IMG/VR virus record: IMGVR_UViG_3300031951_000598
Span: 1 to 35,812 of that record
Direction: 5' to 3' (one strand)
Length of the DNA stretch: 35,812 nt
DNA from: a virus
Shown piece by piece: positions 1 to 35,812 of the stretch. The notes beneath the pieces were generated by a model. It did no database searches. It was given only the letters and a program-made list of their open reading frames with translations, and was not told the DNA's origin. Within the stretch, counting starts at the first letter, position 1, and each line of letters begins with the position of its first letter. The position numbers were made by a program, and so were the translations under genes.

Positions 1-127
1 CCGGTGGAAACTATCCAACCTTCGAGCTGGGTTTTGAACCAAGTTCCGATCAACTTGTATTTATGAACAGAAGCGCATCGACATCCTATAACCACCGCTT
101 GGTAACGACTGCGCAGTATCGTGACCC
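1..127. repeat. Terminal direct repeat, left copy (circular-assembly overlap)
   Basis: These 127 bases are identical to 35686-35812. The copy lies inside a tail-fibre gene whose reading frame continues exactly across the seam. The length of 127 equals a common maximum k-mer size of short-read assemblers, so a circular-assembly overlap is more likely than a biological terminal repeat. Confidence 0.95.
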
Positions 128-1487
128 ATCGGCTTGGTATCACCTCGTCATTGCATACGACAGCAGCCTCGCCACAAGCACCGACCGCATCAAGATGTGG
201 ATCAACGGGGTGCAGATTACTTCGTTCTCAACCGCAACCTATCCGGCGCAAAATCTGGACAGCCAGTTGGCGAACAATACCTACTCGCAGCCCGCTGACA
301 TTGGCAGCTTTGCAAATGGAAGCAGGTATTTCGACGGCTACATGGCCGAGGTGAACTTCATCGACGGCCAAGCCCTGACGCCCAGCAGTTTCGGCCAGAC
401 CGACGCAACGACCGGCGTGTGGGTGCCGAAGAAGTACGCTGGCAGCTACGGCACCAACGGCTTCTATCTGAAGTTCGCTGACGCCTCTGCGGCCACCGCA
501 GCCGCCATCGGCAAGGACAGCAGCGGCAACGGCAACAACTGGACGCCCAGCGGCATCTCGGTGACCTCTGGCACGACGTTCGACCAGAGCCTCGACACGC
601 CGACGCTGGGTTATCCGGTCTGGTCGCCAATCGACAAGGCGACGGTGACGGTCAGCGAGGGCAACACGGCTGCGGTTCCGGCCGCCGATGTCCACGCCAT
701 CCGCGCCACGATGGCGTTGCCAGCGACCGGCAAATGGTACTGGGAAGTCGCCGTGTCTGCTTTGGGATACGGAACGGGTCTTGGCATTGCCGATAACGCA
801 TCCAACCTGACAGCCAACGCATCAAGCCCGGAAACTCGCACCTATCAGTTCGGTTCTTGGTTCAACTCGTTCAACGGTGGAGTTGTCCAGTATGGAACCA
901 ACCAAAATGTGCTTGGGGCAACCAACTGGACTGCCGCAAGCCAGCCCGCAGCCAACGACATCATCATGATTGCCGTCGATATGGACAACGGCTCGATGTG
1001 GGTCGGGAAGAACGGCACATGGTTCAATAGTAGCGGCACCGCGAACCCCGCGACTAACACGGACCCGCGTTGGACTGGCCTTAGTGGCACGACATGGTTT
1101 CCTTATATGTCGGGCTACGGTTCGGTAACGCCCGTCACCTGCCGCATCAATTTCGGCCAGCGCGCCTTCGCCTACACGCCGCCCAGCGGGTTCAAGGCGC
1201 TGAACACCGAGAACATCACCTCGACTGCGGTGTCCACCAGCGGCAGCTTCACCGGCAATGCGGCTGCAGATGGTCCGTTCATCTGGGCCAATGGCAACCC
1301 CGCCACGCTGACGATCAACGGCAATTCCGTCACGTTCGGCACGGACGCCGACAAGACGGCGGGCGGCTTCAAGCTGCGAACCTCGTCGGCCTCGTACAAC
1401 ACGAGCGGGACCAATAATTGGACCTCGACTGCCGGCAACCGTTTCGTGCAGAACAAGAAACCCAATAACGCCCAGGTGAACCCATGA
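1..1487 (+). CDS. LamG/SPRY-domain tail fibre or spike, C-terminal part (continues from 35460)
   Basis: This is the 3' part of a gene that starts at 35460 and crosses the circular seam; the joined product is 570 aa. The first in-frame codon here is at position 3. The N-terminal half of the joined protein looks like a LamG/concanavalin-like domain, with an AWYHLVIAYDS strand and a KMWINGV strand. A second beta domain resembles SPRY, with GKWYWEV, a GIAD segment and NGTWFN. Such domains bind glycans or proteins, which suits receptor recognition. The stop overlaps the next ATG (ATGA). The gene looks AT-richer than its neighbours in places (about 1-300 and 860-1060), as expected for exchanged host-range genes. 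Confidence 0.85.
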   Translation, partial: GGNYPTFELGFEPSSDQLVFMNRSASTSYNHRLVTTAQYRDPSAWYHLVIAYDSSLATSTDRIKMWINGVQITSFSTATYPAQNLDSQLANNTYSQPADIGSFANGSRYFDGYMAEVNFIDGQALTPSSFGQTDATTGVWVPKKYAGSYGTNGFYLKFADASAATAAAIGKDSSGNGNNWTPSGISVTSGTTFDQSLDTPTLGYPVWSPIDKATVTVSEGNTAAVPAADVHAIRATMALPATGKWYWEVAVSALGYGTGLGIADNASNLTANASSPETRTYQFGSWFNSFNGGVVQYGTNQNVLGATNWTAASQPAANDIIMIAVDMDNGSMWVGKNGTWFNSSGTANPATNTDPRWTGLSGTTWFPYMSGYGSVTPVTCRINFGQRAFAYTPPSGFKALNTENITSTAVSTSGSFTGNAAADGPFIWANGNPATLTINGNSVTFGTDADKTAGGFKLRTSSASYNTSGTNNWTSTAGNRFVQNKKPNNAQVNP

Positions 1488-1807
1488 GATACGCACTCCC
1501 CGACGGCCAGACCGTCCGCATCGACCAGGAGTTCGAAATGGGCGGCGTGCGGTATCCGTCCAACTGGCTGCGCTCCATGAACCACGACGAGCGCATGGCG
1601 TTCGGCGCGGTCGAGCTGCCGGAGCCCGAGCCGCCGGTGACGCCGTATGTCCCGACGGTGTTCGACGAGATTCGAAACCTGGAGGCGCTGATTACGCCCC
1701 GCCGACTGCGCGAAGCTGTGCTCACGCCGGAAGGCAAGGCGTGGCTTGAAGGCATCGAGGCGCAAATCTCTGCGCTGCGTCCGCCCAAGCAGGAGGTGGC
1801 ACCGTGA
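1484..1807 (+). CDS. Small protein downstream of tail fibre, possible fibre-assembly factor
   Basis: This 107-aa soluble protein begins with ATG overlapping the fibre stop. The N-terminus (MRYALPDGQTVRIDQEF, then GVRYPSNWL) resembles short phage proteins encoded just after tail fibres. A proline-rich hinge follows (PEPEPPVTPYVP), then a charged helical C-terminus. Its position directly after the receptor-binding gene and before the lysis genes suggests a fibre chaperone or accessory, but this rests on context only. No catalytic motif is visible. Confidence 0.7.
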   Translation: MRYALPDGQTVRIDQEFEMGGVRYPSNWLRSMNHDERMAFGAVELPEPEPPVTPYVPTVFDEIRNLEALITPRRLREAVLTPEGKAWLEGIEAQISALRPPKQEVAP

Positions 1808-1983
1808 ACGAGACCACAAAGCACGCAATCGACGCGGCATCGTTTGGCACTGCGGTTGCTACCGTGGCTGGATGGCTCCCTTCGCTCGCGGCGGTCTTCA
1901 CGATCATCTGGACCGGCATCCGCATCTACGAGACGAAAACCGTTCAGCACATCATCAGCCGCTTCCGAAAGCCCGCCGCGTGA
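1804..1983 (+). CDS. Small one-TM lysis-cassette protein, candidate holin
   Basis: The gene starts with GTG overlapping the previous stop (GTGA) and encodes 59 aa. One hydrophobic segment covers about residues 15-42 (TAVATVAGWLPSLAAVFTII is its core), followed by a basic tail ending RFRKPAA. The size, single membrane span and charged C-terminus are like small T7-type holins or similar phage membrane proteins. It heads a run of four membrane proteins in front of the endolysin. Another gene in the run (2609) is a better holin match, so this could be a pinholin, an antiholin or an accessory. Confidence 0.6.
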   Translation: MNETTKHAIDAASFGTAVATVAGWLPSLAAVFTIIWTGIRIYETKTVQHIISRFRKPAA

Positions 1984-1986
1984 TTG

Positions 1987-2136
1987 ATGGAAGCGCTGGA
2001 AGCTGTACTTAAGCTGTGGCCGCTTGCGATCGGCTTCATCACGCTCGTGATCGTGCTAGCGAAGCTAGACCAGCGCGTCCTCGTGATCGAGGAGAAGGTC
2101 AAGGCTCTGTTTGATCTTTGGAACAAGAAAGGTTGA
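1987..2136 (+). CDS. 49-aa one-TM lysis-cassette protein
   Basis: ATG lies 3 nt after the previous stop; an in-frame TTG sits just before it. Residues about 11-25 (WPLAIGFITLVIVLA) form a membrane span. A short amphipathic, probably coiled-coil tail follows (KLDQRVLVIEEKVKALFDLW). It is packed between two other membrane-protein genes, 2 nt before the next start. The family is not recognised; a role in lysis timing or envelope disruption is inferred from position. Confidence 0.55.
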   Translation: MEALEAVLKLWPLAIGFITLVIVLAKLDQRVLVIEEKVKALFDLWNKKG

Positions 2137-2138
2137 CG

Positions 2139-2609
2139 ATGCCGACGCAAGAGGAAAAGCAAGCTGCGATGAGCGAAGCGATGGCTGCATCCGCCTCTAA
2201 GAGCGCGCTTGTCGAGAAGGTCGTGTTTGCGGCCGTGCCTATTTTGTTCTCTTGCGTTGTTTACCTCATGACCTCGTTGAGCAGCGCGCACAACGAGATC
2301 ATCGTCCTAAAGGGCAAGATTGCGGTGGTGGTGAACGCCGAGAACAAGGCCATCCCGCCGCAGGGCACAACGATCGATATGGCGCAGATCCGCGAGAATC
2401 TGAACGACAAGATCGACCGCGTCGAACGTGACGCTGCGCTGTCGCGCGCCGCAATGACACTAGACCGTGAGCGCAGCATGGCGGCGATCGACAAATCCCG
2501 CCTCGACATGGCTGCAGACGCTGCGGCTGCAAGGGCTGCAATTCGCTACGAAATAAGCGCGCTTCGAGCCGAACTCGACAAGCGCATCGCGCTACTGGAG
2601 AAGAAGTGA
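2139..2609 (+). CDS. Membrane-anchored coiled-coil protein, spanin-like candidate
   Basis: The ATG at 2139 is chosen because AGAAAGG lies about 8 nt upstream; an in-frame TTG at 2118 would overlap the previous gene. The product is 156 aa. A short N-terminal segment precedes one membrane span (about residues 26-48, VVFAAVPILFSCVVYLMTSL), followed by about 100 charged, Ala-rich helical residues ending in LEKK. An N-terminal anchor plus a long periplasmic coiled coil is the architecture of inner-membrane spanins (Rz type). No partner outer-membrane lipoprotein was found, so the assignment is tentative. Confidence 0.55.
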   Translation: MPTQEEKQAAMSEAMAASASKSALVEKVVFAAVPILFSCVVYLMTSLSSAHNEIIVLKGKIAVVVNAENKAIPPQGTTIDMAQIRENLNDKIDRVERDAALSRAAMTLDRERSMAAIDKSRLDMAADAAAARAAIRYEISALRAELDKRIALLEKK

Positions 2610-3130
2610 TGGACCTGCTCAAGATCGTTGGTGCGGTTGCGCCGACCATCGCGACCGCCATCGGCGGACCGCTTGGCGGCATGGCGATGAAGGTCGTCGC
2701 CGACGTGCTCGGGCTGCCGGCGGAAAGCAGCGAGAAGGACGTATCGAAGGCGATGGCGGCGGCAACGCCCGACCAACTTTTGGCGCTCAAGCAGGCTGAC
2801 CAGGACTTCGCCGTACGCATGCGGGAACTCGACATCGACCTTGAGAAGATCTCCGCGTCGGACCGCGACAGCGCCAGGCGGCGCGAGGCGCAGGTGCGAG
2901 ACTGGATGCCGCGGGTGTTGGCTTTCGTCGTGGTCGCAGGGTTCATGGCGACGGTGTTCCTCGTGTTGCTCGGGTACGTCGATGGGATGAAGGACCCGTT
3001 GATGGCTACTACTGTCGGCACGCTGATCGGGTTCGTCAGCGCCAAATGCGAACAGGTCGTGGCGTACTATTTCGGCTCGTCAAGCTCGTCGCAGCAGAAG
3101 ACGCAGCTGCTGGCCGGGGGCAAGCAGTGA
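2609..3130 (+). CDS. Holin, gene-transfer-agent 3TM type
   Basis: This 173-aa protein starts with ATG sharing a base with the previous stop (TGATG). An N-terminal Gly/Ala-rich hydrophobic stretch (about 5-35) is followed by a charged helix with a ...ARRREAQVRDWMPR... segment. Two further spans follow (about 101-120 and 130-150). This layout and the Asp-x-x-Pro entry into the second span match the GTA_holin_3TM family, which makes holes in the inner membrane to release endolysin. The Ser/Gln-rich tail is unremarkable. It directly precedes the muramidase gene. Confidence 0.8.
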   Translation: MDLLKIVGAVAPTIATAIGGPLGGMAMKVVADVLGLPAESSEKDVSKAMAAATPDQLLALKQADQDFAVRMRELDIDLEKISASDRDSARRREAQVRDWMPRVLAFVVVAGFMATVFLVLLGYVDGMKDPLMATTVGTLIGFVSAKCEQVVAYYFGSSSSSQQKTQLLAGGKQ

Positions 3131-3657
3131 CCGCGGCAACGTGGCCGCAGGCCTTTGCCTCGCTCCTCAAGCACGAGGGCGGATACGTCAACCATCCAAG
3201 CGACCCCGGCGGCCGCACCAACCTGGGCGTCACGCAACGTGTCTGGGAAGAGTGGGTCGGCCACCCAGTCGACGAGGCCGCCATGCGCGCGCTGACACCT
3301 GCAATGGTGGAGCCGCTCTATCGCAAGCGGTACTGGGACAAGATCCGCGGCGACAACCTGCCGGCCGGCATCGATCTGGCGGTTATGGACTACGCGGTAA
3401 ACAGCGGCCCGGGCCGGGCGGCGAAGACATTGCAGGAGGCCGTCGGCATCGCTGCGGATGGGTCAATTGGGCCGAAAACGCTGGCGGCGGTGTCTGACGC
3501 AGACGCCCTGACGGTCATCGGCGAGATCTGCAACCTGCGCCTCGCGTTCCTCCGATCGCTTCCAACTTGGCCGACCTTTGGCAAGGGCTGGTGGGCTCGC
3601 GTCGAGAACGTGCGTAAGGAGGCGTCGTCGCTGGCGCGTCACCCCTCGCAGGAATAG
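3127..3657 (+). CDS. Endolysin, GH108 N-acetylmuramidase with peptidoglycan-binding C-terminus
   Basis: The start is taken as GTG overlapping the holin stop (GTGA), giving 176 aa. The N-terminal motif LKHEGGYVNHPSDPGGRTN is diagnostic of glycosyl hydrolase family 108, with Glu17 in EGGY as the catalytic acid. The C-terminal half contains DGSIGPKTLAAV, typical of the PG_binding_3 domain that follows GH108 enzymes. No signal peptide or SAR anchor is seen, so the enzyme should depend on a holin for export. It ends the late transcription unit and overlaps the convergent gene on the other strand by 19 nt. Confidence 0.92.
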   Translation: MTAATWPQAFASLLKHEGGYVNHPSDPGGRTNLGVTQRVWEEWVGHPVDEAAMRALTPAMVEPLYRKRYWDKIRGDNLPAGIDLAVMDYAVNSGPGRAAKTLQEAVGIAADGSIGPKTLAAVSDADALTVIGEICNLRLAFLRSLPTWPTFGKGWWARVENVRKEASSLARHPSQE

Positions 3658-4187
3658 ACCGTTTCAGACCGGCGCAGCTTGCACCACTCCAGTTTGGTCG
3701 TGAACGAGGCGTCGCGGAACAGCACCCGGTTGGTCGGCTGGATCGTCAGGCGACCGCGCTGCGTTCGCATGAACATGAACTCCTTGGCCTGCGCCGGCGC
3801 GTGCGTATAGGCGTCGCTCACCGGGATGGCGGTGAACAGGTAATCCGCGGCTAGCTCGTCATCAGCCGCCCGCACGATGGCGTCAAGGCCGTCGAGGTAG
3901 TCGTAGATGTGCAGCGAGAACTGCGAGCCATAGCAGTCCCATGTTTGCGCGTCCTTGATCGTCCAAGGTGGCGGGTCGTCGCAGAACGCCAGCGCGTGGG
4001 GCGGCAGGTCTCGGTAGACCGCGCCGCATTCCAGCAGCACCGTGCAGCCCCATGCGCGGCCAGGATGACTATGCAGGCCGAACCAGACCGCCGGCAGCCA
4101 TTCGTCGGCGTCGTAGCCGAGGAATGCGCCGTTGACCGAGACGTACTGGTGGCGCGGCAGGCTGCCGCTGGCGGTGAACAGGGTCAT
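3639..4187 (-). CDS. Hypothetical protein, distal gene of leftward early operon
   Basis: The start at 4187 is supported by GGGAGG 7-8 nt upstream and by ATGA overlap with the tiny gene before it. The 182-aa product is soluble and aromatic-rich, with several Trp, Cys and His residues (ADEWLPAVWFGLHSHPGRAWG, then CTVLLECGAVYRDLPPHAL). No family is recognised. A metal-binding or beta-barrel enzyme fold is possible but not shown. It is last in an operon containing RecE/RecT-like genes. Confidence 0.7.
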   Translation of the reverse strand: MTLFTASGSLPRHQYVSVNGAFLGYDADEWLPAVWFGLHSHPGRAWGCTVLLECGAVYRDLPPHALAFCDDPPPWTIKDAQTWDCYGSQFSLHIYDYLDGLDAIVRAADDELAADYLFTAIPVSDAYTHAPAQAKEFMFMRTQRGRLTIQPTNRVLFRDASFTTKLEWCKLRRSETVYSCEG

Positions 4188-4267
4188 GGCATCGCCTCCC
4201 AGAACGCGCACACCCACATCGCCAAGTAAGCTGCGACCGCTATCGTTTTGACGCACGCCCTGCTCAT
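4184..4267 (-). CDS. 27-aa predicted membrane micropeptide
   Basis: This short frame (MSRACVKTIAVAAYLAMWVC then AFWEAMP) exactly fills the space between two genes. Its ATG overlaps the upstream stop and its stop overlaps the downstream ATG, both as ATGA. Almost the whole peptide is one hydrophobic helix. Double coupling is hard to explain by chance in a compact operon, but no homology is known and the Shine-Dalgarno is weak. Confidence 0.5.
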   Translation of the reverse strand: MSRACVKTIAVAAYLAMWVCAFWEAMP

Positions 4268-4599
4268 TTCTGAGCACTCTTTTGAACATGCGTTATTTTT
4301 GGCGGTGGAAGGCGAAAGAGTGCAGTCCTCCATTGCCCGTCGACGACGCGATACTGCGTATCCCGATGCATTGCATCTAGGCTGATTGCAATCGTGTCGA
4401 TTTGCGTGACCGTTGGCATCAACGCTTTTGCGGCGGCGATTGCGCCGCGCATGTCGGTGCAGGACAGCTCGCTGATGAATATCTCAACATGCGTCGCGCT
4501 CCTCACCCTGATGGAATTGCAGTAACAAAGAAGCGTATCGCTCCAATAGAACGTTCCGTGCGGCGTTTTGATGCTGTCGCCTTCATATTCCGTGCTCAT
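4264..4599 (-). CDS. Hypothetical 111-aa protein
   Basis: ATG at 4599 has a strong purine-rich ribosome site (AGGGAGGAAGAAG) just upstream and lies 2 nt after the previous stop; longer in-frame starts would run into that gene. The protein begins MSTEYEGDSIKTPHGTFYWS and reads as a small alpha/beta domain with a hydrophobic AIAAAKALM helix. It does not match a family known to me. Its stop overlaps the start of the micropeptide at 4267. Confidence 0.7.
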   Translation of the reverse strand: MSTEYEGDSIKTPHGTFYWSDTLLCYCNSIRVRSATHVEIFISELSCTDMRGAIAAAKALMPTVTQIDTIAISLDAMHRDTQYRVVDGQWRTALFRLPPPKITHVQKSAQK

Positions 4600-4601
4600 C
4601 G

Positions 4602-4793
4602 TCACTTCTTCTTCCTCCCTCGGTATGGGTTGTCCTTCAGATAGCCGGGGCTGACGTTGCCCTCCTCCCACGCCTCGGCCATGCGGCGGCGGATGATACG
4701 GTCGATGCGGTTGGCGAGATGGTGCTTGCCGACGAGGCCAAGCCCCTCGGTGGCATTAGCTACCCTTTCGCCATCGGTCTTGCGGCGGGTCAT
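4602..4793 (-). CDS. Small basic protein, 63 aa
   Basis: ATG overlaps the upstream stop (ATGA). The product is strongly basic (MTRRKTDGERVANATEGLGL, a central RIDRIIRRRMAEAWEEG helix, and a GRKKK tail), suggesting nucleic-acid or protein binding. It lacks a recognisable fold signature. It sits in a series of short early genes, which in phages often encode host-modifying proteins; that is inference only. Confidence 0.65.
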   Translation of the reverse strand: MTRRKTDGERVANATEGLGLVGKHHLANRIDRIIRRRMAEAWEEGNVSPGYLKDNPYRGRKKK

Positions 4794-5116
4794 GACGGCC
4801 TCTTGAGCGGCTCGTGCAGGCGCTCTAGCCCTGCGGGTCGAGGCCCATCGCGGTCAAAGACAAGGCTGTCAAGTTTCTGCATCGCCTGCCGCACGAAGTG
4901 CGCCATCTCGGCTGAGCCGCCCATCTGGAACTTGCCCGCCTTCATCGCGCCGCCGAGCGTTGTCAGATATTCGCGGGCCGCGTCTCGTAGCGCATCGCGC
5001 TCTGCCCGCAGCCGCTCGATCTCGTCGGCCGCGTCGAGCATCGCCTGTCGGGCTTTTAACGGCTTGTCGTTGATATGCGCGTGGCGAGCAAGCCGCGCCA
5101 CGATGTCGGCGCTCAT
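4790..5116 (-). CDS. Coiled-coil hypothetical protein, 108 aa
   Basis: The protein starts MSADIVARLARHAHINDKPL and has a long helical heptad-like stretch (ADEIERLRAERDALRDAAREY), typical of the many small phage proteins annotated only by an EIERLRAERD coiled coil. The C-terminal half has a short Gly-rich turn and another helix. Both ends overlap neighbouring genes by ATGA. No enzymatic motif is visible; self-association is likely. Confidence 0.7.
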   Translation of the reverse strand: MSADIVARLARHAHINDKPLKARQAMLDAADEIERLRAERDALRDAAREYLTTLGGAMKAGKFQMGGSAEMAHFVRQAMQKLDSLVFDRDGPRPAGLERLHEPLKRPS

Positions 5117-5328
5117 CGTCCGTCCTCCATTTCCACGACCGCCAGCCCGGCGGCCTCGATTGCAATCAGCATCTCCTCGACCTCGGCCAGCACCTCGTCG
5201 CGCGCGTTCTGCGACAGGCCATCCCAGTCAGCGATGCCGGTCATCCGGCGGCCATCAACGACCAAGACGGCGTTCCACCGCTCGCGGGCGATGCGGGTGG
5301 CCCTGTCATGCGCGCGGTGGTCGGTCAC
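5113..5328 (-). CDS. Hypothetical 71-aa protein
   Basis: GTG at 5328 is chosen because it overlaps the stop of the small membrane protein upstream (GTGA); an in-frame start at 5436 would bury that gene. The residues include RERWNAVLVVDGRRMTGIAD and an acidic helix (DEVLAEVEEMLIAIEAAG). The family is not recognised. The ATGA overlap downstream keeps it in the operon. Confidence 0.6.
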   Translation of the reverse strand: MTDHRAHDRATRIARERWNAVLVVDGRRMTGIADWDGLSQNARDEVLAEVEEMLIAIEAAGLAVVEMEDGR

Positions 5329-5483
5329 CGCATCACCGCCAACACGATCACGACGCCGCCGGTCATCGCGCCGAGGATCGCGGAGACCATGAGGTAGACC
5401 GCCGGGCCTTTCGCCCAGCGGTCCTCTTCCATCCACCCGAACGCCTCTCCAGCGGCGCGGATGTGCGGGTTCTCGTCTCTCAC
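5325..5483 (-). CDS. 52-aa single-span membrane protein
   Basis: GTG at 5483 overlaps the recT stop (GTGA), and the stop overlaps the next GTG in the same way. The N-terminus is charged (RDENPHIRAAGEAFGWMEED). The C-terminus is a membrane helix (AVYLMVSAILGAMTGGVVIV then LAVMR). The size and topology fit a small envelope-targeted early protein. No homologue is recognised. Confidence 0.6.
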   Translation of the reverse strand: MRDENPHIRAAGEAFGWMEEDRWAKGPAVYLMVSAILGAMTGGVVIVLAVMR

Positions 5484-6412
5484 CCCGCCACCTCGGCCAC
5501 CCGGCGGCGGCTCTCCTCCATGATGCGCTCGTGCGCCTCGGCGCTGGCCGCGCTGATGTCGTCCAGGTTGCCGCGCTGCGCGAGCATCACGCGGTCGATG
5601 TCCTTGACCGTCTGGGCCTTGCGGATCGCCGCGACGATGGCGCGGGCGCGCTCGGCCAGCTCCTGCGGGAGTGCGCCTGTCGGGGCGTCCGGGGACGCTG
5701 CAGCCGGGGAGTCTGCATCCGACGCGGCAGGCGCGGTGTTGTCGGCCTCTTGTTCGGTGGCATCGAGGAGGGCGTCCATCGCCTGCGTGACTGCGGCGAG
5801 CGGCGACGAAGCGGGGGGCGGAGTGATGTCGATCGCGCCGGACGGGCCGCGCGCCTGCGAGTAGTCGATCTCGTCCGCGACCGGCAGGCCCATCATGACC
5901 TCGGGCGCGAACAGCCGGATCAGCATCGTCGCGCTGCGGTACCGCAGCATCTGGTCGGGCATGGTCCGGTACTTCGGATTCTTCGTCCAGCCCTCGGCCT
6001 CGGCCATCGCCATCGACGCCGTCGCCTCGACCGGCTCGCCGCTGTCGGCCAGGGTGGCCACCGCGGTCACGCGCAGGTTCTTGCCTTCGCCCTCAACGCG
6101 CCAGTTGATGCGCCGCGCGAACACGCCCGATCGGTTGGCCTTCGCGATCATGTAGGTGGCCGACCAGCCCGCGCGCCCGCTGACGAAATAGATGTTCTGG
6201 AGCACGACCAGCGGCTCCTCGCGCGTGCGCTTGGCGATCGCGTAGGCGATGAGGCAGTCGGCCATCTTGCCGCGCAGGTGCGGCGGGACGAGTTCGCTGG
6301 CGGCGAACATCTTGGCGACGCGCTGCGAATGCTCGAAATGCGCCGGCGCCAGCGGATCGTAGTCCGTCGTGACTGCGGGCAGGTTCACGATGTTGTTTGC
6401 GATGTCGGTCAT
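5480..6412 (-). CDS. recT: RecT-family single-strand annealing protein
   Basis: The 310-aa product carries the RecT signature around residues 143-181: TKNPKYRTMPDQMLRYRSA followed by RLFAPEVMMGLPVADE. The N-terminal half has the beta strands and EPLVVLQNIYFVSGRAGWSA segment usual for the family. After about residue 190 a low-complexity Ala/Pro/Asp linker (to about 245) leads to a helical tail. RecT proteins anneal complementary single strands and work with a partner exonuclease, encoded here immediately upstream with ATGA overlap. They support phage recombination and concatemer formation. Confidence 0.92.
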   Translation of the reverse strand: MTDIANNIVNLPAVTTDYDPLAPAHFEHSQRVAKMFAASELVPPHLRGKMADCLIAYAIAKRTREEPLVVLQNIYFVSGRAGWSATYMIAKANRSGVFARRINWRVEGEGKNLRVTAVATLADSGEPVEATASMAMAEAEGWTKNPKYRTMPDQMLRYRSATMLIRLFAPEVMMGLPVADEIDYSQARGPSGAIDITPPPASSPLAAVTQAMDALLDATEQEADNTAPAASDADSPAAASPDAPTGALPQELAERARAIVAAIRKAQTVKDIDRVMLAQRGNLDDISAASAEAHERIMEESRRRVAEVAG

Positions 6413-7278
6413 GCTGCGTACTCCCTCTGGATGCTGGTTGCGATCTCGTTGGCCGCCCAGAACGGGAGGCCAATTTCAAAAACACCGACGGTGTAGCCCG
6501 GCCAGTCTTGCGACGCAACGCTTTTCGCGAAGCGGCGCAGGATCTGGCGCAGCTGCTGGTCAGCGGCGCTGGCGGCCTCGGCGCTGAGCGCGGCGACGTA
6601 GCCCAGATGCGGGGCGTTGCTGCCGACGACCATGAAGGCGTGCGAGGGCCGCTGGACGCCGAGCAACCCGGCGACGAGGCGGAACATCGCGTCGCCCAGG
6701 TCGTAGCGGAGATTGGCGCAGGTGCGCCGCCATGCGTTCGGCGCGGGGTTCGCGGTGGTCTTGAGGTTCACCGCCAGCCCGGCCCTGCCGATCCACAGGT
6801 CGGGACGGCACAGCAGCGTCAGGCCGGTTTCCTCGTCCTTCGCGATCATCGTGACCTCGGCCCGGCCGCCGGCCTCTAAGAGGCGGCGGGCGTCGGGCTG
6901 GGCCATGAGCGCGTCGCGCATCGAGATGATCTGCATGTGCGCGTCGAAGCTGATGATTGACCGGCCCTCCTGCGCGTCGCGCCACGCCCGGCCCTCGCGC
7001 GTCGAGAAGTTGAGGCCCTCGGGCTTGATCGCGTAGCGGTCGCGGAAGGCGTCGGCACCCTCCAGGATGTAGCAGTGCGCGGCGGTGCCGAGCGTCATCG
7101 CGGGCGTGCTGTCCGACTGGATGCGATCCGGGTTACCGCGCCAGAACGCGAAGGCGTGAGCCGGGCACTCGGTTTCGTAGGCGACGAGGTCGCTGCCGCT
7201 GACCGCCGGGGCCGGAATGCCGGTGCCGGACAGGTAGGTGGCGAAGTCGATGTCGTGGTGGATGCCTTCAGCGATCAC
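6409..7278 (-). CDS. RecE-like exonuclease (PD-(D/E)xK, DUF3799-type), with altered active-site residue
   Basis: This 289-aa protein starts with GTG. It has the RecE/DUF3799 landmarks: LGTAAHCYILEG (His68), Glu141, CRPDLW (Asp160) and NLKTT (Lys173). These correspond to the His, Asp and Lys of the E. coli RecE nuclease site. At residue 171 the expected Asp of Asp-x-Lys is Asn (codon AAC). The downstream motif usually written Y-x-x-Q-x-A-x-Y appears as YDLGDAMF, so its Gln is Gly195. It lies directly before recT, the usual exonuclease/annealase pairing. The family call is firm; full catalytic competence is doubtful from sequence. Confidence 0.82.
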   Translation of the reverse strand: MIAEGIHHDIDFATYLSGTGIPAPAVSGSDLVAYETECPAHAFAFWRGNPDRIQSDSTPAMTLGTAAHCYILEGADAFRDRYAIKPEGLNFSTREGRAWRDAQEGRSIISFDAHMQIISMRDALMAQPDARRLLEAGGRAEVTMIAKDEETGLTLLCRPDLWIGRAGLAVNLKTTANPAPNAWRRTCANLRYDLGDAMFRLVAGLLGVQRPSHAFMVVGSNAPHLGYVAALSAEAASAADQQLRQILRRFAKSVASQDWPGYTVGVFEIGLPFWAANEIATSIQREYAA

Positions 7279-7420
7279 TGGTCGTCTCCCTCTTGAGCTG
7301 GCGGTGGACCCAGCCGCGCAGGGCGGCGAGGCGGGACTGTTTCTTTCCGCGCGGGGCGTGGGCCGCGCGCTTGATCATGCTGCGGTAGGTCCGCAACAGC
7401 TTGCGGCGTTCGCTGGTCAT
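7268..7420 (-). CDS. Small basic protein, 50 aa
   Basis: ATG at 7420 overlaps the upstream stop (ATGA), and the end overlaps the recE-like start by 11 nt. The product is highly basic and helical (MTSERRKLLRTYRSMIKRAA, later KKQSRLAALRGWVHRQLKRE), which suggests nucleic-acid binding. Its tight overlap with the nuclease gene suggests coupled expression. No family is recognised. Confidence 0.6.
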   Translation of the reverse strand: MTSERRKLLRTYRSMIKRAAHAPRGKKQSRLAALRGWVHRQLKRETTSDR

Positions 7421-7617
7421 CGCTTGCCCTCCAGTTGCCTGACAACCAAAGTTGCTTCTGATGCATTCCGATATGAGCCAACGAGACGGACGACCTCTCC
7501 CTGCGGAAGATCCCTCCTCTGGGCTCGAGGCTTGGTCAGGTCGTACTCCCAGACTGCATATGACGTTCCGCGCGTTCCCCTGCCGCTGCTCATGGGGACG
7601 ATTGCAAACCGGCTCAT
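7417..7617 (-). CDS. Hypothetical 66-aa protein
   Basis: ATGA overlaps occur at both ends. The protein begins MSRFAIVPMSSGRGTRGTSYAVWEYD and ends with SEATLVVRQLEGKR. It looks like a small beta-rich domain of the kind found in many phage early regions (a short YAVWEYD strand, then a helix). No function can be assigned. Confidence 0.65.
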   Translation of the reverse strand: MSRFAIVPMSSGRGTRGTSYAVWEYDLTKPRAQRRDLPQGEVVRLVGSYRNASEATLVVRQLEGKR

Positions 7618-7796
7618 CGCTTGCCCTCCATCGCGGCAAGCTGGTGCTCCAACGCGGCGATGCGCTGGTGGGCCAGCAGGTAGTCGAGCGTCTCAGGGTT
7701 GAGGTCGCGGGCCAGCTCGACGCGCAACTGGATGCGCGCGCGGAGCGTCGCCGGGGTGTCCGGCAGGGCGCGGACAGCGGGGAGGGGGCGGGTCAT
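7614..7796 (-). CDS. Hypothetical 60-aa helical protein
   Basis: The gene is coupled at both ends by ATGA. It is Leu/Arg/Ala-rich and predicted helical (ARIQLRVELARDLNPETLDY, then ALEHQLAAMEGKR). It ends with the same EGKR tetrapeptide as the next gene (7417-7617), a match too short to show relatedness by itself. No family is recognised. Confidence 0.65.
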   Translation of the reverse strand: MTRPLPAVRALPDTPATLRARIQLRVELARDLNPETLDYLLAHQRIAALEHQLAAMEGKR

Positions 7797-7987
7797 GCTG
7801 CCTCCAGCGGCTGCTCGCTCAACACGCAGTCGAGCGCGTCGCGCAGGCGCTGCGCGTCGTAGGGGTCGAGGCGGATGGTCAGGCTGTCGATCTCGACGAT
7901 CACGCGGCGAAACTTTTCGCCGTGCTCGTAGGACCGCGCGGCGACCTTCTGCGCGCCCATGAAGGCGATCTCGATGTCGCGGATCAT
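7793..7987 (-). CDS. Hypothetical 64-aa protein
   Basis: The start overlaps the stop of the 20-aa micropeptide, and the stop overlaps the next ATG. The sequence (MIRDIEIAFMGAQKVAARSY, then RRVIVEIDSLTIRLDPYDAQ) reads as a small two-strand/helix domain. It has no transmembrane segment and no recognised motif. Confidence 0.65.
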   Translation of the reverse strand: MIRDIEIAFMGAQKVAARSYEHGEKFRRVIVEIDSLTIRLDPYDAQRLRDALDCVLSEQPLEAA

Positions 7988-8046
7988 GCCAGCACCATGA
8001 TCGCGGCGATGGTGGCGCCCATCAGGGCGGCGAACACGAGGTGCAT
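7984..8046 (-). CDS. 20-aa predicted membrane micropeptide
   Basis: The frame MHLVFAALMGATIAAIMVLA fills the gap between the first and next operon genes: its ATG is 2 nt after the upstream stop and its TGA overlaps the downstream ATG. GGAGGGCT lies just upstream on the minus strand as a usable ribosome site. The whole peptide is one hydrophobic helix. It is too short for any annotation cutoff, so support is positional only. Confidence 0.45.
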   Translation of the reverse strand: MHLVFAALMGATIAAIMVLA

Positions 8047-8048
8047 GG

Positions 8049-8318
8049 TCAGCCCTCCAGCTCGACGGTGATGGTGCTCTCGGCGTGAACCGCGATCTCG
8101 CTGACCATGTCGGTCACGCTGGCGACGCTGGTCTGGTACTCGCTGTCGAACGCCTTCGCGACCTCGACCGACATCAGCACGGTGCGGTCGATCTGCGCGC
8201 CGCAGATGTCTCGCAGACGCGTCAGCGCCGCGATGATGTCGCGCTCGGCGTTGGCCTTGGCGATGTCGATGCGGCGCAGAGCGCTCTCGCAGTCATCGAT
8301 GAACGACATGTTGCTCAT
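8049..8318 (-). CDS. First gene of leftward early operon, 89-aa hypothetical protein
   Basis: ATG at 8318 follows GGGAGAC by about 6 nt; an upstream in-frame ATG at 8369 lies within the promoter. The protein is mostly helical and acidic (MSNMSFIDDCESALRRIDIA, later RTVLMSVEVAKAF) and ends with a VHAESTITVELEG strand. As the promoter-proximal gene it should be the first and strongest early product. Function unknown; host-takeover or anti-defence roles are common at this position but unproven. Confidence 0.7.
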   Translation of the reverse strand: MSNMSFIDDCESALRRIDIAKANAERDIIAALTRLRDICGAQIDRTVLMSVEVAKAFDSEYQTSVASVTDMVSEIAVHAESTITVELEG

Positions 8319-8360
8319 AGTCTGTCTCCCCGGTTGCGTCGCCAACGCGGCGACAGGGCA

Positions 8361-8388
8361 AACATACACCAGCGGTGCAGGTCGTCAA
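8361..8388 (-). promoter_or_regulatory. Leftward early promoter
   Basis: On the minus strand, TTGACG (8383-8388) is followed after 16 bp by TATGTT (8361-8366). The spacer is filled by a 15-bp palindrome that ends on the first two bases of the -10. It faces the 15-gene leftward operon, whose first ATG is at 8318. Confidence 0.65.
8365..8379. promoter_or_regulatory. Operator palindrome, copy 1
   Basis: TACACC-AGC-GGTGCA: six-base arms with one mismatch and a 3-bp centre. The same 15-bp pattern occurs at 8419 and 12856, each time inside a promoter spacer. It is a likely site for a phage repressor. Confidence 0.7.
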
Positions 8389-8410
8389 CAGGTTCGTGCG
8401 AATAGTCTGC

Positions 8411-8437
8411 TTGACCTATACACGCGGGGTGTAGTAG
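8411..8437 (+). promoter_or_regulatory. Rightward early promoter
   Basis: TTGACC (8411-8416) is followed after 15 bp by TAGTAG (8432-8437), a weak -10, with the operator palindrome between them in the same geometry as the leftward promoters. A start near 8444 would give an almost leaderless transcript for the ATG at 8450, which has no Shine-Dalgarno. Confidence 0.5.
8419..8433. promoter_or_regulatory. Operator palindrome, copy 2
   Basis: TACACG-CGG-GGTGTA: five perfectly complementary outer bases in each arm around a 5-bp centre. It occupies the spacer of the rightward promoter, 40 bp from the first copy. Confidence 0.7.
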
Positions 8438-8449
8438 CCGTGGCGAACC

Positions 8450-8653
8450 ATGAACCTAGACCAGTTCCTCGCCGCCATCGGCGGCACTCTCGCGGCGGCT
8501 CGGGCATTCTCGACCTCGCCACAGGCCATCAGCAATTGGAAGCGGCGGCAGCGGCTTCCGGCGGCTCGCCAGCTCCAGGCGCTGCAGATCGCGCGCAAGA
8601 AGCGCCTGCGGTTCGACCCGGCGGCGGCGACGCAGCCCGAGGCGCGGCGATGA
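8450..8653 (+). CDS. Cro/YdaS-like HTH regulator
   Basis: This 67-aa protein is the first rightward early gene. It shows a helix-turn-helix of the YdaS/Cro type: MNLDQFLAAIGGTLAAARAF, then STSPQAISNWKRRQRLPAAR, where AISNWKRR is the recognition-helix pattern and LPAAR the usual following turn. The tail is basic. Its promoter and the divergent one carry the same palindrome, so it is the best candidate for the protein that binds it, acting as a Cro-like switch or autoregulator. No CI-like repressor with a peptidase or oligomerisation domain was found. Confidence 0.8.
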   Translation: MNLDQFLAAIGGTLAAARAFSTSPQAISNWKRRQRLPAARQLQALQIARKKRLRFDPAAATQPEARR

Positions 8654-9387
8654 GCCGGATCACCGCGATCGAGCAGGTCACCAACGCCCTGCGCGTCGCC
8701 GGAGGCCGGGTCACGACCTCTGATCTGTGCGCGGCGCTGCCGCAAATGGACCGCGGCGCGATCCTCGGCTCGCTGGCGCACCTCAAGCGCAAGCGCGTCG
8801 TCGAGAGCAATTACGTCCCTACGAGGCCGCCAAAGTGCGGCTGGACATACTGGTTCGCAGCCACGAGGCCCGTGCGCGGCTCGCGCTACCGCGCGGCGGT
8901 TTCGGCGGGGTTCACCCGGGTCATCTGCGAATGGATGGACAGCCAGGGCGGCGAGGCCAGCATCGAGGCGTGGCGGACTTGGATCGCGGGCATACAGAAC
9001 CGCATCCGGCTCAACAGCGCTATTCACTCGCTGCGCAAGCGCGGCTTGGCCGAGTGGGGCGACGACCGCGTCGCGCTTACGCCAGCGGGCCACAAAGCGC
9101 TCACGCTCGGTCGCAAGGTCGCGCCATACCCGCCGCAACTGCGGGATTTCGAGGACGGCGAGCCAGTCGAAGCGCAGCCATCTACCGATCCCGAGCAGAG
9201 CGTCGAGCGCGCCGAGCGCCTCTGGCCGCGGCTGATGGCCGGACGGCGCTTCGAGGACATCCCGGCGCATATGATCCGCCCGCTGAAGGTGCTGCGCTGG
9301 ACGCCGAGCGTCGAGGCGCGGAGCTTGACGGGGTCGAGCGGTGCCATGCTGGCGGAAAGCCGCAGCTCGATCGGGACGACGCCATGA
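8650..9387 (+). CDS. Double winged-helix-like early protein
   Basis: ATG overlaps the HTH stop (ATGA); 245 aa. The N-terminal region (MSRITAIEQVTNALRVAGGR, then VTTSDLCAALPQMDRGAILG) and a middle region (AGIQNRIRLNSAIHSLRKRG, then LAEWGDDRVALTPAGHKAL) each read like a winged-helix domain of the MarR/replication-protein kind. The C-terminal 80 residues are acidic and then disordered. The position between a regulator and a resolvase suggests transcription control or DNA metabolism. The family is not identified. Confidence 0.7.
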   Translation: MSRITAIEQVTNALRVAGGRVTTSDLCAALPQMDRGAILGSLAHLKRKRVVESNYVPTRPPKCGWTYWFAATRPVRGSRYRAAVSAGFTRVICEWMDSQGGEASIEAWRTWIAGIQNRIRLNSAIHSLRKRGLAEWGDDRVALTPAGHKALTLGRKVAPYPPQLRDFEDGEPVEAQPSTDPEQSVERAERLWPRLMAGRRFEDIPAHMIRPLKVLRWTPSVEARSLTGSSGAMLAESRSSIGTTP

Positions 9388-9749
9388 AGCGCAAATGGCA
9401 GGGTGTGATCCTGGGCGAGCCGGTGTCCAAGGCCAACTCGCGCCGGATCGTGAGGTTCGGCACGAAGCTGCGCGTCATCAAGTCCGAGAAGGGGCTGGCC
9501 TACGTCGAGGCCGTCGCGCGGCAGGTGCCGGAGTTGCCGCCGGATAGCCAGCTGCTGTCCCCGATCAGGCTGACCGCGCACATCTACTACAGCAGCAACA
9601 GGCCGGACCTCGATCCGAGCCTGCTGCTGGACGCACTGCAGAACCGCATCTACCGCAACGACCGCGCGGTGCGGGAAATGCACCTGTATCACCACCTCGA
9701 CCGCACGACGCCGCGCGCCGAGGTCTACCTAGAGGAGATCGACGAATGA
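9384..9749 (+). CDS. RusA-like Holliday-junction resolvase
   Basis: The 121-aa protein resembles RusA-family endonucleases. An early SKANSRR segment follows a GEPVSK strand, and the acidic centre RPDLDPSLLLDALQNRIYRN then DRAVREMHLYHH mirrors the usual D-x-D...D-x-L...DD arrangement of metal-binding Asp residues. RusA proteins resolve branched recombination and replication intermediates before packaging. It is coupled to both neighbours by ATGA. The family match is clear by pattern; activity is inferred. Confidence 0.78.
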   Translation: MKRKWQGVILGEPVSKANSRRIVRFGTKLRVIKSEKGLAYVEAVARQVPELPPDSQLLSPIRLTAHIYYSSNRPDLDPSLLLDALQNRIYRNDRAVREMHLYHHLDRTTPRAEVYLEEIDE

Positions 9750-10000
9750 CCGGCATCAACGACGACCTGACGAGCTACGCCGACCGCCTGACCCGCCTGC
9801 TCGACGCCGCCGACGAAGCGCGCGAGGACATCAAGCAGCTGCGCGTCGAGATCAAGTCCGCGGGCTACGACCCCGCTGCGCTGGTGCGCGTGGTGCAGCT
9901 GCGCCGCGACGAGCGCAAGCGGGCGAAGGAGCAGGAGCGGCTGCAGGCGGTCGCGCTCTACGCTGATCGGCTCGGGGTCCAGCTCGACCTCGCGCTTTAG
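9746..10000 (+). CDS. GapR-like (DUF2312) DNA-binding protein
   Basis: This 84-aa protein has the DUF2312/GapR layout: an N-terminal coiled helix (YADRLTRLLDAADEAREDIK), then the conserved AGYDPAALVRVVQLRRDE segment corresponding to the GFDVKALRKVIRLRK block, then a helix ending near LYADRLGV. GapR of Caulobacter and relatives binds overtwisted, AT-rich DNA ahead of replication forks. A phage copy next to replication genes could act at the phage origin or compete with the host protein. Start at ATG overlapping the rusA-like stop. Confidence 0.85.
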   Translation: MTGINDDLTSYADRLTRLLDAADEAREDIKQLRVEIKSAGYDPAALVRVVQLRRDERKRAKEQERLQAVALYADRLGVQLDLAL

Positions 10001-10153
10001 AAACCGGCCAGGCCCTCCCTTGCCGTCGCCGGCGGGCGGCGGAACCCTAAAACCAATCCAGCGCCAGTTGCGACGCGTCAACAGGCCCCTGGCCGGGTCG
10101 TTTACCTGATGGATCGGACCCGCCAACCAACCAATGAAACGGGAGAGTTCGAC

Positions 10154-10507
10154 ATGCGCGAAGAAGAGTCGACCGACGCAGTCACTCGGCTCACGAAAGA
10201 GCTGGAGATGTCCGATACAGCGCTGTTTGCGCAACTGCGCGAAAACCGAGTGCTAAAGGCGGCGCTTGAGGCGTCAAGAGAGGAAATCGAAAATCTGCAG
10301 GGCCTTATCGATCAACTCACGTCTGCAGATCGCGAAGTCGCTCACCGCGAGCACATTGAGGAGATGAGGCGGGACTACAGATTTAGATGCGACCAGCGCG
10401 TCGAAAAGCTCCGCGACGAGATCAGCAGCATCAAGTACGAAATGCACAAGCTGCGCCTTCGCAACGAAACGCTGATGCGAAAGAACGAGAAGCTGAACGC
10501 CCGTTGA
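10154..10507 (+). CDS. Coiled-coil early protein, 117 aa
   Basis: ATG at 10154 has GGGAGA 7 nt upstream. Nearly the whole product is charged heptad-like helix (VTRLTKELEMSDTALFAQLR, later RVEKLRDEISSIKYEMHKLR), with no membrane segment. It looks less GC-rich than adjacent genes. A 153-base stretch without a gene separates it from the GapR-like gene; within it a 9-bp inverted pair (10004-10012 and 10088-10096) is the only structure seen. The last codons run into the phased repeats at 10499. Function unknown. Confidence 0.7.
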   Translation: MREEESTDAVTRLTKELEMSDTALFAQLRENRVLKAALEASREEIENLQGLIDQLTSADREVAHREHIEEMRRDYRFRCDQRVEKLRDEISSIKYEMHKLRLRNETLMRKNEKLNAR

Positions 10508-10553
10508 ACACCGGTCTAGCGCCCGCTCAACGTCCGTTCAACGCCCGTTCGAC
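10499..10553. repeat. 11-bp phased repeats, candidate iterons
   Basis: Units close to GCCCGTTCAAC begin at 10499 (gcccgttgaac), 10521 (gcccgctcaac), 10532 (gtccgttcaac) and 10543 (gcccgttcgac), all in an 11-bp register. Weaker matches may continue to 10575. Spacing of one helical turn upstream of a replication gene is typical of initiator-binding iterons. The stretch from the end of the coiled-coil gene (10507) to 10738 contains no gene. Confidence 0.55.
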
Positions 10554-10622
10554 AGACGCTACACAAGCCGCTCACATCGCGTTCGTGCTTGACTTGAAAC
10601 GCTGACGACCCGCACAAATTAC

Positions 10623-10654
10623 GCGCCCCGCCGGGCTGGAACCGGGCGGGGCGC
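10623..10654. other. GC hairpin upstream of replication gene
   Basis: Arms GCGCCCCGCC (10623-10632) and GGCGGGGCGC (10645-10654) pair perfectly over 10 bp around a 12-nt loop. No U-tract follows in either direction, so it is either a weak terminator or a structural element of the origin or leader region. Confidence 0.6.
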
Positions 10655-10656
10655 AA

Positions 10657-10677
10657 CGGACTGCACCAACCAGTCCG
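10657..10677. other. Second hairpin upstream of replication gene
   Basis: CGGACTG (10657-10663) pairs with CAGTCCG (10671-10677) around a 7-nt loop, two bases after the first hairpin. The tandem arrangement in the leader of the DUF1376 gene suggests a folded RNA or single-strand DNA structure. Confidence 0.55.
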
Positions 10678-10738
10678 GCCACAATGGCGCGCTGAACCTA
10701 TCGCGCGCGGCGGGCCGGATCAACGCGAAAGGGCGCTG

Positions 10739-11608
10739 ATGGACCCGCTAGTACCGCCGGAGGTCGATCTCCGGAATTTCACCTACATGCCGCTCGACGT
10801 GGTTCGGCTGCGCGACAGCGACATCGCGGGCGTCGAGGACGGCGAAGTCTTCCGCGCGGCGGTCCTCGCGTGGTGCGCCGCTTGGCATCAGGTTCCCGCC
10901 GCCAGCTTGCCCGACGACGACGCCCTGCTGGCCCGCCTGACCGGCTACGGACGCGACATGGCGACCTGGAGGCGGGTTCGCGAGGCTGGCGCGCTGCGCG
11001 GTTTTGTGCGGTGCAGCGATGGCCGTCTCTACCACCCGGTTGTGGCCGAGAAGGCGTTAGAAGCATGGGACAAAAAGGGCCGCCAAGCCGAGCGCACGCG
11101 ACGCGCCACGGAGGCCGCTGCGGAGCGCGCACGGGTGCGTAGAGAATCCGTTACGGATTCCGTAACGGACTCCAAGGAGAGGAGAGGAGAGGAAAGGAAT
11201 AGAGAGGAAAGAGATATCGGAGACGTCCCTCTTAGTTCTGGGGGGTCCGGGGGGACGCGCGCAGAGCGCGCCGACCGCGGGACGCGCCTGCCGGCGGACT
11301 GGGCTCCGACGGAGGATGACCGCGCGTTCGCGGCCGGCCTAGGCGTCGCGGTTGACCGCGAGGCGGCGTCGTTCCGCGACTACTGGCACGCAAAGCCCGG
11401 CGCGGACGGGCGCAAGACCAACTGGTCGGCAACCTGGCGCAACTGGGTGCGCCGGACATCGGAAAGGAAGCAGGGCAATGGCACAGGATCTCGATCTCAG
11501 TCCCGCAACGGGTTTATCGTTCTCGCTGAGCGCCTTGCTCGGGAGGATGCAGACCGAGCAGCCGGGCGCCCCGCTGGCGATTTCTTCGACCCAGAAGGCC
11601 GAGGCTGA
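10739..11608 (+). CDS. DUF1376-type phage replication protein
   Basis: The 289-aa product has the DUF1376/YdaU pattern in its first 120 residues: FTYMPLDVVRLRDSDIAG, FRAAVLAWCAAWHQVPAASL PDDD in two adjoining blocks, LARLTGYGRDMATWRRV, and DGRLYHPVVAEKA. A charged linker (about 125-165: VTDSVTDSKERRGEERNREE) joins a C-terminal DnaT-like segment with LPADWAPTEDDRAFA and RKTNWSATWRNWVRR. Such proteins are thought to load the host replicative helicase at phage origins. The linker-coding DNA holds a 23-bp palindrome and a purine tract that may be the origin. The last 131 nt overlap the next gene. Confidence 0.82.
   Translation: MDPLVPPEVDLRNFTYMPLDVVRLRDSDIAGVEDGEVFRAAVLAWCAAWHQVPAASLPDDDALLARLTGYGRDMATWRRVREAGALRGFVRCSDGRLYHPVVAEKALEAWDKKGRQAERTRRATEAAAERARVRRESVTDSVTDSKERRGEERNREERDIGDVPLSSGGSGGTRAERADRGTRLPADWAPTEDDRAFAAGLGVAVDREAASFRDYWHAKPGADGRKTNWSATWRNWVRRTSERKQGNGTGSRSQSRNGFIVLAERLAREDADRAAGRPAGDFFDPEGRG
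11147..11169. repeat. 23-bp inverted repeat inside the DUF1376 gene, candidate origin element
   Basis: TCCGTTACGGA (11147-11157) and its exact reverse complement TCCGTAACGGA (11159-11169) are separated by one base. They encode the VTDSVTD part of the protein linker. A 41-nt tract (11174-11214) follows with only one pyrimidine on the top strand. Confidence 0.6.
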
Positions 11609-12068
11609 GCGGGCTCTAGCCGCGATCGAGGCCGCCCTGCAGCCCGCGCCGCAAGCGCTGGCGCTGCGCTGGATCTCGGCGCTCGGCACCCTGACCGCGA
11701 CCAAGCCGGGCGAGGCCGACGGCGATGCCAAGGCCAGGGCCTACGCGGCGATGCTGGAATATCCGGGGTCAGCGTTCAGCCGGGCGAGCCTCGACGCGGC
11801 GGCGCGCAAGTTCAGGTGGTTTCCCAGCTACGCCGAGGTCTGCGAGCACCTCGAGGCCGAGGTCGCGGCGGCGAAGGCCCAGCGCCACCAGCTGCGCCGG
11901 GCGGTCGCGCTGCCGGCGGAGGGGTCGAGGCCGGCTGGCAAGTGGTCCACGATGACCGACGAGCAGAAGGCGGAATTCGAGGCGACGATGGAGAAGTTCC
12001 GGTCCCGGTTCGCCTCGGATGCCTCGCGCGGCCCAGAGGATGGCGCAGGAACGCCGGAAGCCCGCTAA
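11478..12068 (+). CDS. Replication-associated hypothetical protein overlapping DUF1376 gene
   Basis: ATG at 11478 is preceded by GGAAGCAGGG. The 196-aa protein contains ALALRWISALGTLTATKPGE, AYAAMLEYPGSAFSRASLDA and ARKFRWFPSYAEVCEHLE, a pattern seen in small proteins encoded after phage replication initiators. It may be a loader or partner of the DUF1376 protein. The first 131 nt are shared in another frame with the end of that gene; the only nearby internal ATG (11547) has its GGGAGG too close. The stop lies inside a long hairpin. Confidence 0.68.
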   Translation: MAQDLDLSPATGLSFSLSALLGRMQTEQPGAPLAISSTQKAEAERALAAIEAALQPAPQALALRWISALGTLTATKPGEADGDAKARAYAAMLEYPGSAFSRASLDAAARKFRWFPSYAEVCEHLEAEVAAAKAQRHQLRRAVALPAEGSRPAGKWSTMTDEQKAEFEATMEKFRSRFASDASRGPEDGAGTPEAR

Positions 12069-12108
12069 CCCATGGCAGGGTAGCGGGCGACCGGCTTCCG
12101 GCGTTCCT
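12047..12108. terminator. Long bipartite hairpin between convergent operons
   Basis: AGGAACGCCGGAAGC (12047-12061) pairs perfectly with GCTTCCGGCGTTCCT (12094-12108). Inside, CCGCTAACCC (12062-12071) pairs with GGGTAGCGG (12078-12086) with one missing base, leaving a 6-nt loop. It lies at the meeting point of a rightward and a leftward operon, so it can act as a bidirectional terminator. The right-hand gene's stop codon is in the left arm. Confidence 0.8.
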
Positions 12109-12117
12109 AGGGCCGTT

Positions 12118-12321
12118 CTAGGCGTTTTCGGGCCGGAGATGCCTCGGCAGACGCTTGTAGGCGGTCCTGACCGCGTCCTGCCACTCTCCGGCGGTCATCA
12201 GGTCGGTGTCCGCGACGCCTCGGCGCAGAAGCACGTCGCGCAGCTGCTCGGCGTCGAGGAGGCTGGCCTCGCGCATCGCGTGGCGCAGGCGGGTGAGGCT
12301 CATGGTCGGGTGGACGCGCAT
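12118..12321 (-). CDS. Hypothetical 67-aa protein
   Basis: ATG at 12321 lies 2 nt after the upstream stop. The product is basic and helical (MRVHPTMSLTRLRHAMREAS, later LRDVLLRRGVADTDLMTAGE and DAVRTAYKRLPRHLR), possibly a small DNA-binding domain. It is the last gene of the three-gene leftward operon at 12.8 kb. No family is recognised. Confidence 0.6.
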   Translation of the reverse strand: MRVHPTMSLTRLRHAMREASLLDAEQLRDVLLRRGVADTDLMTAGEWQDAVRTAYKRLPRHLRPENA

Positions 12322-12323
12322 GG

Positions 12324-12539
12324 TCAGGCCACCCGGTGCAGGCCGCCGTGCGGCACGAAGTCGTACTGCGCGCCGTTGCGACCGGTCAGGCGGTAGACAT
12401 CGGGCTCGCCGCCGGGCGTCAGGATCTTGTGGGCGACCGTCAGGGTCAGGAAGCCGACCTTGACCGTGCTGCCGATCGACCATTCCTGCTTGGGCTTGCC
12501 GGTCGGGGCGAAGCGGCTCGGGCGGTAGTAGTTGGTCAT
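12324..12539 (-). CDS. Hypothetical 71-aa protein, small beta domain
   Basis: ATG at 12539 follows GGAGAC by about 6 nt. The protein begins MTNYYRPSRFAPTGKPKQEW and continues with strands such as STVKVGFLTLTVAHKIL and PDVYRLTGRNGAQYDFVPHG, reading like a small SH3-like or RNA-binding beta barrel. Similar short proteins are common in phage early regions without assigned function. It is followed closely by the 67-aa gene. Confidence 0.65.
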   Translation of the reverse strand: MTNYYRPSRFAPTGKPKQEWSIGSTVKVGFLTLTVAHKILTPGGEPDVYRLTGRNGAQYDFVPHGGLHRVA

Positions 12540-12585
12540 CGTCGTCTCCGTGGGTTGGTTGATGCGTGGATACTGCGGGAAGGTT

Positions 12586-12619
12586 GCGGGGTTGAGGAGT
12601 GCGTTTCCTGCAACCCCGC
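12586..12619 (-). terminator. Hairpin within leftward satellite operon
   Basis: GCGGGGTTG (12586-12594) pairs with CAACCCCGC (12611-12619), extended inward by AGGA/TCCT with one bulge. It lies just after the stop of the first gene (12626) on the minus strand and before the second. With no U-tract it may only partly terminate or may protect the mRNA end. Confidence 0.45.
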
Positions 12620-12625
12620 TATGCG

Positions 12626-12805
12626 TCAGGCGAGCTCCCACTCAAAACCCTCGCCCGTGATCTTCGCGCAGCACGCGGGCAGCTCCGACTTGCGAACCGT
12701 GAACGACACCGCGCCGCCCAGGCGCTGCTTGGCGGCCTCGCTCGCGCAGCGAACGACCACCTCGGTGGCGGCGAAGTCGGAGGAGAGGATCTGGAAGTCG
12801 GCCAT
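12626..12805 (-). CDS. Hypothetical 59-aa protein, first gene of satellite early operon
   Basis: ATG at 12805 is preceded by AGGGAGG at good spacing. The protein (MADFQILSSDFAATEVVVRC, later GGAVSFTVRKSELPACCAKI) looks like a compact alpha/beta domain with three Cys residues. Its promoter carries the same operator as the two main early promoters, so it should be expressed with them. Function unknown; a small, separately promoted, operator-controlled early gene is a candidate host-interaction factor. Confidence 0.65.
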   Translation of the reverse strand: MADFQILSSDFAATEVVVRCASEAAKQRLGGAVSFTVRKSELPACCAKITGEGFEWELA

Positions 12806-12851
12806 GTGGGCCTCCCTGGTTTGGCGCCTCGGCGCCGGTTTCGATGAAAGG

Positions 12852-12879
12852 AACATACACCGCCGGTGCAGGATGACCA
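12852..12879 (-). promoter_or_regulatory. Leftward promoter of satellite operon
   Basis: On the minus strand TGGTCA (12874-12879) and TATGTT (12852-12857) are 16 bp apart, with the operator palindrome in between. The -10, spacing and operator position match the leftward promoter at 8361-8388. Confidence 0.6.
12856..12870. promoter_or_regulatory. Operator palindrome, copy 3
   Basis: TACACC-GCC-GGTGCA. It differs from copy 1 only in the 3-bp centre and shares the flanking GAACA/AAACA context that forms the -10 on the minus strand. Confidence 0.7.
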
Positions 12880-12906
12880 TTGCAAAGAACGCGGGGCGTT
12901 ATGCGC

Positions 12907-12938
12907 TTGACGCATGGCTAAAATTGGCGCAATAAAAT
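12907..12938 (+). promoter_or_regulatory. Possible rightward promoter of the late/methylase unit
   Basis: TTGACG (12907-12912) precedes an AT-rich stretch, AATAAAAT (12931-12938), just before the methyltransferase ATG at 12942. Spacing is 18-20 bp depending on the -10 chosen. No Shine-Dalgarno is present, so a leaderless transcript is possible. The late genes that follow have no stronger promoter that I can see. Confidence 0.35.
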
Positions 12939-12941
12939 TAC

Positions 12942-14192
12942 ATGATCCAGATCGAGCGCATCGGCGTCGAGGCGCTGATCCCATATGCCCGCAACTCGCG
13001 CACCCACAGCGACGCGCAGGTAGCCCAGATCGCGGCGTCGATCCGAGAGTTCGGGTTCACGAACCCCGTTCTCGTGGACGAAGCGAATGGCATCATCGCG
13101 GGCCATGGCCGCGTCCTGGCGGCCCGCAAGCTGAAGATGCCGGATGTGCCGGCGATCCGGCTTTCGCACCTGACCGAGGCGCAGAAGCGAGCCTACGTCA
13201 TCGCGGACAACAAGCTAGCGCTTAACGCCGGCTGGGACATCGAACTGCTGCGGCTGGAGATCAACGACCTGCGCGGCCTGGAGTTCGACGTGGCGCTGAC
13301 CGGCTTCTCGACCGAGGAGCTCGACGCGCTGATGGCCGCGCCGGGAACCGAGGGCCTGACCGATCCCGATGCAATCCCAGAGGCGCCAGAGCAGCCGATC
13401 GCGGTGCCGGGCGACGTGTGGCTACTGGGGCGGCACCGGCTGGTCTGCGGCGACTGCACCGATCCGCTTGCGGTCGAAAAGGCGTTGAGCGGCGTCAAGC
13501 CGCACCTGATGGTCACCGACCCGCCTTACGGCGTCGAGTACGACGCCAACTGGCGAAACGAAGTCGATCGCAAGAACGGCAAGCCCTACGGCGCTCGCGC
13601 CGTAGGAAAGGTCAAGAACGACGACAAGGCCGACTGGCGCGAAGCATGGGCGCTGTTCCCCGGTGATGTTGCCTATGTCTGGCATGCGGGAAACATGGCG
13701 CACGTTGTGGCCGAAAGCCTGATGGCCTGTGATTTGGGCATTCGCGCGCAGATTATTTGGGCGAAGAGCCAGTTCGTGATCGGCAGAGGCGACTACCATC
13801 CGCAGCATGAGCCTTGCTGGTACGCCGTTCGAAAGGGCCGCAAGGGCCATTACGACGGCGGCCGAAAACAATCGACGCTGTGGCAGATCGACAAGCCCCG
13901 CAAGTCTGAGACTGGCCACAGCACGCAGAAGCCCGTCGAGTGCATGAAGCGCCCCATTGAGAACAACTCCTCGCCGGGGCAGGCGGTCTACGAGCCGTTC
14001 AGCGGGTCAGGCACCACCATCATCGCCGCCGAGATGACGGGCCGCGCGTGCCACGCGATCGAGCTCAATGCGGCCTATGTCGATGTCGCAGTGAAGCGCT
14101 GGCAGGAGTTCACCGGGCAGGCTGCGACTCTGGAGGGCGATGGCCGCAGCTTCGCTGACATGGCGACCGAGCGATGCAAAGCCGACGCATGA
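12942..14192 (+). CDS. ParB-like domain fused to DNA methyltransferase
   Basis: In this 416-aa protein, residues 1-95 form a ParB/sulfiredoxin-like domain with IIAGHGRVLAARKL (AGHGR at 53-57). From about 155 onward is an amino-methyltransferase with DPPY (193-196) before FSGSGTT (353-359), the beta-class order, so N6-adenine or N4-cytosine methylation. The fusion is common in phages and mobile elements. Likely roles are protection against host restriction or methylation-dependent regulation of packaging. No partner restriction enzyme is encoded nearby. Target sequence cannot be read. Confidence 0.9.
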   Translation: MIQIERIGVEALIPYARNSRTHSDAQVAQIAASIREFGFTNPVLVDEANGIIAGHGRVLAARKLKMPDVPAIRLSHLTEAQKRAYVIADNKLALNAGWDIELLRLEINDLRGLEFDVALTGFSTEELDALMAAPGTEGLTDPDAIPEAPEQPIAVPGDVWLLGRHRLVCGDCTDPLAVEKALSGVKPHLMVTDPPYGVEYDANWRNEVDRKNGKPYGARAVGKVKNDDKADWREAWALFPGDVAYVWHAGNMAHVVAESLMACDLGIRAQIIWAKSQFVIGRGDYHPQHEPCWYAVRKGRKGHYDGGRKQSTLWQIDKPRKSETGHSTQKPVECMKRPIENNSSPGQAVYEPFSGSGTTIIAAEMTGRACHAIELNAAYVDVAVKRWQEFTGQAATLEGDGRSFADMATERCKADA

Positions 14193-14386
14193 GCGCAATC
14201 GAAGCCGTGGCGAACGTCGCCATCGGCTATTTGGTCGCGGTCGCTGCCAACGCGGTGGTGCTTCCGTTGTTCGGCCTGCACCCGACCGCCTTCGACAGCT
14301 TCGCGATCGGCGCGCTGTTCACCGCGATCTCGCTGGCGCGGTCCTACGTCCTGCGCCGTCTTTTCAACCGCATCAGGAGCGCATAG
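14174..14386 (+). CDS. Small two-span membrane protein (DUF7220-like)
   Basis: ATG at 14174 gives 70 aa beginning MQSRRMSAIEAVANVAIGYL, matching the usual QSRxxSxIEAxxN start of a common phage membrane-protein family; ATG at 14189 overlaps the methylase stop and is the alternative. Two hydrophobic spans (about 12-32 and 41-58) end in ISLARSYVLRRLFNR. It regularly sits before terminase genes. Function unknown. Confidence 0.72.
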   Translation: MQSRRMSAIEAVANVAIGYLVAVAANAVVLPLFGLHPTAFDSFAIGALFTAISLARSYVLRRLFNRIRSA

Positions 14387-14395
14387 GTTATTCGC

Positions 14396-14734
14396 ATGGT
14401 GATGCCCGCGCACAAGCCGACGGAAGAGCGTCGCAAGCAGGTCGAACAGGCCTCCGGCCTCGGCCTGCCGCATGACCAGATCGCCGCGCTGATCGGCATC
14501 AGCGACGAGACGCTCCGCAAATACTACAAGACCGAGCTTGCGGTTGGTAAGGCCAAGGCCAGCGCGCAGGTCGCCAAAACGCTGTTCAACAAGGCCGTCA
14601 TCCAGGGCGACACCACCGCGATGATCTGGTGGACGAAGGCGCAGATGCGCTGGGCCGAGACGCAGCGCCACGAGAACAGCGGCCCCGAAGGCGGCCCGCA
14701 GCGCATCATCTACGAGTGGGGCGAGCCGACGTGA
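14396..14734 (+). CDS. Terminase small subunit (putative)
   Basis: This 112-aa protein (ATG 14396, or 14402) contains a helix-turn-helix in LGLPHDQIAALIGISDETLR then KYYKTEL, followed by a helical region with TLFNKAVIQGDTTAMIWWTK and WAETQ, the usual pattern of short phage TerS proteins. It would recognise packaging-initiation sites on phage DNA and deliver them to the large subunit. Its stop overlaps the GTG of terL. Confidence 0.75.
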   Translation: MVMPAHKPTEERRKQVEQASGLGLPHDQIAALIGISDETLRKYYKTELAVGKAKASAQVAKTLFNKAVIQGDTTAMIWWTKAQMRWAETQRHENSGPEGGPQRIIYEWGEPT

Positions 14735-16080
14735 CCGAGCTGCGCGATGCGCGCGTTCGGATGCCGTACAACCCGCGCAAAGCGTTCATGCCGTTCCACC
14801 GCCGCAGCCACCGCTGGGCCTGCCTCGTCGCCCATCGGCGCGCGGGCAAAACTGTGGCCGCCATCAACGACCTGATCCGCGCCGCGATCACCGCGCGCCA
14901 GCCTCACGCGCACTACGCCTACGTCGCGCCGTTCCGCTCGCAGGCCAAGTCGGTCGCCTGGGACTATCTGAAACGGTACGCCGAGCCAGCGACCGCGGGC
15001 GTCAACGAGGCCGAGCTGCTTCTGACGACGCGCACCGGGGCCAAGATCCAGCTGTTCGGCGCGGACAACGCCGACGCGATGCGCGGCCTCGGGTTCGACG
15101 GCGCGTATCTGGACGAGTACGGCGACTTCCGCCCGAGCGTCTGGGGCAACGTCATCCGTCCGACGCTCTCGGACCGGCAGGGCTGGGCGGTTATCGGCGG
15201 CACGCCGAAAGGGCGCAATCAGTTCCACGAGGCCGTAGAAGTCGCGCAGAGATCTCCGGACTGGTTTTTCCTGCGCCTGCGGGCCAGCGACAGCGGCATC
15301 CTGCCGGAAACCGAACTCCACGCGCTCCGCGCGCAGCTGACGCAGGACCAGTACGACCAGGAGTACGAGTGCTCGTTCGACGCGGCCATCCTCGGCGCGT
15401 TCTACGGTGTAGAGATGCGCGAGGCCCTCGACGCTGGCCGCATCCGATCGGTCCCGCACGACCCGGCGCTGCCGGTCTACACCGCGTGGGACATCGGCTG
15501 GCGCGACGACACCGCCATCTGGTGGTGGCAGGTCGCCGGCGGCGAGATCCACGTCATTGACCACCACGCCTCGAGCGGCTCGACCATCGCGGAGCTGGCC
15601 GAGATCGTCGCGGGACGCCCGTATCGCTACGGCAAGCATTACCTGCCGCACGACGCGCGGGCGAAGACGCTGGCCTCGGGCGGTCGCAGCGTGGTCGAGC
15701 AGCTGGCCGCGCTGCTAGGCGGGATCGGGATGTTCAACATCGTGCCAGACCTAGGCGTGCAGGACGGCATCCAGGCCGTGCGCCTCATGCTGCCGCGCGT
15801 CTGGTTCGACGACGAGCGGTGCCACGAAGGCATCGAGGCGCTGCGCCAGTACCAGCGCGAGTACGACGAGGACAAGCGCGCCTTCCGCGCCGCGCCGCGA
15901 CACGACTGGACGAGCCACAGCGCGGACGCCTTCCGCATGATGGCGATCGCGTGGCGCGAGGAGCCGCGGGTCGAGCCGCCGCGCAGTGATCGGCCACTAT
16001 TGATAGGGCCTGACAACTCGGCTACCCTCAACGACATGTGGGCCGCGTCGGCAGCCCGATCTCGGAGCGCGCGCATATGA
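14731..16080 (+). CDS. Terminase large subunit
   Basis: GTG at 14731 overlaps the terS stop, giving 449 aa. The ATPase domain shows a Walker A at 35-41 (HRRAGKT) and a Walker B with AYLDEY (Asp128, Glu129). The nuclease half begins with YTAWDIGWRDDTAIWWW (Asp254 and Asp259/260), then HYLPHDARAK and HSADAFRMM, placing the acidic residues of an RNase-H-like headful nuclease. It packages DNA into proheads using ATP and cuts concatemers, which fits a circularly permuted genome that assembles as a circle. Confidence 0.93.
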   Translation: MTELRDARVRMPYNPRKAFMPFHRRSHRWACLVAHRRAGKTVAAINDLIRAAITARQPHAHYAYVAPFRSQAKSVAWDYLKRYAEPATAGVNEAELLLTTRTGAKIQLFGADNADAMRGLGFDGAYLDEYGDFRPSVWGNVIRPTLSDRQGWAVIGGTPKGRNQFHEAVEVAQRSPDWFFLRLRASDSGILPETELHALRAQLTQDQYDQEYECSFDAAILGAFYGVEMREALDAGRIRSVPHDPALPVYTAWDIGWRDDTAIWWWQVAGGEIHVIDHHASSGSTIAELAEIVAGRPYRYGKHYLPHDARAKTLASGGRSVVEQLAALLGGIGMFNIVPDLGVQDGIQAVRLMLPRVWFDDERCHEGIEALRQYQREYDEDKRAFRAAPRHDWTSHSADAFRMMAIAWREEPRVEPPRSDRPLLIGPDNSATLNDMWAASAARSRSARI

Positions 16081-16466
16081 GCGACAGCGAGTACCACGCC
16101 GCAATGGGCGAGTTCGCGGGGCACATGCTCTGCACCGCCGTCGCCGCGCACTTCATGCACTGGTCGACCGACAGCTACGCCGCGCACAAGGCCCTAGGCG
16201 AGTACTACGAGGCGATCCCCGGCCTCGTCGACACCGTCGTCGAGAGCTATCAGGGCTGCTACGGGCTCGTCGGCAAGTTCGTCGCGCGCATGGACAATCC
16301 CCGCGGCAAAGGCGTCGAGGCCATGGTCGACTATTTCCGCGACCAGAAGGACTACGTCGAGAAGCAGCGCAAGAAGCTGCCCGATCGCAGCGAGCTGCAG
16401 AACGACATCGACGCCATCGCGTCGCTGATCGACAGCACGCTCTACAAGCTCCGTTTCCTGTCCTGA
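16077..16466 (+). CDS. DUF5856-like helical protein
   Basis: ATG overlaps the terL stop. The 129-aa helical protein has HMLCTAVAAHFMHWSTDSYA, AHKALGEYYEAIPGLVDTVV and ESYQGCYG, resembling the DUF5856 ferritin/Dps-like phage family. Whether it binds metal or DNA is unknown. It is encoded with head genes and may be packaged or act during assembly. Confidence 0.68.
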   Translation: MSDSEYHAAMGEFAGHMLCTAVAAHFMHWSTDSYAAHKALGEYYEAIPGLVDTVVESYQGCYGLVGKFVARMDNPRGKGVEAMVDYFRDQKDYVEKQRKKLPDRSELQNDIDAIASLIDSTLYKLRFLS

Positions 16467-16476
16467 GGAGGCCCGA

Positions 16477-16779
16477 ATGGCCGGCGTGAATAACCCCTAC
16501 CGCTACGCCTACGAGGCCGTCGCCGCCTCGCAGACGGATCAGGCGCTCGGCGCGACCGGCGCGACCGGCGACTACCTGCACCGCCTTCTGATTTCCGTCA
16601 CGACGGCATCGACCGCCTCGGTCACGCTGAAGGACGGTTCCACGACCATCTTCGCGACGCCCGCGGCAACGCCGATCGGCGTCTACAGCATCGAGGTCAA
16701 CGCGGTGTCGCGAAACGGCGCGTGGAATGTGACCACGGGATCGAACGTCACGGCTGTCGGCGTCGGCGTCTTCGCGTAG
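16477..16779 (+). CDS. Small beta-rich structural protein
   Basis: AGGAGG precedes ATG at a good distance. The 100-aa product is Thr/Ser/Val-rich with alternating strands (LLISVTTASTASVTLKDGST, later SNVTAVGVGVFA), typical of capsid decoration or fibre-like proteins. A local nine-base duplication encodes GATGATG. Position among head genes supports a virion role. Confidence 0.65.
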   Translation: MAGVNNPYRYAYEAVAASQTDQALGATGATGDYLHRLLISVTTASTASVTLKDGSTTIFATPAATPIGVYSIEVNAVSRNGAWNVTTGSNVTAVGVGVFA

Positions 16780-16783
16780 TGTC

Positions 16784-16942
16784 ATGAACAAGCCCGGCCT
16801 CTATGCCAACATCCTCGCCAAGCAAGAGCGCATCAAGGCGGGCTCCGGCGAGAAAATGAAGCGCCCTGGCGAGAAGGGCCGGCCGACCGCGGCAGACTTC
16901 AAGCAGGCGGCCAAGACCGCAAAGCCGGAGAACAAGCGATGA
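16784..16942 (+). CDS. Short basic phage protein (KPGLYANI type)
   Basis: The 52-aa product begins MNKPGLYANILAKQERIKAG and continues SGEKMKRPGEKGRPTAADFK, a sequence type repeatedly found in podovirus head regions. It is basic and probably disordered. Its stop overlaps the next ATG. Function unknown. Confidence 0.7.
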   Translation: MNKPGLYANILAKQERIKAGSGEKMKRPGEKGRPTAADFKQAAKTAKPENKR

Positions 16943-17229
16943 GCGCGGCGTGGCAGCGCAAGGAGGGCAAGAACCCTGCCGGCGGCCTCAATGCCAAGGG
17001 CCGCGCCAGCTACAAGGCCCAGACCGGCGGCACGCTCAAGCCACCCGTGAAATCGGGTGACAACCCGCGCCGCGCCTCGTTCCTCGCTCGCATGGGCAAC
17101 ATGCCCGGGCCGATGGAGAAGAACGGCAAGCCGACCCGCCTTGCGCTCGCGCTGCGCGCATGGGGCGCCTCTTCGAAGGCCGACGCGAAGGCCAAGGCCC
17201 GCGCCATCAGCGCGCGAAACAAGGAGTGA
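16939..17229 (+). CDS. DUF6321-like protein
   Basis: The 96-aa protein reads AWQRKEGKNPAGGLNAKGRA then SYKAQTGG, PPVKSGDNPRRASFLARMGN and RLALALRAWG, the conserved blocks of DUF6321. It is basic, Gly-rich and generally linked to terminase/portal genes in podoviruses. It may bind DNA or help head assembly. Overlaps the previous gene by ATGA. Confidence 0.75.
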   Translation: MSAAWQRKEGKNPAGGLNAKGRASYKAQTGGTLKPPVKSGDNPRRASFLARMGNMPGPMEKNGKPTRLALALRAWGASSKADAKAKARAISARNKE

Positions 17230-17234
17230 CGCCG

Positions 17235-17828
17235 ATGGCGATGAGCCGCGAAGAACAGGACGCCTTCGACCGCCGGATGGCGGGCATCATGGACCCGATG
17301 CTGCGCCCCGAGGGCACCGCGGGCGGCCCTGTCCGCAGCTACAGCTTCAGCGACTTGCGCCGCATGCTCGGGTTCGGCGGTAGCCCGGCCATGTCGCCCG
17401 CCGAGGCAACCGACGCCGCGCAGATGTACGAGCGCCTGCCCAACGCCGCCCTTCCTCCGACGCCGCCCGGCGACTACGACGCGCCGTCGCCGTCGATCCC
17501 GTACATGCCCAGCATCGACCCGCGTGGCGCGGCGGCCCCGATCCCGGCCCCGCCACGTCCCGCCGCCCCGCCCCGCCCGCGCCTGCCGGTGATGCAGGGT
17601 CTGCCGACAAACGAGGCGGACTTCGTGCCGCCGCGCGTCGACACGTTCGGCGGCGTGACGCCGGCGGACATAGCGGCGATGCCGATGGCGCGCCCCATGC
17701 CAGTTGATCCAATCGGCCCGCCGCCGGCGCGCCCGGTCGCAGCTCGCGGTCGCCCGTCGCCAGCCGATCTGGCCCGGGCGCTACGCGAGTCCGACGAGCG
17801 GTTCGCGCGCAGCACCGCGCCGCGATGA
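17235..17828 (+). CDS. Proline-rich structural-region protein
   Basis: ATG at 17235 follows AAGGAG by 8 nt. The 197-aa protein has a short helical N-terminus (MAMSREEQDAFDRRMAGIMD), a central Pro/Ala-rich stretch (about 75-118) and a basic C-terminal helix (LARALRESDERFARS). Mostly disordered; likely a virion-associated linker or assembly factor. The family is not recognised. Confidence 0.65.
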   Translation: MAMSREEQDAFDRRMAGIMDPMLRPEGTAGGPVRSYSFSDLRRMLGFGGSPAMSPAEATDAAQMYERLPNAALPPTPPGDYDAPSPSIPYMPSIDPRGAAAPIPAPPRPAAPPRPRLPVMQGLPTNEADFVPPRVDTFGGVTPADIAAMPMARPMPVDPIGPPPARPVAARGRPSPADLARALRESDERFARSTAPR

Positions 17829-18439
17829 TCTCGATCGCCACCGTCCTGCGATCCGGCGGAGATTACCGCCCCGAGCATGTCCGCGCCTTGGCCGACATGT
17901 GCGCGCGTTTTGCGCCGGCGCACCGTTTCGTGGTGCTGACCGACACCTGCTACGCGTTCGCCGAGGACGACGACATCGAGGCCCGGCCGTTGCGCCGCGA
18001 TTGGCCCGGCTGGTGGGCGAAGATGGAGTTGTTCGAGCTGCCCGGCCCGGTCCTGTATTTCGACCTCGACACCGTGCTCTGTCGCGACATCCAGCCGCTG
18101 GTCGAGCTAGTGCGCCACGACGCATTCGTGATCCTGCGCGACTTCTACCGCGGCCGCAGCAACCGCAACGCCATGCAATCGTCGATGATGTGGTGGGATG
18201 GCGACCTGTCGAGGCTGACCGCAGAGTTTGAGGCTGACCCTCGGTATCACCTCGGCGGCGACCAGGAATGGTTGGAACAGCATTACGCCGGCGAGCTGGC
18301 GTTTTGGCAGGACGTCGCGCCGCGCGCGATCGGCAGCTTCAAGGCTAGCCCGCGCACCAAGAACGAGCGCGTCATCATCTTCCACGGCCAGCCGCGTCCG
18401 TGGCAGCAGACCGAGGTGCCATACCATGCAGCGGCGTGA
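17825..18439 (+). CDS. Glycosyltransferase, GT-A fold (GT8-like)
   Basis: This 204-aa protein has a GT-A nucleotide-sugar site: HRFVVLTDTCY early, then GPVLYFDLDTVLCRDIQPLV, where DLD is the metal-binding DxD motif, and a C-terminal FHGQPRPW segment. It would transfer a sugar from a nucleotide donor. It overlaps its neighbours on both sides and precedes an FkbM methyltransferase, suggesting a two-step glycan modification. In a head-gene operon the acceptor could be a virion protein; this is inference. Confidence 0.82.
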   Translation: MISIATVLRSGGDYRPEHVRALADMCARFAPAHRFVVLTDTCYAFAEDDDIEARPLRRDWPGWWAKMELFELPGPVLYFDLDTVLCRDIQPLVELVRHDAFVILRDFYRGRSNRNAMQSSMMWWDGDLSRLTAEFEADPRYHLGGDQEWLEQHYAGELAFWQDVAPRAIGSFKASPRTKNERVIIFHGQPRPWQQTEVPYHAAA

Positions 18440-19055
18440 AGGCTGGCTCGTCCCCGACGCGGACCAAGTCGCGTTGGAGATCATCCTGCGCGAGGTCGAG
18501 GATCTCGACACCGACATCCTGCCGCGCACCGATGGCAGGCGCACCGTTGTGCAGGCCGGTGGCAACATCGGCATCTGGCCGGTCGCGCTCGCCCGGCACT
18601 TCAACTGCGTCGTGACCGCCGAGCCCGACGAGTTCAACCACGCCGCGCTGATGGCGAACCTCGATGAGCGCCTGCAGCGCGGGGCGCGGGTCATGGCCTA
18701 TCGCGGCGCATTCGGCGCGCAGCCCGGCACCGGCGCGATGGACCGCTTCGACCCGCACAACGTCGGCGCGCACAGGGTCAAGGACGGCTCCGAGTTCTCG
18801 ATCATGCGGATCGACAGCCTCGAGATCGACGACTGCGACTTGCTCTGCCTCGACGTGGAGGGCTACGAACACGCCGCGGTCCTCGGCGCGGAGCGGACGA
18901 TCAAGCACTCCTGGCCGACCATCGTGCTGGAGCTGAAGGGCCTCGGCGAGCGCTACGGCGTGACCGACGTCGACACCATCACCATGCTGGCGGATTGGGG
19001 CTATATGATCGCCGGGCATGTCCATCGCGACGTCATCTTCCGCAGGAGGCCGTGA
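18426..19055 (+). CDS. FkbM-family SAM-dependent methyltransferase
   Basis: ATG at 18426 (14-nt overlap with the glycosyltransferase) gives 209 aa. Motif I is TVVQAGGNIGIWPVALARHF, followed by VTAEPDE (acidic ribose-binding position) and MRIDSLEIDDCDLLCLDVEG, then a VLELKGLGERYG strand. This is the FkbM pattern; these enzymes O-methylate sugars or small molecules. Directly coupled to the glycosyltransferase, it may cap the added sugar. Confidence 0.85.
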   Translation: MQRREGWLVPDADQVALEIILREVEDLDTDILPRTDGRRTVVQAGGNIGIWPVALARHFNCVVTAEPDEFNHAALMANLDERLQRGARVMAYRGAFGAQPGTGAMDRFDPHNVGAHRVKDGSEFSIMRIDSLEIDDCDLLCLDVEGYEHAAVLGAERTIKHSWPTIVLELKGLGERYGVTDVDTITMLADWGYMIAGHVHRDVIFRRRP

Positions 19056-21313
19056 TGGCCGACGCCCAGCCGACCGGACTGCAGAAGTACCTGCAGGCGA
19101 TCTCGACCTACGAGCGCGAGTTCGAGCGCTGGCAGAAGCGTGCGACCAAGATCATCAAGCGGTACCGCGACGACATGCGGACGCAGTCGGGCAACGAGAC
19201 CGTCAAGTTCAACATCCTCTGGTCGAACGTCCAGACGCTTATCCCCGCGGTCTACGCCAAGCTGCCAAAGGCCTCGGCGGCCCGGCGCTTCGGTGACAAC
19301 GACCAGGTCGGTCGCGTGGCGGCGCAGCTGATCGAGCGCGCCCTAGACTATGAGATCGAGCACTACCCCGATTTCCGCGCGACGATGCGCTACGCCGTCG
19401 AAGACCGCTTCCTCGGCGGCCGCGGCGTCGCGTGGGTCCGCTATGAGCCGCATGTGCGCGCGCAGGAACTCGGCATGCCCGAGGACGGCCCGCAGGTCAC
19501 CGAGGACGTCGACGAGGACGGCAACCAGCCCGAGCCCGCCGGCGTGCCCGAGGAAATCGAGTACGAGTGCGCGCCGGTGGACTACGTCCACTGGAAGGAC
19601 TTCGGCCATTCGTCGGCCAGGACATGGGAAGAGGTCACGCAGGTCTGGCGCTGGGTCTACATGACCCGCGAGGCGCTGGTCGAGCGCTTCGGCGAGGAGA
19701 TGGGCCGCAGGATCCCGCTCGACAGCGGACCCGACAACCTCGACGGCCCTAACAAACAGCGCGAGGGCACGCGCGCAAAGATCTGCGAGTTGTGGGACCG
19801 CGAGACGCAGAAGGTCTACTGGATCAATAAGAGCATGGCGCAATTCGTCGACGAGCGCGACGACCCGCTGGAGCTGGAGGGCTTCTACCCCTGCCCGCGC
19901 CCGCTCTACGCCACGACGACGTCCGACACCCTCGTCCCGGTGCCAGACTTCCTGCTCTATCAGGATCAAGCCAACGAGCTGGACATCCTGTCCGACCGCA
20001 TCGACGGGCTCGTGAAGGCGCTGCGCATGCGCGGCGTCTACGATGCCTCGCAGCCTGCCCTGCAGCGCCTCCTGACCGAGGGCGACAACAACGCGCTGAT
20101 CCCGGTCGACAAGTGGATGGCATTTGGCGAGAAGGGCGGCCTCAAGGGCTCAATCGACCTCCTGCCGCTCGACACCCTCGCCCAGTGCCTGCTGCAATGC
20201 TACGCGGCGCGCGAGCAGATCAAGGCGCAGATCTACGAGATCACCGGCATTTCGGATATCATCCGCGGCCAGACCGCCGCGTCCGAGACCGCGACCGCGC
20301 AGCAGATCAAGGGCCAGTACGCTGGCCTGCGGCTGCGTTCGATGCAGGAGGAGGTCGCCCTCTTCGCGTCGGAGCTGATCCGCCTCAAGGCGCAGATCAT
20401 CTGCCAGCTGTTCCAGCCGCAGACCATCCTCCAGTACGCCGCCGCGCAGCAGATGTCGCCGGCCGACCAGCAATTGATCCCCCAGGCGCTGCAACTGCTG
20501 GCCGACAAGCCGCTGCGGAACTTCCGCATCGAGGTCGCGTCCGACAGCCTCGTTCAGATTGACGAGGCGCAGAACAAGCAGGACCGGCTGGAGTTCGTGC
20601 AGGCCTATGGCGGTTTCCTTGAAAAGGCGCTGCCGGTCGTCCAGCAGGTGCCGCAGGCCGCGCCGATCGTCATCGAGCTGATGAAGTACGGCATCGGCGC
20701 GTTCAAGCAGGCCGAGCCGATCGAAGGCACGCTCGACCGCATGCTGGAGCAGATCACCCAGCAGCAGCAGGTCGACGCCGGCGCCCAGCCGCCGCCCGAC
20801 CCCGAGATGGTCAAGGCGCAAATGCAGCAGCAGGCCGAGGCCGCGCGCATGCAGGCCGAGCAGCAGAAGGCGCAGTTCGACGCGCAGATGCAGCAGGCCA
20901 AGCTGCAGGCCGATATGCAGATCGAGCAGATGAGGGCCCAGGCGCAGGCTGCCATCGAAGAGCAGCGCCAGCGTTTCGAGGCTGCTCTGAAGGCCGAGGA
21001 GCTTGCCCAGCGCGCCGAGCTGGAGCGGCACAAGGCGCAACTCGACGCCGATACCAAGATCCTCGTGGCGCGTATCGGCGCGGCGGGGGCGGATGTCCCG
21101 GCGATCGACGCGGTCAACGATATCACTAACCGCATGGCGACCGGCATGTCCGAGGACGTGCGCTCGATGATTCAGGCGATGGCGCAGGACAGCGCCCAGC
21201 GCGAGCAGCAGCTGCTGGGGCTCATGCAGGCGCTGATGCAGGCCATGGCCGCCCCGAAACGCATCGTCCGCGGCCCGGATGGCAGGGCAATGGGCGTTGA
21301 AGTTGGCGCATGA
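19055..21313 (+). CDS. Portal protein
   Basis: ATG at 19055 has GCAGGAGG upstream and shares a base with the previous stop; the product is 752 aa. The N-terminal part (YEREFERWQKRATKIIKRYR, then FNILWSNVQTLIPAVYAKLP) is typical of podovirus portals of the P22-like superfamily. A central wing/stem region includes DILSDRIDGLVKALRMRGVY. From about 580 to 710 the protein is Gln/Ala-rich coiled coil, which would form the barrel extending into the capsid. It forms the dodecameric DNA channel and docks terminase. Confidence 0.92.
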   Translation: MADAQPTGLQKYLQAISTYEREFERWQKRATKIIKRYRDDMRTQSGNETVKFNILWSNVQTLIPAVYAKLPKASAARRFGDNDQVGRVAAQLIERALDYEIEHYPDFRATMRYAVEDRFLGGRGVAWVRYEPHVRAQELGMPEDGPQVTEDVDEDGNQPEPAGVPEEIEYECAPVDYVHWKDFGHSSARTWEEVTQVWRWVYMTREALVERFGEEMGRRIPLDSGPDNLDGPNKQREGTRAKICELWDRETQKVYWINKSMAQFVDERDDPLELEGFYPCPRPLYATTTSDTLVPVPDFLLYQDQANELDILSDRIDGLVKALRMRGVYDASQPALQRLLTEGDNNALIPVDKWMAFGEKGGLKGSIDLLPLDTLAQCLLQCYAAREQIKAQIYEITGISDIIRGQTAASETATAQQIKGQYAGLRLRSMQEEVALFASELIRLKAQIICQLFQPQTILQYAAAQQMSPADQQLIPQALQLLADKPLRNFRIEVASDSLVQIDEAQNKQDRLEFVQAYGGFLEKALPVVQQVPQAAPIVIELMKYGIGAFKQAEPIEGTLDRMLEQITQQQQVDAGAQPPPDPEMVKAQMQQQAEAARMQAEQQKAQFDAQMQQAKLQADMQIEQMRAQAQAAIEEQRQRFEAALKAEELAQRAELERHKAQLDADTKILVARIGAAGADVPAIDAVNDITNRMATGMSEDVRSMIQAMAQDSAQREQQLLGLMQALMQAMAAPKRIVRGPDGRAMGVEVGA

Positions 21314-21687
21314 TCGGCATCTGGGACGCCGGGCGATGGGACGAGGCGACGTGGGGTGACTCGCCGTACATAGTCGTCGACGACACCCATGATGGCGAAT
21401 ACCGCGCCAAGAAGCTGCGCGAAGAGCGGGACGCTACCGATCAGCGCCGGCAGCGCGTCCTGGCGCTGTACGAGCGCATCGTCGAGGGCAAGCAGTCGCT
21501 GCCCGATGCCGCGGAATACGTCGTCACGCGCGCGGTCGAGGCCGCAGGGGTCGAGGCCCGCGCCGACATACTGAAGGCCCCGAGGATCGACCTCGGCCGC
21601 ATCATGGCTGGATTGGAGCGCGCCTCCGCAATCCAGCGCGACATGCAACTGGAGGCCGACGACGAGGAGGTGATGTTGCTGCTATGA
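21310..21687 (+). CDS. Hypothetical head-region protein, 125 aa
   Basis: ATG overlaps the portal stop. The N-terminus reads IWDAGRWDEATWGDSPY, a Trp-Asp repeat that recurs at the end of the nozzle protein (28128-29693). The remainder is acidic and helical. Its position between portal and scaffold-like genes suggests an assembly role. No family is recognised. Confidence 0.65.
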   Translation: MIGIWDAGRWDEATWGDSPYIVVDDTHDGEYRAKKLREERDATDQRRQRVLALYERIVEGKQSLPDAAEYVVTRAVEAAGVEARADILKAPRIDLGRIMAGLERASAIQRDMQLEADDEEVMLLL

Positions 21688-22013
21688 GGACGCGATACGT
21701 CTGGCGCGACGGCGAGATGATCGAGATCGCGGTCGCCACGCCCGGTGCCGAGCCGAAGATCCAGATCGTTTCCGACATCGGCGGCTACAAGTCGATGGCG
21801 GATGGCTCGTGGATCAGCAGCCGTTCGCAGCACCGCGAGCATCTGAAGAGGCACAACTGCTTCGAGGTGGGCAACGAGATGCCCAAGGCGAGGCAGCCGA
21901 TCACGACGAACCGCGAGCAGCGCATCAAGCGCCTGCGCGAACAGTTGTGGAACATGACCGATCGGCAGGCGGACAAGATCCTGACCGACCTGCGGTCGCA
22001 GACCCGGAGATGA
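21684..22013 (+). CDS. Conserved podovirus head-region protein, 109 aa
   Basis: The product begins MRTRYVWRDGEMIEI and includes SDIGGYKSMADGSWISSRSQ and HREHLKRHNCFEVGNE, a pattern that recurs between portal and scaffold genes of many podoviruses. A single Cys and several His residues may bind metal, unproven. The basic C-terminal helix (REQRIKRLREQLWNMTD) resembles assembly-factor tails. Confidence 0.7.
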   Translation: MRTRYVWRDGEMIEIAVATPGAEPKIQIVSDIGGYKSMADGSWISSRSQHREHLKRHNCFEVGNEMPKARQPITTNREQRIKRLREQLWNMTDRQADKILTDLRSQTRR

Positions 22014-22014
22014 C

Positions 22015-23076
22015 ATGAACGGTGAGATCCAGAAGGTAGACAGCGACAGCCGCAAGGAGCTGCTTGCGGAACAGTTCAACGCGATCGAGGCGGAAGCGCC
22101 CGCGCCCGAGGCCGCGCCCGAGCCGGCCTCCGAGGCCGAGGCAGCGCAGTCCGCCGCTGACCGCGCGCGCGACGCCTCGGGCCGCTTCGCCAAGGCCGAG
22201 GCTGCCGCCAAGGCCCCGAAGGCCGCGCCCGCTGGGCCGCAGGCCACCGCGGGCGAGGCGACCGAGGCCGTGGAGGAGCCCGTCTGGCGCCGGCCGCCGC
22301 AGTCGTGGAAGAAGGAGATGCACGACTTCTGGTCCAAGGCGGACCCGCGGCTGCAGGAGTACGCCTACCAGCGCGAGGAGCAGATGCGCGCCGGCATCGA
22401 GCCGATCCGCTCGAAGGCCGAGTTCGCGGACAAGGTCAACGAGGCGATCGCGCCCTACATGGACACGATCCGCGGCCTCGGCATCGACCCGCCGCAGGCG
22501 ATCCGCGCGCTCATGGAGGCGGACAACATCCTCCGCTCGTCGCCCCCTCAGGACAGGCTCAACTATTTCCATTCCCTCGCCCGGTCCTACGGCATAGACT
22601 TGACCGCGCAGGGTCAGCCCGCCCCACAGGCCCCGGTCGATCCCAGCTTCGTGGCGCTTCAAAACGAACTCGTGAAGATTCGTGGCGAGGTGACCGGCTG
22701 GAAGCAGGCGCAGGAAGAGGCGGCCAATGCCGTGCTTCTTGACGAGGTGCAGCAGTTCTCCGCGAAGGCAGAGCATTTCGAGGCCGCGAGGCCGACGATG
22801 ATTCAGCTCTTACAGAGCGGTGTCGCGACCACGCTGGAAGACGCATACGACAAGGCCCTTCGTCTCGATCCCGAGCTGTTCGCGGCATCGCAGCAGGCCC
22901 AACAGGCCGCAGCCGCAGCGCAGCGCAAGGCATCCGCAGACAAGGCGGCGAAAGCCGCCAGGGCAGCCGCGGTATCGGTTCGGTCCTCCACACCCGGGGC
23001 GCCCTCCGCCGCCAAGGCAGCCGACCGCCGGTCCCTTCTCGCCGAGCAATTCGACGGGATGTCCGACCGGCTCTGA
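22015..23076 (+). CDS. Scaffolding-like protein
   Basis: This 353-aa protein precedes the major capsid gene. Its N-terminal 90 residues are acidic and Ala/Pro/Glu-rich. A central domain (RRPPQSWKKEMHDFWSKADP then RLQEYAYQREEQMRAGIEPI) and helical, Ala/Lys-rich C-terminus follow. SRKELLAEQFNAIE near the start recurs as RRSLLAEQFDGMSD at the end. Composition and gene order fit an internal scaffold expelled on maturation. No protease domain is seen. Confidence 0.78.
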   Translation: MNGEIQKVDSDSRKELLAEQFNAIEAEAPAPEAAPEPASEAEAAQSAADRARDASGRFAKAEAAAKAPKAAPAGPQATAGEATEAVEEPVWRRPPQSWKKEMHDFWSKADPRLQEYAYQREEQMRAGIEPIRSKAEFADKVNEAIAPYMDTIRGLGIDPPQAIRALMEADNILRSSPPQDRLNYFHSLARSYGIDLTAQGQPAPQAPVDPSFVALQNELVKIRGEVTGWKQAQEEAANAVLLDEVQQFSAKAEHFEAARPTMIQLLQSGVATTLEDAYDKALRLDPELFAASQQAQQAAAAAQRKASADKAAKAARAAAVSVRSSTPGAPSAAKAADRRSLLAEQFDGMSDRL

Positions 23077-23104
23077 CCCCAACCCTCTGTAAGGAGTGCC
23101 ATTC

Positions 23105-24106
23105 ATGGCGTTCGCGAACAGTTCGATCAGCGATATCATCGCGACGAACATCCAGTCGCGTTCCGGCGAGCTCGCCGACAACGTGACCAACAACAACGCG
23201 CTGCTGCGTCGCCTCAAGGAGCGCGGCAACGTGAAGACCTTCTCGGGCGGTAACGTGATCCTTCAGGAGATCATGTACAACGACAGCTCGACGAACAACA
23301 CGAACTCCTACTCGGGCTACGAGGTGCTCAACGTCTCGCAGAACTCGCCGATCTCCGCGGCGCAGTTCTCGATCACGCAGTACGCCTCGGCAGTCTCGAT
23401 CTCGGGCCTGGAGATGATCCAGAACTCGGGCAAGGAGGCGATCATCGACCTGCTGGATGGCCGCATGGCTGTTGCGGAGGCGCAGCTCGCCAACCGCATC
23501 GGCGGCGACATCTACCTCGATGGCACCGGCAACTCGGGCAAGAACATCACCGGCCTCGCGGCCGCGGTGCCCGACAGCCCGGCGACCGGCACGTACGGCG
23601 GCATCAGCCGCGTGTCGTGGTCGTTCTGGCGCTCGGTCGCCTTCTCGGGCGTGACAAACGGCGGCTCGGCCACGACGGCGTCCAACATCCAGCAGTACAT
23701 GGATTCGGTCGCCGTGCAGCTGATCCGTGGCACCGACAAGCCCGACCTGATCGTCGCGGACAACAACTACTACCGGCTCTATCTGCAGTCTCTGCAGTCG
23801 ATCCAGCGCATCTCGGACAGCGGTTCGAGCATGGCTGGCGCGGGCTTCGCGTCGCTCAAGTACTACGGCGCGGGCATGGCCTCCGATGTCGTCCTCGACG
23901 GCGGCATCGGCGCGGCGGCGACGGCGAACCACATGTGGTTCCTCAACACCAAGTACCTGCACTTCCGCCCGCATGCCGACCGGAACTTCGTGCCGATCGG
24001 GGGCGAGCGTCAGGCGGTCAACCAGGACGCCATCGTCAAGCTGATCGGCTGGGCCGGCAACCTCACCAGCAGCGGGCCGCAGTTCAGCGGCGTGCTGATC
24101 GCCTAA
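23105..24106 (+). CDS. Major capsid protein
   Basis: AAGGAG (23091-23096) lies 8 nt before ATG 23105, supporting this start over GTG 23096; 333 aa. The start MAFANSSISDIIATNIQSRS then GELADNVTNNNALLRRLKER and FSGGNVILQEIMY are characteristic of a capsid family in many podoviruses, expected to have the HK97 fold. It is flanked by a scaffold-like gene and a decoration-like gene and followed shortly by a strong terminator, as expected for the most abundant virion protein. Confidence 0.92.
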   Translation: MAFANSSISDIIATNIQSRSGELADNVTNNNALLRRLKERGNVKTFSGGNVILQEIMYNDSSTNNTNSYSGYEVLNVSQNSPISAAQFSITQYASAVSISGLEMIQNSGKEAIIDLLDGRMAVAEAQLANRIGGDIYLDGTGNSGKNITGLAAAVPDSPATGTYGGISRVSWSFWRSVAFSGVTNGGSATTASNIQQYMDSVAVQLIRGTDKPDLIVADNNYYRLYLQSLQSIQRISDSGSSMAGAGFASLKYYGAGMASDVVLDGGIGAAATANHMWFLNTKYLHFRPHADRNFVPIGGERQAVNQDAIVKLIGWAGNLTSSGPQFSGVLIA

Positions 24107-24119
24107 GGAGGGCCAGAAA

Positions 24120-24653
24120 ATGACCTACTCCGTCGAAAACCGTCTGGGCCTTCTGTCGATCGACCAGACCGACGCCGGCGAAACGATGGCGAACGGCACG
24201 TCCGCCATCCCGACCCCGCCGGCGACGCTCGGCATGGTCGTGCGCGGCTACGATCCGACCTACGGCGAGGGCGAGTTCATCCTCCTCCTCGGCGTGGCAT
24301 CGACCGAAGTCGGCTCGCTCGTGTCGTACAACGCGACGACCTACCAGACCGCGCTGGCCGCCAACACGGCGAACCTCGCGGGCCCGGTGGCCGTGGCGAT
24401 GTCGGCCAACGGTGCCGGCTCCTTCGGCTGGTACCAGATCGGTGGCCTCGCGGTCATGAAGAAGACCGCCGTCGCCGTGAACCCGCAGGTCGCCATCTAC
24501 CAGTCCGCCACGGTGGGCCGCGTGATGCCGACCGTCGCGACCGGCAAGCAGCTGCTCGGGGCTCGCTCCGCGAACCTCGCGACGGTGGCGTCCGGTGTCT
24601 CGACGGTGATCGTCTCGATCAACCGTCCGCACAAGCAGGGTCAGATCATCTGA
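24120..24653 (+). CDS. Capsid decoration-like protein
   Basis: AAGGAGG (24105-24111) precedes ATG 24120; the AAGGAGG overlaps the capsid stop. The 177-aa product is Thr/Ala/Gly/Val-rich with strands such as GEGEFILLLGVASTEVGSLV and GSFGWYQIGGLAVMKKTAVA, similar to cement proteins of the DUF2190 kind. It probably stabilises the capsid surface. A rho-independent terminator begins 9 nt after the stop. Confidence 0.75.
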   Translation: MTYSVENRLGLLSIDQTDAGETMANGTSAIPTPPATLGMVVRGYDPTYGEGEFILLLGVASTEVGSLVSYNATTYQTALAANTANLAGPVAVAMSANGAGSFGWYQIGGLAVMKKTAVAVNPQVAIYQSATVGRVMPTVATGKQLLGARSANLATVASGVSTVIVSINRPHKQGQII

Positions 24654-24661
24654 CCAACTGG

Positions 24662-24687
24662 GGGCGGCGGGCTCGCGCTCGCCGCCC
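24662..24687 (+). terminator. Rho-independent terminator after capsid/decoration genes
   Basis: GGGCGGCG (24662-24669) pairs with CGCCGCCC (24680-24687) around a 10-nt loop, followed by the pyrimidine tract TCTTCTTCC. It sits just after the stop at 24653 and before the next gene at 24709, separating the most highly expressed capsid genes from downstream tail genes. Confidence 0.8.
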
Positions 24688-24708
24688 TCTTCTTCCTCGG
24701 GAGCATTC

Positions 24709-25530
24709 ATGGCGCTTCCGTCGCGCGTCTTGAACTCGGGCGTCACCTCGTTGACCACCGCCGCAATCTGCGGCGAGGGCGCGTCAGCGGTGTCGGCAGC
24801 CGGATCGACATCCAGCGACGCGACCGCGCTGACCAGCATCTACAACCGGGTCTCGACCGTCGCCGCAGGCGCTGGCGTGAAGCTGCCGCCTTGCGAGATG
24901 GGCGCGACGATCTGGGTGACGAACCCGACGGCAACGTCCCTTACGGTCTATCCGTTCGACGCCGGCACGACCATCGGCGGCACTTCATCGCTTGCGGTGG
25001 TCAGCAATTCGTCGGCGTGCTTTTTTGCCGTCAGCAACACGCGGTGGGAGCATCTGCAGGGCTATGGCGGCGCCCAGGCGCAGGCCGCCTACGGCGCGTT
25101 TTCGTCGACCGCTACGCAGAACGCGGCAACGATCAACACCGCCTATCCCGTAACGCTCAACACGACCGCCGAGGCGTACCTTGTCAGCATCGGCAGCCCG
25201 GCTTCGCGGGTCGTGTGCTCGCAGGCCGGGGTCTACAATTTCCAGTTCAGCATCCAGCTCGACAAGACCGCGGCTTCGACGGCTGCCGTCTATATCTGGT
25301 ACAGGGTCAACGGGTTCGACATCGCCAACAGCGCGACGAAGGTCGCCGTTAACGGCAGCGACGCCGAGACCGTCGCGGCATGGAACTTTGTGCAGGAAAT
25401 GAGCGCAGGCGACTACTTCGAGCTCGTCTGGTCAACCGACGACACCAACTGCTTCATCGCGGGCTTCGCGGCGTCTCCGCCCGTTCCCGCGATCCCCTCG
25501 GTAATCCTGACTGCGGTGCAGGTCCGATGA
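24709..25530 (+). CDS. Two-domain virion surface protein with C1q/TNF-like C-terminus
   Basis: This 273-aa protein has two parts. Residues 1-118 (ALPSRVLNSGVTSLTTAAIC, then GVKLPPCEMGATIWVTNPTA) are clearly paralogous to the whole 26318-26677 protein. Residues 125-273 resemble a jelly-roll of the C1q/TNF type (AYGAFSSTATQNAATINTAY, VCSQAGVYNFQFSIQLDK, DYFELVWSTDD). It probably trimerises on the virion, as head fibre or decoration. Confidence 0.72.
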   Translation: MALPSRVLNSGVTSLTTAAICGEGASAVSAAGSTSSDATALTSIYNRVSTVAAGAGVKLPPCEMGATIWVTNPTATSLTVYPFDAGTTIGGTSSLAVVSNSSACFFAVSNTRWEHLQGYGGAQAQAAYGAFSSTATQNAATINTAYPVTLNTTAEAYLVSIGSPASRVVCSQAGVYNFQFSIQLDKTAASTAAVYIWYRVNGFDIANSATKVAVNGSDAETVAAWNFVQEMSAGDYFELVWSTDDTNCFIAGFAASPPVPAIPSVILTAVQVR

Positions 25531-26315
25531 TCGTTGCCGACAACCTCGACCAGACGCTGCCGATCGTCTGCAACACCGCCGACGACCGCATCCGCGCGAA
25601 CGTCCTGGCGGCCTGCAAGCTGCCGCTGCCGTGGCTGGATCTGGTCGAGGCGCTTGACCGGCCTGCCATCGTGGTCGGCGGTGGCCCGTCGATGCGGCCC
25701 CTGCTGCCGATGATCCGCGCGCTGCGCGACGGCGGGGCCGAGGTCTACGCCACGAACGGCACGGTGCGGCTGCTGCACTCGGCTGGCGTGACGGCCAATT
25801 TCCACGTCCTGCTGGACGCCCGGCCCGAGAACGTCGCCTTTGTCGATGGTCCCAAGGCTCAGCACTACCTGATCGCCAGCCAGTGCCACCCGCTGCTGTT
25901 TGCGGCCATTGCCGGGCATCCGCAGACGCTCTGGCACCCGGCCTACCCCGAAATCGACGAGTGGATCGGCCGCCGCGAGGCGGTCCTGATCGGCGGCGGC
26001 ACGACGGTCGGCCTGCAGGCCCTGTCGATCGCCTACGCGCTCGGTCACCGCAAGATCCACCTTTTCGGCTTCGACAGCAGCTACTCCGAGGCCGGCGACG
26101 GCCATGCCTACGCCCAGGCGCTGAACGATGACGACGATCGGCAGGAATACCGGGTCGGCGACAGGCGCTTCATCGCTGCGCCATGGATGGTTCGGCAGGC
26201 GGTGGAGTACCAGACGGCCGCGCGTCAATTGTGCGAAGGCGATGCGGAGTTGTATGTTCACGGGACGGGGCTTCTCCCGACCGTTGCCGCCCTCATGGGC
26301 AAGGAAAGGAACTGA
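25527..26315 (+). CDS. DUF115/MptE-like protein, possible sugar transferase
   Basis: ATG overlaps the previous stop; 262 aa. RPAIVVGGGPSMRPLLPMIR is the Rossmann-type opening of DUF115. The second hallmark is AVLIGGGTTVGLQALSIAYA then LGHRKIHLFGFDSSYS. DUF115 is found in archaeal MptE (pterin pyrophosphokinase) and in Maf-type flagellin glycosyltransferases. In a virion operon, glycosylation is the more plausible reading. It lies between two genes with paralogous domains. Confidence 0.8.
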   Translation: MIVADNLDQTLPIVCNTADDRIRANVLAACKLPLPWLDLVEALDRPAIVVGGGPSMRPLLPMIRALRDGGAEVYATNGTVRLLHSAGVTANFHVLLDARPENVAFVDGPKAQHYLIASQCHPLLFAAIAGHPQTLWHPAYPEIDEWIGRREAVLIGGGTTVGLQALSIAYALGHRKIHLFGFDSSYSEAGDGHAYAQALNDDDDRQEYRVGDRRFIAAPWMVRQAVEYQTAARQLCEGDAELYVHGTGLLPTVAALMGKERN

Positions 26316-26317
26316 CT

Positions 26318-26677
26318 ATGCCGATCCCCTCTCGCGTGCTGGCCTCGGGCAATTCGGGCCTCGCCACGACCTCCATCTGCGGTGACGGCGCCACCGGCCT
26401 GACGGCCACGGGCACGACCGCCGCCGACGCGCTGCAGCTCTCCGCGGTCTGGAATACCGTCGCGACCACGGCGGCATCGACTGGCGTCAAGCTGCCGCCA
26501 ACGGAAGCCGGCGCGGTCGTCTGCGTCTACAACGCGGGCGCCAGCACGCTGACCGTCTACCCGGCCACCGGCTCGACGATCAACGCCGGCGCGTCCTCGC
26601 TCAGCGTCACCGCCACCACGCGCGTCCTGTTCATCGCGACGTCCGCGACGACCTGGATCAGCATCGCGGGCGCCTGA
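26318..26677 (+). CDS. Small virion protein paralogous to N-terminus of 24709 gene
   Basis: AAGGAAAGGA precedes ATG. The 119-aa product aligns along its whole length with the first 118 residues of the 24709 protein: PIPSRVLASG, SICGDGA, GVKLPP, LTVYPATGSTI. This is a single beta-rich domain without the jelly-roll. It is probably a decoration or tail-surface component. Confidence 0.72.
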   Translation: MPIPSRVLASGNSGLATTSICGDGATGLTATGTTAADALQLSAVWNTVATTAASTGVKLPPTEAGAVVCVYNAGASTLTVYPATGSTINAGASSLSVTATTRVLFIATSATTWISIAGA

Positions 26678-26679
26678 TC

Positions 26680-27216
26680 ATGCCGCTCGACAGCGACGAC
26701 GCGAACGCGGACGCCAAGCTCCATGTGGAGTTCTATACCCACAAGGAGATGGGGCGTCCGTTCATCCGCATCATGGTGCCCGGCGACACGACGAACATCA
26801 TCGACCAGCCGGTGCGCGACGACCACAAGGCTCGGTTCCCGCGCCAGTGGCTGCACTTCCAGATGCAGAACGAGAACGGCGACATCCCCGGCACGAAGCT
26901 GGAGGACTGGCACCACGCCGCGCCCGGCGACATCACCGACGGGCAGGTCGCGGAGCTGCAGATCCTCAAGTTCCGCACCGTGGAGCAGGTGGCCACGGCC
27001 AGCGACGCGCAGGTGATGCGGGTCGGCATGGGTGGCGTCGGCCTTCGGCTCAAGGCGCAGGCGTTCCTGCGGATGAAGAGCGAAAGCACCGCGAATGCGG
27101 AGCTGGCCGAGGCCAAGGCGCAGCTCGCGGCGCTGCAGGCCCAGGTCGCGCAGCTGATCGAAGCCAAGGGCGAGGGACCGCGTCGCGGGCGTCCGCCGAT
27201 GGACAGGAGCGCCTGA
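26680..27216 (+). CDS. Conserved podovirus protein with coiled-coil C-terminus
   Basis: The 178-aa protein has HVEFYTHKEMGRPFIRIMVP, DQPVRDDHKARFPRQWLHFQ, and QILKFRTVEQVATASDAQVM, blocks common to a phage family near connector genes. The C-terminal third is coiled coil with a basic GPRRGRPPMD tail. Possibly a connector or assembly factor; its function is not established to my knowledge. Confidence 0.7.
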   Translation: MPLDSDDANADAKLHVEFYTHKEMGRPFIRIMVPGDTTNIIDQPVRDDHKARFPRQWLHFQMQNENGDIPGTKLEDWHHAAPGDITDGQVAELQILKFRTVEQVATASDAQVMRVGMGGVGLRLKAQAFLRMKSESTANAELAEAKAQLAALQAQVAQLIEAKGEGPRRGRPPMDRSA

Positions 27217-27217
27217 C

Positions 27218-28126
27218 ATGGGCTCGACGATGGTTCAGCTTGTCCAGCAGGTCTGCAACGAGCTGGGCCTCGTCTCGCCGTCTACCGTGGCCGGGAACAA
27301 CTCGCAGGACGTCATCCAGACGTTGGCGCTGATGAACGCGAGCGGCTACGAGCTGCTCAAGCGTCACGACTGGCGCGAGCTGACCCGGCCGCACCGCTTC
27401 ACCGTCCAATACCTGACGACGACCGGCACATGGACGACCTCGTCGCCGCAGGTGACCGGCATCCCCGACACCACGGGCCTCGACTCGACCTACATGGCCG
27501 TCGGCACGGGCATCAACCAGGACACGTTCATCGAGACCGTCGACAGCGGCACGCAGGTCACGCTGAACCAGAACCCGGGCGGCCCGGGCACCGCGGCAAG
27601 CATCACCTTCGCCAAGACCAAGTACTCGTTGCCGGCCGACTACGACGCGCTGGTACCGCGAACGCAGTGGGACAAGTCGAAGCGCTGGGAGATGCTTGGC
27701 CCCGAGAGCCCGCAGCAGTGGGAATGGCTGCTGTCGGGCTACATCTCGACTGGCCCGCGCATCCGCTGGCGCCTCTACGGCGCGTACTTCCAGATCTGGC
27801 CGGCCACCACGACCGCCGAATACCTCGGCTTTGAGTACAGGTCGAAGGGCTGGGCGCTGTCGTCCTCGGGCGCGATCAAGAACAGCTTCACGGCTGACGA
27901 CGACACCTGCATCTACCCGGACCGCGTCATGGTCCTCATGACGAAGCTGAAGTATTTCGAGGCCAAGGGCTTCGATACCACGGCGCTCTATCGCGACTTC
28001 CTGCGCGAGCTGGAGACGGCGATGGCGCAGGACATGTCGGCCGCCAACCTGTCCTTCGCGCCGCGCCCGGGCACGGTGCTGATCGGCTACGACAACATCC
28101 CGGACAGCGGTTACGGGTCGACCTGA
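27218..28126 (+). CDS. Head-tail adaptor (tail tubular A / gp4-like)
   Basis: The 302-aa protein begins MGSTMVQLVQQVCNELGLVS, typical of podovirus adaptor proteins. NASGYELLKRHDWRELTRPH and a C-terminal CIYPDRVMVLMTKLKYFEAK helix match this class, with an inserted beta region (about 65-130). It would bind under the portal and seal the packaged head. It precedes the nozzle gene, the usual order. Confidence 0.78.
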   Translation: MGSTMVQLVQQVCNELGLVSPSTVAGNNSQDVIQTLALMNASGYELLKRHDWRELTRPHRFTVQYLTTTGTWTTSSPQVTGIPDTTGLDSTYMAVGTGINQDTFIETVDSGTQVTLNQNPGGPGTAASITFAKTKYSLPADYDALVPRTQWDKSKRWEMLGPESPQQWEWLLSGYISTGPRIRWRLYGAYFQIWPATTTAEYLGFEYRSKGWALSSSGAIKNSFTADDDTCIYPDRVMVLMTKLKYFEAKGFDTTALYRDFLRELETAMAQDMSAANLSFAPRPGTVLIGYDNIPDSGYGST

Positions 28127-28127
28127 G

Positions 28128-29693
28128 ATGGTCCGGCCCGCCCCAGTCTTGCGTGCCGCAAAGCAAGCCAGCGCGCGCGTCGCGTCGATCCCGTCTCCGA
28201 TCGGCGGGTGGAATGCGCGCGACAGCCTTGCGAACATGAAGCCCACCGATGCGGTGACGCTGACCAACTACTTCCCGACCGCCACCAACGTCGTCTTGCG
28301 TGGCGGTTACCAGAAGCACGCGACCGGCCTGCCGGGTCAGGTCGAGACGCTGATGCCGTACAACGGCGCAACGACGCAGTCGCTGTTCGCGATCTCCAGC
28401 AACTCGATCTACAACGTCACCAGCGCCGGCGCGGTAGGCGCTGCGGTGGTCAGCGGCTTGACCAATAGTCGATGGGAAAGCACCAACGTCGCGACGCCAG
28501 GTGGCAACTTCCTGTACGCGGTCAGCGGCGGCAACAACCCGCTGCTCTACGATGGCTCGACCTGGACGGCCATCACCGGAGCTTCGACGCCCGCGATCAC
28601 CGGGGTCACGACCAGCGAGCTGGACAACGTCTGCCTATTCAAGAACCGGTTGTGGTTCATCCAGCGCAACACGCTGAAGGCATGGTACCTGCCAACCCAG
28701 TCGGTGGGCGGCGCTGCGCAGGTGCTTGACTTGTCATCGGTGGCGCGCAAGGGCGGATACCTGCTCGCGATCGGCGTCTGGACTATCGACGCCGGCTTCG
28801 GCCTCGACGACAACCTCGTGTTCGTGACGACGCAGGGCGAAATCATCATCTACCGCGGCACCGACCCGTCGAACATCTCGACGTGGTCGCTGGTCGGCGT
28901 CTGGGCGATGGGCTCGCCGATGGGCAAGCGGTGCTTGGCGAAGTTCGCCGGCGATCTGGCATACATCGCCTTCGATGGCCTGTTCCCGCTCTCGCAGGCG
29001 CTACAGAGCGCGCGCGTGGCGCCCGAGAGTGTCGCGCTGACCAACAAGATCCAGGGCGCCTTCGCAGCTGCAACGGCCGCCTATTCCGGCTCGTTCGGAT
29101 GGGAAATCTGCGTGGCGCCCAAGTTCAACGCCGTGATCGTCAACATCCCTGTCGGCGTTGGGTCTCAGCAGCAGTACGTCATGAACACCATCGTCCAGAG
29201 CTGGTGCAACTTCACTGGCTGGAACGCCAACACGTTCTGCTTGCACAAGCAGGATCTGTTCTTCGGCGGCACGGACTACGTCGCCAAGGCATGGACCGAC
29301 GACCATTCGGATGACGGCGCCGCCATCTCGGCAGGCGCGCTGCAGGCGTTCAACTACTTCGGGTCGCGCGGCCAGAAGAAGATCTTCACCCGCGCGAGGC
29401 CGAACCTGTTCGCAGATGGCCAGCCGGCAGTCTTTGTCGGCATGAACATCGACTTCCAGGTCAACGACACCTCGGCGCCGCTGGCCTATCTGCCGCAAAC
29501 CAGCGCGGTTTGGGATACGTCGCTCTGGGACAACGGAACGTGGGGCGCCGGGCAGAACATTTCGGTGAACTGGCAGGGTGTCACGGGCGTCGGCTACTGC
29601 GGGTCGGTCAACTTCCGCTCGGCGTCGAAGGGCCTGTCGCTGGAATGGGCCGCAACCGACGTCGTCTTCATGCCCGGCTGGAACGGCATATGA
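28128..29693 (+). CDS. Tail nozzle / packaged-DNA stabilisation protein (P22 gp10-like)
   Basis: This 521-aa protein starts with a short basic segment and then IPSPIGGWNARDSLANMKPT and DAVTLTNYFPTATNVVLRGG, the signature of gp10-like nozzles. Repeated beta-blades (NSRWESTNVATPGGNFLYAV, VVNIP-type strands) indicate a propeller. Near the end VWDTSLWDNGTWG repeats the Trp-Asp motif of the 21310 protein. It forms the distal conduit to which fibres attach. Confidence 0.85.
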   Translation: MVRPAPVLRAAKQASARVASIPSPIGGWNARDSLANMKPTDAVTLTNYFPTATNVVLRGGYQKHATGLPGQVETLMPYNGATTQSLFAISSNSIYNVTSAGAVGAAVVSGLTNSRWESTNVATPGGNFLYAVSGGNNPLLYDGSTWTAITGASTPAITGVTTSELDNVCLFKNRLWFIQRNTLKAWYLPTQSVGGAAQVLDLSSVARKGGYLLAIGVWTIDAGFGLDDNLVFVTTQGEIIIYRGTDPSNISTWSLVGVWAMGSPMGKRCLAKFAGDLAYIAFDGLFPLSQALQSARVAPESVALTNKIQGAFAAATAAYSGSFGWEICVAPKFNAVIVNIPVGVGSQQQYVMNTIVQSWCNFTGWNANTFCLHKQDLFFGGTDYVAKAWTDDHSDDGAAISAGALQAFNYFGSRGQKKIFTRARPNLFADGQPAVFVGMNIDFQVNDTSAPLAYLPQTSAVWDTSLWDNGTWGAGQNISVNWQGVTGVGYCGSVNFRSASKGLSLEWAATDVVFMPGWNGI

Positions 29694-30121
29694 TCGTCGC
29701 TGGACCGGTTGTCGGCCATTGGGTCATGGACCGCATTGGCGGATTCTTCGATCCGGTTTGCATGTCGGCAATAGGCTGGGAGAGCGATGGGCGGCTGACC
29801 GCGGGCGCCTCGTACCGTGACTGGAACGGCGCATCTATCGAAGGCCAGATTGCGGCCGACAGGCCATTGACGCGCGGCTTTCTGTTGGCGATCTTCGACT
29901 ATCCGTTTTGCCAGTTGGGCGCGCGCAAGATTGTCGCGACGACCTCCGCGGACCACATCCGCAGCATCCGACTTTTGCGCCGCCTCGGTTTTGTCGAGGA
30001 GGCCTGCCTGCGTGATGCCGCGCCGGGCGGCGACCTGATCATCTACACCATGCGGCGGGAGACCTGCCGCTTCCTTGGAGACAGCCATGGGCAAGAAAGC
30101 GTCCGCACCTCCGGCCCCTGA
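29690..30121 (+). CDS. GNAT-like acetyltransferase
   Basis: ATG overlaps the nozzle stop; 143 aa. The pattern SAIGWESDGRLTAGASYRDW, then GARKIVATTSADHIRSIRLL and RRLGFVEEACLRDAAPGGDL resembles phage GNAT proteins, including the RLLRRLGF cofactor-loop region, but the P-loop Q-x-x-G-x-G/A is not clear. The final 35 nt overlap the next gene. It could acetylate a virion or host protein; the substrate is unknown. Confidence 0.68.
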   Translation: MIVAGPVVGHWVMDRIGGFFDPVCMSAIGWESDGRLTAGASYRDWNGASIEGQIAADRPLTRGFLLAIFDYPFCQLGARKIVATTSADHIRSIRLLRRLGFVEEACLRDAAPGGDLIIYTMRRETCRFLGDSHGQESVRTSGP

Positions 30122-31175
30122 CTATGCCGGCGCCGCCAAGGCGCAGGGCGCGGCGAACGTCGAGGCCGCGCGCGCCTCGGCCATGCTGTCGAACCCCAAC
30201 ATCTACGGCCCGCTCGGCAGCCAGACGGTGACCTATCAGGGCGACATCCCGACCGTCACGCAGACCCTGACGCCCGAGGCGCAGGCGACGCTGCAGGCGC
30301 AGCAGCAAGTGGACCGCCGCCTCGCTGAGCTAGGACTGCAAGGCGTCCAGACCGCGGAGCGGACGCTTTCGACCCCGTTCCAGACCGGCACGGGAGAGCT
30401 CAACACCGTGTTTGACCTGTCGGGGCTGCCGCGCGCCCCGGTCAACGCCGGGACGACCGCGCAGGAAGCGATCATGGCGAGGCTGGAGCCCCAGATCCAG
30501 CGGTCGCGCGCGCAGCTAGAGACGCAGCTCGCCAACCAGGGGCTGGCGCGCGGCGGCGAGGCGTACAACGCCGCCATCCGCGAGCAGCAGCAGCAGGAGA
30601 ACGACCTGCGCTCGCAGGCGGCGCTGCAGGGCATCGGCCTCGACACGCAGGCTCGCGCGCAGGCGGCGTCGGAACAGCAGGCGGCGATGGGTTTCGAGAA
30701 CCAAGCGCGCGCGCAGGCGCTGCAGCGCGAGCTGGCGCTGCGGTCGGTCCCGCTGAACGAGATCATCGGCCTGATGGGCGGCTCGCAGATCCAGATGCCG
30801 CAGTTCGGCGCGTATCAGGGCCAGCAGGTCGCGCCCGCCCCGATCTTCGGCGCGGCGCAGGCGGCGGGGCAGAATGCGATGCAGCAGTACGGCATCTCGC
30901 AGAGCGGCCTCAACGCGCAGATGCAGGGCCTCGGAATGCTGGCCGGCTCCGCGCTGCGCTATGCGCCCGCCGCCATTACCGCCATCTCGGATCGCCGGCT
31001 GAAATCGAACATCGTTCGCATCGGAGAGCATCCGCTCGGCATCGGCATCTACGAGTACGACATCTTCGGCAGCCGAGAGCGAGGCGTGATGGCGCAGGAG
31101 GTGCTGGAAGTCAGGCCGGAAGCGGTGATCCATCTCCCCAGCGGCTACATGGCCGTGAACTACGGAGCCCTGTGA
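30087..31175 (+). CDS. Helical virion protein with C-terminal Peptidase_S74 chaperone domain
   Basis: TTGGAGAC precedes ATG 30087; 362 aa. The start MGKKASAPPAPDYAGAAKAQ is typical of podovirus internal/ejection-region proteins. The middle is Gln/Ala-rich helix. The end is a short Peptidase_S74 domain: SDRRLKSNIVRIGEHPLGIG then YEYD...GVMAQEV. Ser301 and Lys306 have the spacing of the catalytic Ser/Lys of endosialidase-type intramolecular chaperones, so self-cleavage before Ser301 is predicted. Confidence 0.78.
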   Translation: MGKKASAPPAPDYAGAAKAQGAANVEAARASAMLSNPNIYGPLGSQTVTYQGDIPTVTQTLTPEAQATLQAQQQVDRRLAELGLQGVQTAERTLSTPFQTGTGELNTVFDLSGLPRAPVNAGTTAQEAIMARLEPQIQRSRAQLETQLANQGLARGGEAYNAAIREQQQQENDLRSQAALQGIGLDTQARAQAASEQQAAMGFENQARAQALQRELALRSVPLNEIIGLMGGSQIQMPQFGAYQGQQVAPAPIFGAAQAAGQNAMQQYGISQSGLNAQMQGLGMLAGSALRYAPAAITAISDRRLKSNIVRIGEHPLGIGIYEYDIFGSRERGVMAQEVLEVRPEAVIHLPSGYMAVNYGAL

Positions 31176-31176
31176 C

Positions 31177-32499
31177 ATGGCCGTCGGTTTCAACCTGCCG
31201 GATCCCTACGAGGCCCAGAAGGCGGACATCGCTCGGCGTCAGAAGTACGCCGAGATCCTGCAGCAGCAGGCGTTCCAGCCGATCGAGATCTCGTCCTATC
31301 AGGGCGTCCAGGCCCCCATCCCCGCGACCGCCATCCTTGCAAAGGCGCTGCAGGGTCTCGGCGCGGGCGTTCTGGAACAGCAGGCCGAGACGAAGCAGCG
31401 CGAGCTGCGCGAGGGCGACATCAAGAAAGGCCAGGAGTTCGCTGCGGCGCTGCAGGGCGCGAAGACGCCGGAGGAGCGGCAGGCGCTCGCGACGACGGCG
31501 CTCGGCGGAACCCTCGGGCAGCGCGCGCAAGCGATGGCTGGACCGATCTTCACAATGGCGGAAACTGCGGCCGAAAGGGAAGCCAACAGGGCATTCCGAG
31601 AAACGGAGTCCGCGAAGGCGCGTGAGGCGCAGGCCTCAAATCAGGAGGCAAATCGCCAAAACCAGCTGTTGATGGCGAGCATGATGGCGCAGCTGCGCGC
31701 GCAGGGCATGAGCGACACGGCGGCGTTTCGCGAGGCGCAATTGCGGCTGCAGGAAGACACTGCTCGCACGCGGCAGGAAGCCGAGCGCAACAAGCTTCCG
31801 GTGCCGGTCATCACGGCTTACGGAACGGCGGCGCAGAACGAGCGGCAGGCAGGATCGGTCGTGCAGTCTGTGGAACAGCACATCGAGGACATCAAGACCG
31901 GAAAGCTGCCTCTTGGCGTCGTTCCAAACACCGAAGCGCAACTTCGCAACTGGCTCGGAAAGTCTACGCCCGAAAGCGTCCTCTATGCCGATTTCCTGCG
32001 GACAATCGATCAGTCGGTGAATGCGGTGCTGTCGGCTGCCAAGGGCACCCAGACCGAAGGCGACGCTATCCGCGCAAGAAATCAGATCCTGCGAAATCCG
32101 AACGATGCCGCCGTCGTGCAGGGCGCGCTGAAGGATCTGGCCAAGTCCGTGAAGGAATCGCAGGACATCTACCGCAACACGCTGAACCAGCTCGGCAGTC
32201 GCTATTCGGGCTTGGAGCATCAGCGGATGGAGCCCGTCTTGCCGCCGCGCGCACCCGCCGCACCCGGCGCTCCGCCCGCACCCGCCGCACCCGGCGCTCC
32301 GCCCGCACCCGCCGCACCCGGCGCTCCGCCCGCGCCCGCCGCGCCCGGCGCTCCGCGCGCGCCCGGCGCTCCGGCGGCTCCTGGCGGTCAGCAGAGGCCC
32401 GCGGCTGCCCCGGCAGCGCCTGCCGTCGGGACCGTCGTTAACGGATACCGCTTCAAGGGCGGCGATCCGGCGAACGAAGCGAATTGGGAGCGCCTCTGA
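31177..32499 (+). CDS. Ejection-type internal virion protein with proline-repeat region
   Basis: This 440-aa protein is mostly Gln/Ala/Glu-rich helix (YAEILQQQAFQPIEISSYQG, then AAEREANRAFRETESAKARE). It carries a nine-residue Pro repeat (APAAPGAPP, about residues 359-394) and ends NGYRFKGGDPANEANWERL, a tail common in phage internal proteins. It lies between other helical virion proteins after the nozzle, as podovirus ejection genes do. Assignment by composition and order. Confidence 0.7.
   Translation: MAVGFNLPDPYEAQKADIARRQKYAEILQQQAFQPIEISSYQGVQAPIPATAILAKALQGLGAGVLEQQAETKQRELREGDIKKGQEFAAALQGAKTPEERQALATTALGGTLGQRAQAMAGPIFTMAETAAEREANRAFRETESAKAREAQASNQEANRQNQLLMASMMAQLRAQGMSDTAAFREAQLRLQEDTARTRQEAERNKLPVPVITAYGTAAQNERQAGSVVQSVEQHIEDIKTGKLPLGVVPNTEAQLRNWLGKSTPESVLYADFLRTIDQSVNAVLSAAKGTQTEGDAIRARNQILRNPNDAAVVQGALKDLAKSVKESQDIYRNTLNQLGSRYSGLEHQRMEPVLPPRAPAAPGAPPAPAAPGAPPAPAAPGAPPAPAAPGAPRAPGAPAAPGGQQRPAAAPAAPAVGTVVNGYRFKGGDPANEANWERL
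32251..32358. repeat. 27-bp in-frame tandem repeats
   Basis: Three exact 27-bp copies (32251, 32278, 32305) and one degenerate copy (32332) encode APAAPGAPP. Being 27 bp and in frame they are expansion-prone coding repeats without spacers. Confidence 0.9.
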
Positions 32500-34217
32500 T
32501 GGCCGGGCCGTGGACGCAGTACCAGCCGCAAGCGCAGCCAGCGCCTGCCGCGCCGGGGCCGTGGACGCAGTACCAGCCCGCCGCCCCCGCCGCCCCCGGC
32601 CCGCAGGAGGCCCCACAGGCCCCGCAGGCTGCCCCACAGGCCCCGCAGGCGACGCCACCGACCCCAGCCCCGTCATGGTCGGAGGTTCCAGGACAGGCGT
32701 TCGTGAATGCGCCGAAGTCGTTAGGCCAACTTGTCGGCGGCCTGTACGAAGCCGTGACCAGCCCGGTGCAGACGGTCAAGGCCGCTGGCGACGTTCTCGG
32801 GGGCGCACTGCGCGCGGCTGTTCCCGAGAACGTTCGCAATTTCATCGACCGCTTTGACAACCCCGAAACGACTAAGCGCATATCCGAAGCCGCATCGGCT
32901 GCAGGCGGCATGCTCAAGGAGCGTTACGGCAGCGAAGAGGCGCTCCGCCGCACCATCGCGACAGATCCCGTTGGCTTCGCAGCCGACGCCTCGATGCTGC
33001 TGACCGGCGGCGGATCTGCTGCGGCCCGCAGCGGCTCTTTCGTGCAGCGCGTGGCTCCGACCGGCGGCGCGATCGCGCGCGCGGGCGAGCGCGTCGCAGA
33101 CATCGGCGAGACGGCTGCGAAGCTCGGGCAGGCTGTCGATCCGATCACCGCGAGCGCGCGGGGCGTGGCGCTAGCTGGCAAGGGTGCTGGCGTGATTGCC
33201 GCGCCGGTCGCCGGAATGGTCACTGGCCAGGGCGGAAAGGCGGTGCGCGAGGCTGCCGAAAGCGGCTTTGAGGGCGGCCGGCGCGGCGCTGCGTTTCGCG
33301 AGCAAATGCGCGGCGGCGATGCGGCTGCGGCGGTTGCCGAGGCTCGCGATGCACTCCAGAACATGCGTCAGCAGCGGTCGGCAGAATACATGTCGAACCG
33401 CGCGCTATGGGGAAACGATCCGACGGTTCTGAACTTCGGCAACATCGATCGCGCCGTGCTCAACGCCGAGAACCTTTTCACGTTCAAGGGTGTTCCAAAG
33501 GACCTGAAGGCCGCAGATGTCTACGAGCAGATCAAGGCCGCGGTGAACGAGTGGCGAAGACTCGATCCCGCTGAATATCACAACGCCGCAGGTCTCGACG
33601 CGCTCAAGCAGCGCGTTGGGGGCATCATCGAAAGCATCCCGCAGGAACAGAGGGCCGCGCGCGCCGTCGGGACGCAGGTCTACAGGTCGATCTGGAACGA
33701 GATCCAGCAGCAGGCCCCAAGCTACGCCAGGTCGATGAAGGCGTTTGAGGATGCCAGCAAGCAGATCGAGGAGATCACGAAGACCCTCTCGACGGGCAAG
33801 GGCTCCATCGACACCGAACTGCGCAAGCTGCAAAGCATCATGCGGAACAACGTCAACACGAACTGGGGTCAACGCGAGAAGCTGGTCGAGGCGCTGCAAA
33901 AGGCTGGCGCGACCGAGATCATGCCCATGCTGGCCGGGCAGTCTTCCAGCTCGTGGACGCCGCGAGGCATTCAAGGCGCGCTTGGAGGCGCTGCCGGTCT
34001 TGGTGCGTTGGCGACCAATCCCATGCTGCTGCCGTATCTGGCCCTTAGTTCCCCGAGGCTGATGGGCGAAGTCGTCCACGCCGGAGGCCGTGTCGCCGGT
34101 GGCGCGCAGCGTTTGGCAGACGTTCTCGGTAGAACGCCCTACACGCCTTCCGTCGGCCAGGCCGCGCGCTACGGTGCCGCAGTCCAGCGTTATCAGAACC
34201 AGGAGCAGACCCCATGA
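32499..34217 (+). CDS. Large ejection-type internal virion protein
   Basis: ATG shares a base with the previous stop; 572 aa. The N-terminus has GPWTQYQP twice (residues 3-10 and about 20-27), also repeated in the DNA, then Pro/Ala/Gln linkers. The body is Ala-rich helix with Gly-rich hydrophobic patches (LAGKGAGVIAAPVAGMVTGQ; GIQGALGGAAGLGALATNPM) that could insert in membranes. Size, composition and position after the nozzle fit a podovirus ejection protein forming the DNA channel into the host. No lytic transglycosylase motif is seen. Confidence 0.72.
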   Translation: MAGPWTQYQPQAQPAPAAPGPWTQYQPAAPAAPGPQEAPQAPQAAPQAPQATPPTPAPSWSEVPGQAFVNAPKSLGQLVGGLYEAVTSPVQTVKAAGDVLGGALRAAVPENVRNFIDRFDNPETTKRISEAASAAGGMLKERYGSEEALRRTIATDPVGFAADASMLLTGGGSAAARSGSFVQRVAPTGGAIARAGERVADIGETAAKLGQAVDPITASARGVALAGKGAGVIAAPVAGMVTGQGGKAVREAAESGFEGGRRGAAFREQMRGGDAAAAVAEARDALQNMRQQRSAEYMSNRALWGNDPTVLNFGNIDRAVLNAENLFTFKGVPKDLKAADVYEQIKAAVNEWRRLDPAEYHNAAGLDALKQRVGGIIESIPQEQRAARAVGTQVYRSIWNEIQQQAPSYARSMKAFEDASKQIEEITKTLSTGKGSIDTELRKLQSIMRNNVNTNWGQREKLVEALQKAGATEIMPMLAGQSSSSWTPRGIQGALGGAAGLGALATNPMLLPYLALSSPRLMGEVVHAGGRVAGGAQRLADVLGRTPYTPSVGQAARYGAAVQRYQNQEQTP

Positions 34218-35455
34218 GCTTCAACGGCTCCGGCACCTTTCAGATCAACACCGCGGGCCAGCCGGTCGTCGCGGGAACCGTCATCACGGCCACCGCCTTC
34301 AATGCCCTGACCGCGGACCTCGCCACCGGCCTCTCGACCTGCGTGACGAAGGACGGCCAGACGACCGTCACCGCGAACATCCCCATGGGCGGCAACAAGC
34401 TCACGGGCCTCGCGGCGGGCACGGCAGCAGCCGACAGCGCCAGGCTCTCGCAGGTCCAGGGCGGGGTCGTCTCGCTGCTGGGCGTCACAGGCATCGATAC
34501 CATCGCGGCATCGGCCAATCCCGTCCTGACCAGCTACGCGACCGGCCAGATGTTCTGGTTCGTGGCCGCGGGCACCAACACCGGCGCCACCACGCTCAAC
34601 ATCGACGCTCTGGGCGCCAAGAACATCACCCGCGGCACGGCTGCGCTGGCGGCTGGCGACATCATCAACGGCGCGATCGTGCTGGTGGTTTACGACGGCA
34701 CGCAGTTCCAGCTCCTGTCCATCACGCGCTCAATCCAGACCAGCTCGACCATCGCATCGGCCTCGACGACGAACATCGGCGCGGCGAATGCGGAGTACCT
34801 CGCGGTCTCTGGCACGACGACGATCACTGCGTTCGACACCGTCACGGCGGGCATCTACCGGGTGCTCAAGTTCGACGGCATCCTGACGCTGACCTACAAC
34901 GCGACCTCGCTCATCCTGCCGGGCGGCGCCTCGATCACCACCGCAGCGGGCGACACGGCCGGCTTCGTCTCGCTGGGTTCCGGCAACTGGCGGTGCGAGT
35001 GGTACCAGCGCTTCAGCGGCTCACCGGTCGGCGTAGTCGCGATCGCCAACGGCGGCACCGGCAGCACGACCGCTTCGGCAGCTCGTAGCGCGCTCGCCGT
35101 CCCGGGGCTTGCCGACGTCAATTCCTTCACCGCCGGCAATCGCGGCGCGGTGTCTGTCCTGACCGATGCGGCCACCATCACCGCGGACTTCGCGGTCGCC
35201 AACAACTTCTCGCTGACGATCGGCGGCGCACGCACCCTGGCGAACCCATCTAACCAGACCGCAGGCCAGTCCGGCGCGATCGTGATCACCCAGGACGGCA
35301 CAGGCGGACGCACGCTGGCCTACGGCACGAACTGGAAGTTCGCCGGCGGCACCGTGCCCGTGCTGACCACCACCGCGGGCGCCGTCGACGTGCTGCTCTA
35401 CTACGTCGAAAGCGCCAGCCGCATCACCGCGGCGATGCTCAACGACGTGAAGTGA
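34214..35455 (+). CDS. Tail fibre protein
   Basis: ATG overlaps the previous stop; 413 aa. The N-terminal part (FQINTAGQPVVAGTVITATA, then KDGQTTVTANIPMGGNKLTG) is a common virion-attachment region of fibres in alphaproteobacterial podoviruses. The remainder is Thr/Ala/Gly-rich beta structure with IANGGTGSTTASAARSAL and a C-terminal LLYYVESASRITAAMLNDVK domain. It should form a trimeric adaptor fibre to which the LamG/SPRY protein may attach. Confidence 0.8.
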   Translation: MSFNGSGTFQINTAGQPVVAGTVITATAFNALTADLATGLSTCVTKDGQTTVTANIPMGGNKLTGLAAGTAAADSARLSQVQGGVVSLLGVTGIDTIAASANPVLTSYATGQMFWFVAAGTNTGATTLNIDALGAKNITRGTAALAAGDIINGAIVLVVYDGTQFQLLSITRSIQTSSTIASASTTNIGAANAEYLAVSGTTTITAFDTVTAGIYRVLKFDGILTLTYNATSLILPGGASITTAAGDTAGFVSLGSGNWRCEWYQRFSGSPVGVVAIANGGTGSTTASAARSALAVPGLADVNSFTAGNRGAVSVLTDAATITADFAVANNFSLTIGGARTLANPSNQTAGQSGAIVITQDGTGGRTLAYGTNWKFAGGTVPVLTTTAGAVDVLLYYVESASRITAAMLNDVK

Positions 35456-35459
35456 CGCC

Positions 35460-35812
35460 ATGATCGTCCCCGGCTCCGCGAACGCTCTGCTGCTGGCCTC
35501 GCTTGCGGGCTACCAGGTCCCCTACTCGCTGCGGTTTCGCGCGAGCAACAGCGCCAACCTTCGGAAGACGTTTTCCTCCGCATCTACCAACTTCGATGTG
35601 CAGACCATTTCTCTATGGTTCAAGCGAGGTCGCCTTACGCTGACAGACAGCCCCATTGCGAATTGCCTCATTACGCAATTCGGGTCCGGTGGAAACTATC
35701 CAACCTTCGAGCTGGGTTTTGAACCAAGTTCCGATCAACTTGTATTTATGAACAGAAGCGCATCGACATCCTATAACCACCGCTTGGTAACGACTGCGCA
35801 GTATCGTGACCC
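35460..35812 (+). CDS. LamG/SPRY tail fibre, N-terminal part (continues at 1-1487)
   Basis: ATG at 35460 is 4 nt after the fibre stop; the frame crosses the seam (35685/1) without interruption. The N-terminus begins MIVPGSANALLLASLAGYQV then PYSLRFRASNSANLRKTFSS, leading into the LamG-like strand QTISLWFKRG. Base composition shifts to lower GC after about 35570. Joined length is 570 aa. Confidence 0.85.
   Translation, partial: MIVPGSANALLLASLAGYQVPYSLRFRASNSANLRKTFSSASTNFDVQTISLWFKRGRLTLTDSPIANCLITQFGSGGNYPTFELGFEPSSDQLVFMNRSASTSYNHRLVTTAQYRD
35686..35812. repeat. Terminal direct repeat, right copy (circular-assembly overlap)
   Basis: Identical to positions 1-127. Removing one copy leaves a 35,685-bp circle. 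Confidence 0.95.

Follow-up and report, generated by a model that had tools for sequence, protein, structure and literature searches.

Candidate operators of a Cro/YdaS-like protein in the divergent early promoters of an uncultured phage family

Introduction

P22 and lambda have tripartite operators that are shared with the C2 or CI repressor, and lac O2 is an intragenic auxiliary operator. YdaS, encoded by the cryptic prophage CP-933P of Escherichia coli O157:H7, has been called a Cro equivalent; its binding sites overlap the two divergent promoters, one of which is its own (PMC8630535). That Cro and YdaS regulators can have operators overlying divergent promoters is established (PMC8630535). 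Short HTH proteins with palindromic operators are found across the Cro family, as in P22 Cro, Xfaso 1 Cro (3bd1) of Xylella and PY54 Cro.

Here we analyse the control region of a viral sequence of 35,812 nucleotides (IMG/VR record IMGVR_UViG_3300031951_000598, positions 1 to 35,812), referred to below as the window. As in CP-933P (PMC8630535), a small HTH protein is encoded by the first gene of the rightward operon. The leftward operon, unlike that of CP-933P, is a RecE/RecT operon; the half-site is TACAC, as against the CP-933P inverted-repeat consensus GTTTAGTAA; and the window yielded no partner repressor, whereas in CP-933P the CI equivalent PaaR2 binds overlapping sites. The short HTH protein and palindromic sites of the window agree with the Cro family, but PY54 Cro binds one site, probably without repressing its own promoter, and so differs from what we propose. 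In contrast to P22 and lambda, each promoter of the window has one site only, and a search for CI found none. One site, O1, resembles lac O2 in lying inside a gene of the presumed controlled operon (recE), but at 1.6-2.1 kb from the main operators it is unlike lac O2, and looping is hypothetical. The features that appear distinctive are the missing CI partner, the intragenic candidate operator and a cargo slot with a putative operator.

Results

The two ends of the window (1-127 and 35686-35812) form a direct terminal repeat of 127 bp, typical of an assembler k-mer overlap on a circular map, and the window is for this reason probably a complete circular genome of 35,685 bp. The terminal repeat of one relative, G005, is likewise 127 bp long. 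The major head protein (23096-24106) shares 49-52% identity with those of the Myxococcus phages Mx8 and Mx9, the Stenotrophomonas phage BUCT555 and the Bradyrhizobium phage ppBjS10J-1. The leftward operon begins with an ORF of 89 aa (8049..8318, minus strand), with a Shine-Dalgarno-like GGGGAG upstream of its ATG, and includes a RecE-like PD-DEXK exonuclease (6409..7278, minus; PHROG 412, E 6.5e-59; PF12684) and a RecT-like annealing protein (5480..6412, minus; PHROG 561, E 8e-63; PF03837). Rightward, the gene of a 67-aa HTH protein (8450..8653, plus strand) is followed by an ORF of 245 aa (8650..9387, plus) that overlaps its stop codon (ATGA). Neither the 89-aa nor the 245-aa ORF has a family match in Pfam or PHROG.

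The 67-aa protein, the presumed regulator, shows Cro/YdaS-like matches in Pfam, PHROG and PDB profiles. The Pfam scores stay below the family cut-offs: 24.5 against 30 bits for YdaS (PF15943; E 2.4e-5) and 21.4 against 30.2 bits for P22_Cro (PF14549; E 2.1e-4). PHROG 409 and 35 match at E ~1e-6, and the PDB profiles recover Xfaso 1 Cro 3bd1 (E 0.0017) and Xph1 5w8y; the AlphaFold model is of poor quality (pLDDT 61). As expected of a Cro-like protein, it is short, has a single HTH domain of the Cro/CI superfamily, and is accompanied by palindromes both in its own promoter and in the early promoter that diverges from it; in clade 2 the distal half of the latter site (OL) is degenerate. It is the only HTH protein of Cro/CI type detected in the window. 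Named phages gave no tblastn match, and a genome collection of 84,980 species contained no close homologue, with only five weak partial matches.

We detected four palindromic sites, none of them assigned to a strand. OL (TACACCAGCGGTGCA, 8365..8379) lies in the leftward promoter and OR (TACACGCGGGGTGTA, 8419..8433) in the HTH gene promoter, both established by direct reading of the sequence. An earlier note on this DNA had described these two copies as 40 bp apart; both are present at 8365 and 8419, and the actual gap is 39 bp (54 bp from start to start). It had counted only these two, and missed a candidate operator within the recE-like gene, ~70 bp ahead of the recT start (O1, 6481..6495), identified by its palindrome match and frozen rare codons, and a further candidate copy at a leftward promoter-like block before a variable small-gene slot (O4, 12856..12870), identified by its palindrome match and the conservation of the block. 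The degenerate pattern used at first, with two mismatches allowed, gave 8 strand-matches in the window against 4.7 expected, which is not significant, and a stricter palindrome was adopted for this reason. With at most one mismatch to the perfect palindrome TACACCNNNGGTGTA there are 4 sites against 0.01 expected from shuffled sequences; this palindrome was formulated after the sites had been seen, and the main evidence is their conservation, not the four-site count. Nine family records carry 4 sites per record in clade 1 and 2 in clade 2, and a backward control pattern has no match in them. A literature search with the written operator found no paper, which does not prove it undescribed.

The leftward promoter PL (TTGACG-16-TATGTT, minus strand) has a sigma-70-like -35 at 8383..8388 and a -10, invariant in relatives, at 8361..8366, agrees with the consensus in 9 of 12 positions and is the sole sigma-70-like match within 5400-13100. 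The rightward promoter PR (plus strand) has its -35, TTGACC, at 8411..8416, where GCTTGAC is invariant in relatives, and after a 15-nt spacer a probable -10, TAGTAG, at 8432..8437, where AGTAG is invariant. With a -10 of weak consensus and a short spacer, PR is assigned by conservation and not by consensus score. A distant relative (L079) has TATAAT in the same place and at the same spacing. An alternative -10 with an 18-nt spacer, TAGCCG, was rejected because in some relatives transcription would then start within the ATG or beyond it; an extended -10, considered as the cause of the conserved GGTG, was rejected for its wrong register. Direct reading bears out that in both promoters the palindrome fills the spacer between -35 and -10 and that the -10 begins with the last two palindrome bases. 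Because the HTH ATG follows the PR -10 by only 12 nt (9-12 nt after TAGTAG in relatives) and no evident Shine-Dalgarno sequence precedes it, the HTH mRNA is predicted to be nearly leaderless, with a start at 8443-8445 and a leader of 5-7 nt. The PY54 cro and cI mRNAs are leaderless (PMC4488713), and the HTH mRNA would match that of PY54 cro to within a few nucleotides.

A search with the 67-aa protein recovered 52 IMG/VR loci (64-100% identity by best segment). In a first reading of their upstream regions, with no selection for the motif, the OR palindrome was already visible. We then compared 28 distinct control regions from loci picked by ACATACACC; the only locus with OR lost through this selection, L026, lies on a contig that ends short of OL. 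OR reads TACAC-N5-GTGTA in 24 of the 28 regions and differs from it by one base in the remaining 4. The promoter-proximal half of OL, AACATACACC (TACAC), is invariant in all 28, while its distal half is GTGCA in 11, GTGTA in 1, GTGAC in 7 and CTTTA in 9, the last two forms being those of clade 2. The start-to-start distance between OL and OR stays at 54-55 bp despite a clade-specific linker sequence, and the most distant member (L054, 60% over the full alignment) has three perfect copies of the palindrome. The palindrome is thus found upstream of RecE/RecT operons in relatives, where the earlier note had proposed to look for it. Its picture of two matching operators stands as to their shared geometry; the loss of the distal OL half in many relatives had escaped it. 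OR appears to be a strongly conserved candidate operator and OL a weaker one, or one partly decayed in clade 2, where it would be at best a weak operator whose conserved half overlaps the -10. Four cousins (L080, L088, L089 and L147), in which RusA alone of eight early window proteins was matched, repeat the OL/OR layout with TAAAC or GTTTC half-sites at OL.

O1 reads TAC ACC NNN GGT GTT/GTA on the recE coding strand. In 27 distinct recE genes its Gly codon is always GGT, which makes up 11% of Gly usage there, and its Val is encoded without exception by GTT or GTA, which jointly make up ~10% of usage; among 17 columns of conserved Gly, GGT is fixed in the operator column alone. Over the spacer, the encoded residue differs between genes (Val, Ala, Thr, Asp, Arg). 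Because rare codons are frozen while the spacer amino acid varies, codon usage indicates that O1 is constrained at the DNA rather than the protein level, and promoter elements do not explain this constraint. With no convincing promoter at O1, its role is a guess.

The surroundings of O4 (AACATACACCGCCGGTGCAGG) nearly repeat those of OL and include a -10-like TATGTT (12852..12857, minus strand). O4 lies ~50 bp before a leftward ORF of 59 aa (12626..12805, minus) that has no family match in Pfam or PHROG. The promoter-operator block (12810-12890) is conserved in 23 loci, and the first leftward ORF behind it, as called mechanically, belongs to ~9 different, unrelated types of 59-90 aa. This suggests that the region at 12.86 kb is an exchangeable slot for early accessory genes with putative operator control.

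We scanned IMG/VR, leaving out the family of the window, for TTGAC-N3/4-TACAC-N5-GTGTA and for a permuted-palindrome control, and compared ORFs starting at most 60 bp downstream of the sites with Pfam. Among the matches listed, YdaS was found in 10 of 59 ORFs against 0 of 49 in the control and HTH_3 in 10 of 59 against 1 of 49 (one-sided Fisher 0.0016 and 0.0097); these values are optimistic, as the scan matches include related phages and the YdaS-type ones are largely one sequence cluster. The protein-seeded loci L055-L066 fell within the scanned range, and L063 is therefore not independent. Ten scan ORFs checked singly comprised four that match YdaS or Cro, four that match XRE-type HTH_3 and two without a match. 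The promoter-palindrome is thus associated with Cro/YdaS/XRE genes in unrelated phages, which strengthens the earlier choice of the HTH protein at 8450 as candidate regulator. In another phage group (L068, L071, L140 and L141), TTGAC-N4-TACAC-N5-GTGTA-TATTG precedes a structural-looking gene, not a regulator.

The window has no match to HTH_3 or Peptidase_S24, so that the divergent CI of a lambdoid arrangement was not detected; the neighbouring ORFs on the left have no family match in Pfam or PHROG. The statement that no CI-type repressor is present therefore holds for the window. A relative, G006, does carry a CI-type repressor with an S24 peptidase domain (L301 13012-13692; G006:C1:38011-38691), divergent from a second Cro-like ORF that is cut by the contig end. 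No tyrosine integrase (PF00589) was detected in nine family records, and no serine integrase (PF00239) in seven; the window showed neither.

Discussion

It is very probable, judging from the sequence, that the 67-aa HTH protein acts as an autorepressor of the Cro-like kind which also represses the recE/recT operon and the O4 slot, with O1 as a presumed auxiliary site. A common regulator for both early operons, suggested earlier, is supported by the shared geometry and by conservation in relatives. From the positions of the sites we infer the mechanism, including binding, repression, the order of site filling and timing. A dimer would bind TACAC-N5-GTGTA, a site whose complete form approximates TACACC-N3-GGTGTA. 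At OR the dimer would occupy the -35/-10 spacer of the HTH gene's own promoter and exclude RNA polymerase; at OL it would block in the same way the promoter driving the 89-aa ORF, the RecE-like exonuclease and RecT, and at O4 that of the exchangeable small genes. O1 may act as a roadblock, or as a looping partner over ~1.9 kb (1.6-2.1 kb). On infection the three promoters would be open at first, and accumulating HTH protein would then turn the early genes down. Steric block at three promoters combined with negative feedback is the simplest reading of these positions.

The same protein might instead be a lysogeny-type repressor, providing a one-protein immunity switch for a silent extrachromosomal prophage. 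Its place as the sole detected Cro/CI-type HTH protein of the window, positioned to control both early operons, and the CI-S24 module acquired by G006 agree with such a role, which we nevertheless regard as unlikely: no integrase was found, no close homologue was detected in the genome collection, and self-repression yields homeostasis, not two stable states, of which the sequence supplies no second. The switch suggested in the earlier note is not supported as one between lysis and lysogeny: with no second state-holding element, control of both promoters by one repressor amounts to feedback and not bistability. The term governor fits the system better than switch.

That only promoter elements are conserved, the palindrome being a by-product of two similar -10 regions, is more doubtful still. 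Such an origin would suit clade 2, where just the -10-overlapping half of OL is kept, but OR is conserved on both sides, the GGTG beside the -10 is out of extended -10 register, and O1 has its rare codons frozen in a coding gene that lacks a good promoter.

Phages are known to use host regulators, and a host protein binding the palindromes would tie early transcription to the state of the host. With this general precedent but no computed result in its favour, the idea is highly improbable here, since phages on widely differing contigs have the site ahead of Cro/YdaS/XRE genes, and the site occupies the usual position for autoregulation. The least credible alternative is activation of one promoter by the HTH protein, for which the weak TAGTAG and 15-nt spacer of PR would speak, since a dimer within the spacer would block RNA polymerase and TATAAT occupies the corresponding position, equally spaced, in L079.

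Under autorepression by the HTH protein, the sites would define, at the level of DNA, a small regulon of Cro type in a family of uncultured phages. TACAC-N5-GTGTA in a promoter spacer is a testable candidate operator that finds Cro/YdaS/XRE genes elsewhere, and the recE site may offer an example in which an operator restricts the choice of synonymous codons. The promoter conserved at 12.86 kb would mark a slot in which early accessory genes of unknown function can be gathered. More tentatively, with a chance somewhat short of even, the family may represent a phage lineage with one Cro-type regulator, no CI and four operators, including a site kept by codon choice in recE and an operator at the cargo slot. 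If this is true, swapped-in cargo genes would fall under the timing control of the phage on arrival.

Follow-up and report, generated by a model that had tools for sequence, protein, structure and literature searches.

Why would a phage place a copy of its early-switch operator in front of three short genes that lie several kilobases from the switch? The question arises from a sequence-only reading of the window, i.e., the whole stretch of viral DNA analysed here (35,812 nucleotides). At position 12856, this reading saw a repeat of the palindrome of the main switch, with the same 16-bp spacing and the same TATGTT -10, and took it for the third copy of an operator that would control a small operon in trans. 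Both the operator, which is conserved, and the cassette of genes behind it are real (Table 1). In the explanation that we consider probable, this operator places under the early switch a swappable anti-defence cassette that ends in an AcrIE3-like gene and is shut off by a Cro-like protein.

Table 1. Operators, promoters and genes of the switch and of the cassette (positions in the window).
Feature	Position	Strand	Remarks
Fourth operator	6481-6495	both	within the last part of the exonuclease gene; encodes YTVGV
Early leftward promoter, TTGACG-16-TATGTT	8361-8388	minus	sole promoter-like site found by a scan of 7000-13500
Left operator	8365-8379	both	in the early leftward promoter; motif and exact match
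Right operator, TACACG-N3-GGTGTA	8419-8433	both	16 nt before the Cro-like gene; recovered though held out of training
Cro-like helix-turn-helix regulator, 67 aa	8450-8653	plus	presumed binder of all four operators
Strong stem-loop	12045-12117		where gene 3 and the replication gene converge; -46 kcal/mol, z -5.1
Gene 3, 67 aa, AcrIE3-like	12118-12321	minus	family profile, PHROG, predicted fold
Gene 2, 71 aa, predicted small SH3-like barrel	12324-12539	minus	homologues in other phages
Gene 1, 59 aa	12626-12805	minus	one distant homologue (L009), 46% identical
Cassette promoter	12852-12879	minus	-35 TGGTCA (12879-12874), 16-bp spacer, -10 TATGTT (12857-12852); read from sequence
Third operator, TACACCGCCGGTGCA = TACACC-N3-GGTGCA	12856-12870	both	between -35 and -10 of the cassette promoter

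Four operators and two similar promoters

The element TGCACC-N3-GGTGTATGTT has two exact copies in the window, both on the minus strand (8361-8379 and 12852-12870), and the repeat of palindrome, spacing and -10 noticed by the sequence-only reading is thus an exact match, 4.49 kb from the left operator. Only 0.11 occurrences with up to three mismatches would be expected by chance in the window, and no exact match appeared across 200 dinucleotide shuffles. When as many as 3 mismatches in 12 are tolerated, the bare 15-bp palindrome is not enriched, with 5 sites found versus 4.18 expected; near-perfect sites and a held-out motif were therefore used instead, and the significance of the operator rests on near-perfect sites only. 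The training set of the motif consisted of left operators and intragenic sites from relatives; third and right operators were held out. It finds exactly four sites in the window, scoring 21.4 (6481), 20.8 (8365), 19.7 (12856) and 16.2 (8419), with the next at 4.65, while 0.01 sites per shuffle (n = 200) reach the score of the third operator. The site at 12856 is hence genuine, but the count of three copies has to be raised to four by the site at 6481-6495.

With its TGGTCA -35, the cassette promoter (8 of 12 consensus bases, counted by hand) is weaker than the leftward promoter with TTGACG, and this weak -35 is the reason why the promoter scan omits it. Relatives display 22 distinct forms of the cassette promoter, all of which keep TGCAATG(G/C)T and the core GGT(G/T)TAT.

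The intragenic operator can be followed in the exonuclease genes of relatives. Among 49 loci hit by the exonuclease, 43 cover the operator part, the other 6 being truncated or unrelated there; as these loci overlap between searches, the 24 distinct codon strings that they contain are the better count. The arms TAC ACC - GGT GT(T/A) are kept in 23 of these 24 strings, even though GGT makes up 14% of the glycine codons of these exonuclease genes, and GTT and GTA together 16% of their valine codons. Since these rare arm codons are kept while the middle codon varies (V, A, T, D or R), the site appears to be under constraint at the DNA level. No -10 or promoter adjoins it, and it could perhaps act as a transcription roadblock within the leftward operon.

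These observations bear on a simpler explanation, according to which the element is mainly a promoter with GGTGTATGTT as an extended -10, the palindrome does not act as a site for the Cro-like protein, and expression of the genes is constitutive. Consistent with this, conservation is everywhere highest in the -10-proximal arm, and one of the two clades of relatives (clade B) has a decayed distal arm at both the left and the third operator. However, in the other clade (clade A) the distal TGCACC arm of the third operator is invariant despite its position in the spacer, while the 3-bp centre varies. In addition, the palindrome is found upstream of the Cro-like gene and, free of any adjacent -10, in the exonuclease gene, where it is kept against codon preference. 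We thus regard a promoter-only element as very unlikely.

A cassette gained and lost together with its operator

Related loci were collected from a viral collection for gene 1 (8), gene 2 (19), gene 3 (51) and the Cro-like gene (52), with overlaps between the sets. Comparison of 49 distinct regions downstream of the replication gene, 8 of which are cut by contig ends, left 41 informative regions. Gene 3 and the promoter-operator are both present in 36 of them (32 by a strict pattern and 4, with a slightly changed operator sequence, judged by eye) and both absent from the remaining 5 (L050/L052/L085, L067, L070, L073 and L076/L089). Likewise, four of the six long relatives (G001, G002, G003 and G005) carry the same four operators as the window, whereas G004 and G006, both devoid of the cassette, carry three, the third alone being absent. 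This both-or-neither pattern, in regions and long relatives alike, indicates that the operator moves together with the cassette. Of note, L067, L070 and L073 look like deletions that begin just past the conserved TTGACGCATGG element and stop near the end of gene 3, which would fit excision of the cassette from an ancestor that possessed it.

The composition of the cassette follows a simple rule: gene 3 is the last gene in every operator-bearing cassette, and one or two genes from at least eleven families (grouped by eye) stand between it and the promoter, this slot being occupied by genes 1 and 2 in the window. Several of the slot proteins preceding gene 3 have a common C-terminal tail (IDAGIDAEADRSRA or similar) on differing bodies, and others share the N-terminus MAKTLTQYRA, again with differing bodies; these common ends look like recombination joints. 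Further middle-slot proteins with no recognised function are found in L045 and L033. Pooled pN/pS values are 0.56 for gene 3 (28 distinct coding sequences), in line with moderate purifying selection, 0.15 for gene 2 and 0.58, from few differences, for gene 1. Downstream, none of 200 shuffles is as stable as the stem-loop separating gene 3 from the replication gene, which is the likely end of transcription for both; the hairpin that separates genes 1 and 2 does not reach significance (z -1.8).

All three short genes announced by the sequence-only reading (12805 to 12118) are thus present, and its suggestion that they might serve counter-defence applies to them unequally. Gene 1 has no match in Pfam, PHROG or the PDB. 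Foldseek finds no structure significantly similar to the barrel predicted for gene 2 (best E 0.1, with partial matches to kinases). PADLOC returned no match for any of genes 1 to 3, and neither genes 1 and 2 nor the other middle genes match an anti-defence family. Four of the 12 loci L015-L026 (L015, L017, L023 and L024), which belong to other phages, have a homologue of the annealing protein or exonuclease downstream of the gene 2 homologue and on its strand, a neighbourhood that would fit an early role. Another gene 2 homologue (L091) is located in a Variovorax paradoxus genome contig. For the genes other than gene 3, the rapid turnover of the slot makes an anti-defence role plausible.

Immediately beyond the cassette (12907-12935), relatives have a conserved TTGACG followed after 17 nt by a -10-like CAnnAT, an element that is weak in the window. 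Outside the cover of the operator, this could be a promoter reading rightward into the gene at 12942-14192, which encodes an N6/N4 DNA methyltransferase with a fused ParB-like domain.

A last gene related to AcrIE3

The sequence-only reading had counted gene 3 among its unknown genes, and on its own the gene 3 protein of the window indeed has no match among the PHROG and NCBIfam models and none with E below 0.06 in Pfam. A link to AcrIE3 thus needs the family profile and the fold. Searched against the PDB with hmmsearch, a profile built from 10 gene 3 homologues matches AcrIE3 over most of its length (8zey, E 1.7e-4; 8hel, E 2.2e-4), followed by a weak third match to MTH396 (0.033), and the reversed-sequence decoy of the profile has no PDB hit. 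Alignment of the profile with AcrIE3 by hhalign gives 95%, against 0.2% for the reversed decoy. Moreover, 5 of the 10 family members match phrog_8786 (type I-E anti-CRISPR), with a best E of 5.6e-4.

Structure prediction, proposed by the sequence-only reading as a check, leads to the same protein for gene 3, besides the barrel of gene 2. The template-free model (pLDDT 83) has AcrIE3 structures as its top two Foldseek matches (TM 0.74-0.75, rmsd 1.4, prob 1.00, with E-values of just 0.02-0.03), and fold comparison gives Z 9.9 and 9.8 for AcrIE3 versus 2.9 for the next best structure. By profile and predicted fold, then, gene 3 is a distant relative of AcrIE3, and its putative counter-defence role is well supported. 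A second AcrIE3-like protein is encoded in the middle slot of L126, where it scores 38.1 bits versus 12.7 for the best of 2000 decoys; a PDB search with this upstream protein alone returned nothing.

The AcrIE3 of Pseudomonas phages such as DMS3 (PDB 8hel and 8zey) and gene 3 are alike in size (68 versus 67 aa), in a mainly helical fold (predicted for gene 3), in an aligned motif around VxDTDxL..xxW and in a promoter that contains an inverted repeat. They differ in that their identity is just 21-25% and that no aca gene is recognised beside gene 3. They also differ in distribution: a search of the phage collection with an AcrIE3 fragment gives 40 records, all from Pseudomonas, whereas single-sequence tblastn with gene 3 gives none.

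Such low identity leaves room for a gene 3 that resembles AcrIE3 in structure alone and has a different task, e.g., binding to some host protein other than Cascade, in which case the operator and operon would be real but the cassette would be an accessory or host-takeover island. The failure of genes 1 and 2 and of the other middle genes to match any anti-defence family could be read in this way, as could the constancy of gene 3 in the cassette, given that turnover is common among arms-race genes. On the other hand, AcrIE3 is the sole strong PDB match by both sequence and fold, phrog_8786 agrees with it, and the setting of the gene, with its inverted repeat inside an early-type promoter and its changing neighbours, fits acr loci. 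A different task for gene 3 consequently seems unlikely to us, and inhibition of a type I-E system would be its probable function.

Probable control from the early switch

No regulator family was recognised among genes 1 to 3 (PHROG and Pfam) or among 14 other cassette proteins (PHROGs), a comparison that a very divergent regulator could escape. Because the cassette has no recognised regulator gene, a regulator acting in trans comes into consideration, presumably the Cro-like protein of the switch. It matches PHROG transcription regulators (E 1.3e-6) and, under the cut-off, the Pfam families YdaS (2.4e-5) and P22_Cro (2.1e-4), with a weak PDB match to Cro (3bd1, E 0.0097). Its helix-turn-helix segment is nearly invariant among relatives. 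The left and third operators vary in parallel: both have the distal arm TGCACC in clade A, and both lack it in clade B while retaining GGTGTATGTT; the right and intragenic operators stay palindromic. This parallel change, which is mostly a single split between two clades, suggests a common logic at the leftward and cassette promoters. In clade B, binding by the Cro-like protein may be weak at the left and third operators, where the distal arm is degraded. Taken together, the shared layout of operator and promoter, the joint gain and loss in relatives and the parallel change of the sites between clades support the proposal of a small operon regulated in trans.

The course of events that we favour would begin upon phage entry, when host RNA polymerase would fire the early leftward and cassette promoters together, producing a burst of recombination proteins and small anti-defence proteins. 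As it accumulates, the Cro-like protein would bind the palindrome between -35 and -10 at both promoters, as well as its own promoter, thereby shutting off all three. In doing so in trans, it would carry out the job of the dedicated Aca repressor of known acr operons. According to excerpts of a study of DMS3vir, AcrIE3 is expressed early, is among the most strongly expressed genes and has the repressor Aca1 in its operon (PMC8027618).

The site could instead be bound by another protein, namely a CI-type repressor of a phage or prophage, so that the cassette would be silent in a lysogen rather than shut off during lytic growth. A CI-like repressor with an S24 peptidase domain is indeed encoded at the contig end of G006 (L090:18511-19236), though this relative carries no cassette. 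Such a repressor was not found in the other 10 of the 11 records, G000 included, and a search of all 11, which are linear and may be incomplete, gave no tyrosine integrase. Control by a CI-type repressor therefore appears quite unlikely. For the same reasons, the word switch should not be taken to imply a proven lysogeny decision, and a full lambda-type lysogeny switch is not established for this phage.

Divergent early promoters, a small Cro-like protein and palindromic operators make up the Cro-operator switch of lambda and P22, and all three are found here. In contrast to lambda and P22, this phage has one operator per promoter and an extra operon controlled in trans, and no CI gene or integrase was found in the window. 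Sites of a single regulator scattered over the genome are also seen in phage P1, with the operators of C1. As far as excerpts of PMC9283540 describe them, mycobacteriophage stoperators resemble the present case in that one regulator has scattered sites, one of which here lies outside promoters; this phage departs from the stoperators and from P1 in having just four sites, palindromic, one of which controls an accessory cassette. In a nucleotide search of known phages, only the methylase and replication genes showed similarity among the matches listed.

Closer to the cassette itself, the accessible parts of several reports describe acr promoters with an inverted repeat between -35 and -10 (PMC9001735, PMC9410906), this core-promoter repeat being bound by an Aca protein (PMC9410906, PMC9001735, PMC9410881). 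The repeat at 12856-12870 occupies the same place in the core promoter of the cassette. On the strength of these excerpts, acr-aca operons (Aca1 to Aca10) and the cassette share an early-type promoter with such a repeat, several small genes and variable companions. The cassette stands apart from them, as they are portrayed there, in that no Aca gene is recognised and repression is presumed to come from the Cro-like protein of the switch, encoded 4.2 kb away; copies of the operator are moreover present at the switch and within the exonuclease gene. The cassette is hence a variation on the theme of the acr operon and not a new kind of operon, in which the Cro-like protein, by analogy, probably plays in trans the part of Aca. 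No description of acr control by Cro or CI repressors was found in the titles and abstract beginnings of the papers listed by literature searches.

A bolder and more tentative version, to which we give somewhat less than even credence, would make the master early regulator the Aca of a plug-in cassette. The chassis of this cassette would be fixed (operator, promoter and AcrIE3-like last gene), its middle slot would trade at least the eleven families counted here, most of them defence inhibitors that have gone unrecognised, and the single intragenic operator would trim expression of the recombination operon. If the explanation favoured here is true, the AcrIE3 family reaches beyond Pseudomonas phages, and control of an anti-CRISPR gene that dispenses with a dedicated aca gene is suggested. 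The conserved promoter and last gene would then provide a frame for seeking new anti-defence proteins in loci that escape guilt by association with aca genes.

Elsewhere in the window, a gene on the minus strand (3639-4289) matches a PHROG annotated as ferredoxin (E 2.1e-12).
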